Shown piece after piece: positions 1 to 41,832 of a stretch of 41,832 nucleotides of DNA. The stretch lies in NCBI GenBank assembly GCA_937873495.1, contig CALMXZ010000006.1, positions 1-41,832 of the forward strand, in the 5' to 3' direction. Position numbers and translations under genes: made by a program. The notes beneath the pieces are model-generated. The model saw only the letters and a program-made list of their open reading frames with translations, searched no databases and had not been told where the DNA came from. Source of the stretch: an uncultured Trueperaceae bacterium (GTDB lineage Bacteria; Deinococcota; Deinococci; Deinococcales; Trueperaceae). Positions within the stretch are counted from its first letter, which is position 1, and the number at the start of each line of letters is the position of its first letter.

Positions 1-75
1 CTTCCCATGATCAACATGACCAATCGTCCCCACATTCACATGCGGCTTCGTACGCTCAAACACACCCTTAGCCAT
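1..75 (-). CDS. tuf: Elongation factor Tu, N-terminal fragment (runs off window)
   Basis: EF-Tu is the GTPase that delivers aminoacyl-tRNA to the ribosome. Only the first 25 codons are present. They read [14 protein letters not shown]..., a diagnostic EF-Tu N-terminus, and end inside the first GTP-binding loop (GHVDHGK). The ATG is preceded by an AAAGGA Shine-Dalgarno about 8 nt upstream. It lies downstream of four tRNA genes on the same strand, so it is probably co-transcribed with them. The rest of the gene lies before position 1. Confidence 0.95.
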
Positions 76-266
76 GACCTGTTCCTTTCGAGGTCCCACC
101 CGGCGGCTTGCGGCCGGCGAGGGAGCGTGGCCCCCGGTCGGGGGGCGCGGGCGGCGCCTCACCGCCGGCCGGGCGGTCGCGCCTCTTCCTTGCAGGGGCA
201 GGCAGAACGGAGTCGCTGGCATCTACCGCTAGCCGCGCGACCCGCTCCGCCGTACCTCCTAGGTTT
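76..266 (-). other. Spacer between tRNA-Thr(GGU) and tuf
   Basis: This 191-bp GC-rich stretch holds no convincing gene. It would be the processed 5' leader of the tuf mRNA after tRNA excision. Several short GC-rich inverted repeats are visible but none is followed by a T-tract, and I see no separate promoter for tuf. Confidence 0.5.
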
Positions 267-341
<75 letters not shown>

Positions 342-409
342 CCATCACGGCCCCGCGGCCGTCACTTCTTCGCCTCGCTCCTCGCGCCCGGCGGCCCGAG
401 GCGGTGCGC

Positions 410-485
<76 letters not shown>

Positions 486-536
486 GTTCGCGACCGGGTC
501 ACTCCCGAAGGTTCGCCCCGGTCGTGACCGCACGGC

Positions 537-621
537 TGGTGGGCAGGGCTGGATTCGAACCAGCGTAGGCTAAGCCAACGGATTTACAGTCCGTCCCCTT
601 TAACCACTCGGGCACCTACCC
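537..621 (-). tRNA. tRNA-Tyr(GUA)
   Basis: This is an 85-nt class II tRNA with a long variable arm. The acceptor arm is GGGTAGG/CCTGCCC with one G-U pair, and CCA is encoded. The anticodon loop CTGTAAA gives GUA. Confidence 0.95.
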
Positions 622-665
622 GCGTCATAGCCGAGGTCTCCGGCGCTTCCCTTCGCTTGAAGCAG

Positions 666-741
<76 letters not shown>

Positions 742-764
742 TGACCGCGCCACAGACCCGAAGT

Positions 765-794
765 AAAGTAGCACTAGGCCGCCGGTCGTGTCAA
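765..794 (-). promoter_or_regulatory. Promoter of the tRNA-tuf operon
   Basis: On the minus strand a perfect TTGACA (789-794) is separated by 18 nt from TACTTT (765-770). The -10 is preceded by TGC, an extended -10. Predicted start is near 758, about 17 nt before the mature tRNA-Thr(UGU). It is one of the two strongest-looking promoters in the window, as expected for stable RNA genes. Confidence 0.8.
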
Positions 795-916
795 CTACCG
801 TCCTGGACGGGTCTCGCGCGGCCTCCCGTCCCCCGCAGCGGCGCCTGCGCGCCCGGGTTGCCGAGCCGGTCGGCGGCGCCCGCGTCCGACCGGCTCACCC
901 CCCGGCGGCCCGCGCC

Positions 917-925
917 TGCTAACAT
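917..925 (+). promoter_or_regulatory. Extended -10 promoter of tatA
   Basis: TGC-TAACAT lies 24 nt upstream of the tatA ATG. No clear -35 is visible. A GGAGG Shine-Dalgarno follows at 936-940. Confidence 0.55.
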
Positions 926-949
926 GCTGGCGTTTGGAGGCGCCAACAC

Positions 950-1222
950 ATGGGACGCATTGGACCCATAGGGATACCCGAACTCCTCATCATCCTCGCC
1001 CTCGTGCTGCTCATCTTCGGTCCGAAACGGTTGCCCGAGATGGCGAAGGGTCTCGGCCAGTCCGTGCGGGAGTTCCGTAAGGGCTTACGCGACATGAAGA
1101 AGGACCTCGACGCAGAGGGCGACGACGACGCCAAGACCGCGCCCGTCGCCGCCGCCAGCACCGGCACGCCGTCCGCCAAGGTGGCCAAGGCCGCCAACGG
1201 CGAGGACGCCGGCTCGAGCTAG
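950..1222 (+). CDS. tatA: Sec-independent translocase subunit TatA/E
   Basis: TatA polymerises around TatBC to move folded twin-arginine proteins across the cytoplasmic membrane. The 90-aa protein has the family layout: a short N-terminus, one hydrophobic helix (about residues 8-23, IPELLIILALVLLIF), the hinge FGPKRLPEMAKGLG, an amphipathic helix (SVREFRKGLRD) and an acidic/Ala-rich disordered tail. A GGAGG Shine-Dalgarno 9 nt before the ATG fixes the start. tatC follows after 46 bp, so the two form a minimal TatAC system. No separate tatB is in the window; a single TatA/E may serve both roles. Confidence 0.93.
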   Translation: MGRIGPIGIPELLIILALVLLIFGPKRLPEMAKGLGQSVREFRKGLRDMKKDLDAEGDDDAKTAPVAAASTGTPSAKVAKAANGEDAGSS

Positions 1223-1268
1223 TCGATCAGTCGTTAAGACGCACGGCAGGACGGCCCGAGGCTTCGGC

Positions 1269-2021
1269 ATGACCCTCATCGAGCATTTCGAGGAGCTGCG
1301 TAACCGGCTCTTCATAGCTTTGCTGGCCTGGCTCGTGGCTTCGGGCGTGGCGTTCGCGTTCCGCTTCGAGGTGCTGGAGTGGCTCAAGGCGCCGCTCCCG
1401 CCCTCCATGACGCTCAACTACTTCGCGGTGCTCGAGCCGTTCACCGTCTCCATGCAGGTCGCGTCGTTCTTCGGTCTCGTCATCGCATCGCCCGTGATCA
1501 TCGGGCAAGCGTGGGGGTTCGTCGCGCCGGGGCTCTATACCGAGGAGCGCCGCTACGCCGTACCGTTCATCCTCTTCGCCGCCCTCGCGTTCGCGGCGGG
1601 CGTGGCCTTCTCGTACTACGTCGTCCTGCCGTTCAGCATCCCGATCCTGCTCTCGTTCCTTGGCGACGAGGCGCAGGGGCTGCTCTCGATCGGCAAGTAC
1701 ATCTCCACGCTCCTGATGCTGATGGCCATGTTCGGGATCATGTTCGAACTACCCGTGCTCGGCTTCCTGCTCGCGCGCATCGGCATCCTCCACCACGCGC
1801 CGCTCGTCAGGTACCGCCGCTGGGCGATCGTTGGCGGGGTGAGCGCGGCCGCCATCATCACGCCGACCGGCGACCCGTTCAACCTGGCGCTCGTGGCCGT
1901 ACCGTTCCTCGTCCTCTACGAGGTGACGGTCGTCGTCGTCCGCATCTCGGAACGCCGTAACGCTTCCCAGCGTAGGATGCGCCATGCAAGAGAAGATCCA
2001 GAGCCTACGCGCTCGTATTGA
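1269..2021 (+). CDS. tatC: Sec-independent translocase subunit TatC
   Basis: TatC is the membrane receptor for twin-arginine signal peptides. The 250-aa protein starts with the conserved cytoplasmic segment MTLIEHFEELRNRL, which carries the signal-binding Glu/Arg residues, and shows six hydrophobic helices. The loop after helix 1 contains the conserved FTVSMQVASFFG region, and ITPTGDPFN is the signature before the last helices. The charged C-terminal tail overlaps the next gene (AroQ-DAHP synthase) by 38 bp, so the genes are probably translationally coupled. No strong Shine-Dalgarno precedes the ATG. Confidence 0.95.
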   Translation: MTLIEHFEELRNRLFIALLAWLVASGVAFAFRFEVLEWLKAPLPPSMTLNYFAVLEPFTVSMQVASFFGLVIASPVIIGQAWGFVAPGLYTEERRYAVPFILFAALAFAAGVAFSYYVVLPFSIPILLSFLGDEAQGLLSIGKYISTLLMLMAMFGIMFELPVLGFLLARIGILHHAPLVRYRRWAIVGGVSAAAIITPTGDPFNLALVAVPFLVLYEVTVVVVRISERRNASQRRMRHAREDPEPTRSY

Positions 2022-3084
2022 CACCCTCAACCTGAAGATCCTCGAGCTCGTCTCCGAACGCGCGAGCGTCGCCGCCGAGATCGGCACCTTGCAGTCGTCC
2101 ATGGGCAGCTCCCAGTACGACCCCGTGCGCGAGCAGGCCATGTTGGACGCCCTGGTGGCCGCCAACCGCGGACCGTTCGACGCCGCCACGGTCAAGAGCC
2201 TCTTCAAGCAGATCTTCCAGGCGAGCATGCAGCAGAGCCAGAAGCAGGAGAAGCGCGCCTACCTCACGTCGCGCGCCACCCACGGCTCGGACACGGTGGT
2301 GAACGTGCGCGGCGTGCCCATCGGCTCGAAGCACTCCCCCGTGCTCGTCGCCGGACCCTGCGCCATCGAGTCGGAGGAGCAGGTCGAGGCCGTGGCCGCC
2401 CAGGTGGCCTCGCGCGGCGTCAAGCTCTTCCGCGGCGGCGCCTACAAGCCGCGCACCGACCCGTACTCCTTCCAGGGCCTCGGCGAGGAGGGCCTGCGCA
2501 TCGGCCGCGAGGCGTGCGACAGGCACGACCTGGCGTTCGTCAGCGAGATCATGACGCCGTCCGACCTCCCGCTCTTCGAGGAGTACGTCGACCTCCTGCA
2601 GGTCGGCGCGCGCAACATGCAGAACTTCCACCTGCTCCGCGCCGTCGGGCGCAGCAGCAAGCCGGTGCTCCTCAAGCGCGGCCTGTCGGCCACCATCGAG
2701 GAGTGGCTCATGGCGGCCGAGTACCTCCTGAACGAGGGCAACCCGAACGTCATCCTGTGCGAGCGGGGCATCAGGACGTTCGAGCAGTACACGCGCAACA
2801 CGCTCGACGTCTCCGCCGTCGCCCTCGCCAAGCTCGAGAGCCACCTGCCCGTCCTCGTCGACGTCACGCACTCCGGCGGCCGGCGCGACCTGCTCGTCGC
2901 TCTCACGAAGGCCGGGCTCGCGGTCGGAGCCGACGGGATCATGGTCGAGGTGCATCCGAACCCCGCCATCGCCCTCTCCGACACCAAGCAGCAGATCGAC
3001 TTCCCAGCCTTCGACCGCTACCTCGACGACACCGGTTACCACGCCAAGCTCAGCGAGAAGCGCGTGGAACTCTACGGGTTCTAG
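1984..3084 (+). CDS. Bifunctional chorismate mutase / DAHP synthase (type I beta)
   Basis: This enzyme condenses phosphoenolpyruvate and erythrose-4-phosphate to DAHP, the first step of the shikimate pathway. It carries an N-terminal chorismate mutase-like domain. Residues 1-90 are an all-helical AroQ domain (LRARIDTLNLKILELVSERA), which in related fusions provides prephenate/chorismate feedback regulation. Residues about 105-366 are the TIM barrel, with VLVAGPCAIES, FRGGAYKPRTDPYSFQG, the metal-site ILCERGIRTFE and VDVTHSGGRRD. Length 366 aa is normal for the fusion. The start ATG lies inside the end of tatC. I do not assign aroF, aroG or aroH because naming differs between lineages. Confidence 0.93.
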   Translation: MQEKIQSLRARIDTLNLKILELVSERASVAAEIGTLQSSMGSSQYDPVREQAMLDALVAANRGPFDAATVKSLFKQIFQASMQQSQKQEKRAYLTSRATHGSDTVVNVRGVPIGSKHSPVLVAGPCAIESEEQVEAVAAQVASRGVKLFRGGAYKPRTDPYSFQGLGEEGLRIGREACDRHDLAFVSEIMTPSDLPLFEEYVDLLQVGARNMQNFHLLRAVGRSSKPVLLKRGLSATIEEWLMAAEYLLNEGNPNVILCERGIRTFEQYTRNTLDVSAVALAKLESHLPVLVDVTHSGGRRDLLVALTKAGLAVGADGIMVEVHPNPAIALSDTKQQIDFPAFDRYLDDTGYHAKLSEKRVELYGF

Positions 3085-3097
3085 GCGGTAGCGGGCG

Positions 3098-4099
3098 GTG
3101 CCGGGGCTGGACGACCTCCTCTCGTTCGTCCTCCGCGCCGTCGAAGTGACGCCTACGTACGCGCCCGACCGCTGCCTCGTGGTGAGGAGCGGCGCAGAGG
3201 CCTGCCGAGCCTGCCTGGACGTGTGCCCTCACCAGGCCGTGAGGATCGACGAGCAGGTCGAACTGGACGCCGTGAACTGCACCGGCTGCGGCCTCTGCGT
3301 GCGCGCCTGTCCGAGCGAGGCGTTGACGGCACCGCCCAGGATCGAGCCGGGGCCGGCGCTGCGGTGCAGCCGCGTGGCGGGCGACGCCGCCGGCGTAAGG
3401 TGCCTGGCCCAGCTGTCGGCGGCCGATCTGGTGAGGCTGGCCGGCGACGGCGAGGGCCTGACGCTGGCGCGCGGCGAGTGCGCCGGCTGCAAGGTCGGCG
3501 GCGCGGCCGTGCCGGAGGTGGTCCAGGCCACGGTGGAGCAGGCGCGCGAGCTCTTGGCGCTGCACGGCAGGCGGCTAGTAGTGAACGTCAGCCACCAGGC
3601 GCGCCTCGACGCCCCTGCCCCCACCAGGCGCGTCAGCCGCCGCGACCTCTTCAAGAGCGGGGCGCGCGAGGTGGCGCGGGGCGCGGCCGAGGCGCTCGCG
3701 CCGCTCGAGGCCCTGCTGCCCGGCCAGGCGGGCGAGCTAGGCGGTCACGCACCGCCGCCGGAAGCGGCGCGGCGCCTCAGGCTCATCGCCGCAGCGCGGC
3801 CCGCGCAGGACGCGCTCGTTCCGTGGCGCCTGCCGCGCGTCGCCGACGGCTGCATCATGTGTCCGGCGTGCACCCGCGCCTGCCCGACCGGAGCGCTGGA
3901 GCGCGACTTCAGCGGGCCTCAGGCCGTCTTGCGCCTGAAGCCCGACGCGTGCGTCGGGTGCGACGCCTGCGTCGCCGCCTGCCCCGTCCGCGTCATGAGC
4001 ATGGACGACGAGGTCACCTGGGGCGAGCTCGAGGGCGGCGCAAGCGAGGCGTTCCGCTCCAGCCCGGAACGGCTCGGCACGGGGGCGGTGCCGCGCTGA
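3098..4099 (+). CDS. Polyferredoxin-like 4Fe-4S protein
   Basis: This is a cytoplasmic electron-carrier-like protein of 333 aa with a GTG start 13 bp after the DAHP synthase. Two ferredoxin-type modules flank a central region. The N-terminal pair is CRACLDVCP (about 36-44, missing one canonical Cys) and CTGCGLCVRACP (about 61). The C-terminal pair is CIMCPACTRACP (about 251) and CVGCDACVAACP (about 285). A further CAGC occurs near residue 128. The internal motif SRRDLFKSG (about 177) resembles a twin-arginine motif but is not N-terminal. No redox partner is adjacent, so its substrate is unknown. Similar dicluster proteins accompany formate dehydrogenases and other oxidoreductases, but I cannot link this one to any. 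Confidence 0.75.
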   Translation: MPGLDDLLSFVLRAVEVTPTYAPDRCLVVRSGAEACRACLDVCPHQAVRIDEQVELDAVNCTGCGLCVRACPSEALTAPPRIEPGPALRCSRVAGDAAGVRCLAQLSAADLVRLAGDGEGLTLARGECAGCKVGGAAVPEVVQATVEQARELLALHGRRLVVNVSHQARLDAPAPTRRVSRRDLFKSGAREVARGAAEALAPLEALLPGQAGELGGHAPPPEAARRLRLIAAARPAQDALVPWRLPRVADGCIMCPACTRACPTGALERDFSGPQAVLRLKPDACVGCDACVAACPVRVMSMDDEVTWGELEGGASEAFRSSPERLGTGAVPR

Positions 4100-4153
4100 G
4101 CGCCGTTCCACGACCAGGGACATCCGGAAGCCGACCTCCGCGTCGCCGGAGCG

Positions 4154-4159
4154 TACACT
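4154..4159 (+). promoter_or_regulatory. -10 box for leaderless gene at 4166
   Basis: TACACT ends 6 nt before the ATG at 4166. A second ATG at 4161 opens only two codons. The spacing predicts transcription starting at or next to the start codon. Confidence 0.5.
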
Positions 4160-4165
4160 TATGTC

Positions 4166-4408
4166 ATGACCGTCGACTCTTGGGTAATGGAAGCGGTCGC
4201 GGCAGGTTCCTCGAAAGGGTCGAGCTTGCGGGACGTGCAGCGCTACATCGATGAGCGCCACTTCGAAGAGCTCGCCGTCGACACGCTCGAGGCGGCGTTG
4301 GTCGCGCTGGTAGCGGCAGGTAAGATCTACCAGGACGGCGAACGCTACCATCCGGCGAAACGGACCTCGAAAGAGGATGCCATGAAGCAACTGTTCGGGG
4401 ACGGTTGA
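4166..4408 (+). CDS. Small hypothetical protein (80 aa), helical
   Basis: I do not recognise this family. The 80-aa soluble protein looks like a small helical domain. SLRDVQRYIDERHFEELAVDTLEAALVALVAAGKI has the rhythm of a winged-helix/PCI-like small DNA-binding fold, and YQDGERYHPAK could be the wing. That would fit a minor transcription factor or an accessory subunit, but this is inference. There is no Shine-Dalgarno; a -10 box sits 6 nt upstream (leaderless). The acyl-CoA dehydrogenase begins 33 bp later with its own strong ribosome binding site. Confidence 0.65.
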   Translation: MTVDSWVMEAVAAGSSKGSSLRDVQRYIDERHFEELAVDTLEAALVALVAAGKIYQDGERYHPAKRTSKEDAMKQLFGDG

Positions 4409-4441
4409 CCAGCATCGTCCCTCACCCCTAGGAGGCGGTCG

Positions 4442-5632
4442 ATGACGACCCCGGTGGCCACAGGCAGCGCTTTGGCTCTGCACGACTTCTACGACATCGA
4501 AGCGTTGTACGACCACGAGGAGCGCCTCATCCAGGGCAGCGTGCGCGAGTACGTGCGCGCCGAGTTCCTCCCCAAGGTGGGCGAGTGGTGGCTGGAAGGC
4601 GTCTTCCCCGAGGACCTGGCCCGCAAGTTCGGTGAGCTGGGCGCGCTCGGCGTGACGCTCCCCGAGCGCTTCGGCGGCGCCGGCGCTTCCTACAGCGCCT
4701 ACGGCCTCGTCTGCAAGGAGATCGAGTACGTCGACTCCGGCATGCGCTCGTTCGTGAGCGTGCAGTCGAGCCTCGTCATGTTCCCCATCAACGCCTACGC
4801 GCAGGAGCACGTGAAAGCGAAGTGGCTGCCGCTCCTTGCGAGCGGCGAGGCCGTCGGCTGCTTCGGCCTCACGGAACCGGACGCCGGCTCCGACCCCGGT
4901 GCCATGCGCAGCCGCTGCCGCAAGGTCGGCGACGACTGGGTCATCACGGGCGTGAAGCGCTGGATCACGAGCGGCTCGCGCGCCGACGTCGCCATCGTCT
5001 GGGCCAAGGACGAGGACTCCGGCAAGGTCCTGGGCTTCGTCGTCGAGACCGATCGCCCCGGCTTCCAGGCGGTCGACATCAAGACGAAGGCCTCCATGCG
5101 CGCGTCCGTCACGAGCGAGCTCTACCTCGACGAGGTAAGCGTGCCGGCCGGCAACCAGCTCCAGGTCAGCGGGCTCAAGGGCCCGCTGTCGTGCCTGAAC
5201 CAGGCGCGCTTCGGCATCGCGTTCGGCGTGCTCGGCGCGGCGCAGGCGTGCTTCGACGAGGCGGCGGCCTACGTCTCCGACCGGCCGGCCTTCGGCGAAC
5301 CGTTGGCGGCCAAGCAGCTCGTGCAGTCGCGCCTCGCCGACATGCTCTCGGAGATCACGCGCGGGAGCCTCCTCGCGTACCGCCTCGGACGCCTCAAGGA
5401 GGAGGGCAAGGACCACCCGGCGCGCGTCTCGCTCGCCAAGCGCGACAACTGCCGCAGCGCCCTCGCGGTGGCGCGCGCGGCGCGCGACCTCCTTGGCGGC
5501 AACGGCATCACCACCGAGTACGCCGCCATCAGGCACATGCTCAACCTCGAGACCGTCGCGACCTACGAGGGCACGGACACGGTCCATACGCTCGTGCTCG
5601 GGCGCGAGATCACGGGCATCAGCGCGTTCTGA
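4442..5632 (+). CDS. Acyl-CoA dehydrogenase, glutaryl-CoA dehydrogenase-like
   Basis: This is an FAD-dependent enzyme of the acyl-CoA dehydrogenase family, 396 aa. The FAD/substrate signature CFGLTEPDAGSDPGAM (about 140-155) and KRWITSGSRADVAIVWA (about 175) match the glutaryl-CoA dehydrogenase subgroup more than short-chain enzymes. So does the C-terminal ATYEGTDTVHTLVLGREITG, where the Glu of YEGT is the expected catalytic base. Glutaryl-CoA dehydrogenase oxidatively decarboxylates glutaryl-CoA to crotonyl-CoA in lysine and tryptophan catabolism. A strong AGGAGG lies 8-9 nt before the ATG. No other lysine-degradation gene is nearby, so substrate choice is inferred. Confidence 0.88.
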   Translation: MTTPVATGSALALHDFYDIEALYDHEERLIQGSVREYVRAEFLPKVGEWWLEGVFPEDLARKFGELGALGVTLPERFGGAGASYSAYGLVCKEIEYVDSGMRSFVSVQSSLVMFPINAYAQEHVKAKWLPLLASGEAVGCFGLTEPDAGSDPGAMRSRCRKVGDDWVITGVKRWITSGSRADVAIVWAKDEDSGKVLGFVVETDRPGFQAVDIKTKASMRASVTSELYLDEVSVPAGNQLQVSGLKGPLSCLNQARFGIAFGVLGAAQACFDEAAAYVSDRPAFGEPLAAKQLVQSRLADMLSEITRGSLLAYRLGRLKEEGKDHPARVSLAKRDNCRSALAVARAARDLLGGNGITTEYAAIRHMLNLETVATYEGTDTVHTLVLGREITGISAF

Positions 5633-5659
5633 CTTCTAGCCGGGGCGGTGTGCCGGTCG

Positions 5660-6256
5660 CTAGCGGTACTCCACCAACCGGATGCTGGTGCGCTCGCCCT
5701 CGACGCCGTAGGTGCTGAAGCACGGGAACGGCATGCCCTCGGCCAGGCCGAACACGATGGTGCCGGTATCGTCGTCGTCCGTCGGCTCGTAGGTGACCAC
5801 GACGCACTCCAGACCCGCCACGTTCTCCGTGCGGTCCATCCTGACCTGGCCGACGCCGGCGACCGTGTAGACGTCGCTCGTCACCGTCACGTCCTGACCT
5901 CCGAGCGCGAACGGGAGGATGAACAGTCCGGGGCCGTAGAAGAGCATCATCGGGCCGAACATCAGCATCCCGAGGGCGTCGCCGCCGCTGAACGCGTCTA
6001 TCACGCCGTCCTGCGTGACGCCGTCGCTGCTGGTCATCATGCTCGTCGTCACCGAGTAGGTGGCGCCCGTCTGGCGGACGTCGAACTCGAGGCGCACGGC
6101 GGAGCCGGAACTCGACGAGTCGCTCGTGACCTCGAAGGCGTAGAAGTGGCTGCCGCCCCCGTACGTACCCATGTCCCATGAGAAGGCGGCGCCCCAGCCG
6201 CCCAGGGCCAGGAAGAGGAAGGGCAAGGAGCGAAGTAGGGCACGCGGGCGTGGCAT
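5660..6256 (-). CDS. Secreted hypothetical protein (198 aa)
   Basis: No family is recognised. The N-terminus MPRPRALLRSLPFLFLALGG followed by WGAAFS is a typical signal peptide, with cleavage likely near residue 25. The mature part is rich in Ser/Thr/Val/Gly with alternating beta pattern, has no transmembrane anchor except a hydrophobic patch (GMLMFGPMMLFYGPGLFILPF), and contains two Cys residues (about 160 and 180) that could form a disulfide. A CGGAGG ribosome site precedes the ATG and an extended -10 lies at 6306-6314, so it is probably monocistronic. Confidence 0.7.
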   Translation of the reverse strand: MPRPRALLRSLPFLFLALGGWGAAFSWDMGTYGGGSHFYAFEVTSDSSSSGSAVRLEFDVRQTGATYSVTTSMMTSSDGVTQDGVIDAFSGGDALGMLMFGPMMLFYGPGLFILPFALGGQDVTVTSDVYTVAGVGQVRMDRTENVAGLECVVVTYEPTDDDDTGTIVFGLAEGMPFPCFSTYGVEGERTSIRLVEYR

Positions 6257-6305
6257 GGCTGACCTCCGAAGGCTCGCTCCGTCGCGGAGCGGGCTAGTCG
6301 CTGAG

Positions 6306-6314
6306 AAGGTAGCA
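6306..6314 (-). promoter_or_regulatory. Extended -10 promoter for the secreted protein at 5660-6256
   Basis: The minus strand reads TGC-TACCTT. The predicted start is near 6299, about 43 nt before the ATG, leaving room for the Shine-Dalgarno. Confidence 0.5.
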
Positions 6315-6370
6315 CGCCGAAGTCCCGTCCTGGAGCGAGAACCTTCGCAGGCGAGCGGCGAGGCGCCGCC

Positions 6371-6688
6371 CTAGCCTCCCAACAGCCGCGCCAGAGCCAG
6401 CAGCGCGGCCAGGACGGCGGCCCGCAGCAGGTGATAGGGCCACACGACCTTGCCTATGACCAGCCGGGCGTTCAGGTACGAGGCGAGGTAGCCGATCACG
6501 GTGCCGGCGAGGAGCACCCACCACGCCACCCTGTCGGCGAAGCCGTAGGCCACCATGGCGACGGTGAGGACCATCGCGGCGAGGAGGAACAGGCGCGCCA
6601 CGACCGGCTTGCGCCGGCTGACGGCCCAGGCGCCGAAGGCGTTGACCACCACGAGGCCAAGCGCCACCAGCATCAGAACGATGCGCAC
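6371..6688 (-). CDS. Small integral membrane protein (105 aa)
   Basis: No known family is recognised. The protein has about four hydrophobic helices (roughly 3-20, 30-47, 54-70 and 84-102) separated by short basic loops (SRRKPVVAR; NARLVIGK), so it is a multi-pass inner membrane protein with positive-inside loops. It uses a GTG start 4 bp after the stop of the 293-codon gene upstream and is therefore the last gene of the helicase operon. Function unknown. Confidence 0.65.
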   Translation of the reverse strand: MRIVLMLVALGLVVVNAFGAWAVSRRKPVVARLFLLAAMVLTVAMVAYGFADRVAWWVLLAGTVIGYLASYLNARLVIGKVVWPYHLLRAAVLAALLALARLLGG

Positions 6689-6692
6689 GACG

Positions 6693-7571
6693 TCAGTCTA
6701 TGCGGCCACGCAACAAGGTGTCGACGGGGTCGCGGTCCGCGAGGACCGCTTGCAGCGTCACGACCTCGAGCGGCTTGTGGGTGACCTTCCCGATGCGGTT
6801 CGCGAGCCATGCGTCGCTGCCCGCCTCTTCGTCCACCACCAGCCTGAGGGAGTCGATCGCCGCGCGTCGCCCGAGGAGCCGCGCCGCGCCGATCACCTCG
6901 GCGTCGCTGTCAACGAGGCGCTCGTCGAACCGCAGGCCCTCGTCGCGCAACTCGTTCTGGTCGAACAGGTGCTGGCCGACGGGCCGCTCGCCCTCGCGCA
7001 CCACGAGCGGCATCAGCGTCTCGTCGATCACCCACGGCCGGCCGAGCACGGCCACGTTGCGCGTGTCCGTGCGCCTGCCAAGGTCGGGGGCGGCCGCCTT
7101 CTCGTCCTTCGCCAAGGGTCTGACGCGTCCGAGAGCGCGCCTGACGGAGGTCGCGTCGTGGATCAGCGACTGCAGGAACGCAACGGAGTGCTGCTCGACC
7201 GTCTCGTCGAACCAGCTCGGCACAGCATGCAGCGGCGGCAAGCCGGGCAGCGTGGAGCGCAGCTGGGTGGCGAGGTCCATCACCCACGCGTCCTGGCCGG
7301 CTCCGCGGGCGACCTCCGACTCGCGAACGAGCCGCGGCACCACGATCAGTTGGCAGTCGGCCAGCGCCCGCGCCTGGGCCGCCGCCAACCTGAAGGCGAG
7401 TGTGGGGACCTCGACCAGGTCGGCGTCCTGCCACGCCTCCCTCACTTGGGAAGGCTCGGCGAACGCCGGCTCGAGGCCGGCTGCTTTCACGAGCTCGACC
7501 CAGTAGCGGCCGTAGCGGCGCCAGGAGAGTTGCGTCAAGAAACCGATGCGCACGAGGCGCGAGTCTACCAT
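6693..7571 (-). CDS. Hypothetical protein, possibly DUF2229/acyl-CoA dehydratase-like
   Basis: This is a soluble protein of about 292 aa with ATG start 2 bp after the helicase stop. Its rhythm recalls the DUF2229 half of 2-hydroxyacyl-CoA dehydratase/activase proteins: an opening IGFLTQLSWRRYGRYWVELVKAAGLEP, a middle LIVVPRLVRES, and a second Rossmann-like start NVAVLGRPWVIDETL. The cysteine that usually follows the first beta-alpha unit is absent (VEVPTLAF), so an iron-sulfur role is unlikely. Treat the family assignment as weak. Coupling to an MrfA-type helicase and a membrane protein gives no clear pathway. Confidence 0.6.
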   Translation of the reverse strand: MVDSRLVRIGFLTQLSWRRYGRYWVELVKAAGLEPAFAEPSQVREAWQDADLVEVPTLAFRLAAAQARALADCQLIVVPRLVRESEVARGAGQDAWVMDLATQLRSTLPGLPPLHAVPSWFDETVEQHSVAFLQSLIHDATSVRRALGRVRPLAKDEKAAAPDLGRRTDTRNVAVLGRPWVIDETLMPLVVREGERPVGQHLFDQNELRDEGLRFDERLVDSDAEVIGAARLLGRRAAIDSLRLVVDEEAGSDAWLANRIGKVTHKPLEVVTLQAVLADRDPVDTLLRGRID

Positions 7572-7573
7572 CA

Positions 7574-9889
7574 CTACGCGGCGGCGCCGGCGACGGAGGG
7601 CGTGCGCGCCAGCAAGGCGCGCGCCAGGACCTCGGCCGCGCGCTTGTCGAGGAACTGGTTGCCGTTGCCGCACTTGGGCGAGAGCACGCAGCGCGGGCAC
7701 CCCCCTTGGCACTCGCAGGCGCCGAGGAGCGCGGCGGCCGCGCCGAGCCACGCCTGGAAGACGGCGGCGCCGGCGCGCACGTAGCCCACCCCGCCAGGGT
7801 GACCGTCGTAGATGAAGACCGTCGGCAACCCCGTGGGCGGGTAGACCGGGTACGACACGCCGCCGACATCGGCCCGCTCGCATAGCACGAAAGCCGGCAG
7901 GAGACCGATGAGGGTGTGCTCGAGGGCGTGCAACGCGGCGGGCAGGTCGGACGCCGCGGGCGGCCCCTGCAGCCCCGTCGCCTCGAACCACATGGCGTGG
8001 GTGTCGTACGCTACCTCCGGCAGGTCGAGCGGGCGCTCGTCCAGCGCCGCCTCGCTGAAGAACCGCTTGCGCACGTAGCCGGTCACCGTGTGCGTTACAC
8101 GCACCCGCCCGACGCGGACGCCGGGCGGCGGCGCGCCAAGGGCTCCGGGCCCTTCCGACTCCGGCAAGAGGCCGAGCACCTCGATGTCCGTCTCCGAGCG
8201 CGGCTGCGTGTAGTACTCCTCGATGTGCGGGAGCAGGCGGGCGACGCCGGCGTGCAGGTCCAGCTCGGCCACGAGGTACTGCTCACCCTGATGCAGGTAG
8301 ACGGCCCCGGGGTGCAGGTCACGCAACGCCGTCGCGAAGTCCGTCACCCCGACGGTGGCGCCGAGGCCGTCCTTGAGCTTGACCCTCCGGCCGCCGCCGC
8401 CACGCAGCTCGATGCGCCGGTGCGGGTAGCGGCGGCGGCTGACGAAGGTGCCGTCGCGCAACGCCACCAGCCCCTCGACGGCCGGGAGGTCGAGCCACGG
8501 CGCGAGGAAGCCCTCGCCGGGCGCGACGGGCGCCTCGGCGGCCGCGCACACGACGTGGCGCGGGTGCAGGACGTCGTTGAAGGGGTCGGCCACCGCGTCC
8601 TCGACGGGGCCGTCGAGCAGGGCGTCAGGGTGACCGACGTAGTACTCGTCGAGGGGGTCCGCCCCCGGGATGAGGACCGTCAGGGCGCGTCCGCCGGCGC
8701 GACCAGCGCGGCCCGAGCGTTGCCACATGGCCATCTTCGAACCCGGGTAGCCGACCATGACGACGGCGTCGACGCCCCCGATGTCGACGCCGAGCTCCAG
8801 CGCGCTGGTGCTGGTGAGCACGGTGAGTGCGCCGTTGCGGAAGGCGTCCTCCAGCGCCGCGCGCGCCTCCGGCGTGTAACCGGCGCGGTAGCTCTCGATG
8901 CGCTCGGCGAGCTCGTCGCCGACCAGGCCGGCCGCGTAGCGGCGCACCAGCTCCGCGCCCTTGCGGGAGTTGCAGAAGAAGATGCTCTTGACGTCGGACC
9001 TGACGAACTCGGCCGCTAGCGCGGCCGCCTCGGAGTTGGCCGAGCGCCGCCGGTCGCCCCCCTGGATGAGCGGCGGGCGCCAGAAGACGAACTCGCGCGC
9101 GCCCCGGGGAGCGGAGTCGTCCGCGACGACCTCGAACGGGCGTCCGACGAGGCGCTCGGCGTGCTGACCGGGGTTGCCGACGGTCGCAGAGGCGGCCAGG
9201 ACCGTCGGTTCGGCGCCGTAGAGCGCGGCGACGCGCAGGAGGCGCCGCACGACGTTGGCGACGTGCGAGCCGAGCACCCCCCGGTAGGCGTGCAGCTCGT
9301 CGAGGACGAGGTAGCGCAGCCGGCCGAGGAACGGCGCCCAGGCCGCGTGGTACGGCAGGATGCCGTAATGGAGCATGTCGGGGTTCGTGAGGAGGGCACC
9401 GGCCGTGCCGCGGACAAGCGCACGCCGCTCCGCCGCCGTATCGCCGTCGTAGAGCTGGATGCGCTCCGCCGCTCCGCCCAACCCGACGGCGCCGGCCAGG
9501 CCCCGCAGCTTCAGGAGCTGGTCGCCGGCCAGGGCCTTCGTGGGGTACAGGAGCAGGCTCGTGCCGCCGCTTTCCAGCGCCGACAGTACGGGCGCCTGGA
9601 AGGCCAGCGACTTCCCGGAGGCGGTGGCCGTGGCCACGACGACGTCGCGCCCCTCGGCAGCGGCGCGCAGGGCGGCCGCCTGGTGCTCGTACGGCGTGAG
9701 GCCGGCGCGCGCGAGCAGCTCGGCGAACGCTCCGGCGTAAGCGGCGACCTCGCCGCGCTTGCGCGGCGGGAAGAAGTGGTACGCCGCCACCTGCCCCTCG
9801 TACTCGGGGAGCTGGGTGAGGTAGGCATGGAAACTCTGGGCCGGGTCGCGTGGCACTTCACCGGTGAGCCTACCGTCGCACGTAGCCAC
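7574..9889 (-). CDS. DEAD/DEAH helicase, MrfA/YprA (Hrq1-like) family with DUF1998
   Basis: This is a predicted superfamily-2 3'-5' DNA helicase (771 aa). MrfA of Bacillus works with MrfB in repair of mitomycin-C damage, and Hrq1 is the fungal relative. Visible motifs are Walker A ATASGKSLAFQ (about 86), motif II DELHAYRGVLGSH (about 195), motif III SATVGNP, and motifs V-VI TSTSALELGVDIGG and WQRSGRAGRAG. The C-terminal DUF1998 zinc site is CECQGGCPRCVLSPKCGNGN followed by LDKRAAEVLA. The annotated start is GTG at 9889; a GTG at 9856 is also possible because TAGGCT (9867-9872) lies 10 nt before it. It heads a three-gene minus-strand operon. No exonuclease partner (MrfB) is seen. Confidence 0.9.
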   Translation of the reverse strand: MATCDGRLTGEVPRDPAQSFHAYLTQLPEYEGQVAAYHFFPPRKRGEVAAYAGAFAELLARAGLTPYEHQAAALRAAAEGRDVVVATATASGKSLAFQAPVLSALESGGTSLLLYPTKALAGDQLLKLRGLAGAVGLGGAAERIQLYDGDTAAERRALVRGTAGALLTNPDMLHYGILPYHAAWAPFLGRLRYLVLDELHAYRGVLGSHVANVVRRLLRVAALYGAEPTVLAASATVGNPGQHAERLVGRPFEVVADDSAPRGAREFVFWRPPLIQGGDRRRSANSEAAALAAEFVRSDVKSIFFCNSRKGAELVRRYAAGLVGDELAERIESYRAGYTPEARAALEDAFRNGALTVLTSTSALELGVDIGGVDAVVMVGYPGSKMAMWQRSGRAGRAGGRALTVLIPGADPLDEYYVGHPDALLDGPVEDAVADPFNDVLHPRHVVCAAAEAPVAPGEGFLAPWLDLPAVEGLVALRDGTFVSRRRYPHRRIELRGGGGRRVKLKDGLGATVGVTDFATALRDLHPGAVYLHQGEQYLVAELDLHAGVARLLPHIEEYYTQPRSETDIEVLGLLPESEGPGALGAPPPGVRVGRVRVTHTVTGYVRKRFFSEAALDERPLDLPEVAYDTHAMWFEATGLQGPPAASDLPAALHALEHTLIGLLPAFVLCERADVGGVSYPVYPPTGLPTVFIYDGHPGGVGYVRAGAAVFQAWLGAAAALLGACECQGGCPRCVLSPKCGNGNQFLDKRAAEVLARALLARTPSVAGAAA

Positions 9890-10001
9890 GCCACGTCGGG
9901 CGCGCCACCCGCCCGCCGGGCGGCGGCCGAGCTTGGGCTCGACCGGGTCAGGCGGCTCGGCGGCGCGACCCGCGAGGCGGCGAGCGGCCTCGGAGAGCCG
10001 G

Positions 10002-10010
10002 TGTTAGACT
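10002..10010 (+). promoter_or_regulatory. Extended -10 promoter of the family-2 glycosyltransferase
   Basis: TGT-TAGACT lies 35 nt before the GTG at 10046. A GGAG ribosome site follows at 10034-10037. No -35 is apparent at the usual distance. Confidence 0.55.
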
Positions 10011-10045
10011 CGCCGAAGGCCAGCGGCCGCGTTGGAGTCGTCTAG

Positions 10046-11260
10046 GTGCAGTCCGTCTTCTTGTTAAGCCTGTACTTGTTCGAACTGCCGTATCTCTTCC
10101 TCATGCTCATGGTGATAGTCGGGGCGTTGCGGCGGGTACCGGCGCGGCGCAGCGCTGCCAGGCCGAGCGTGAGCGTGGTCCTGCCCGCCCACGACGAGGC
10201 CGCCTCCTTGCCGGCCTGCCTGGCGTCGCTGGCCGCGCAGCGTTACCAGGGCCCCATCGAGTTCGTGGTGGTCGACGACCGTTCGACCGACGCCACCCGC
10301 ACCGTCATCGAGCGTTTCGCCGCTGCCGACCCGCGCTTCAAGCTGGTGACGGTCACCGAGCCGAGCCGCCGACTCTCCCCCAAGGTCAACGCCGTCGACC
10401 ACGGCATCAGGGCCTCGCGAGGCGAGATCGTCCTCGCCACCGACGCCGACTGCCTCCACCACCCCGACTGGACGACCGCGATGGTGTCGCACTTCGTCGA
10501 CGACGTGGTCATGGTGGCCGGTTACGTCGAGACGAGCAGGGCCAACGAAGCCAGGACGCTCCTACAGCGCTTCGAGTCCGTCGATTGGTTCACGCTCATG
10601 CTCGTCTCCCGCAGCCTCACGCGTTTCGGCCTCAAGTACGCCAGCAGCGCCAACAACCTCGCTTACCGCCGCTCCGCGTTCGACGCCTGCGGGGGCTTCG
10701 GAGCCGCCGGCCGGGCGCCGAGCGGCGACGAGGACCTCCTGACGCAGCGGCTCGGCCGGCTCCCTGGCGCGACCGTGGTCTTCGCGGAGAGCCCGGAGTG
10801 CCGGGTGCTGACCAAGGGCGTCGGCTCGGTCGGCGAGCTCGTGCGCCAGCGCCGACGCTGGGTGAGCCGCTATCATCACGTGCTCCACTACCAGCCGGCG
10901 TTCCTGGCCGGCATCGGCACGCTCGGGTTGCAGAGCGTCTGGCTGACGCTCGCCGTCCTCCTCCTGCCCGTGGCGCCGAGCCTGGCGCCTTGGGTGCTGG
11001 GGCTCTGGCTCGTCAAGGCGGCCATCGAGTACGTCGGCATGGGCATCGGCACCCGGCAGTGGGCGCGCCGCGACCTGTGGGGCCTCACCACGCTCTGGTG
11101 GTCGCTGCTGCACCCCGCCTTCATCGCCACGGCCGTCGTCGGGTCGTTCCTGAAGCCGAGCGCGTGGCGGGCCGGTGCGCAGCCGTACCGGCGGCGGTTC
11201 TTCCAGCGTCGCCTGCGGCTGTTCCGGCGCCGCGTCAGGGCCGGCGCCGCGAGGTACTGA
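10046..11260 (+). CDS. Membrane glycosyltransferase, family 2
   Basis: The 404-aa protein transfers a sugar from a nucleotide sugar at the cytoplasmic face of the membrane. An N-terminal transmembrane helix (about 4-26) precedes the GT-A domain, which has SVVLPAHDEAASLPACLASL, VVVDDRSTDAT, the metal-binding ATDADC, the acceptor motif SGDEDLL and the C-terminal QRRRWVSRY (QxxRW-like). Two to three C-terminal helices (about 290-375) anchor it. The basic tail is rich in Arg. The start is GTG with GGAG 8 nt upstream. It precedes sqdB-sqdX but has its own promoter and a hairpin follows it, so a role in sulfolipid or other glycolipid synthesis is only suggested by position. Confidence 0.85.
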   Translation: MQSVFLLSLYLFELPYLFLMLMVIVGALRRVPARRSAARPSVSVVLPAHDEAASLPACLASLAAQRYQGPIEFVVVDDRSTDATRTVIERFAAADPRFKLVTVTEPSRRLSPKVNAVDHGIRASRGEIVLATDADCLHHPDWTTAMVSHFVDDVVMVAGYVETSRANEARTLLQRFESVDWFTLMLVSRSLTRFGLKYASSANNLAYRRSAFDACGGFGAAGRAPSGDEDLLTQRLGRLPGATVVFAESPECRVLTKGVGSVGELVRQRRRWVSRYHHVLHYQPAFLAGIGTLGLQSVWLTLAVLLLPVAPSLAPWVLGLWLVKAAIEYVGMGIGTRQWARRDLWGLTTLWWSLLHPAFIATAVVGSFLKPSAWRAGAQPYRRRFFQRRLRLFRRRVRAGAARY

Positions 11261-11275
11261 GCGGACATAGCGGGT

Positions 11276-11333
11276 GCCGGGCGCGAGCGGCCGCCGACCG
11301 GACCGCCGACCGCCGCTGCCGCCGGCGCCCGGC
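11276..11333 (+). terminator. Possible hairpin after the glycosyltransferase
   Basis: GCCGGGCGC (11276-11284) pairs perfectly with GCGCCCGGC (11325-11333) across a 40-nt GC-rich loop, just after the stop at 11260 and before the sqdB promoter. There is no T-tract, so termination is uncertain. Confidence 0.3.
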
Positions 11334-11366
11334 AGGCGGCAGGCGCGGTGTTGGCCGCAAATGCGG

Positions 11367-11375
11367 TGCTAAACT
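11367..11375 (+). promoter_or_regulatory. Extended -10 promoter of sqdB
   Basis: TGC-TAAACT lies 56 nt upstream of the sqdB ATG. No -35 is visible. It would give a leader of about 50 nt. Confidence 0.55.
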
Positions 11376-11431
11376 TGCATAACTTGCGTGCCCCCGGCTA
11401 CGGCCCAGTAAGCACGCCACCGGAGGCGGTA

Positions 11432-12649
11432 ATGAAGGTACTCATCCTAGGCGGGGACGGCTTCTGCGGTTGGCCGACGAGCCTGCACCTCAGCGACCTT
11501 GGTCACGACGTCGTGATCGTCGACAACCTGTCGCGCCGCGACATCGACAACGAGCTCGAAGCAGGCAGCCTCACGCCGATCCAGCCCATGGGCGTTCGCC
11601 TGGCCGCCTGGAAGGAGCTGACCGGCAAGACGGTCGGCTTCCGCAACCTCGACGTGGCGCAGGACTACGCCGGGCTCCTCAGTCTCATCGAGAGCGAGCG
11701 CCCGGACGCCATCGTGCACTTCGCCGAACAGCGCGCCGCGCCCTATTCGATGAAGAATAGCGGCAACAAGCGCTACACCGTCGACAACAACGTCAACGCC
11801 ACGCACAACGTGCTGGCGGCCATCGTGGAGAGCGGCCAGGATATCCACCTGGCGCACCTCGGCACGATGGGCGTGTACGGCTACGGCACGGCCGGCATGA
11901 AGATCCCGGAGGGCTACCTCGAGATCGAGGTGACCACGGACGACGGCCGCAAGGTGCAGCAGGAGGTGCTCTACCCGACGAACCCGGGGAGCGTATATCA
12001 CATGACCAAGTCGCTCGACCAGATCCTCTTCGCGTACTACGCGAAGAACGATCGCCTGCGCTTGACCGACCTGCACCAGGGCATCGTGTGGGGCACCAAC
12101 ACCCCTCAGACCAAGCTCGACGAGCGCCTCATCAACCGCTTCGACTACGACGGCGACTACGGCACGGTGCTCAACCGCTTCCTCATGCAGGCCGCGGTCG
12201 GCTACCCGCTCACCGTCCACGGCACGGGCGGCCAGACGCGAGCCTTCATCCACATAACCGACACGGTCAAGTGCGTCCAGCTCGCCCTCGAGAACCCGCC
12301 CAAGCGCGGCGAGCGCGTGAGGATCCTCAACCAGATGACCGAGACGCACCGGGTGCGCGACCTGGCCAAGCTCGTTGCCTCGATGACGGGCAGCGAGATC
12401 GCGTTCACGCCCAACCCGCGCCGTGAGGACGCCGAGAACGACCTGTTCGTCAGGAACGACCTCTTCATCGGCCTCGGTCTGGAGCCGACCACCTTGCAAA
12501 CCGGGCTCCTGGCGGAGGTCACGGACATCGCGCGGAAGTACGCCGCCAGGGCCGACCTTTCCAAGATCCCCGCCAAGAGCACGTGGACGCGCGACAACCT
12601 CCCCGGCGACCCGGCGCTCGCGCAGCCGGAGTCGATCGGCAAAGCCTGA
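11432..12649 (+). CDS. sqdB: UDP-sulfoquinovose synthase
   Basis: SqdB/SQD1 makes UDP-sulfoquinovose from UDP-glucose and sulfite using tightly bound NAD, the committed step of sulfolipid (SQDG) synthesis. The 405-aa protein is an extended short-chain dehydrogenase. It has the unusual family signature GGDGFCGWPTSLHL, then VDNLSRR, VHFAEQRAAPYSM, HLGTMGVYGYG (catalytic Thr), YHMTKS (catalytic Tyr and Lys), LHQGIVWG and VHGTGGQTRAFIHI, all aligning with plant SQD1. The ATG at 11432 is chosen because GGAGG lies 5 nt upstream and residue 1 begins the first beta strand; upstream in-frame codons look non-coding. sqdX follows after 48 bp. Confidence 0.95.
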   Translation: MKVLILGGDGFCGWPTSLHLSDLGHDVVIVDNLSRRDIDNELEAGSLTPIQPMGVRLAAWKELTGKTVGFRNLDVAQDYAGLLSLIESERPDAIVHFAEQRAAPYSMKNSGNKRYTVDNNVNATHNVLAAIVESGQDIHLAHLGTMGVYGYGTAGMKIPEGYLEIEVTTDDGRKVQQEVLYPTNPGSVYHMTKSLDQILFAYYAKNDRLRLTDLHQGIVWGTNTPQTKLDERLINRFDYDGDYGTVLNRFLMQAAVGYPLTVHGTGGQTRAFIHITDTVKCVQLALENPPKRGERVRILNQMTETHRVRDLAKLVASMTGSEIAFTPNPRREDAENDLFVRNDLFIGLGLEPTTLQTGLLAEVTDIARKYAARADLSKIPAKSTWTRDNLPGDPALAQPESIGKA

Positions 12650-12697
12650 TCCGAAGCCGGCTCAGGCCATGACGGTGCGAGAGCCAGGCGGGAAGCG

Positions 12698-13843
12698 GTG
12701 AGGATCGCCCTCTTCACGGAGGTCTTCCTCCCGAAGGTCGACGGCATCGTCACGCGCATCACGCGCACGCTGGAGCAGTTGGCGGTGCTCGGCCACGAGG
12801 TGCTCGTCTTCGCGCCGCACGACCCGCCCGAGTCGTACGCCGGCCACCGGGTCGTCAAGGTGCCGGCCCTGTCCTTCCGACCGTGGTACCCGGAACTGTT
12901 CCTTGGGCTGCCCAGACCGCGGTTGGGCCGGGAGCTAGACCGCTTCCGCCCCGAGGTCGTCCACGTCGTCAACCCCGTCGTGCTCGGCCTGTGGGGCACG
13001 GCGCTCGCCAAGCAGCGCAACCTGCCGCTCCTCGCGAGCTACCACACGGACATCACGCAGTACGCCCTGCACCTGAAGCTCCCGCTGCTACAGGAGCCGT
13101 CACGGCGCTTCCTGCGCGACGTGCACAACCAGGCGCACGTGAACCTATGCACCAGCATGCCGATGGTGAAGTCGGCGCGCGCCCTTGGCATCAAGCGCGT
13201 GCGCCTGTGGCCGAAGGCCGTCGACACCGAGCTGTACCGACCCGAGCGGCGTACCAAGGCCATGCGCGAGCGCCTGACGGACGGCCACCCGGAAGCGCCG
13301 CTCATGACCTACGTCGGCCGCCTCTCGTTCGAGAAGCGCCTCGACTGGCTGTACGGCCCCGTCACCCGGCTGCCGGGCGTGCGCCTGGCGCTGGTGGGCT
13401 CCGGCCCGGCGGAGGCAGACCTAAGGCGCCGCTTCAAGGGCACCAACACGGTGTTCACCGGCTACATGTCCGGGCTCGAGCTGGCGGCCGCCTACGCCAG
13501 TTCGGACGTCTTCGCCTTCCCCTCGGACACGGAGACGCTCGGCTTCGTCGCCATGGAAGCCATGGCGTCCGGAGTGCCGGCCGTCGGTGCACGTGCCGGC
13601 GGCATCCCTGACGTCATCCAGGACGGCGAGAACGGCCTCCTGTTCACACCGGGCGACCTCGGCGACCTGACGGACAAGCTCGGCAGCCTGCTGTTCGACC
13701 GGGAGCTGCGCGCCGAGCTCGGCGCGCACGCCAGAGCGGACATGGAGCGGCACGGGTGGCGCGCCGCCACCCAGGCGCTCGCCGACTACTACGACCTCGC
13801 CATCAAGGTGCGCGAGCGGTTCGACCCGCCGAGCGTCTACTGA
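12698..13843 (+). CDS. sqdX: Sulfoquinovosyltransferase (SqdX/SQD2-type), GT4 family
   Basis: This enzyme transfers sulfoquinovose from its UDP donor to diacylglycerol, giving the anionic lipid SQDG at the cytoplasmic membrane. The 381-aa GT-B protein resembles plant SQD2 throughout: the start RIALFTEVFLPKVDGIVTR, the DGHPEAPLMTYVGRLSFEKRL-like segment at the domain boundary (about 205), VFTGYMSGLELAAAYASSDVF, and the donor-binding SDTETLGFVAMEAMASGVP (about 280). VRLWPKAVDTELYRP also matches the SQD2 form (LWNKGVD). It starts with GTG 48 bp after sqdB, forming a two-gene operon. Mannosyltransferases of the same family are the alternative, but the sqdB neighbour argues for SqdX. Confidence 0.9.
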   Translation: MRIALFTEVFLPKVDGIVTRITRTLEQLAVLGHEVLVFAPHDPPESYAGHRVVKVPALSFRPWYPELFLGLPRPRLGRELDRFRPEVVHVVNPVVLGLWGTALAKQRNLPLLASYHTDITQYALHLKLPLLQEPSRRFLRDVHNQAHVNLCTSMPMVKSARALGIKRVRLWPKAVDTELYRPERRTKAMRERLTDGHPEAPLMTYVGRLSFEKRLDWLYGPVTRLPGVRLALVGSGPAEADLRRRFKGTNTVFTGYMSGLELAAAYASSDVFAFPSDTETLGFVAMEAMASGVPAVGARAGGIPDVIQDGENGLLFTPGDLGDLTDKLGSLLFDRELRAELGAHARADMERHGWRAATQALADYYDLAIKVRERFDPPSVY

Positions 13844-13859
13844 GCGGCGCGGCGAACCC

Positions 13860-14636
13860 TCACACGCGCGCGACTATGACAGGCCCGGCCGAGCCGGGCA
13901 AGACCTCGACGTCGGCGCGGAAGACGCTCCTCAAGGTCTCCGCCCGCAGCACGTCGCGCGGTGTGCCCTCCGCCACGACGCGGCCGCCGTCCAGCAGGAG
14001 GAGGCGATCACAGGCGCGCGCCGCCAGGTTGAGGTCGTGGATCACGAGCAGCACGCCGAGGCCGGCGGCGGCCTGCGCCCTGGCATGCCTGAGCAGCTCC
14101 ACCTGGAAGCGCAGGTCGAGGTGGTTGGTTGGCTCGTCGAGGAGCAGATAGCTCGGCTCTTGGGCGAGGGCGCGGGCGAACACCACCCGCTGCCTCTCAC
14201 CGCCCGACAACGTCTCCACGAAGCGCGCCGCGAAGGCGGTCGTCTCCGTGACCGCCATAGCACGCTCGACGGCGGCCGCGTCGCGCGCCGTTGGCGCGCC
14301 GAACAAGCCGAGGTGCGGCGCGCGGCCCATCGCCACTACCTCGCGCACGCGGTAGCCGACGGGCACCTCGGGCGCCTGGGCGACGAGCGCCACCTTGCGC
14401 GCCAGGGCGGCGCGCGACAGGCGCGCGACGTCGACACCGTCGATGGTGCACGCGCCGACCTGCGGCCTCACGAGGCGCGTCACGACGCGCAGGAGCGTGC
14501 TCTTCCCCGCGCCGTTCGGACCGACTACCCCGACGACCTCGCCCGGCCGCAGGACCAGGTCGACGTCCTCCAACACGAACGGCGCCTCGGCCGCGAACCT
14601 GACGCTCAGGCGCTCGAGCCTCACGCAGGCGCTCAC
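13860..14636 (-). CDS. Cobalamin/iron-complex ABC transporter, ATP-binding protein
   Basis: This is the BtuD/FecE-type ATPase that powers import by the adjacent permease. The 258-aa protein has Walker A GPNGAGKSTLL, Q-loop VAQAPE, the ABC signature LSGGERQR, Walker B YLLLDEPTNHLD and the switch His in VIHDLNLAA. The GTG at 14636 is chosen because it overlaps the permease stop by 4 bp (GTGA); an ATG at 14666 would add ten residues inside the permease gene. Substrate is inferred as cobalamin from the upstream B12 riboswitch. Confidence 0.9.
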   Translation of the reverse strand: MSACVRLERLSVRFAAEAPFVLEDVDLVLRPGEVVGVVGPNGAGKSTLLRVVTRLVRPQVGACTIDGVDVARLSRAALARKVALVAQAPEVPVGYRVREVVAMGRAPHLGLFGAPTARDAAAVERAMAVTETTAFAARFVETLSGGERQRVVFARALAQEPSYLLLDEPTNHLDLRFQVELLRHARAQAAAGLGVLLVIHDLNLAARACDRLLLLDGGRVVAEGTPRDVLRAETLRSVFRADVEVLPGSAGPVIVARV

Positions 14637-15706
14637 CGCTCGTCGGCCTTGCCCTTGAGCAACCATAGGAAGAAGGGGCCGCCCACCAGCGCGGTGACGA
14701 TCCCGACCGGGACCTCGACCGGCGCGATGACCTGACGTGCCAGCAGGTCGGCGAGGATCATGAAGCCGGCTCCCCAGAGTGCCGCGATCGGCAGCAGCCT
14801 GCCGTGCGGACGGCCGAGGGCCAGGCGCGCAGCGTGCGGAACGATGAGCCCGACGAACCCGATGATCCCGGCGACGCTCACCGCCGCAGCGGTGACGAGC
14901 GTCGCCACGCCGAGGAGCAGGAGCTTCGTCCGCTCGACGCCGAGGCCCAGCAGGGCGGCGCCCTCCTCCCCGAGCTGCAGGAGGTCGAGGGCCCGGGAGA
15001 ACGCCCCGACGAGGGCAAGGGCCGGCACCGCCACCGCGGCCAGGAGCCCGACCTGCCGCCAGGTGGAGAAGCCGAAGCCGCCGAGGAGCCAGGCCAGGAT
15101 GCCGCCCGCCTGCTCCCGCGCCGCCACGAGCAGGAACGAGGTGCCGGCGGTGAAGAGCGAGCTGATCACGACGCCGGCGAGGACGAGCCGGACCATCGGC
15201 AGGGCGCCGCCGACACGGGCGAGGAAGACGACGAGCATGACCGTGGCGAGAGCGCAGACGAAGGCCGCCACGGGGGCGCCAACGCGCGCCAGGAAGGGTG
15301 TCGAGGCCCCGAGGCTCATGACGAGGACGGCCCCGAAGCCGGCGCCGCTGGCCGTGCCGATCAGGTACGGGTCCGCGAGAGGGTTCCTGAACACGCCCTG
15401 GAAGACGGCGCCGGCGAGCGCGAGCGCGCCCCCCACCAACCCGGCGAGCAGCACCCGTGGGAAGCGCAGTTGCCAGACGATCGTCTCGAGGGGGCGGAGC
15501 GGCTCGCCCGCCAGCCCCTTGCGCACGGCGCTCATGACGACGTCCGGCGTCACCGTCACGCTGCCGACCGCGATCGCGACGACGACGACCGCCACGAGGG
15601 CAACGACGGTGGCGGCCAGGATCAGGACCTGGCCGCCACCGGGCCGGCTCGTCGGCTGACGCTCCGGCTCACGCGTCGGCTCACGTGTCGTCACGGAGCC
15701 CGCCAA
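14633..15706 (-). CDS. Cobalamin-type ABC transporter, permease (BtuC/FecCD family)
   Basis: This 357-aa integral membrane protein forms the translocation pore for a B12 or siderophore importer. It has about ten transmembrane helices after a hydrophilic N-terminus of about 25 residues. Family motifs are LRFPRVLLAGLVGGALALAG, FRNPLADPYLIGTASGAG and the C-terminal GFVGLIVPHAARL, which contacts the ATPase. It lies 13 bp after the binding protein gene and overlaps the ATPase gene by 4 bp, so the three are co-expressed from the riboswitch-controlled promoter. Confidence 0.92.
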   Translation of the reverse strand: MAGSVTTREPTREPERQPTSRPGGGQVLILAATVVALVAVVVVAIAVGSVTVTPDVVMSAVRKGLAGEPLRPLETIVWQLRFPRVLLAGLVGGALALAGAVFQGVFRNPLADPYLIGTASGAGFGAVLVMSLGASTPFLARVGAPVAAFVCALATVMLVVFLARVGGALPMVRLVLAGVVISSLFTAGTSFLLVAAREQAGGILAWLLGGFGFSTWRQVGLLAAVAVPALALVGAFSRALDLLQLGEEGAALLGLGVERTKLLLLGVATLVTAAAVSVAGIIGFVGLIVPHAARLALGRPHGRLLPIAALWGAGFMILADLLARQVIAPVEVPVGIVTALVGGPFFLWLLKGKADER

Positions 15707-15719
15707 GGACCCTGGCTCC

Positions 15720-16604
15720 CTAGAACGTGCCCGGGTGGAAGATGGCCGCGAGGCGGAGTACAGCCTCGCCGAGCCGCGGACCGGAGCGGCTGAGGATGTC
15801 CGCCGTCTCCTGGTCGATCTCGACGACCCGGCCGGAGACGACGGCCGTGAGGGCGCCCCAACCCGGCCGCGCCGCCACGTCGGCGGCCGTTACGCCGAAC
15901 GGGGCGTCGGTCAGGAGGATGAACGCCGGGTCTTGCAGCACGACGTACTCGGGGTCGACCAGGGGGAACGGGCCCATGGCCGCCGTGACGACGTTCACGC
16001 TGCCCGCGGCGGTGAGGAGTTCGTCCAGGTAGGAACCGGGGCCGACGGAGTACGGGGTGGGGTCGAGCTCGACGAACACGGTGGGGGCGTCCACGTTGGC
16101 CAACACGCTCGCGACGCCGGCCAGCTCGCCTTGCAGACGGCCGATCAGCACGGCGGCCGCGGTCTCGCGATCGAGCAGGGTGCCGAGGGTGGCGAGGAAA
16201 GCGTAGGTCTCGGCGATGGTCTGGGGCGAGCCGGCGTAGACGGTGATGCCGAGCGCCTCCAAGGGCGCCTGCAGACCGCTGTACTCGTCCACCAGCACGA
16301 AGTCCGGCTCCAAGGCGACGATGGCCTCGAGGTTGGGGCCGAAGGCGTCACCCAAGGTCGGCAGGCCGGTCACGGCCGCCGGGTAGTTGCTGTAGGTGTC
16401 GACGCCGACGAGCGAGGCACAAGCGCCGACGGCGCACACGCTCTCCGTGTGGCTGGGGAGCATGCTGACGACGCGCGCGGGTGCCGCGACCAGGGTGACG
16501 TCCCGCCCGAGGTCGTCCACCACGGTGACGGGGTAGTTGGTCGCGAGCGCGCCGGGTGCCAGGAGTAGGAGCGCGAAGGTGAGTGCCGCGAGGCGTCGGA
16601 GCAT
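15720..16604 (-). CDS. Cobalamin-type ABC transporter, substrate-binding protein
   Basis: This is a secreted periplasmic-type receptor (BtuF-like, cluster A-III, helical backbone). The 294-aa protein starts with a signal peptide (MLRRLAALTFALLLLAPGALA, cleavage about residue 21). The mature part has PARVVSMLPSHTESVCAVGA, the PSxTE-type motif common in BtuF proteins, then GDAFGPNLEAIVALEPDFVLV. There is no lipobox Cys, so it is free or anchored otherwise. GGAAGGAAG precedes the ATG. It is the first gene behind the cobalamin riboswitch at 16728-16818. Confidence 0.9.
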   Translation of the reverse strand: MLRRLAALTFALLLLAPGALATNYPVTVVDDLGRDVTLVAAPARVVSMLPSHTESVCAVGACASLVGVDTYSNYPAAVTGLPTLGDAFGPNLEAIVALEPDFVLVDEYSGLQAPLEALGITVYAGSPQTIAETYAFLATLGTLLDRETAAAVLIGRLQGELAGVASVLANVDAPTVFVELDPTPYSVGPGSYLDELLTAAGSVNVVTAAMGPFPLVDPEYVVLQDPAFILLTDAPFGVTAADVAARPGWGALTAVVSGRVVEIDQETADILSRSGPRLGEAVLRLAAIFHPGTF

Positions 16605-16727
16605 GATGCCGCTTCCTTCCAGCCTGCGGTTCGGAGGTGTCGTGATGACCAGAGGAACAGCCGCGCCGACCGTGCCGGGGCGCTACCGACCTCCCTCGTC
16701 CGCGCAAGGGGTCAAGTAAGGTCGACC

Positions 16728-16818
16728 GGCCGGTGTTCGGACTCGGGCGCTTGGAACGCGCCCTTACCGTTGCGGGACAGTGCCGGACTCTCACCGGACT
16801 TCCCCGAGCGGCGACCAA
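16728..16818 (-). promoter_or_regulatory. Cobalamin riboswitch
   Basis: Minus-strand RNA shows the conserved AdoCbl aptamer core in order: GGTCGCC, GGGGAAGTCCGGTGAGAGTCC, then the B12 box GGCACTGTCCCGCAACGG, then GAGTCCGAACACCGGCC closing the core. It sits between its own promoter (16823-16851) and the transporter binding-protein gene, in the 5' untranslated region. I see no strong intrinsic terminator after it, so control of ribosome access or a less obvious expression platform is more likely. Binding of cobalamin would repress the importer. Confidence 0.92.
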
Positions 16819-16822
16819 GGGA

Positions 16823-16851
16823 ACTCTACGGCGCGCCACCGGGACTGTCAA
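16823..16851 (-). promoter_or_regulatory. Promoter of the riboswitch-transporter operon
   Basis: A perfect TTGACA (16846-16851) and TAGAGT (16823-16828) are separated by 17 nt. Predicted start is near 16816, exactly at the 5' edge of the riboswitch core. The divergent zapE -10 box begins only 12 bp away (16863). Confidence 0.8.
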
Positions 16852-16859
16852 ACGGCGGA

Positions 16860-16868
16860 TGGTACGCT
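16860..16868 (+). promoter_or_regulatory. Extended -10 promoter for leaderless zapE-like gene
   Basis: TGG-TACGCT ends 7 nt before the GTG at 16876. Transcription would start at or beside the first codon. Confidence 0.55.
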
Positions 16869-16875
16869 CCCGTCC

Positions 16876-17955
16876 GTGACGCGCACCGTGACGGTGGACC
16901 AGCTTGCACCCCCTCCCCCGCCGTCGCTGCGCGACCTCCGTCCGCCGCCGCGCTTCGCCGGAGTGGCCTTCGAGACCTACGCGCCGCAGGACCCGACGCA
17001 GTTCGCCGCCCGCGATCGGTTGCAGGAGTTCGTGCTCGGTCGCGCCTGGCGCCATGAGGCGTCTGCACGCCGAGCCGCCGGCCCCACCGCGAGGCAGACG
17101 CGCGCGCTGCGCTGGCCGTGGCAGCGCCAGGCGCCGCAGGCCGGTGCCGGCCTCTACCTCGACGGCGGCTTCGGGGTGGGTAAGACGCACCTCCTGGCCG
17201 CCGCTTACGCCGCGGCCGACACGCCCGCGAAGCGCTACCTGAGCTTCCAGGAGCTCGTCTACCTGATCGGGGTGATGGGGATGACGCGCGCGCAAGACGA
17301 GTTCGCCGCGAGCGACCTCCTCTGCGTCGACGAGTTCGAACTGGACGACCCCGGCAACACGTTGCTCGTCAAGACGTTCCTGGCCGCCTGCTTCGCCGCG
17401 GGCACCGCCGTCGTGACGACCTCGAACACGCCGCCTGCTGCGCAGGGGCAGGGGCGCTTCAACGCGTCGGACTTCAAGCGTGAGATCCAGTCGCTGGCGG
17501 CCTCGTTCGAGGTCGTGCCCGTGGACGGGGCCGACTTCCGCCAACGGCTCAGGCAGGGCAGTTGGCTGAGCGAGGCGGAGTTCGCAGCCAAGCTCGAGCG
17601 CGAGGAGTCGCCGAGCCCGAGGCTGGCCGTGGCGTGGGACGAGCTACTGGAGCTGCTGCGCAGCATGCACCCGACGCGCTTCGGGGGCGTGCTCGCGCAG
17701 GTCGGCAGCGTCTACCTGCGCGGCGTGAGTCAGCTCGCTTCGCAGAACGACGCGTTGCGCTTCGTTCACTTCGTCGACAAGCTCTACGACCGTCAGGTCG
17801 TGCTCCGCGCCAGCGGCGCAGGGCCGCTCGTCGACGTCTTCGACCCCAGCTACCGGGAGGGCGCCTACGCCAAGAAACACCACCGCTGCGCTTCGCGCCT
17901 CGCCGAGCTTCTCGGTGAGGACGTTGGCGAGCGAAGGCCGGTCGTCACCCTCTGA
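16876..17955 (+). CDS. ZapE/AFG1-type AAA ATPase
   Basis: AFG1/ZapE proteins are P-loop ATPases; in E. coli ZapE acts on FtsZ rings during division, and in mitochondria AFG1 aids respiratory-complex quality control. The 359-aa protein has Walker A GGFGVGKTHLL (about 97), Walker B LLCVDEFELDDP (about 152), sensor TTSNTPP and the C-terminal FDPSYREGAYAKKHHRCASRL. A Pro-rich N-terminus precedes the FAGVAFETY start. The GTG at 16876 is chosen because a -10 box lies 7 nt upstream; earlier in-frame codons overlap the riboswitch promoter region and look non-coding. Confidence 0.85.
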   Translation: MTRTVTVDQLAPPPPPSLRDLRPPPRFAGVAFETYAPQDPTQFAARDRLQEFVLGRAWRHEASARRAAGPTARQTRALRWPWQRQAPQAGAGLYLDGGFGVGKTHLLAAAYAAADTPAKRYLSFQELVYLIGVMGMTRAQDEFAASDLLCVDEFELDDPGNTLLVKTFLAACFAAGTAVVTTSNTPPAAQGQGRFNASDFKREIQSLAASFEVVPVDGADFRQRLRQGSWLSEAEFAAKLEREESPSPRLAVAWDELLELLRSMHPTRFGGVLAQVGSVYLRGVSQLASQNDALRFVHFVDKLYDRQVVLRASGAGPLVDVFDPSYREGAYAKKHHRCASRLAELLGEDVGERRPVVTL

Positions 17956-17982
17956 CGGCTGACCACGTGCAACGGAGCCGTC
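17954..17982. terminator. Inverted repeat between convergent genes
   Basis: GACGGCT (17954-17960) pairs with AGCCGTC (17976-17982), loop 15 nt, in the 35-bp gap between the zapE-like gene and the LpxB-like gene. No T-tract; a weak bidirectional terminator is possible. Confidence 0.35.
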
Positions 17983-17990
17983 TGCGCAGC

Positions 17991-19193
17991 TCAGCCGGCG
18001 CGGGGCGGCAACGCTGCCAACCACGTGGCGAGCTCGTCGGCCAGCGCCGCGCTCGCGCCCGGTCCGCCCATGCGCTCCGAGCCGGCGGCAGCGGCGCGCG
18101 CGCGGGCGCCGGCGTCGCGCGCCAGGCGGGTGACGTGGGCGGCCAGCGCCGCGGCGTCCGGCTCACCGACGGTGAGGCCGGCGCCGAGCAGGCGCGCCTG
18201 GTTCGCGACGAAGGCGCTCGACAGGTGCGGCGACACGGGGAACGCCACGGTAGGCACCCCGAGCCCTACGGCCTGCTCGTTGCCGGTGCCGGCCGTGCCA
18301 AGAACAACGTCGGCGCTGGCGAGCACGGCGGCGAAGCGCTCGACGACCCACCACAGACGGTTGGGGCCGCGGCGCCACGCCACGCTCACCCCCGGCACGG
18401 GGGCCAGGTCGCTCTCCCAACCCGGGGGTGGGGCCGGGATCTGTCCGTTCGCCCACGCGACGAGGCCGAGGGCGCCCGGCAGGCGCTCGAGGGCCGAGAT
18501 CATCAGCGCTACGCTGGTCGGCGCCCAACTCCGCGTGCCGGGCAAGAGCCCGACCGTCGGGCGCCCGCGCAAACCGAGGGGCACTAGCGGAGCCGCTGCG
18601 AGGCCGTCCATCACCGGGTTGCCGACGTAGCTCGCGCCCGCGATACCGCGCCCCGCCAGGTAGCCGGCCGTGGCAGCGTCGCGCGCGTAGACCCGGTCCG
18701 CTCCGCGCATGAGCGCCAGCTCCGGCCCCCTGAAGGTCTCCATGAAGTAGCGGCCCGTAAGGCGGCCGCGACCGGGCCGCGACGGCGGGGGGGCGGCGTG
18801 AACGGACACGAGCGTCTGCAGCACTCGCCGCGGCGCTCGCACGAGACAGGCGAGGAGCTGCGCGTAGAAGTCGCCGACCACGAATACGCCATCGGGCCGC
18901 GCCCTGGCCAGCCAGGCCGCCTGGCGCGCGGTGAGCGCGACGATCCCGGCGCGCAGGTCGGCTCTCAGATGCTCCCAGGCGTGGAAGGTCAGCCCGCCGG
19001 AAGGGAGTTCGCGGCGCGGCCCTTCGAGCCGCGCGCCGGCGCGCGCGATGGCGCCGCCCTCGCCCACCAACGGCAGCGCCTCGACCGTCGCCCACGGCGC
19101 CCGCCGCGCCAGCTCGCCGACGACCATGGCGGCGACGGCGTCCTCGCCGTGACCGTTGGCGATGACGAGCAGCGTGCGCGGGGCGGCGTTCAC
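17991..19193 (-). CDS. Lipid-A-disaccharide synthase-related glycosyltransferase
   Basis: This is a GT-B protein related to LpxB (family TIGR03492-like, known in cyanobacteria and Deinococcus). The acceptor is unknown; it need not make lipid A. The 400-aa protein opens LLVIANGHGEDAVAAMVVGEL, has FVVGDFYAQLLA, GASYVGNPVMDGL and the donor-site VLGTAGTGNEQAVGLGVP (about 295-312), which matches the LpxB/MurG-type TAGTANEQ pattern. The GTG start overlaps the nadK stop by 4 bp (GTGA), so translation is coupled. No lpxA, lpxC or lpxD is in the window. Confidence 0.85.
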   Translation of the reverse strand: MNAAPRTLLVIANGHGEDAVAAMVVGELARRAPWATVEALPLVGEGGAIARAGARLEGPRRELPSGGLTFHAWEHLRADLRAGIVALTARQAAWLARARPDGVFVVGDFYAQLLACLVRAPRRVLQTLVSVHAAPPPSRPGRGRLTGRYFMETFRGPELALMRGADRVYARDAATAGYLAGRGIAGASYVGNPVMDGLAAAPLVPLGLRGRPTVGLLPGTRSWAPTSVALMISALERLPGALGLVAWANGQIPAPPPGWESDLAPVPGVSVAWRRGPNRLWWVVERFAAVLASADVVLGTAGTGNEQAVGLGVPTVAFPVSPHLSSAFVANQARLLGAGLTVGEPDAAALAAHVTRLARDAGARARAAAAGSERMGGPGASAALADELATWLAALPPRAG

Positions 19194-20053
19194 CCGTCTT
19201 CTGGAAGGGGCCGCAACGGACCCTCGCCCCAGCCGAGCTTGTGCCTCAGTACCTCGAACGCGCTGCGCCTGCCGGTCGAGACGAGGAGCAGGCCACGGTC
19301 GGCCGCCGTGATCTGGATGGTGTCGCCTATCTCCAGGTCGACCCGCTCCTGGCCGTCGATCACCATCGCTATCTCATCGGGGCGCGTCAGGACCTCGAGG
19401 CCGATCACGGAGCTGCCGGGCAGGACGATGGGGCGGTTCGTGAGGCTGTGCGGAGCGATCGGCGTCACTACGAGCGCTCGCAGCCCCTGGTCGAGGATCG
19501 GGCCACCGAGCGACAGGGAGTAGGCCGTCGACCCGACGGGCGTGGAGACCACGATGCCATCCACCCGGTACTCCGTGGCGTAGGCGCCGTCGACCCGCAT
19601 GCGCACCCGCACGAGGCGCGTCATGACGCCCTGGGAGAGGAGGACGTCGTTGAACGCGTAGCGCTTCTCCTCGCGCCCGGCGATGCCGACCTGCATGAGC
19701 ATCTTCTCGCGCACGGGCCAGTCGGGAGCGGCCGGGCCGGCAGCGTAGGCGAGCGCCTCCTCGGCGCCGAACTCCGCCAGGAACCCGAGCTTGCCGAGGT
19801 TGACCCCCATGAGCGGCACGTCGGAGCCGGCGAGGCGCCTGGCGGCCGCCAGCAGGGTGCCGTCCCCCCCGACGGAGACGGCGAGGTCGGCGTCCTGCGC
19901 GTAGGAGCGCAGCTCCGCGCTGCCGTCCAGGTCGAGGATGACCTTCGCGCCCGCCCGTTCGAAGAGCTCGCCGAGCTGACGGGCGAGCGGGTGCGCTTCA
20001 GGCTTGTAGCGGCTGCTCGCCACGATGACGAGGCGCAGCGCCGCGGCCGGCAT
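19190..20053 (-). CDS. nadK: NAD kinase
   Basis: NAD kinase phosphorylates NAD to NADP in the cytoplasm. The protein is about 287 aa and has the catalytic GGDGTLLAAAR (about 62), GVNLGKLGFLAEF, the FNDVLL segment (NE/D motif), the C-terminal DGIVVSTPVGSTAYSLSLGGPI, and IAPHSLTNRPIVL. Start choice is uncertain. ATG at 20053 is used here, but a TTG at 20071 overlaps the cmk stop by 4 bp (TTGA), mirroring the junctions on both sides of this gene, and would add six residues. Confidence 0.93.
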   Translation of the reverse strand: MPAAALRLVIVASSRYKPEAHPLARQLGELFERAGAKVILDLDGSAELRSYAQDADLAVSVGGDGTLLAAARRLAGSDVPLMGVNLGKLGFLAEFGAEEALAYAAGPAAPDWPVREKMLMQVGIAGREEKRYAFNDVLLSQGVMTRLVRVRMRVDGAYATEYRVDGIVVSTPVGSTAYSLSLGGPILDQGLRALVVTPIAPHSLTNRPIVLPGSSVIGLEVLTRPDEIAMVIDGQERVDLEIGDTIQITAADRGLLLVSTGRRSAFEVLRHKLGWGEGPLRPLPEDG

Positions 20054-20067
20054 GATGAACCCGCGGG

Positions 20068-20775
20068 TCAACCCGCCACCGCCGCGTCGGCGAGGGCAAG
20101 GAGCGCGTCATGCCTGACACGTTCGACGACCTCGGCGAGGCTCATACCCCCGGTGTCGATGACCGTGGCGTCGTGCGCGGGGGCGGACTGCAGTTCGTCG
20201 CGCGCGTCGCGCCGCTCCAACTCGGCGGCGATGGCACCAACGTCGCTGTGGCGTTCATTGGCCCTGCGCCTGGCCCGGATCAGCGGATCGGCGGTGAGGT
20301 AGAACTTCGCGGCGGCGTCAGGGAACACGACCGTCCCCATGTCGCGGCCGTCTATCACGAACGAGCCGCCGAGCTCCCGCAGACGCTCGTTGACCCACTC
20401 GCGCACGCCGTGGTGCTTGGCGACGGTGGAGACGCGGGTGTCGACGGCGTCCGTATGCAGCTCGGCCGTTACGTCCTTGCCGCCGACGCTGACGTGGTTG
20501 CCGAGCGCGCTCGGCTCCAACACGACGTCGCGCCGCGCGAGGAGCGCGAGCAGGGCGCGTTCGTCGGCCTCGTCGCAGCCGGCGCTCATCGCCACTAGCG
20601 TCGCCGCCCGGTAGAGGAGGCCGCTCGAGACGTAAGCGAAGCCCAGCTGCCTGGCCAGCGCCTGCGCCACGCTCGACTTGCCCGACGCGGCCGGCCCGTC
20701 GATGGTGATCACGGTCCTGGCACCGGCCGCAGTCTTGCCGCCGGCCGCCGCCCCTGGGTCGGCGGAGGTGTTCAA
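20068..20775 (-). CDS. cmk: Cytidylate kinase
   Basis: Cmk phosphorylates CMP and dCMP. The 235-aa form has P-loop DGPAASGKSSVA (about 27), GLLYRAATLVA, the CMP-binding region with VREWVNERLREL and VIDGRDMGTVVFPDAAAKFYLTA, and RARRRANE in the lid. The TTG at 20775 overlaps the aroA stop (TTGA). A GTG at 20712 would start directly at the first strand (ITIDGP) and is an alternative, since the extra N-terminus is low-complexity Gly/Ala. The aroA-cmk pairing is common in bacteria. Confidence 0.92.
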   Translation of the reverse strand: MNTSADPGAAAGGKTAAGARTVITIDGPAASGKSSVAQALARQLGFAYVSSGLLYRAATLVAMSAGCDEADERALLALLARRDVVLEPSALGNHVSVGGKDVTAELHTDAVDTRVSTVAKHHGVREWVNERLRELGGSFVIDGRDMGTVVFPDAAAKFYLTADPLIRARRRANERHSDVGAIAAELERRDARDELQSAPAHDATVIDTGGMSLAEVVERVRHDALLALADAAVAG

Positions 20776-22079
20776 GCCAGCCGCCCGGCCAGCAGCCCGA
20801 GGAAGTCCTCGAAGAAGCGGGGGTAGGTCTTCACGACGCAGCTAGGGTCCTTGATGATCACGTTGGGCAGGCGCGCTCCGGCCACCGCGAGCGCCATGGC
20901 CATGCGGTGGTCGCCGTACGTATCGAGCGCCACCGGCGCGCTCGGAGCCGCGTCGAGCGGGTGGACCGTGAGCTCGTCCTCCCCTTCCTCCACGTAGGCG
21001 CCGAGCTTCGTTAGCTCCGCGCGCATGGCGCTCAGGCGGTCGGTCTCCTTGATGCGCAGGTTGCCGACGTTGCTTATGCGCACCGGGGCGTCGGCGAAGA
21101 GCGCCACGACGGCGAGGGTCTGCGCCTGGTCCGGCATGTCGTTGAGGTCGAACTCCCGCCCGCCGCGCAGGCGGCCGCCGCGCGGACCCTCGACCGTGAC
21201 GTGGTGCTCGCCGCGGCAGACCTCGCAACCCATCTCCCCCAGGACGTCGAGCAGCCGTGCGTCGCCCTGGCGCGTCGCCTTGCCGAGGTTGTTCACGCGC
21301 ACCCGTCCGCCGGTGACGGCGGCGGCGGCCCAGAAGTAGCCGGCGGCCATGGCGTCGCCCTCGACCAGGTAGTCGAGGCCGCGGTAGTGCCCGGGCGCGA
21401 CCGTGAAGGACCGGTAACCGTCGCGCTCCACCGCGACGCCGAACGTGCGCATGATGTCGAGCGTCATGTCGACGAACGGCTTGGAGAGCAGCTCGCCCTC
21501 GACCAGGGCGGTGACCGGCCCACGCGCGTACGGCGCCGCCATGAGCAGCCCGGAGAGGAACTGCGAGCTGCGGTCGCCCCGCACCCTCACGACGCCGCCG
21601 CTCAACCCGTCTGCCACGATCTCGACGGGTGGGCAGCCGTTGCCGCGCAGGCTGCGCGCCGTGCCGCCGAGGGCCTGAACGGCATCGAGCGTCTCCCGGA
21701 TCGGCCTCTCGCGCATGCGTTCGTTGCCGTCGAGGGTGAACCTGCCCTTACCGAGGGCGACGGCGGCGGCCAGGAACCGGAGGCTCGTGCCGGAGAGGCG
21801 CAAGTCGAGCTCGGCGGCCTTGGCCGGGAACGGGCCGCCCGCGCCGCGCACGGTCACGTCGCCGCCGAGCGACTCGACGGCCACTCCCAACGAGCTCAAG
21901 GCGCGGACCAGTACCTCGGAGTCCTCCGCGACGAGGGCACCGCGGAGCGTCGTGACGCCGTCCGCCATGGCCGCGATCACGAGCGCGCGGTTGGTGATGC
22001 TCTTGGAGCCGGGGACGTGCAGGTCGCCACGCGCGGGGCCCTGGGGTCCAACTTCCACTGTCGGGGGGAGGCGTACCAT
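20772..22079 (-). CDS. aroA: 3-phosphoshikimate 1-carboxyvinyltransferase (EPSP synthase)
   Basis: EPSP synthase joins shikimate-3-phosphate and PEP, the sixth shikimate step; the first step is encoded at 1984-3084. The 435-aa protein has GSKSITNRALVIAA, LSGTSLRFLAA, GNERMRERPI, the IKETDRLSAMRAEL region, and YGDHRMAMALAVAG near the C-terminus. The ATG at 22079 is chosen because the following residues lead straight to the first conserved motif. A -10 box (TATCCT, 22091-22096) sits 11 nt upstream, and the longer in-frame extension runs into sufE. It heads the operon aroA-cmk-nadK-lpxB-like. Confidence 0.95.
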   Translation of the reverse strand: MVRLPPTVEVGPQGPARGDLHVPGSKSITNRALVIAAMADGVTTLRGALVAEDSEVLVRALSSLGVAVESLGGDVTVRGAGGPFPAKAAELDLRLSGTSLRFLAAAVALGKGRFTLDGNERMRERPIRETLDAVQALGGTARSLRGNGCPPVEIVADGLSGGVVRVRGDRSSQFLSGLLMAAPYARGPVTALVEGELLSKPFVDMTLDIMRTFGVAVERDGYRSFTVAPGHYRGLDYLVEGDAMAAGYFWAAAAVTGGRVRVNNLGKATRQGDARLLDVLGEMGCEVCRGEHHVTVEGPRGGRLRGGREFDLNDMPDQAQTLAVVALFADAPVRISNVGNLRIKETDRLSAMRAELTKLGAYVEEGEDELTVHPLDAAPSAPVALDTYGDHRMAMALAVAGARLPNVIIKDPSCVVKTYPRFFEDFLGLLAGRLA

Positions 22080-22090
22080 CAGCGTGGTCA

Positions 22091-22096
22091 AGGATA
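22091..22096 (-). promoter_or_regulatory. -10 box of the aroA operon
   Basis: TATCCT on the minus strand, 11 nt before the aroA ATG, predicting a leader of only a few nucleotides. It lies back-to-back with the sufE -10 at 22128-22133. Confidence 0.5.
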
Positions 22097-22127
22097 CACC
22101 GGGTGGTGACGCGGCTTGGGAGCGAGG

Positions 22128-22133
22128 TAGGCT
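22128..22133 (+). promoter_or_regulatory. -10 box for leaderless sufE-like gene
   Basis: TAGGCT ends 7 nt before the GTG at 22141. A partial -35 (GTGACG, 22106-22111) is 16 nt upstream. Confidence 0.5.
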
Positions 22134-22140
22134 GCTCGGC

Positions 22141-22557
22141 GTGAGCATCCCAGCGCCGCTGCAAGCCATCCTCGACGAGTTCCGGTCGCTGCCGGCATCG
22201 CAACGCCTGCCGCTGCTCCTCGAGTACGCCAACAAGCTTCCCGCGCCCCCGGTCGGCATGCAGGCCGACCTCGAGCGCGTCCACGAGTGCCAGACCCCCT
22301 TGTTCCTCAAGGCCGAGGCCGGCCCGGACGGTGAAGTGAAGCTGTACTTCGATGCCCCGCGTGAGTCGCCGACCACGCGAGGCTTCGCGTCCGTGGTCAG
22401 CGCCGGCCTGCGGGGCGCCACCGTGGCCGAGGTGCTGGCCGTGCCGGAGGACTTCTACCAGGACATGGGTCTGGCCGAACTCATCTCGCCCCTACGCCTG
22501 CGCGGCATGGGCGCGATAGTCGGGCGGGTGAAGCGCCAGCTCGCCAAGGTCGGTTAG
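22141..22557 (+). CDS. SufE-family sulfur-transfer protein
   Basis: SufE proteins accept persulfide sulfur from a cysteine desulfurase and enhance Fe-S cluster assembly. The 138-aa protein shows ILDEFRSLPASQRLPLLLEYANKLP, then VHECQTPLFLKAE with the conserved active-site Cys (about residue 50), then TRGFASVVSAGLRGATVAEVLAVPEDFY and GLAELISPLRLRGMGAIVGRVKRQ, the family C-terminus. GTG 22141 is preferred because the -10 box ends 7 nt upstream. No sufS is nearby. Confidence 0.9.
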   Translation: MSIPAPLQAILDEFRSLPASQRLPLLLEYANKLPAPPVGMQADLERVHECQTPLFLKAEAGPDGEVKLYFDAPRESPTTRGFASVVSAGLRGATVAEVLAVPEDFYQDMGLAELISPLRLRGMGAIVGRVKRQLAKVG

Positions 22558-22587
22558 CCGCCGCCGGTTAGCACGGAGGCGCTTCGC

Positions 22588-22685
22588 GCGTGGTATCATC
22601 CCAGGGTTGACATGTGAGCGCGGGCGGCGGCCCCCAGTTCGGGCTCGACGGCGCTGTTCGCGTGTTATCATCCCAGGGTTGACAT
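22588..22685 (+). repeat. Duplicated 26-bp promoter element upstream of rpmE
   Basis: Two 26-bp copies (22588-22613 and 22660-22685) differ at one base and start 72 bp apart. Each contains an extended -10, TGg/t-TATCAT (22591-22599 and 22663-22671), followed by CCCAGGGTTGACAT. This gives tandem promoters P1 and P2 for rpmE; the shared downstream part may also bind a regulator. Confidence 0.75.
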
Positions 22686-22717
22686 AGCCGGGCGCCAGCC
22701 CGTGGAGGAAGCTCAAG

Positions 22718-22939
22718 ATGAAGAAGAACATCCACCCCAAGATGGTGCCGTGCAAGATCATCTGCGACGGCCAGGTCGTCATGGAGACGTACAGCACCAA
22801 GCCGGAACTGCACGTCGACGTCTGGTCAGGCAATCACCCGTTCTTCACGGGCGAGCAGCGTTTCATCGACACGGAAGGCCGCGTCGAGAAGTTCCAGAAG
22901 CGCTTCGGCGACTCCTACCGGCAGGCCCTCAAGAAGTGA
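22718..22939 (+). CDS. rpmE: Ribosomal protein L31 (zinc-free type)
   Basis: L31 bridges the ribosomal subunits. The 73-aa protein follows the family: MKKNIHPKMVPCKI, ETYSTKPELHVDVWSGNHPFFTG, QRFIDTEGRVEKFQKRFG. The Cys residues that bind zinc in C+ forms are mostly absent: Cys16 remains, but CxC has become CDG and the later CxxC is SGNH. It is therefore a C- type protein, although the gene context resembles the housekeeping form. GGAGGAAG precedes the ATG. Expression is from the duplicated promoters upstream. Confidence 0.95.
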   Translation: MKKNIHPKMVPCKIICDGQVVMETYSTKPELHVDVWSGNHPFFTGEQRFIDTEGRVEKFQKRFGDSYRQALKK

Positions 22940-22950
22940 GCTAGCCGGCG

Positions 22951-24798
22951 TCAGGCCGGTATGGCCGCGGCGACCGTCGTGCCGCTACCGCTCGACGACG
23001 TCACCTCGAGCCTGCCACCGCGCGCCTCGACCCGTTCCCGCATCTGCCTCAGCCCGAGCCCGCCGGCGCTCGTGACCCTGTCGCCAACGGCGACAGGGTC
23101 GAAGCCGTGCCCATCGTCGCTCACGGCCACGAACGCCATGCCGTCCTCGCTGGTGCCGAGCCTGACGCCCACCTCCGTGGCCCGCGCATGCTTGGCCACG
23201 TTGTGCATCGCCTCCTGGAAGATCCTGAACAGCACCGCCTCTTGTTTCACCGTCAGGGTCGGCAGCTCCCCTACGTCCAACTCGACCCGTATGTCGTTCT
23301 GCTGGCCGAAGTCGACGGCGTAGCGTTTGACCGTCTCGACGAAGCCGTAACGCTCCAGGTCCACCGGCCGCAGCGCGAAGATGGAGCGCCTGAGCTCCTT
23401 GATGGTCTCACGCACCGTCTCGCGCGCCTGCTCCAAGGCGGTGCTCGCCTTGGCCTGGTCCTTGGCCATCAGCTTGCCGGCCAGGTCGAGCTTCAGGAGC
23501 GTGAAGGCCAGCAGCTGCGCCACGCCGTCGTGGATCTCGCGCGCGATGCGGGCGCGCTCCTCGACGATGGCGAGCTCCTCGGACTGGATGTAGGCGGTGG
23601 CGTTCCCGACGGCCAGGCTCACCTGCGAGGCGAGGAGACCGAGGAACGGGATGGCTTCGCGGTCGAAGTGCTCCTCGTCCGGGTGCGAGAGGACGATGAC
23701 GCCGAGGAGGCGGTCGTCGGCCGCCAGCGGGAGCAGGACGGCGCTGCCGGCGGCCTGCAGGAGCGGGCCGGCCGCCCCGCGGTCGGCGGCGCTCATGCGC
23801 TCCAGCACGGAAGGCTCGCGCTCGACCGCCACCCGGCCGACGATCCCTTCCCCGAGCTTCCAAGACACCGGGACGGTCGGGCGGGTGATGCCGGCGCTGA
23901 AGCGCAGTTGGAGGCGCGCCTCCTCGTCGAGGAGGAACACGCCGCCCGCCCTGGCGGCCACCCTGGACATCATCTCGCCCAGGACGGTGCCGAGGAGCCG
24001 CTCCAGGTTCCCCTCGGCCCGCACGCTCCTGTCGACCTCCATGAGCGTCAGGATGTCGCGCATGCGCAGCCGCGTCGCCTCGGCGGCCGCGGCGAACTGG
24101 GCGGCCAGGATGTCGAACGCCTCGCGGCTGCGGGCGTCCGGCTCCTCCGCGTAGTACGCGTGCAACGACCCTTCCGAGCGGTCGCCCCACGAGAGGGGCC
24201 GGCTGAGCACCACGAGCGGCCGTTCCACCACGCCGAGGACCCGGCTCACCTGGGTCGGGCCTTCCTGCCCTGCCTCGGCGGAGCGCAGCTGCCTGTCGCG
24301 CCGGAGCGCATCGGCCTCCAGCTCCGGCGTGAGCCCGACGCCGTGCGAAGCGCCGAGCTCGGACGGCCCAACCACGAGGCAGACGGCAAGCGCTCCCGTG
24401 ACCTTCGCGACGCCGCGCGCCGCCGTCGCGACAGTCGCCTCGATGTCCGGGGCGGCCGCGTACCGCATGGTCACGTCCTGGATGGCGCCGAGGAGTTCGT
24501 GGCTGGAGCTGAGCTCCTGGTAGAGCCGCGCCAGGTCGGCCTGCCCCTGCTCGTGCAGCCTGACCTCGCCCGCGATCCAGTTGAGGGTGGCGTAGGTCGC
24601 GAGCGGGCCGATGATCCCGTAGAAGAGCATCGGCGCCCAGAACTCGAAGGCCGGGCCGCCGATCGGCACAACGAAGAGCTGGTAGACGACGACGACCCCG
24701 ACGATGGCGAGCGGCAGCCAGAGGCGGGCGCTAAGCACCTGTTGCGAGAGGGCGCCGCCGGGCACGCGCCCGAACAGCCGCTTCAGGAGCGTGGTCAC
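22951..24798 (-). CDS. Membrane sensor histidine kinase with two GAF domains (NarL/DesK-type)
   Basis: This is a predicted two-component sensor, 615 aa. Two N-terminal transmembrane helices (about 28-48 and 55-75) are followed by a coiled linker, a GAF-like domain (about 100-245), a second GAF domain (about 265-405), the HisKA_3 dimerisation segment ERARIAREIHDGVAQLLAF (phospho-acceptor His about 424), and HATPase_c with FRIFQEAMHNVAKHA, DDGHGFDP and GLGLRQMRERVEARGG. This class pairs with NarL-type response regulators, but none is adjacent, so the kinase is an orphan here. The start is GTG. Confidence 0.9.
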   Translation of the reverse strand: MTTLLKRLFGRVPGGALSQQVLSARLWLPLAIVGVVVVYQLFVVPIGGPAFEFWAPMLFYGIIGPLATYATLNWIAGEVRLHEQGQADLARLYQELSSSHELLGAIQDVTMRYAAAPDIEATVATAARGVAKVTGALAVCLVVGPSELGASHGVGLTPELEADALRRDRQLRSAEAGQEGPTQVSRVLGVVERPLVVLSRPLSWGDRSEGSLHAYYAEEPDARSREAFDILAAQFAAAAEATRLRMRDILTLMEVDRSVRAEGNLERLLGTVLGEMMSRVAARAGGVFLLDEEARLQLRFSAGITRPTVPVSWKLGEGIVGRVAVEREPSVLERMSAADRGAAGPLLQAAGSAVLLPLAADDRLLGVIVLSHPDEEHFDREAIPFLGLLASQVSLAVGNATAYIQSEELAIVEERARIAREIHDGVAQLLAFTLLKLDLAGKLMAKDQAKASTALEQARETVRETIKELRRSIFALRPVDLERYGFVETVKRYAVDFGQQNDIRVELDVGELPTLTVKQEAVLFRIFQEAMHNVAKHARATEVGVRLGTSEDGMAFVAVSDDGHGFDPVAVGDRVTSAGGLGLRQMRERVEARGGRLEVTSSSGSGTTVAAAIPA

Positions 24799-24860
24799 CC
24801 GCGCTCCCCGCTACTCGAGATGGGCCTACCAGGCGCGGCGTCGTGTGGCTGCATGAGTCG

Positions 24861-24866
24861 ATTCTA
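24861..24866 (-). promoter_or_regulatory. -10 box of the sensor kinase gene
   Basis: TAGAAT on the minus strand, 62 nt before the GTG. The leader contains a GGGGAG ribosome site. Confidence 0.4.
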
Positions 24867-24935
24867 GTAGGGTCCCGGCTCGACAAGAGCATGGTGGGCC
24901 CCCGGGTAAGCACGCGGCCCAGCCGGCGGCGAAGG

Positions 24936-24941
24936 TACACT
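24936..24941 (+). promoter_or_regulatory. -10 box for leaderless TraB-family gene
   Basis: TACACT ends 5 nt before the ATG at 24947; no Shine-Dalgarno is present. Confidence 0.5.
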
Positions 24942-24946
24942 CCGGC

Positions 24947-26218
24947 ATGAGCGATGAGCTTCCCGCGGCCGAGAGCGCCGCTGCAGCAGAACTGGCCGAA
25001 GGGGCGCCAGCCTACGATCTGGCCGAGCTGGCGGGCGATCAACCCGTCGCCGTGGTCGAGCGCGGCGGCGTGCGTTACACCCTCCTCGGCACCGCGCACG
25101 TCTCGAAGTCGAGCGCCGCTACCGTCACGCGCTTGATCGAGAGCGGGCGCTTCGACGCCGTGGCCATCGAGCTCGATGCGGGTCGCTACCGCTCGCTCGC
25201 GGACCCGGACGCCTACTCGAAGATGGACCTCTTCAAGGTCCTGCGCGAGGGGAAGGCAGGCATGCTGGCCGTCAACCTCGCCCTGTCCGCTTTCCAGCAG
25301 CGCATGGCGGAGCAGTTCGGTGTCGAGCCGGGCGCCGAGATGAAGGCCGCCATGCAGGCGGCGAAGGCCGCCAACCTGCCCCTGCTCCTAATAGATCGCG
25401 ACATCGGCGTGACGCTGAGGCGCGTCTACGCGAACGTACCCTGGTGGCAGCGCCTGACCCTCTTCGGCGGTCTGCTCGCCTCCGCGTTCAGCAACGAGAA
25501 GATAAGCGAGGAGGAGGTCGAGGCGCTCAAGGAGGGCGACCTGCTCGAGTCGACCTTCAGCGAGTTCGCCAGCAAGAGCGAGCGCATCTACGTCCCTCTG
25601 ATCAAGGAGCGTGACGATTACATGGTCGCGCGTCTCGTCCAGCAGGCCGGCGGCCACCGCGAGGTCTTGGCGGTGATGGGCGCCGGGCACCTCAAGGGGG
25701 TGACGGCCGGGCTCGCGGCCGCCGACCAGGACGTCCGCTCCGCGACGAGCAGGCTCGAGCAGGTGCCGCCGCCGAGCAAGGTGGTCAAGGCTCTCCCCTG
25801 GGCCATCGTCGCGCTCATCCTCCTTGGCTTCGTCATCGGCTTCCTGCGCAGCCCGGACATCGGCCTTCGGCTCCTGACCGACTGGACGTTGATCCATATG
25901 GTCCTCAGCGCCGTCGGTGCGATCGCGGCCCTCGCCCACCCCCTGACCGTGCTCGTGGCGGCCGTCGCGTCGCCGTTCACGGCTCTCAACCCGCTGATCG
26001 GCGTCGGCTTCGTGGCCGCCGGCACCGAGCTGTGGCTGAAGCGGCCGAGCGTAGGCGACTTCCAGGCGCTGCGCCACGACGTGACCACGTGGCGCGGCTG
26101 GTGGCGCAACCGCGCCGCCAGAGTCCTGCTCGTGTTCATCCTCACGACCGTCGGCTCGGCCAGCGGCACCTACATCGCGGGCTTCCGGATCTTCGGCCGG
26201 CTCTTCGGCGCGGGCTGA
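24947..26218 (+). CDS. TraB-family membrane protein
   Basis: This 423-aa protein belongs to the TraB/PrgY family, a membrane-anchored Tiki-like metalloprotease fold; PrgY limits pheromone activity in Enterococcus, and chromosomal members have unknown targets. The signature GTAHVSKSS (about 48), VAIELDAGRYRSL and VMGAGHLKGV (about 243) hold the predicted metal ligands. The C-terminus has three to four hydrophobic helices (about 283-305, 320-365 and 395-415). No Shine-Dalgarno is present and the -10 box lies 5 nt before the ATG. Confidence 0.85.
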   Translation: MSDELPAAESAAAAELAEGAPAYDLAELAGDQPVAVVERGGVRYTLLGTAHVSKSSAATVTRLIESGRFDAVAIELDAGRYRSLADPDAYSKMDLFKVLREGKAGMLAVNLALSAFQQRMAEQFGVEPGAEMKAAMQAAKAANLPLLLIDRDIGVTLRRVYANVPWWQRLTLFGGLLASAFSNEKISEEEVEALKEGDLLESTFSEFASKSERIYVPLIKERDDYMVARLVQQAGGHREVLAVMGAGHLKGVTAGLAAADQDVRSATSRLEQVPPPSKVVKALPWAIVALILLGFVIGFLRSPDIGLRLLTDWTLIHMVLSAVGAIAALAHPLTVLVAAVASPFTALNPLIGVGFVAAGTELWLKRPSVGDFQALRHDVTTWRGWWRNRAARVLLVFILTTVGSASGTYIAGFRIFGRLFGAG

Positions 26219-26231
26219 AGCCAAGAAGCAA

Positions 26232-26257
26232 ACTCCCTGCGGCCGGCCGCAGGGAGT
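26232..26257. terminator. 26-bp perfect palindrome between convergent genes
   Basis: A perfect inverted repeat of 13+13 bp (ACTCCCTGCGGCC and its complement) sits between the convergent TraB and TPR genes. As RNA it makes an 11-bp stem with a 4-nt loop on either strand, probably a bidirectional terminator. No T-tract follows on either side. Confidence 0.55.
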
Positions 26258-26292
26258 CCATTCGACTTACGGTCTGACGTTCCTGGGATCGC

Positions 26293-28686
26293 TCAGGGGT
26301 TCTCCGGCGCACCGTCCAACGCCCACTGGGCGTAGCCGTCGACGAACGCGAAGCGGTAGTCGGTCAGGTCGGAAGCGAGCAGGTACGCGAGGTAGGCGCT
26401 GACGTCCTCCGCCGAGCTCTCCGCGAAGAGCGCCCCTCCCGAGAGCCCGGCGAACCGCCCGCCCGTGATCGCCGGCAGCGCCTGTTCGGCGGCCGCGGCC
26501 GCGGCTCGCAGCTCGCCCAGTAGGACGTCGACCAGCCTGGCGGGCGCGGCGAGGTCCTTAGCGCTGTAGAGCGGCAGCGACGTCTCCAGCGCCGTCATGA
26601 CGATGTTCCTGCCCAGCAGGCGCCGGAGGTCGACCGGAGCGCCGCTCACCTCGACGCTCGCCCGCGACGACACCGTCTCCCCGTCCGTGCCTTCGGCCGT
26701 GACGACGAGCTCGTACGTCCCGGCGGCGAGGTCGAGCGGGAGTTCGAGCCCGACGGTGTCGATCACGTACCCCACCGCGCCGGCCGGGACGTGGATGTCT
26801 GCTTGGGTCTCGAGGGCGGAGCCTTCGGCCGCGGCGAGCGCGAGCGTGACGTGCAGGGTCGCGGGCAGCTCGTCGCCGGGCGTGCTCACCTCGAAGGACG
26901 GATAGAGCGTGTCGCCAGGGCTGAAGGGCGTGGCTGCGGGGCCCCGCACGCCGAGGCGGACCGCGACGTCGCCGAACAGCTCCAGCGGCGGCGGCGGCGC
27001 GTCGAGCACCACGAGCCGCTGCGTGGCGGTGGCCACGAACTCCGGGTAAAGGCCGGCGGCGCCGGCCCGCCTAACGAACGTCCGCAGCGCCGCGCGCGCG
27101 TCGGCCCTGCGGCCGTCGGCGTCGTAGAGGTAGCCGAGCGAGTAGTACACGGAGACCGCGCCAGGGTAGAGGCTCCTGGCGTTCTCCAGGTCCTTGATGG
27201 CCTCGTCGTCAACGCTCGGGTCGAGCCGCATGGCCCGGTCGTAGGCGTCGACGGCCTCCGCCAGGCGCCCCGTCACGGAGCGCACCAGGCCGACGTTGTA
27301 GTTGGCGATGAACTGGTTGGCATCGAGTTCGACCGCGTGGAGCGACGCGGCCTCGCTACGCTCGAGGAAGCCGAGCAGGTAGTACGACCAGCCGAGGTTC
27401 GTCCAGTACAGGTCCGATTCCGGATCGAGCTGGACGGCGACGGCGAGCGCCCCGGCGGCAGCGGCCGGATCCTCCTCGTCGAACGCGATGTACGACAGGC
27501 GCTCGAAGGAGTAGGTGAGGAACGGCGCGGCGCGGCTCAGGGCGCCGAGGGCGGCCTTCTCCAAGCCGGTGTCCTCGGCCATCTGGGCGACGACGCTCGC
27601 GCCGAGCAGCGCAGCACTGCCGCTGTCCGTCCCGCCCGCGACGACCTCTTCTAGGCCGGCGCGATAACCATCGACGTCGCCGGTCGACGACGCCAGCGAG
27701 GCGGCCAGCGTCCTGGCGTACGGGTAGCCGCCGGCGGCTGCCGTCGCCAACGGCCCCTTGGCCGCATCCAGGTCGCCGGAGCTGACCGTCATGATCGCGG
27801 CCCAAGCGTAGGCAAGCGGGAGCTCGGTGGCCGCGGCGACGCGCGCGAAGGCCGCGGCCGTGGCGACGTCGTCGAACGTCGGCAGGCCGAGCTCCAGCAC
27901 CGCCCTGCGGAGTAGCCGACCCTGCTCGACGTCGGCGCCGGCCGCCGCGGTGGAGCCGGTCACGGCGTCGAGGTCGTCCTTGAGGCGCGTGGCGCGCGGC
28001 GACAGGTCGGCGGTCGGGATGCCGGCCAACACGGTGGCTGCATCGGTCACCAACCCGCCGGCCGCGTAGACGACGGCCGTCAGGTACGTGGCGTAGGCGC
28101 CTTCCAAGGGGGCTGAACCGCCCCCGGCGGCAGGTGCGGCAGGGAGCGCGTCGGCAGGCGCCGCGCCCGCCAACGCCCTGGCCACGACCCGCGCGGCCTG
28201 GGCCACCAGCCGGTCGCGGCGACCGTGGGGAGCGCTCAGCGTCGCGCTGTTCGTGACGCCATCGCCGGCCACCTGGAGCTCGAGCCGGAACTCGTCCTCC
28301 ATGACGAGGACGCGGCCGGTGACGGCCACGTCGACCCCGAGGCCGGTCCGTAGGAGGTCGGCCCCGGCGGGTCCGAACATCACGTCGCCGCCCACGACCC
28401 GCGACAGCCCCACGAACCCGCCGTTCGCCACGAGCGGCGGGATGGCGCCGCCCGCTATCTCGGGGCCCAACACGAGCAGACCCGGTACCTGCGTCCGTGC
28501 CGCGTCCGACGTGCCGGCGGCGTCGAAAGCGGCCGCCAACTCGTCCGCCACGGCGAAGCCGAGCAGCGTGTCGTCACTGTCGAAGGGGTGGATGGCCAGG
28601 GTGGCGGCGAAAGCGGCGGACAGGGGTGCGAAGGCCGCCGCCGCGGTGACAAGGATCAGCAGGAGACGTCGGGCTGGACGAGGCAT
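26293..28686 (-). CDS. Large secreted TPR-repeat protein (797 aa)
   Basis: No specific family is recognised. A signal peptide (MPRPARRLLLILVTAAAAFA..., cleavage about residue 27) leads into a domain beginning LAIHPFDSDD, like the CsgG/TolB-type N-terminus of outer-surface lipoproteins but without a lipobox. Residues about 200-530 are Ala-rich helical repeats with TPR-like units (DLYWTNLGWSYYLLGFLERSE and FIANYNVGLVRSVTGRLAEAV). Residues about 540-680 have beta-rich, Ig-like character (AGTYELVVTAEGTDGETV). A helical tail ends the protein. It is monocistronic, with GGAGGAA before the ATG and an extended -10 at 28708-28716. Confidence 0.75.
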   Translation of the reverse strand: MPRPARRLLLILVTAAAAFAPLSAAFAATLAIHPFDSDDTLLGFAVADELAAAFDAAGTSDAARTQVPGLLVLGPEIAGGAIPPLVANGGFVGLSRVVGGDVMFGPAGADLLRTGLGVDVAVTGRVLVMEDEFRLELQVAGDGVTNSATLSAPHGRRDRLVAQAARVVARALAGAAPADALPAAPAAGGGSAPLEGAYATYLTAVVYAAGGLVTDAATVLAGIPTADLSPRATRLKDDLDAVTGSTAAAGADVEQGRLLRRAVLELGLPTFDDVATAAAFARVAAATELPLAYAWAAIMTVSSGDLDAAKGPLATAAAGGYPYARTLAASLASSTGDVDGYRAGLEEVVAGGTDSGSAALLGASVVAQMAEDTGLEKAALGALSRAAPFLTYSFERLSYIAFDEEDPAAAAGALAVAVQLDPESDLYWTNLGWSYYLLGFLERSEAASLHAVELDANQFIANYNVGLVRSVTGRLAEAVDAYDRAMRLDPSVDDEAIKDLENARSLYPGAVSVYYSLGYLYDADGRRADARAALRTFVRRAGAAGLYPEFVATATQRLVVLDAPPPPLELFGDVAVRLGVRGPAATPFSPGDTLYPSFEVSTPGDELPATLHVTLALAAAEGSALETQADIHVPAGAVGYVIDTVGLELPLDLAAGTYELVVTAEGTDGETVSSRASVEVSGAPVDLRRLLGRNIVMTALETSLPLYSAKDLAAPARLVDVLLGELRAAAAAAEQALPAITGGRFAGLSGGALFAESSAEDVSAYLAYLLASDLTDYRFAFVDGYAQWALDGAPENP

Positions 28687-28707
28687 CTGTGTTCCTCCAG
28701 AGGCCCC

Positions 28708-28716
28708 AGGCTAGCA
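28708..28716 (-). promoter_or_regulatory. Extended -10 promoter of the 797-aa TPR protein
   Basis: The minus strand reads TGC-TAGCCT, with predicted start near 28701, 15 nt before the ATG; GGAGGAA lies between. Confidence 0.5.
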
Positions 28717-28768
28717 CGGCGTTCATGAGAGCCAGGTTTCGGCTCGCGGCGGTCTTGGAGCGCCTATC

Positions 28769-29227
28769 TCAGTCGAGCAGGCCTTCGAACTCTTCGAGGA
28801 GCGCGGCGGCGGCGGCGGCCGTGCGGGCGACCACCAGGATGGCGTTCTGACCTGCCAGCGTCCCCACGATCTCCTCGCGCTCGAGCTTGTCGAGCACGTA
28901 GGCGACGCCGGACGCGTGACCCTCGTCCGTGCTCACGACGAGCACGTTCTCGCCCCGGTCGAGGTTGCGCACGAAGCGCTTGAAGCAGTCGCGCAGCTCG
29001 CGCTCGACGTCGTCTTGCATGACGAGCGGGGTGGCGCTGTAACGGTGCCTACCCCGGCCGGACGGCACGCGCACGAGACGCAGCTCCGTTACGTCCCTGC
29101 TGATGGTCGCTTGCGTGACCTTGATCCCGCTCTGGGCCAGACGCTCCGCTATCTCTGCCTGGGTCGAGATGAACTCTTCCTGGACGAGCTCAGCTATCAG
29201 TCTCTGGCGCTGCTCCTTGCTAGGCAT
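28769..29227 (-). CDS. argR: Arginine repressor
   Basis: ArgR is the hexameric arginine-responsive regulator of arginine synthesis and catabolism. The 152-aa protein has the winged-helix N-terminus (QAEIAERLAQSGIKVTQATISRDVTELRL, about 22-52) and the C-terminal arginine-binding domain with TDEGHASGVAYVLDKL (about 100-115) and GTLAGQNAILVVARTA (about 122-137). The ATG lies 8 nt after a -10 box, inside a perfect palindrome (29226-29237) typical of an ARG half-box pair. Autorepression and leaderless translation are therefore likely. Confidence 0.95.
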   Translation of the reverse strand: MPSKEQRQRLIAELVQEEFISTQAEIAERLAQSGIKVTQATISRDVTELRLVRVPSGRGRHRYSATPLVMQDDVERELRDCFKRFVRNLDRGENVLVVSTDEGHASGVAYVLDKLEREEIVGTLAGQNAILVVARTAAAAAALLEEFEGLLD

Positions 29228-29237
29228 GAATATTCAT
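29226..29237. promoter_or_regulatory. Probable ARG box (ArgR operator) over the argR start
   Basis: ATGAATATTCAT is a perfect 12-bp palindrome matching the ARG-box core (TGAAT...ATTCA). It spans the argR start codon and reaches the -10 hexamer, so bound ArgR would block both promoter and initiation. Confidence 0.7.
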
Positions 29238-29244
29238 TCTAGCA
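29236..29244 (-). promoter_or_regulatory. Extended -10 promoter of argR
   Basis: The minus strand reads TGC-TAGAAT, ending 8 nt before the ATG, overlapping the ARG-box palindrome by two bases. No -35 is visible. Confidence 0.65.
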
Positions 29245-29342
29245 TCCAGTTCATGCGAGCGCGGCGCGAGCGCGCCCATACGGCGGTGGCGCCGCGGGCT
29301 CGAGCCAGCGGCGCCACCATCAACGGCTGGTCTGCTGGAAGT

Positions 29343-29645
29343 TCAGTCGTCGTCGTCGTCGAACGGCGTGCCGACGTAGGCGTTGGTCGGCTCGCGCTTC
29401 GGTACCTCGACCAGGCGCTTCAGGTCGTCCTGCACGGGCAGGTCATCGCCCCACACGATGCCGGCGCCGGTCTCGAGCTCCTTCATCGCGACGGTGACGC
29501 TGTTCTCCAGGCTGTCGAGCGTGCCGGGCGCGAGCATGGTCGGGATGCCCATCTTCAACTGGGCGGACCGCCGCGCCACGATCATGGAGAGCCGGTAACG
29601 CGAATCCGTCAGGGAGATCAGCTTGTCGTAACCTTCTTGAGCCAT
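29343..29645 (-). CDS. rpoZ: RNA polymerase omega subunit
   Basis: Omega is a small RNA polymerase subunit that helps assemble beta-prime. The 100-aa protein has GYDKLISLTDSRYRLSMIVARRSAQL, MLAPGTLDSLENSVTVAMKELETG and LPVQDDLKRL, aligning with Thermus omega, and an acidic tail (FDDDDD). ATG 29645 is chosen for the ACGGAGG 8 nt upstream; a longer in-frame reading is non-coding. It lies downstream of gmk on the same strand (184-bp gap), the common gmk-rpoZ arrangement. TATGCT at 29766-29771 may give it its own promoter. Confidence 0.93.
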   Translation of the reverse strand: MAQEGYDKLISLTDSRYRLSMIVARRSAQLKMGIPTMLAPGTLDSLENSVTVAMKELETGAGIVWGDDLPVQDDLKRLVEVPKREPTNAYVGTPFDDDDD

Positions 29646-29735
29646 CTGGTGCCTCCGTAGTGCAACGCCTGGACGACACCCGGAAGGACCGGCCAAGCCC
29701 GCCACTGCGACGCTGAAGTCTGGTCGCCGCTCACT

Positions 29736-29751
29736 AGGCGCCCTGCGGCGC
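29736..29751 (-). other. Short hairpin in the rpoZ leader
   Basis: GGCGCC-CTGC-GGCGCC gives a 6-bp stem with a 4-nt loop between gmk and rpoZ. No T-tract; it may attenuate read-through from gmk but the role is unknown. Confidence 0.3.
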
Positions 29752-29829
29752 CCACTCGACCTGCGAGCATACCCCAGCGGGCGGCCCCTCGCTACGTATC
29801 TGGCCCGACGCGGCGGCGTAGGCCCACGC

Positions 29830-30486
29830 TCACGACCGAAGGTAACCCTCCAGCTCGGAGTCGGTCACGAGCCCGGCTCGCGCACGCTCGGCACGGATGA
29901 TCGACTCGAACTCCTGGACGGCGCGGTCCAGGTCGTCGTTGACGATCAGGTAGTCGAACTCCCGCATGGCGCGTATCTCTTCCTTGGCGCGCGCCAGGCG
30001 CTTCTGGATCTTGTCCTCGCTGTCGGTGCCGCGCCCCCGCAGTCGGCGCTCCAACTCCCGCAACGACGGCGGGGCGATGAAGAGCATGACCGCCTCCGGC
30101 ATGCGCCGCTTCACCTGCCGCGCTCCGACCAGCTCGAGCTCCAGGAGCACGTCCTGGCCGCGCTCCAACGCCTCTGCCACCGGCGCCTTCGGCGTGCCGT
30201 AATGGTCGCCGACGTAGTCGGCGTATTCGAGGAGGGCGTCGGACCTGATCATCTCCTCGAACTCGGGCTTGGACACGAAGTAGTACTGCACGCCGTGCTC
30301 CTCGCCGGGGCGGCGTCCCCGTGTCGTGGCGGAGATCGAGTAGGCGATATCGGCAAGGAACGGCGCGGCGGCGCGCCTGATGGTGTCCTTCCCGACACCG
30401 GACGCGCCGGTCATGACGAACAGGACGCCTCTACGCCTGTCGCGGCCGCTCGACGCCTCGGAAGTCCCGTCAGCACCTTCGTTCAC
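29830..30486 (-). CDS. gmk: Guanylate kinase
   Basis: Gmk converts GMP to GDP with ATP. The 218-aa protein has P-loop VMTGASGVGKDTI (about 25), SISATTRGRRPGEEHG and YYFVSKPEFEEMI of the GMP-binding region, and LLELELVGARQVKRRMP. The GTG at 30486 is used because AGGAGG (30500-30505) lies upstream at about 13 nt; the TTG at 30516 precedes the ribosome site and is unlikely. The N-terminal 18 residues are low-complexity and not conserved in the family. Confidence 0.92.
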   Translation of the reverse strand: MNEGADGTSEASSGRDRRRGVLFVMTGASGVGKDTIRRAAAPFLADIAYSISATTRGRRPGEEHGVQYYFVSKPEFEEMIRSDALLEYADYVGDHYGTPKAPVAEALERGQDVLLELELVGARQVKRRMPEAVMLFIAPPSLRELERRLRGRGTDSEDKIQKRLARAKEEIRAMREFDYLIVNDDLDRAVQEFESIIRAERARAGLVTDSELEGYLRS

Positions 30487-30574
30487 CCTCGGTCCACAAC
30501 CTCCTGAGCGTTCCAAGCCCCCGAGTCGGGGCGCGCGGCCTCATGCGCTCGTGAGCGCAGCGAAGACGGGCGCG

Positions 30575-30583
30575 ACTGTACCA
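30575..30583 (-). promoter_or_regulatory. Extended -10 promoter of gmk
   Basis: The minus strand reads TGG-TACAGT, 88 nt before the gmk GTG, giving a leader of about 80 nt that holds AGGAGG. Confidence 0.5.
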
Positions 30584-30623
30584 TGCTCACCGGAGCCTGC
30601 CGGCGGGCCGTTCGCCGACGGCC

Positions 30624-30648
30624 GCTCCGGCGGAACGCTCGCCGGAGC
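30624..30648. repeat. 9-bp inverted repeat between gmk and pyrG
   Basis: GCTCCGGCG (30624-30632) and CGCCGGAGC (30640-30648) with a 7-nt loop lie in the divergent gmk/pyrG spacer, upstream of the pyrG -10 box. Role unknown. Confidence 0.35.
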
Positions 30649-30700
30649 GGGCTCCGGTCGGCCACCGCGCCACCACCCGTAGCCGCGCTCGCTCTTGGGG

Positions 30701-30706
30701 TACGAT
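30701..30706 (+). promoter_or_regulatory. -10 box of the pyrG operon
   Basis: TACGAT, 21 nt before the pyrG ATG; AAGGTGG (30718-30724) is the ribosome site, so unlike its neighbours this gene has a short conventional leader. Confidence 0.5.
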
Positions 30707-30727
30707 TGAGTCCCGGGAAGGTGGATC

Positions 30728-32461
30728 ATGAACCGGAAGTACGTGTTCGTCACTGGGGGTGTGGTCTCCAGTCTCGGGAAGGGCATAACGACCTCAAGCA
30801 TCGGGGCGCTCCTACGCGCCCGCGGTTACCGCGTCACGGCGGTCAAGATCGATCCGTACGTCAACGTCGACGCCGGCACCATGCGGCCCTACGAGCATGG
30901 TGAGGTCTTCGTCACGGACGACGGCGCCGAGACCGACCTCGACATAGGTACATACGAGCGCTTCCTCGACGTCGACCTCGGGCGTGGCAACAACGTCACG
31001 ACGGGCCAGGTCTACCTGCGCGTCATCGAGCAGGAGCGCCGCGGGGCGTACCTCTCGCAGACGGTGCAGGTGATCCCTCACGTCACGGACGAGATCAAGC
31101 GGAGGATCTTCGAGGCCGGGGACGCCGTCGACGCCGAGATAGTGCTCGTCGAGGTCGGGGGCACGGTCGGCGACATCGAGTCTCTGCCGTTCCTGGAAGC
31201 GATCCGTCAGATCCGCTTCGAGCAGGGGCGCGAGAACACCCTCTACATCCACGTCACGCTCGTCCCGTACCTCGGCATGAGCGAGGAGCACAAGACGAAG
31301 CCGACGCAACACTCGGTGGCCACGTTGCGCGGCGTCGGCATCCAGCCGGACGCCCTGGTCCTGCGCTCCCAGCTCGCGGTGCCGGAAAGCGGGCGGCGCA
31401 AGATCGCCCTCTTCTCGAACGTCGAGGCGGACGCGGTCTTCAACGCTTACGACGCCGACCACGTCTACGCCGTGCCAGAGATGCTCGAGCAGCAGGGGGT
31501 CGGAAGGTTCGTGGAGCGCATGCTCGGTCTCGAGGGCGTCACGCCGGAACTCCGCGCATGGCAAGAGGCCGTGAGGATCCTGCGCCACCCCGAGAAGCGC
31601 GTGTCCATCGCCATCGTCGGCAAGTACGTCGCGATGCCGGACGCCTACCTGAGCCTCATGGAGGCCCTCAAGCACGCCGGGATAGCCAACCGCGCCGGGG
31701 TCGACATCCACTGGGTGAACGCCGAGGACCTCGTGGGAGCCGGGGGCAACGACCTGCTCGGCATGGACGACCTCGCCGGGTTCGACGGGGTCCTGGTGCC
31801 AGGCGGCTTCGGAGTGCGTGGCATCGAGGGCAAGGTACGCGCGGCGCAGGTTGCCAGGACGCACGGCATCCCGTACCTGGGCATCTGCCTCGGCATGCAG
31901 GTGGCCGTGATCGAGTTCGCCCGCAACGTCGCCGGTCTCGCCGGGGCCAACTCCACCGAGTTCGACCAGTACACGCCGCTGCCCGTCGTCGACCTCATGC
32001 CCGAGCAGCTCGAGGTGGAAGGCCTCGGCGGCACCATGCGCCTGGGGAGCTGGCCGATGGAGGTCGTGCCTGGCACGCTCCTGGAGCGTCTCTACGCCGA
32101 CTTCAACTGGGCGACGCTGCCGGTCGTCGAGGAGCGGCACCGCCACCGCTGGGAGGTCAACCCGGCCTTCGTGGAGCGGCTGTCTGACGCCGGCCTCGTC
32201 GTCGCCGGCGTGACACCCGGCATGGCCGGGCGTGGCCGCGGGCTCGTGGAGGCCATCGAGCTCGAAGGGCACCCGTTCTTCCTCGGCCTGCAGTCGCACC
32301 CCGAGTTCAAGTCGCGTCTCCTGCGCCCGAGCCCGCCCTTCGCCGGGTTCATAAGGGCAGCGGTGGAGCGCTCAGCCCGGCGCGCCGACGCGGGCGCGGG
32401 TGACGCGCGCCGCGCGACTTCGACCGCGGAGACCGAGCGTGTCGGGGGCACTGGGGGATGA
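30728..32461 (+). CDS. pyrG: CTP synthase
   Basis: PyrG aminates UTP to CTP using glutamine. The 577-aa protein has the N-terminal synthase domain (KYVFVTGGVVSSLGKGITTS, KIDPYVNVDAGTM, HGEVFVTDDG) and a C-terminal class I glutaminase domain with nucleophile GICLGMQVAVI (Cys about 388) and LQSHPEFKS, whose His and Glu complete the triad. An Arg/Ala-rich tail of about 30 residues extends beyond the usual end. Its stop overlaps the udk start by 4 bp (ATGA), so pyrG, udk and the next gene form a coupled operon in which two genes serve pyrimidine nucleotide supply. Confidence 0.97.
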   Translation: MNRKYVFVTGGVVSSLGKGITTSSIGALLRARGYRVTAVKIDPYVNVDAGTMRPYEHGEVFVTDDGAETDLDIGTYERFLDVDLGRGNNVTTGQVYLRVIEQERRGAYLSQTVQVIPHVTDEIKRRIFEAGDAVDAEIVLVEVGGTVGDIESLPFLEAIRQIRFEQGRENTLYIHVTLVPYLGMSEEHKTKPTQHSVATLRGVGIQPDALVLRSQLAVPESGRRKIALFSNVEADAVFNAYDADHVYAVPEMLEQQGVGRFVERMLGLEGVTPELRAWQEAVRILRHPEKRVSIAIVGKYVAMPDAYLSLMEALKHAGIANRAGVDIHWVNAEDLVGAGGNDLLGMDDLAGFDGVLVPGGFGVRGIEGKVRAAQVARTHGIPYLGICLGMQVAVIEFARNVAGLAGANSTEFDQYTPLPVVDLMPEQLEVEGLGGTMRLGSWPMEVVPGTLLERLYADFNWATLPVVEERHRHRWEVNPAFVERLSDAGLVVAGVTPGMAGRGRGLVEAIELEGHPFFLGLQSHPEFKSRLLRPSPPFAGFIRAAVERSARRADAGAGDARRATSTAETERVGGTGG

Positions 32462-33099
32462 GCGAGCGACCGCTGGTGGTGGGGCTGGCCGGGGGCACCG
32501 GCTCCGGTAAGACGACCGTCGCGCAGGCGTTGCTGGCGGCCGCCGGTGAAGGCAACGCCATCCTCCTGCCGCACGACGCCTACTACTGCTCGCAGGGCGA
32601 CCTGCCGTTCGAGGCGCGTGTCATGACGAACTACGACGAGCCGAGCGCGTTCGACACTGAGCTGCTCGTGCGCCACATCGACCGGCTCGTGAACGGCGAG
32701 TCGATCGAGCGGCCCGTCTACGACTTCACCCACCACGACCGCTCGACCACCACCGTCCACATAGACCCGGCTCCGATCGTGATCGTCGAGGGCATCCTCG
32801 TGCTGCACGACCCGCACCTCCGTGAGCGCATGCGCCTCAAGGTCTTCGTCGACGCCCCGCCCGACGAGCGGTTCATCCGCCGGCTCGAGCGCGACGTGGC
32901 CGAACGCGGGCGCTCGGCCCAGTCGGTCATCACCCAGTACCGCCGGACCGTCAAACCGATGCACGACCTGTTCGTCGAGCCGACCAAGCAGTACGCCGAC
33001 CTGATCCTCCCCGAAGGCGGCTCCAATCGCGTGGCGCTCGAGGTGCTCGTCAACCACGTCGGCGCCTTCCTGCGCCGGCACGCCAAGGTCGAAGCATGA
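32458..33099 (+). CDS. udk: Uridine kinase
   Basis: Udk phosphorylates uridine and cytidine for pyrimidine salvage. The 213-aa protein has P-loop AGGTGSGKTTVA (about 11), PHDAYYCSQGDLP with the catalytic Asp, TNYDEPSAFDTELL, PVYDFTHHDRS, IVIVEGILVLHDPHLRE and FIRRLERDVAERGRS. The ATG overlaps the pyrG stop (ATGA) and its own stop overlaps the next start in the same way. Confidence 0.95.
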   Translation: MSERPLVVGLAGGTGSGKTTVAQALLAAAGEGNAILLPHDAYYCSQGDLPFEARVMTNYDEPSAFDTELLVRHIDRLVNGESIERPVYDFTHHDRSTTTVHIDPAPIVIVEGILVLHDPHLRERMRLKVFVDAPPDERFIRRLERDVAERGRSAQSVITQYRRTVKPMHDLFVEPTKQYADLILPEGGSNRVALEVLVNHVGAFLRRHAKVEA

Positions 33100-34979
33100 G
33101 CCGCCGCCTCGCACGGTCCTCGGGTCCGCCGGCGGCGCGCAGGAGCCCCATCAGCGCTCTCGACGCCGGCTTGTGGCTCGTCGTCCTGCTGACCCTCGTA
33201 CCGGCGGCCGTGCTCGCCGTGCGGCGCATAGGCGTGGAGGGGAGCCGGGAGCAGGTCGCCTTGGTGATGGACGAGCAGGCGCTCGCGCGGCAAGGCAACC
33301 TCGTCGCCCTCACGAGCCTCGAACTCGGGCGCCGCTACCAGCAGCTCGGGTTGACGGGCATCGCCCTCTACGAGGACACGATCGAGACGCTGGTAGCCAA
33401 GGGTTACGCCGCCACGCTCCTCGGCTCCGAGCTCAAGGCGCAGCTCGTCGCGGACGGCCAGGCTGCCCCCGCCATCCCGTCGGACGCCACGCTCGTGACC
33501 GCCCTCATGCCCGGCGCGCTCGATCGCCTCGTCGCCAAGAACGTGCCCGCCGCCCGTAGCTTCGAACTGGCCGGCCGCACCTGGTACCTGTGGCCTGGCG
33601 ACGTCAAGACGTTCCTGCCGGCCGGGCCGGACACGGCGCAGCTGGCCTTGTGGAAGGCCGCCGGCTTCGACGTCGCGTACCGCCCCCGCAACGCCCCCTA
33701 CGCGCTCGCCGAGGTCGGGGACGACTTCCCGCCCGAAGCGAGCTACTTGATCCACGCCGGTACCCAGCTGACCGGCTGGCCGTCCGGGCTCGAAGAGCTG
33801 GTGAGCGCCTCCCAGCCGTACTTGACCGCGGTCATCGAGGGCACACCGCAGAACGGCATGGCGAACGTGGCGGGCAAGGTCCCGACCGTGAGGCTGTTGA
33901 GCTTCAACCAGGACTACGTCGACCGCCGCCTCAAGCCGGCCGACCTCGTCGACAAGTACCTGCTGGCGGTCGAGGAGCGCAACGTGCGGCTCTTGTACCT
34001 GCGCCCGTACACCACCGTCGAGCTCGGAGACCCGCTGGCCAACACGGAGGCGCTCGTCTCCTCCCTCAGCAAGACGTTGCGGGCGCAAGGCTACGACGTC
34101 GGTCCGCTGAGCACCCTCGGTCGGGAGTTCCGCACGACCACGTGGCTGCGCGCGCTGGCCGCGCTCGGCGTGCTCGCTGGCGCCCTGCTGCTGGCGCGGC
34201 GGTTGCCCGCACCGTGGGGGGCCGCCGCGCTCGCCGCCCTGCTGCTCCTGTGCGGCTGGGCAGGGGGCGCGTCGTGGGACGCCGTCGCCCTCCTCGCCGC
34301 GCTCGTCTTCCCCACCCTCGGGTTCCTGAGCTTCAAGGAGCGGTGGCCCGCCATCCTCGGCGCGACGCTCGTCAGCCTGGCCGGCGCCCTGCTCCTGACG
34401 GCGGTGGGAAGCGAACGCGATACCCTACTCGCCATCCGGCCGTTCTCCGGCGTCGGGCTCACGCTCGTCGTCCCGCCCGTCCTGTTCCTCGCCGCGTACA
34501 TGCTGCGCTTCCACCGCCCGGCCCAGTGGGTCAAGCGGCTCGTCGGCATGAACATCACGTTCGCGCACGTCGCGGTCGGTCTCGCGGCTGTCGCGGCCGT
34601 CGCCATCGTGGTGCTCAGGCGCGGCAACGACCCCGTCATCGGCGTCAGCCAGTTCGAACTGACCCTCCGGTCGTTCCTCGGCGAGTTCGTGGCGCGACCA
34701 CGCTTCAAGGAGCTGATCGGGCATCCGGCCGCCCTCGTGGCCCTGGCGCTCCCCGGTTGGCCGGCGTGGCTGCGCGGTCCGCTCCTGACCGCCGGCGTGG
34801 TGGCGCAAGCGAGCATCCTCAACTCCTTCAGCCACTACCACACCCCCCTGCTCATCTCGCTGGAGCGCACGGGCGTCGCCCTCCTCGTCGGGCTCGCCAT
34901 CGGCGCCGTGCTCGTGCCGGTGGCCGCGCTCCTCACCAGGCTCGGCAGGCGCTGGTTGGCAGCGGCGGACGACGCGTGA
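33096..34979 (+). CDS. DUF5693-like polytopic membrane protein
   Basis: This is a 627-aa membrane protein resembling the DUF5693 family, usually found beside csaB. One N-terminal helix (about 25-44) is followed by an extracytoplasmic domain of about 290 residues, with LTGIALYEDTIETL and LLYLRPYTTVELGDP. At least eight hydrophobic helices follow from about 350 to the end. The extracellular part has a barrel-like repeat rhythm reminiscent of polysaccharide-processing or TIM-barrel folds. The start overlaps the udk stop by 4 bp and csaB follows after 49 bp, so a role in cell-wall polysaccharide pyruvylation is inferred. Confidence 0.75.
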   Translation: MSRRLARSSGPPAARRSPISALDAGLWLVVLLTLVPAAVLAVRRIGVEGSREQVALVMDEQALARQGNLVALTSLELGRRYQQLGLTGIALYEDTIETLVAKGYAATLLGSELKAQLVADGQAAPAIPSDATLVTALMPGALDRLVAKNVPAARSFELAGRTWYLWPGDVKTFLPAGPDTAQLALWKAAGFDVAYRPRNAPYALAEVGDDFPPEASYLIHAGTQLTGWPSGLEELVSASQPYLTAVIEGTPQNGMANVAGKVPTVRLLSFNQDYVDRRLKPADLVDKYLLAVEERNVRLLYLRPYTTVELGDPLANTEALVSSLSKTLRAQGYDVGPLSTLGREFRTTTWLRALAALGVLAGALLLARRLPAPWGAAALAALLLLCGWAGGASWDAVALLAALVFPTLGFLSFKERWPAILGATLVSLAGALLLTAVGSERDTLLAIRPFSGVGLTLVVPPVLFLAAYMLRFHRPAQWVKRLVGMNITFAHVAVGLAAVAAVAIVVLRRGNDPVIGVSQFELTLRSFLGEFVARPRFKELIGHPAALVALALPGWPAWLRGPLLTAGVVAQASILNSFSHYHTPLLISLERTGVALLVGLAIGAVLVPVAALLTRLGRRWLAAADDA

Positions 34980-35028
34980 GGCGCGCTTGGCGCACGCCCC
35001 CACGCGCCTCGTGAACTCCGAGTAGTTC

Positions 35029-36042
35029 GTGCGCGTACTCGTGAGCGGGTACTACGGGGCGGGCAACCTGGGTGACGAGGCGCTCCTGGCCGGCCTCCTC
35101 ACAGGCTTGACGGCCCGAGGACACGAGCCCGTCGTGCTCTCGGCGGACCCGCGCTCCACGCGCGCGCTGCATGGCGTCGCGGCGGTCGATCGTTACTCCG
35201 GCCTGCTGCCCGCGCTCTGGAAGGCCGACGCGCTGGTCTCCGGCGGCGGCGGACTGCTGCAGGACGCGACGAGCGGCCGTAGCCTCTCCTATTACCTCGG
35301 CACCGTGCGCCTCGCCAAGGCACTGAGCAAACGGGTCGTCGTCTACGGCCAGTCGCTCGGACCGCTCACCCCGCACGGCTTCGCGCGCGCGCGGCGGGCG
35401 CTCGCGGGCGTGCCCCTCGCGCTCAGGGACCAACAGTCCGTCGCGCTCGCAGCGAGCATGGGCTACGGCTCCGTGCTCGTCGCCGACCCTGCGCTGATCA
35501 TGCCGTTGCCGGCCGGCGCGACGGGGCCGGTCGTGCCGGCCGGACGGACGGACGGGCCGGTCGTCCTGGCTCCGCGCGGTGGCCAGGAGGCGCTCAACGC
35601 CGCGCTCGCCGCGCTCGCCAGAGCCTTGCAGGCCGACGGGGTGCCACTCGTGGCACTCGCGTTCCAGCCGCGGCAGGACGACACGGCCGTCGCCGAGCTC
35701 GTCGAGGCAGCGCCGAGCGTGGTCGCGCGCTCGGCCGCCACCCCTGCCGAGGCGCTCCTGGCCATGGCGGACGCCCGCTACGTCGTGTCCGTGCGGCTGC
35801 ACGGCTGCATCCTCGCGGCTCGGCTGGGGATCGGTTTCGCCGGGCTGTCGTACGACCCGAAGGTGAAGGGGTTCCTCTCGCAGGCGGCCGCTCCGGCCTT
35901 CTCCGCGCCCGTCGACGAGCGCGCGCTCCTCAACCTCGTCAGGGCCGCTCCTCCCGCGGCCGCGCACGCCGTCGACCATCTGACCCGCTTGGCCGAGGAG
36001 GGGCTCGACTGGTTGGCGGCGACCCTGGAAGGCACGGCGTGA
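35029..36042 (+). CDS. csaB: Polysaccharide pyruvyl transferase CsaB
   Basis: CsaB adds pyruvate ketals to the secondary cell-wall polysaccharide, creating the ligand for S-layer SLH domains. The 337-aa protein has the GT-B-like opening RVLVSGYYGAGNLGDEALL, VSGGGGLLQDATSGRSLSYY (about 65), VVYGQSLGPL and the C-terminal VSVRLHGCILAARLGIGFAG followed by SYDPKVKGFL, all CsaB/WcaK signatures. The start is GTG without an obvious ribosome site. A Thermus-type S-layer is anchored in this way, consistent with the proposed lineage. Confidence 0.9.
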   Translation: MRVLVSGYYGAGNLGDEALLAGLLTGLTARGHEPVVLSADPRSTRALHGVAAVDRYSGLLPALWKADALVSGGGGLLQDATSGRSLSYYLGTVRLAKALSKRVVVYGQSLGPLTPHGFARARRALAGVPLALRDQQSVALAASMGYGSVLVADPALIMPLPAGATGPVVPAGRTDGPVVLAPRGGQEALNAALAALARALQADGVPLVALAFQPRQDDTAVAELVEAAPSVVARSAATPAEALLAMADARYVVSVRLHGCILAARLGIGFAGLSYDPKVKGFLSQAAAPAFSAPVDERALLNLVRAAPPAAAHAVDHLTRLAEEGLDWLAATLEGTA

Positions 36043-36125
36043 GGTCCGGCCGAGCCTCGCCGCCGCCGCGCACCGCCCGGTCGCCCGATGCCGGACACGG
36101 CGCTCCTTCTCATCCCGCCTTGCGG

Positions 36126-36131
36126 TACCCT
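36126..36131 (+). promoter_or_regulatory. -10 box for the leaderless TPR gene
   Basis: TACCCT ends 6 nt before the GTG at 36138. Upstream in-frame codons look non-coding. Confidence 0.5.
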
Positions 36132-36137
36132 GACTAC

Positions 36138-36947
36138 GTGCCGTTCAGGACGTCACCCGGGTTGGCGCGAGCGTGGCCGTCGGCGCGCGCCGCCGCGTTG
36201 TCGTTGGTCGTCTGCGCTCTCCTGCTCGGCGGAGCGGCTCACGCCCAAGCGGACTTCACCCAGATGCGCGACCTGCTGGCCCAGGGCTACTACAACTCGG
36301 CCGCGCGCCTGAACGGACCGGAGTTGATCGCCCATCACCCCGAGAGCGGCGAGGCCCACTTCCTGTACGCCAAGGCGCTCTACCTGACCGGCAACCTCGA
36401 GCGCTCCCAGGCCGAGTTGGACCGCGCCATCCAGCTGGCCGGCGATGCCGACCCCGGCATCGTCAACCTGCAGGGCCTCCTGCGTGCGGCAGCCGGCGAC
36501 CCGGTCGGAGCGTTGCGCGCGCTCCAGAACGCGTTCCTGCGTAGCCGCGACTACCAGTTCGCGATGGACTGGGGGCGAGTGGCGTGGCAGGCCGCGCGGT
36601 TCGACGAAGCCGTGGCGGCGTTCGACGCCGCCGCAGCTACCGCACGCGGTGGGCGCGAGCTATGGCCCTACATCGACAAGGGCAGGCTGTTCATGTTCGT
36701 TGGTCGTCTGCCGGACGCCATCTCCGCCTTCAACGCCGCCATCGACGTGTTCGAGGCGACGGACAACGGCGAGGCGCGGCCCGGCAGCCCTGCCTACGTC
36801 GAGGCCTACTACCGCATGGGTGAAGCGTACGAGCAGCTGGGAGACCTGGAGCGCGCCGAGGTCAACTACCGCGCCGCGCGCACGGCCGACCCGAACTACG
36901 CGCCCGCCATCCAAGCGCTCGACCGGCTCTCCCGCTCGTTCGAGTGA
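36138..36947 (+). CDS. Secreted TPR-repeat protein (269 aa)
   Basis: No specific family is recognised. With the GTG at 36138 the protein begins MPFRTSPGLARAWPSARAAA, followed by a hydrophobic core LSLVVCALLLGGAAHA, a good signal peptide with cleavage about residue 37. The mature part has four or five TPR-like helical pairs: SGEAHFLYAKALYLTGNLERS, GIVNLQGLLRAAAGDPVGAL, LWPYIDKGRLFMFVGRLPDAI, YVEAYYRMGEAYEQLGDLERA. It would act as a scaffold outside the membrane. It lies 95 bp after csaB with its own -10 box. Confidence 0.8.
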   Translation: MPFRTSPGLARAWPSARAAALSLVVCALLLGGAAHAQADFTQMRDLLAQGYYNSAARLNGPELIAHHPESGEAHFLYAKALYLTGNLERSQAELDRAIQLAGDADPGIVNLQGLLRAAAGDPVGALRALQNAFLRSRDYQFAMDWGRVAWQAARFDEAVAAFDAAAATARGGRELWPYIDKGRLFMFVGRLPDAISAFNAAIDVFEATDNGEARPGSPAYVEAYYRMGEAYEQLGDLERAEVNYRAARTADPNYAPAIQALDRLSRSFE

Positions 36948-37023
36948 CGGGGCTGCGGGGCCGGCATGGGCGCAGCACGGCCCGGCGCCCGGCCTACCCC
37001 GCGCCACTCTCGACCCCTTGAAG

Positions 37024-38280
37024 TCAGTTGACGAGCTTGGTGCGCTTGGCCTGGTAGTCGAGCAGCACGTAGCGACCGATGGTGCCCGGCGTGGTGAAGT
37101 AGGCCTTGCCTCTCGTCATGGCGCTGACGCGCTGGACGAACGCCACCAACTCCGGGTCGCGCGCCAGCATGAACGTGTTGACCTGTATGCCGTGCCTCCG
37201 ACACGCGCCCACTTCCCTGAGGGTCTCGCCTAGCACGAGCGGGTCGAGGCCGTAGGCGTTGCGATAGATGCGGCCGTCCGGCAGCGTGATGGCCGACGGC
37301 TTGCCGTCCGTGATCATCACGATCTGCTTCATCTCCTTGTTCTGGCGCAGGAGCAGGCGTTGGGCGAGCCGCAGCCCTTGCGCCGTGTTCGTGTGATACG
37401 GCCCGACCTGCGCCATGGCCAGGCGCTCGAGCGAGATCTCCTCCGCCCCGTTGTGGAACAGTACGAACTGAACCGTGTCGCCGCGGTACTGCGTGCGGAT
37501 GAGATGCGCGAGCGCGAGCGCGACCTGCTTGGCCGGGCTGAACCGGTCCTCGCCGTAGAGGATCATCGAGTGACTGCAATCGAGCATCACCACGGTGGCG
37601 GCTGACGAGTAGTACTCGGACTCCTGAACCCGGAGGTCCTCCTCCTGGAGGTCGATGCGGCCGCCCTCCAGCCCGTGCCGGGCCGCCTGGGCGAGGGTGG
37701 CAGGCACATCGAGGTTGAGCGCGTCGCCGAACTCGTACTCCTTCGTCGCTCCCACCGTCTCCACGCCCGTGGTCGTGAAGTGCGTGTCGTGCGAGCCGAC
37801 GCTCGAGCGACCTGCCCCGCCGAGCACGTCCTGGAGGGTGCGGTAGCCGAGGAAATCGATCGCCTTGTCCGTGAGCTCGAAGGTCGCCCTGCCGGGGTCA
37901 GCGGACGGACCGCCCGCGCCGCCCGGCGCGGGATCCTTGGCTTCGCGGGCGCCGTCCTCGCCATGCTGCGCCCGCAGGTACCCTTCCTGCTCGAGGCGCC
38001 GGGCGAGCTCGCGGGTGGCGGCCCCGAGCTCCGTGTCCATCCAGTCCTCGGCCTCGAGCGCGTTCTTGAGGACCTCCTCGCTGATCAGGTCGTTGTCGAC
38101 CAAGGCTTGAGCGATGGCGTCGTAGAGGTCCTGCATGGTGGGTCGGTGCTCGGGGTCGGGTTCGTAAGGGTTACGCTCGAAGCCGGACTGGAGCAGGCGG
38201 TCTTGCAGCATGCGCATGAGGTCGGCCATATCGAGGTCGTCGAGCGTGCCCTCGTACTTCGAGTAGCGGATCACTGCCAT
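37024..38280 (-). CDS. VWA-domain protein (partner of the ChlI/MoxR-type ATPase)
   Basis: The 418-aa cytoplasmic protein has a helical N-terminus (about 1-115; [17 protein letters not shown]), a Gly/Pro-rich linker (about 115-130) and a von Willebrand A domain (about 235-415). The MIDAS starts with [10 protein letters not shown] (DxSxS, about 237) and continues with [12 protein letters not shown] and VMITDGKP. Such VWA proteins pair with AAA+ ATPases of the MoxR/ChlI group, which remodel or metallate partner proteins. Its ATPase partner is 58 bp upstream. A CGGAGG ribosome site precedes the ATG. Confidence 0.85.
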
Positions 38281-38338
38281 GCCGGTCCTCCGTGCGCGCC
38301 GTGGCGGCGCGCGGCGCGAGCGCCTCCGGGGCGCGCCG

Positions 38339-39844
38339 TCAGTTCCACCGCGGCCGCGAACCCGGCTGGCCCGCCTCCGCGACGGTGTAACCGAGCTCCT
38401 CGCTCCGCCCGATCTGGCGCCGCGCGTAGAGGCCTTCGAGGACGAACTCGGCGCTCACGAGCGGAAGCTCGTCGGAGACGGTGGCGTCCACCCCGCCCGC
38501 GGCGCGGCTCGTGAGCGCCGCCAGCTGCGCTGCGACGACCAGCAGGTCTGGGACCTCGGCGAGCGGCGCGCGCCACTCGCCGCTCGGCAGGTCGCCGGGG
38601 AGGCGCAGGCTGTTGCCGGCTTCGAAGTACTCGACGATGGACGCCGTGTCGAGGTCAGCTCCGCGCCGCCCGAACACCTGCCCGATGGCCCGCCTGACGA
38701 TCTCCCGTGCGACGCTCTCCGCCCCCTTGAGCTCGCCTTCATACTCCAACTCGATCTTGCCTGTTACGGCCGGGAGGGCTGCGTACAGGTCGGAGATGCG
38801 GGCGACACCCTGGCCGCCGTGCGCCAGCGCCCTGCGCTCCGCGTTGCTCACCACGTTCTCGAGGAGGCTGATGGGCAGGCGTTGCGACACGCCGGAGTGC
38901 TTGTCGACCCTGGCGTCGGAGCGGGCCTGGAAGGCGACCTCCTCGACGGCCTCCGCCACGAACGCCGGCACGAAGACGCCCTCGGCGCGGTCCGTCCAGG
39001 CTTCCTGGTGCGTGATGGCCATGCCGTCCTCGACACGCTGCGGATAGTGCGTACGCACCTCGCTGCCGATGCGGTCCTTGAGGGGGGTGATGATCTTGCC
39101 CCGCGCCGTGTAGTCCTCCGGGTTGGCGCTGAACACCAGCATGACGTCGAGCGGGAGGCGCATGGGGTAACCCTTGATCTGGACGTCGCCTTCTTGCATG
39201 ACGTTGAAGAGCGCCACCTGGACCTTACCCGCCAGGTCCGGGAGCTCGTTGATGGCGAAGATGCCGCGGTTGGCGCGCGGCAGGAGCCCGAAGTGCACGG
39301 CACGCTCGTCTCCCAGCCTCGTTCCGAGCCTGGCGGCCTTGATGGGATCGATGTCTCCGACGATGTCGGCCACCGTGGTGTCCGGGGTGGCGAGCTTCTC
39401 GACGTAGCGATGCTCGCGCGGCAGCCACCCGATGGGTGCCTCCTCGCCGAGTTCAGCCACCAACCCCCGGCCCTCCGCCGTGAGGGGCGCGAAGGGATCG
39501 TCGTGCAGCTCGGTGCCCTCCAGGTACGGGACCTCCTCGTCGAGGAGCGTGACGAGTTGGCGGAGGATGCGGGTCTTGGCCTGCCCCCTCAAGCCGAGCA
39601 GGATGAAGTTGTGGCGGCTGAGCAGCGCGTTGACCACCGCCGGCACGACCGTCTCCTCGTAGCCGACGACCCCGGGGAACAGGGGTTCCCGGCGCTGCAA
39701 GGCCGCGACGAGGTTGGAGCGGATCTCGTCTCGTACGCTTCGACCCGCCGAGGCCTCCCAGCGTGTGCCGCGCAGCTCGCCGAGGGTCGTGGGGCGCTCC
39801 TTGTGCGTGCTGGACGTGCTTCCTGCTGCCCGCGAAATCGTCAT
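38339..39844 (-). CDS. ChlI/MoxR-type AAA+ ATPase
   Basis: The AAA+ ATPase (501 aa) resembles the magnesium-chelatase I subunit and MoxR/RavA proteins. Motifs in order: the P-loop region [17 protein letters not shown] (about 80, glutamine replacing part of the usual GxxGxGKT), [14 protein letters not shown] (Walker B region with Glu), [23 protein letters not shown] and the sensor region EAWTDRAEG. The first Lys/Thr of a standard Walker A are shifted, so ATP hydrolysis should be checked. The ATG at 39844 follows a -10 box by 5 nt. No bch/cob gene is near, so chelation of a tetrapyrrole is unlikely; a MoxR-VWA chaperone role is inferred. Confidence 0.82.
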
Positions 39845-39849
39845 GGCCA

Positions 39850-39858
39850 ATGCTAGCA
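39850..39858 (-). promoter_or_regulatory. Extended -10 promoter for the leaderless AAA+ gene
   Basis: The minus strand reads TGC-TAGCAT, ending 5 nt before the ATG; no Shine-Dalgarno is seen. Confidence 0.6.
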
Positions 39859-40016
39859 CCAGCGCATGAGCCGCCCTGTCGGCGGGGCTGAGTTCGCCTA
39901 CCGGCTCTAGGCATGGACCCGGCGAGCCCGCACCTCGTCGGAGCGAGCAGACGGTTGCCTCTGCCGAGCGCCGTCGAACGCGACCGCGGCTGCTAGCGGC
40001 ACCGGCCGCCGAGAAC
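39859..40016 (-). other. Spacer between the small-RNA terminator and the AAA+ gene promoter
   Basis: No gene or clear structure is seen in this 158-bp part of the 340-bp divergent spacer. It carries only scattered short GC-rich inverted repeats. The spacer's other contents are the small RNA and the promoters listed separately. Confidence 0.4.
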
Positions 40017-40113
40017 CAAAAGGATTGACCCTGCGTGGGGGGCGCAGGGTCAAAGAGAGGAGATGGTGGAGGGCACAAAGGCCCTCTCCCTGGTTCCCGG
40101 GGGGAAGGAACCA
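40017..40113 (-). ncRNA. Putative small RNA with C-rich loops
   Basis: No known family is recognised. The minus-strand transcript predicted from the promoter at 40119-40148 would be about 97 nt. In transcription order it has hairpin A (TGGTTCC/GGAACCA, 40091-40113, 9-nt loop TTCCCCCCG), hairpin B (GAGGGC/GCCCTC, 40069-40086, loop CTTTGT), a CU-rich single strand (CCATCTCCTCTCTTT) and hairpin C. Hairpin C is a perfect 11-bp stem (40025-40053, loop CCCCCCA) followed by TCCTTTTGG, a terminator tail. The C-runs and CUCCUCU are complementary to Shine-Dalgarno sequences, as in RsaE-type regulators. Orientation is set by the tail, which exists only on this strand. It could instead be an attenuator leader for the AAA+ gene. 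Confidence 0.55.
40025..40053 (-). terminator. Intrinsic terminator-like hairpin ending the small RNA
   Basis: An 11-bp perfect stem (TTGACCCTGCG/CGCAGGGTCAA) with a 7-nt C-rich loop is followed on the minus strand by TCCTTTTGG. On the plus strand the flank is AGAGAGGAG, so termination in that direction is unlikely, and no plus-strand gene ends here. Confidence 0.6.
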
Positions 40114-40118
40114 CACGG

Positions 40119-40148
40119 ATTCTACATCAAGACGGTTTCGCATGTCAT
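40119..40148 (-). promoter_or_regulatory. Promoter of the putative small RNA
   Basis: ATGACA (40143-40148, five of six consensus bases) and TAGAAT (40119-40124, five of six) are separated by 18 nt on the minus strand. The predicted start falls at 40112-40113, exactly where the first hairpin begins. Confidence 0.55.
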
Positions 40149-40170
40149 CCGTTCCAGACGCTTTGTCGCC

Positions 40171-40179
40171 TGTTATCCT
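40171..40179 (+). promoter_or_regulatory. Extended -10 promoter for leaderless cinA
   Basis: TGT-TATCCT ends 5 nt before the cinA ATG, and no ribosome site is visible. Confidence 0.6.
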
Positions 40180-40184
40180 CACTC

Positions 40185-41624
40185 ATGAACAGCGTCAGAA
40201 GCGCGGAAGTGATCGCCGTCGGCACGGAGCTGCTCCTTGGCGAGGTCGTTGACACGAACAGCGCCCGCGTCGCCGCCGACCTGGCGGAGGCGGGGGTTGA
40301 CGTCTACTGGTCTCAACGCGTCGGCGACAACCAGGCGCGGATCATGGCCGCGCTCGACGCCGCGCTGGACCGCAGCGACCTGGTGGTGCTGACCGGCGGG
40401 CTCGGCCCGACCGACGACGACCTCACGCGGGAGGCCATCGCCGCCGTAGTGGGCGAGGCGCAGACCGTCGACCCGGAGATCGAGGCGTGGCTGCGGCGAC
40501 GCTTCGCCGCCAACAATCGTCAGATGCCCGAGTCCAACCTCCGGCAGGCGCACGTCATCCCCTCCTCCGAGGTCCTTCCCAACCCCGTCGGAACCGCGCC
40601 GGGCTGGTTGGTGCGCCTGACCAGGGGCGACAGGGCGCGTTACATCGTCACCCTGCCCGGACCACCCCGCGAGCTGGAGCGCATGTGGCGCCAGGAAGCC
40701 CTCCCCCGCCTGCCGCTGCCGGGCAGCAAGCTGTTCGTGCACACCTTCAAGACGATCGGCGTCGGGGAGTCGCTCGTGGCGGAGATGCTCGGCGAGCTCA
40801 CCGACCAGGCGAACCCCAGCGTCGCCACCTACGCGAAGGTCGACGGCGTTCATGTGCGCGTGGCCGCCAAGGCCGACGACCTCGACCGCGCATCCGCCCT
40901 CGCTCGCCCGACCGTCGAGCGGGTCGCGGCCACGCTCGGCGACAGCGTGTGGGGCACCGACTCGGACGACCTGCCGCGCCTGGTCGTCTCGGCCCTACGG
41001 GAGCGGGGGCAGCGGCTCGCCGTCGCAGAGGGCAGCACCGGCGGCGTCCTGACCGGCTACCTGGTCGGGGCCGACGACGGCGTCGACCAGCTCGGCAGGC
41101 CCAAGGCCTCGAACGGCAAGCCGGCGGTTCCGGACCAGTTGGCCCGACGGTCCGGGGCGGTAAGTGGCAGCGTGATAACATGCGACCTGGAAACCATGAG
41201 AGCGCTCGGCGTACCCCTCGGACTACTGCAGAAGCTGCCCTACGGGGCAGTCGAGGTAGTGGTCGCACTGGCCGCCGCAGTCAGGGCGTTCTTCAAGGCG
41301 GACCTTGGCGTCGCCAACCTCGGACCTTGTGTCCCCGTGCTGGCCGCCTCGAACGACGAGTCAATCGCTGAACCAGGCGTCGGGAAGCCTACGCGCATGC
41401 AGGCCGGTGAGGCGCCCCCAGCGGGGTCGCCAGGCGGCCTGCCGGCAGTACCCGGCGCCAAACCGGTAGGAGACGACCGAACGATCACGCGTGTGGTCAT
41501 CGCGATAGCCACTGCGAGCGGAACCTCCGTCAAGACCCTGGACCTGCCACCGCTTGGTGGGCCATGGCAACGAGAACGGTCCGCTTTCACTAGCCTTCAC
41601 CTCCTCCGGTCGGCGCTGCGCTGA
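40185..41624 (+). CDS. cinA: CinA-like protein with degenerate C-terminal deamidase domain
   Basis: The N-terminal COG1058 domain of CinA (about residues 1-170) hydrolyses nucleotide-type pyrophosphates such as ADP-ribose. It is intact here: EVIAVGTELLLGEVVDTNSA, VLTGGLGPTDDDLTREA, GTAPGW, LPGPPRELERMW. The C-terminal NMN-amidase (PncC) domain is recognisable but altered. The normal AESCTGG is AEGSTGG (about 281), moving the serine from its place, and the Lys of the YSNEAK segment is Thr (ITCDLETMRALG). Two low-complexity insertions (about 291-320 and 400-430) interrupt the domain. So the N-terminal activity is probably kept and the amidase lost. ATG 40185 follows a -10 box by 5 nt. recA follows, as in Deinococcus, without ligT between. 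Confidence 0.88.
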   Translation: MNSVRSAEVIAVGTELLLGEVVDTNSARVAADLAEAGVDVYWSQRVGDNQARIMAALDAALDRSDLVVLTGGLGPTDDDLTREAIAAVVGEAQTVDPEIEAWLRRRFAANNRQMPESNLRQAHVIPSSEVLPNPVGTAPGWLVRLTRGDRARYIVTLPGPPRELERMWRQEALPRLPLPGSKLFVHTFKTIGVGESLVAEMLGELTDQANPSVATYAKVDGVHVRVAAKADDLDRASALARPTVERVAATLGDSVWGTDSDDLPRLVVSALRERGQRLAVAEGSTGGVLTGYLVGADDGVDQLGRPKASNGKPAVPDQLARRSGAVSGSVITCDLETMRALGVPLGLLQKLPYGAVEVVVALAAAVRAFFKADLGVANLGPCVPVLAASNDESIAEPGVGKPTRMQAGEAPPAGSPGGLPAVPGAKPVGDDRTITRVVIAIATASGTSVKTLDLPPLGGPWQRERSAFTSLHLLRSALR

Positions 41625-41628
41625 CGTT

Positions 41629-41666
41629 CGTCGCCGTGGGGCCGGCACGCCGGCCCCACGGCGACG
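41629..41666 (+). terminator. 18-bp hairpin between cinA and recA
   Basis: CGTCGCCGTGGGGCCGGC pairs perfectly with its complement at 41649-41666 over a 2-nt loop, just after the cinA stop. It is very stable but has no T-tract after it. It could partly terminate cinA transcription or stabilise its 3' end while allowing read-through into recA. Confidence 0.5.
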
Positions 41667-41737
41667 AGACCGGCTGAAGCGCCATAAGGGAAGGCCCGCC
41701 ACGGGTCCTCCCGTATCTGAACGGAGGATGCGGGCTT
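41667..41737 (+). promoter_or_regulatory. recA leader
   Basis: Seventy-one bp hold a GGAGG ribosome site (41723-41727) 10 nt before the recA ATG. I see no convincing LexA- or DdrO-type palindrome here, and only weak -10-like matches, so recA may rely on read-through from cinA. Confidence 0.4.
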
Positions 41738-41832
41738 ATGGAAGACCAGCGCAAGAAGGCTCTTGATTCTGCGTTGTTGCAGATTGAGCGGCAGTTTGGT
41801 CGTGGGGCGGTTATGCGGTTGGGGGCGGTGCC
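41738..41832 (+). CDS. recA: Recombinase RecA, N-terminal fragment (runs off window)
   Basis: RecA drives homologous strand exchange and the SOS response. Thirty-one codons are present: [20 protein letters not shown] followed by GRGAVMRLG, the diagnostic N-terminal helix and start of the core. The ATG is 10 nt after GGAGG. An overlapping ATG at 41728 is out of frame. Gene order cinA-recA is typical of Deinococcota and several other phyla. Confidence 0.95.

Follow-up and report, generated by a model that had tools for sequence, protein, structure and literature searches.

A predicted small RNA gene between cinA and an AAA+ ATPase gene belongs to a new Trueperaceae RNA family with C-rich unpaired sequences

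The window analysed here, a stretch of 41,832 nucleotides from an uncultured Trueperaceae bacterium, carries a compact intergenic element. It is flanked by cinA, on the plus strand with its ATG at 40185, and by the gene of an AAA+ ATPase, on the minus strand with its ATG at 39844; both genes appear leaderless (40174-40187 for cinA and 39842-39859 for the ATPase gene). As summarized in Table 1, the minus strand bears a sigma-70-like promoter, two hairpins (SL1 and SL2), a CU-rich single strand and a perfect 11-bp terminator-like hairpin (SL3), and all of these were found at the places given in an initial annotation made from the sequence alone. The element order on this strand is that of a stand-alone transcription unit. 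Within 5.8 kb of surrounding DNA (36000-41832), the promoter was the sole sigma-70-like site, with 0.2 expected, and SL3 was the strong one of two terminator-like sites. Spacing from TAGAAT places the predicted transcription start 7 nt past this hexamer, at 40112 (-), on the first base of SL1, in agreement with the earlier prediction. The two C6 loops (SL1 and SL3) and the CUCCUCU of the linker, also noted earlier, are present in the window RNA, and the SL2 loop is not C-rich. Directly 3' of the SL3 stem lies TCCTTTTGG, and the U-tract is imperfect in the window RNA and in its relatives. The folding energy of the RNA region was -48.7 kcal/mol versus -35.4 ± 3.3 kcal/mol for shuffled sequences (z = -4.0, 0 of 200). 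Elsewhere the window holds a four-tRNA gene cluster (270-741, minus strand) and a cobalamin riboswitch (16711-16855, minus strand; Rfam RF00174, 41.5 bits).

Table 1. Predicted small RNA, its parts, the neighbouring promoters and the second RNA locus of the same genome
Feature	Position	Strand	Basis
Sigma-70-like promoter of the small RNA, ATGACA-N18-TAGAAT	40119..40148	-	promoter scan
Predicted small RNA, type A, ~97 nt (SL1, SL2, CU-rich strand, terminator-like hairpin, tail)	40015..40112	-	fold, homologues, covariation
SL1, stem GGUUCCU/GGGAACC, loop UCCCCCC	40092..40112	-	fold
SL2, stem GAGGGC/GCCCUC plus outer GG/CC	40065..40090	-	fold
CU-rich single strand CACCAUCUCCUCUCU, presumed target-binding seed	~40054..40068	-	near-identity across 13 type A sequences
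SL3, perfect 11-bp terminator-like stem, 7-nt loop CCCCCCA	40025..40053	-	fold, compensatory changes
Tail TCCTTTTGGT, imperfect U-tract	40015..40024	-	sequence, terminator scan
-10 TAGCAT of AAA+ ATPase gene, leaderless-type, 5 nt before ATG 39844	39850..39855	-	conserved GGTGCTAGCAT-type motif
-10-like TATCCT of cinA, leaderless-type, 5 nt before ATG 40185, divergent from the small RNA	40174..40179	+	sequence; relatives similar
Type B small RNA of the same genome, one copy (L168, L279)	G000:C14:37231-37317	-	R1/R2 match

Homologues of this RNA, hereafter type A, were detected by blastn in several genera among 39 Trueperaceae genomes. A covariance model for type A (R1, cut-off E ≤ 0.1) matched 29 of the 39 genomes, and its matches over the whole phylum (111 genomes) comprised only Trueperaceae and one weak, doubtful match of 25 bits. 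R1 also picked up paralogues, among them another locus of the genome that contains the window (matched at G000:C14:37231-37312, minus strand), which lies downstream of a replication-initiator-like gene and carries a CUCCCA-type sequence in both hairpin loops. A model of these type B RNAs (R2, built from eight sequences) likewise gave matches confined to Trueperaceae when run on the whole phylum. Each model detected the other type in this genome: R2 found the type A locus of the window with 44.3 bits (E = 2.7e-7), and R1 found the type B locus with 33.5 bits (E = 6.0e-5). Clear matches to type A or type B combined cover 29/39 Trueperaceae genomes and 14/17 genera, and the genomes without a clear match to R1 or R2 include all of g15, g16 and g17. 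Among the matches listed by a pattern scan, at least five were true relatives; most were chance hits outside Deinococcota, as R1 showed with at most 26 bits among the 80 loci scanned.

Most genomes hold only one to three copies of the family RNAs. Type A-like copies are multiplied in G024 (five matches, L173-L175) and in G025 (eight, L180, L181 and L182); three of the G025 copies have their downstream sequence in common and stop close to the ends of contigs, which suggests an array of repeats or a mobile unit. Behind one type A RNA (L008/L241, G011:C6), the 3' arm of the terminator hairpin and the stretch downstream of it are partly tandem-duplicated.

The stems of both types showed compensatory change. 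In the alignment of type A and A-like RNAs (27 sequences), 90% of the stem cells were paired and both-side changes occurred in 15 of 17 pairs (6/6 modelled SL2 pairs and 9/11 SL3 pairs), and in that of type B (25 sequences) the corresponding values were 98% and 11 of 17, counts that lean towards the modelled structure because both alignments were fitted to it. The covariation score for type A was 0.524 versus 0.218 after shuffling (0/500) and at most 0.154 with slid partners; that for type B was 0.434 versus 0.207 and at most 0.183. Stem swaps such as CCCUGCG/CGCAGGG, CCUCGAG/CUCGAGG and CCCAGUG/CACUGGG are visible by eye. Conservation of the stems through compensatory changes in related Trueperaceae is what the initial annotation had anticipated for a genuine RNA. 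Its promoter fared less uniformly: a TANNNT -10 recurs in the aligned relatives at a similar distance from SL1, but the -35 is less conserved. GU combinations outnumbered AC combinations in stem cells (16 versus 7), and the minus strand is therefore favoured as the sense strand.

SL1 was left out of the covariance model and judged by separate folds, in which it was kept as a hairpin built from unrelated sequences, GGUUCCU in L004, CAGUUUAG in L010 and GAUUGG in L012. Three of 12 short pieces folded alone (L001, L002 and L011) favoured an alternative pairing, and the full-length fold of the window RNA restored SL1. The C6 loop of SL1 occurs in some lineages only and is missing in several relatives.

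While the stems vary, the unpaired sequences are fixed. What type A relatives keep is the single strand CAUCUCCUCU together with a terminator loop of the CCCC type; the CU-rich strand is identical or nearly so in 13 type A sequences, and its core AUCUCCUCYCU is retained in paralogues. Type B mostly displays CCUCCCA in both hairpin loops. The earlier assignment of this segment as a small RNA is strongly supported by its homologues across many genomes, the compensatory changes in its stems, a recurring -10 and paralogues. Type A is the founder of a previously undescribed family of Trueperaceae small RNAs, to which type B also belongs; the Rfam searches revealed no small RNA family curated for Trueperaceae, and the literature search gave no match for Truepera together with sRNA.

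For these RNAs, Rfam searches at gathering and relaxed thresholds returned no family over the cut-off, the only sub-threshold matches being 6C, sX13 and ar14. For 6C (RF01066), the score was 22.2 bits against a curated threshold of 47, and none of the 39 Trueperaceae genomes gave a match over the cut-off, those below it being chance-level and at other places. 6C is marked by two hairpins with loops of at least six C, a pattern that SL1 and SL3 of the window RNA fit and that several relatives lack at SL1. Like the Trueperaceae RNA, 6C/B11 of Actinobacteria has C6-loop hairpins, the last of them terminator-like, and B11 pairs with G-tracts at ribosome-binding sites; unlike in 6C/B11, the stems here are different, the linker is invariant and type A has an extra hairpin. 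Against ar14 (RF02344), type B scored 19.0 bits with a curated threshold of 58.8, and type A gave no match at E ≤ 5. Ar14/cuckoo (NfeR1) of Alphaproteobacteria resembles the Trueperaceae family in holding a C-rich anti-Shine-Dalgarno (anti-SD) motif unpaired in several freely diverging hairpins and in its multi-copy siblings; it differs in that the Trueperaceae host belongs to a different phylum and is without Hfq, and the ultraconserved unpaired CCUCCUCCC of ar14 is absent, its place being taken by CCUCCCA in most type B loops and by AUCUCCUCU plus CCCC in type A. With sX13 of Xanthomonas (RF02232), no sequence homology was shown (16.7 bits, curated threshold 50); the likeness lies in three hairpins with C-rich loops, and sX13 represses Hfq-independently via G-rich motifs. 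RsaE/RoxS-type RNAs of Firmicutes, whose C-rich motifs pair with Shine-Dalgarno (SD) sequences, are unrelated in sequence and gave no Rfam match to the Trueperaceae family in the searches made.

Membership of 6C, ar14 or sX13 was thus ruled out by the Rfam thresholds. One mark of Hfq-independent C-rich anti-SD RNAs as a functional class is that C-rich motifs stay conserved and unpaired while the stems vary. Both RNA types show it, and the Trueperaceae RNA is probably a new family within this known class. By analogy of design, it most likely works like 6C, ar14 and sX13. Of these, sX13 represses translation at G-rich motifs without Hfq (PMC3771888), B11/6C represses through redundant C-rich loops (PMC10470900) and in ar14/NfeR1 the stems diverge while the anti-SD motif that they carry stays fixed (PMC10746234). 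Because known RNAs of like design act in this way, a trans-acting repressor of SD-led mRNAs is to be expected here.

Anatomy and conservation together point to a small RNA of about 97 nt that would be transcribed from its own promoter and stop at the terminator-like hairpin. Its stems would form a scaffold presenting fixed C-rich sequences, namely CAUCUCCUCUCU in the single strand and the loop of the terminator. In analogy to the known RNAs, these C-rich parts would pair, free of Hfq, with G-rich SD-type sequences of several mRNAs, and translation would be blocked by pairing at these sites. We regard such a free-standing, trans-acting, Hfq-independent anti-SD-type riboregulator with putative targets as reasonably probable. 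Consistent with an Hfq-free setting, a search for the Hfq gene, in which the positive controls were found, detected it in 0 of 39 Trueperaceae genomes, a result that speaks to absence of the gene and not to activity. In 300 kb of the window's own genome, the most enriched motifs before starts were GGAGG (19 versus 4) and AGGAG (21 versus 6), with which AUCUCCUCU and the CCCC loop of type A and the CCUCCCA loops of type B can pair on grounds of complementarity. AGGAG stands at only about 11% of the starts in these 300 kb, so many genes seem to be SD-poor or leaderless.

The initial annotation had proposed a trans-acting regulator of SD-led genes, which is the best-supported mechanism by analogy (ar14/cuckoo, 6C/B11, sX13 and RsaE), but the complementarity tests were negative. 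Over six genomes of the genus, matches to the 13-nt seed complement AGAGGAGATGGTG with at most one mismatch were overall not above the reversed control. Its near-matches fell within ORFs or antisense to them, and apart from the RNA gene itself none coincided with a recognisable start. Seed or loop matches of at least 6 nt to start regions, in 300 kb of the own genome and with rough start calls, did not exceed those of shuffled versions. Since these tests failed to support specific targets, binding of the invariant pyrimidine strand to a protein or to the ribosome, for instance by mimicking the 3' tail of 16S rRNA, is a serious rival to pairing with mRNAs. Protein binding could equally explain the invariance of the strand, which comprises at least ten invariant single-stranded bases with no enriched long complement in the genomes, and its CACC..UCCU..UCU pattern, which we take to resemble the anti-SD tail of 16S rRNA, was counted for the ribosome mimic. 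On the other hand, type B has a different linker and yet shows CCUCCCA in two loops, as expected of redundant seed loops, and the known C-rich small RNAs target mRNAs; we therefore consider protein or ribosome binding unlikely.

An attenuator or leader in the 5'-UTR of the ATPase gene, the other function initially proposed, agrees with the position of the RNA on the ATPase strand some 170 nt upstream of the gene and with the presence of type A beside the ATPase gene at 13 of the 30 ATPase loci scanned. However, the leaderless-type ATPase promoter, GGTGCTAGCAT or a close variant, is found upstream of the gene in most genomes displayed, with the RNA present or absent, and because the motif is kept either way, the ATPase gene appears independent of transcription through the hairpin. 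At many of the remaining ATPase loci, cinA and the ATPase gene are near neighbours and lack the RNA; in G023, G001, G024 and G025, copies of type A or A-like RNAs lie away from the ATPase gene. Because the gene has its own promoter, conserved in RNA-less Trueperaceae genomes, the attenuator was dropped as very improbable. An element that is only a terminator or a palindromic repeat and does not function as a small RNA would suit the multiple copies in G024, G025 and G001 and the partial terminator duplication in G011; the invariant unpaired sequence, the co-conserved hairpins, the promoter upstream, the low copy number of most genomes and a position conserved over several genera speak against it, and we give it very little credence. 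The hairpins are symmetric and the plus strand bears AGAGGAGATGG, as a leader of cinA on that strand might, but the promoter, the T-run and the GU bias indicate the minus strand, the leaderless-type -10 of cinA lies downstream of the RNA region, and RNA copies exist without cinA, making this the least probable of the readings.

If the anti-SD-type riboregulator is real, a conserved C-rich RNA in this Hfq-free lineage would add a further, apparently unrelated case of the ar14/6C/sX13 design. It would also offer a test of whether C-rich RNAs discriminate between SD-led and leaderless mRNAs.

Upstream sequences hint at how part of the family is controlled. In most genomes, a tandem GTAAGAAT-N3-GT(A/C/G)AG box precedes type B at an almost constant spacing and sits immediately before the -10 (for example L280, L283 and L287). 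The tandem box also stands upstream of two type A copies that come from genera other than that of the window (L010 and L011). Tandem boxes with an 11-bp period are typical of OmpR/PhoB-family regulators. Type B follows this conserved tandem GTAAG box, which suggests activation by such a regulator; at least part of the family, namely type B and some of the type A copies, would probably be turned on by a response regulator of the OmpR/PhoB type. A wider picture, which we find rather doubtful, would have the sibling C-rich RNAs of both types, as many as eight or more in one genome, form a family-wide, Hfq-free network in Trueperaceae, partly under a two-component response regulator. In these bacteria, with their many seemingly SD-poor or leaderless genes, the network would act as a global brake that silences only the SD-led subset of mRNAs. 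The window's own genome holds seven GTAAG-box matches with up to one mismatch, including those near a pilin gene (L197), glmS (L196), an HD-GYP regulator (L195) and type B.
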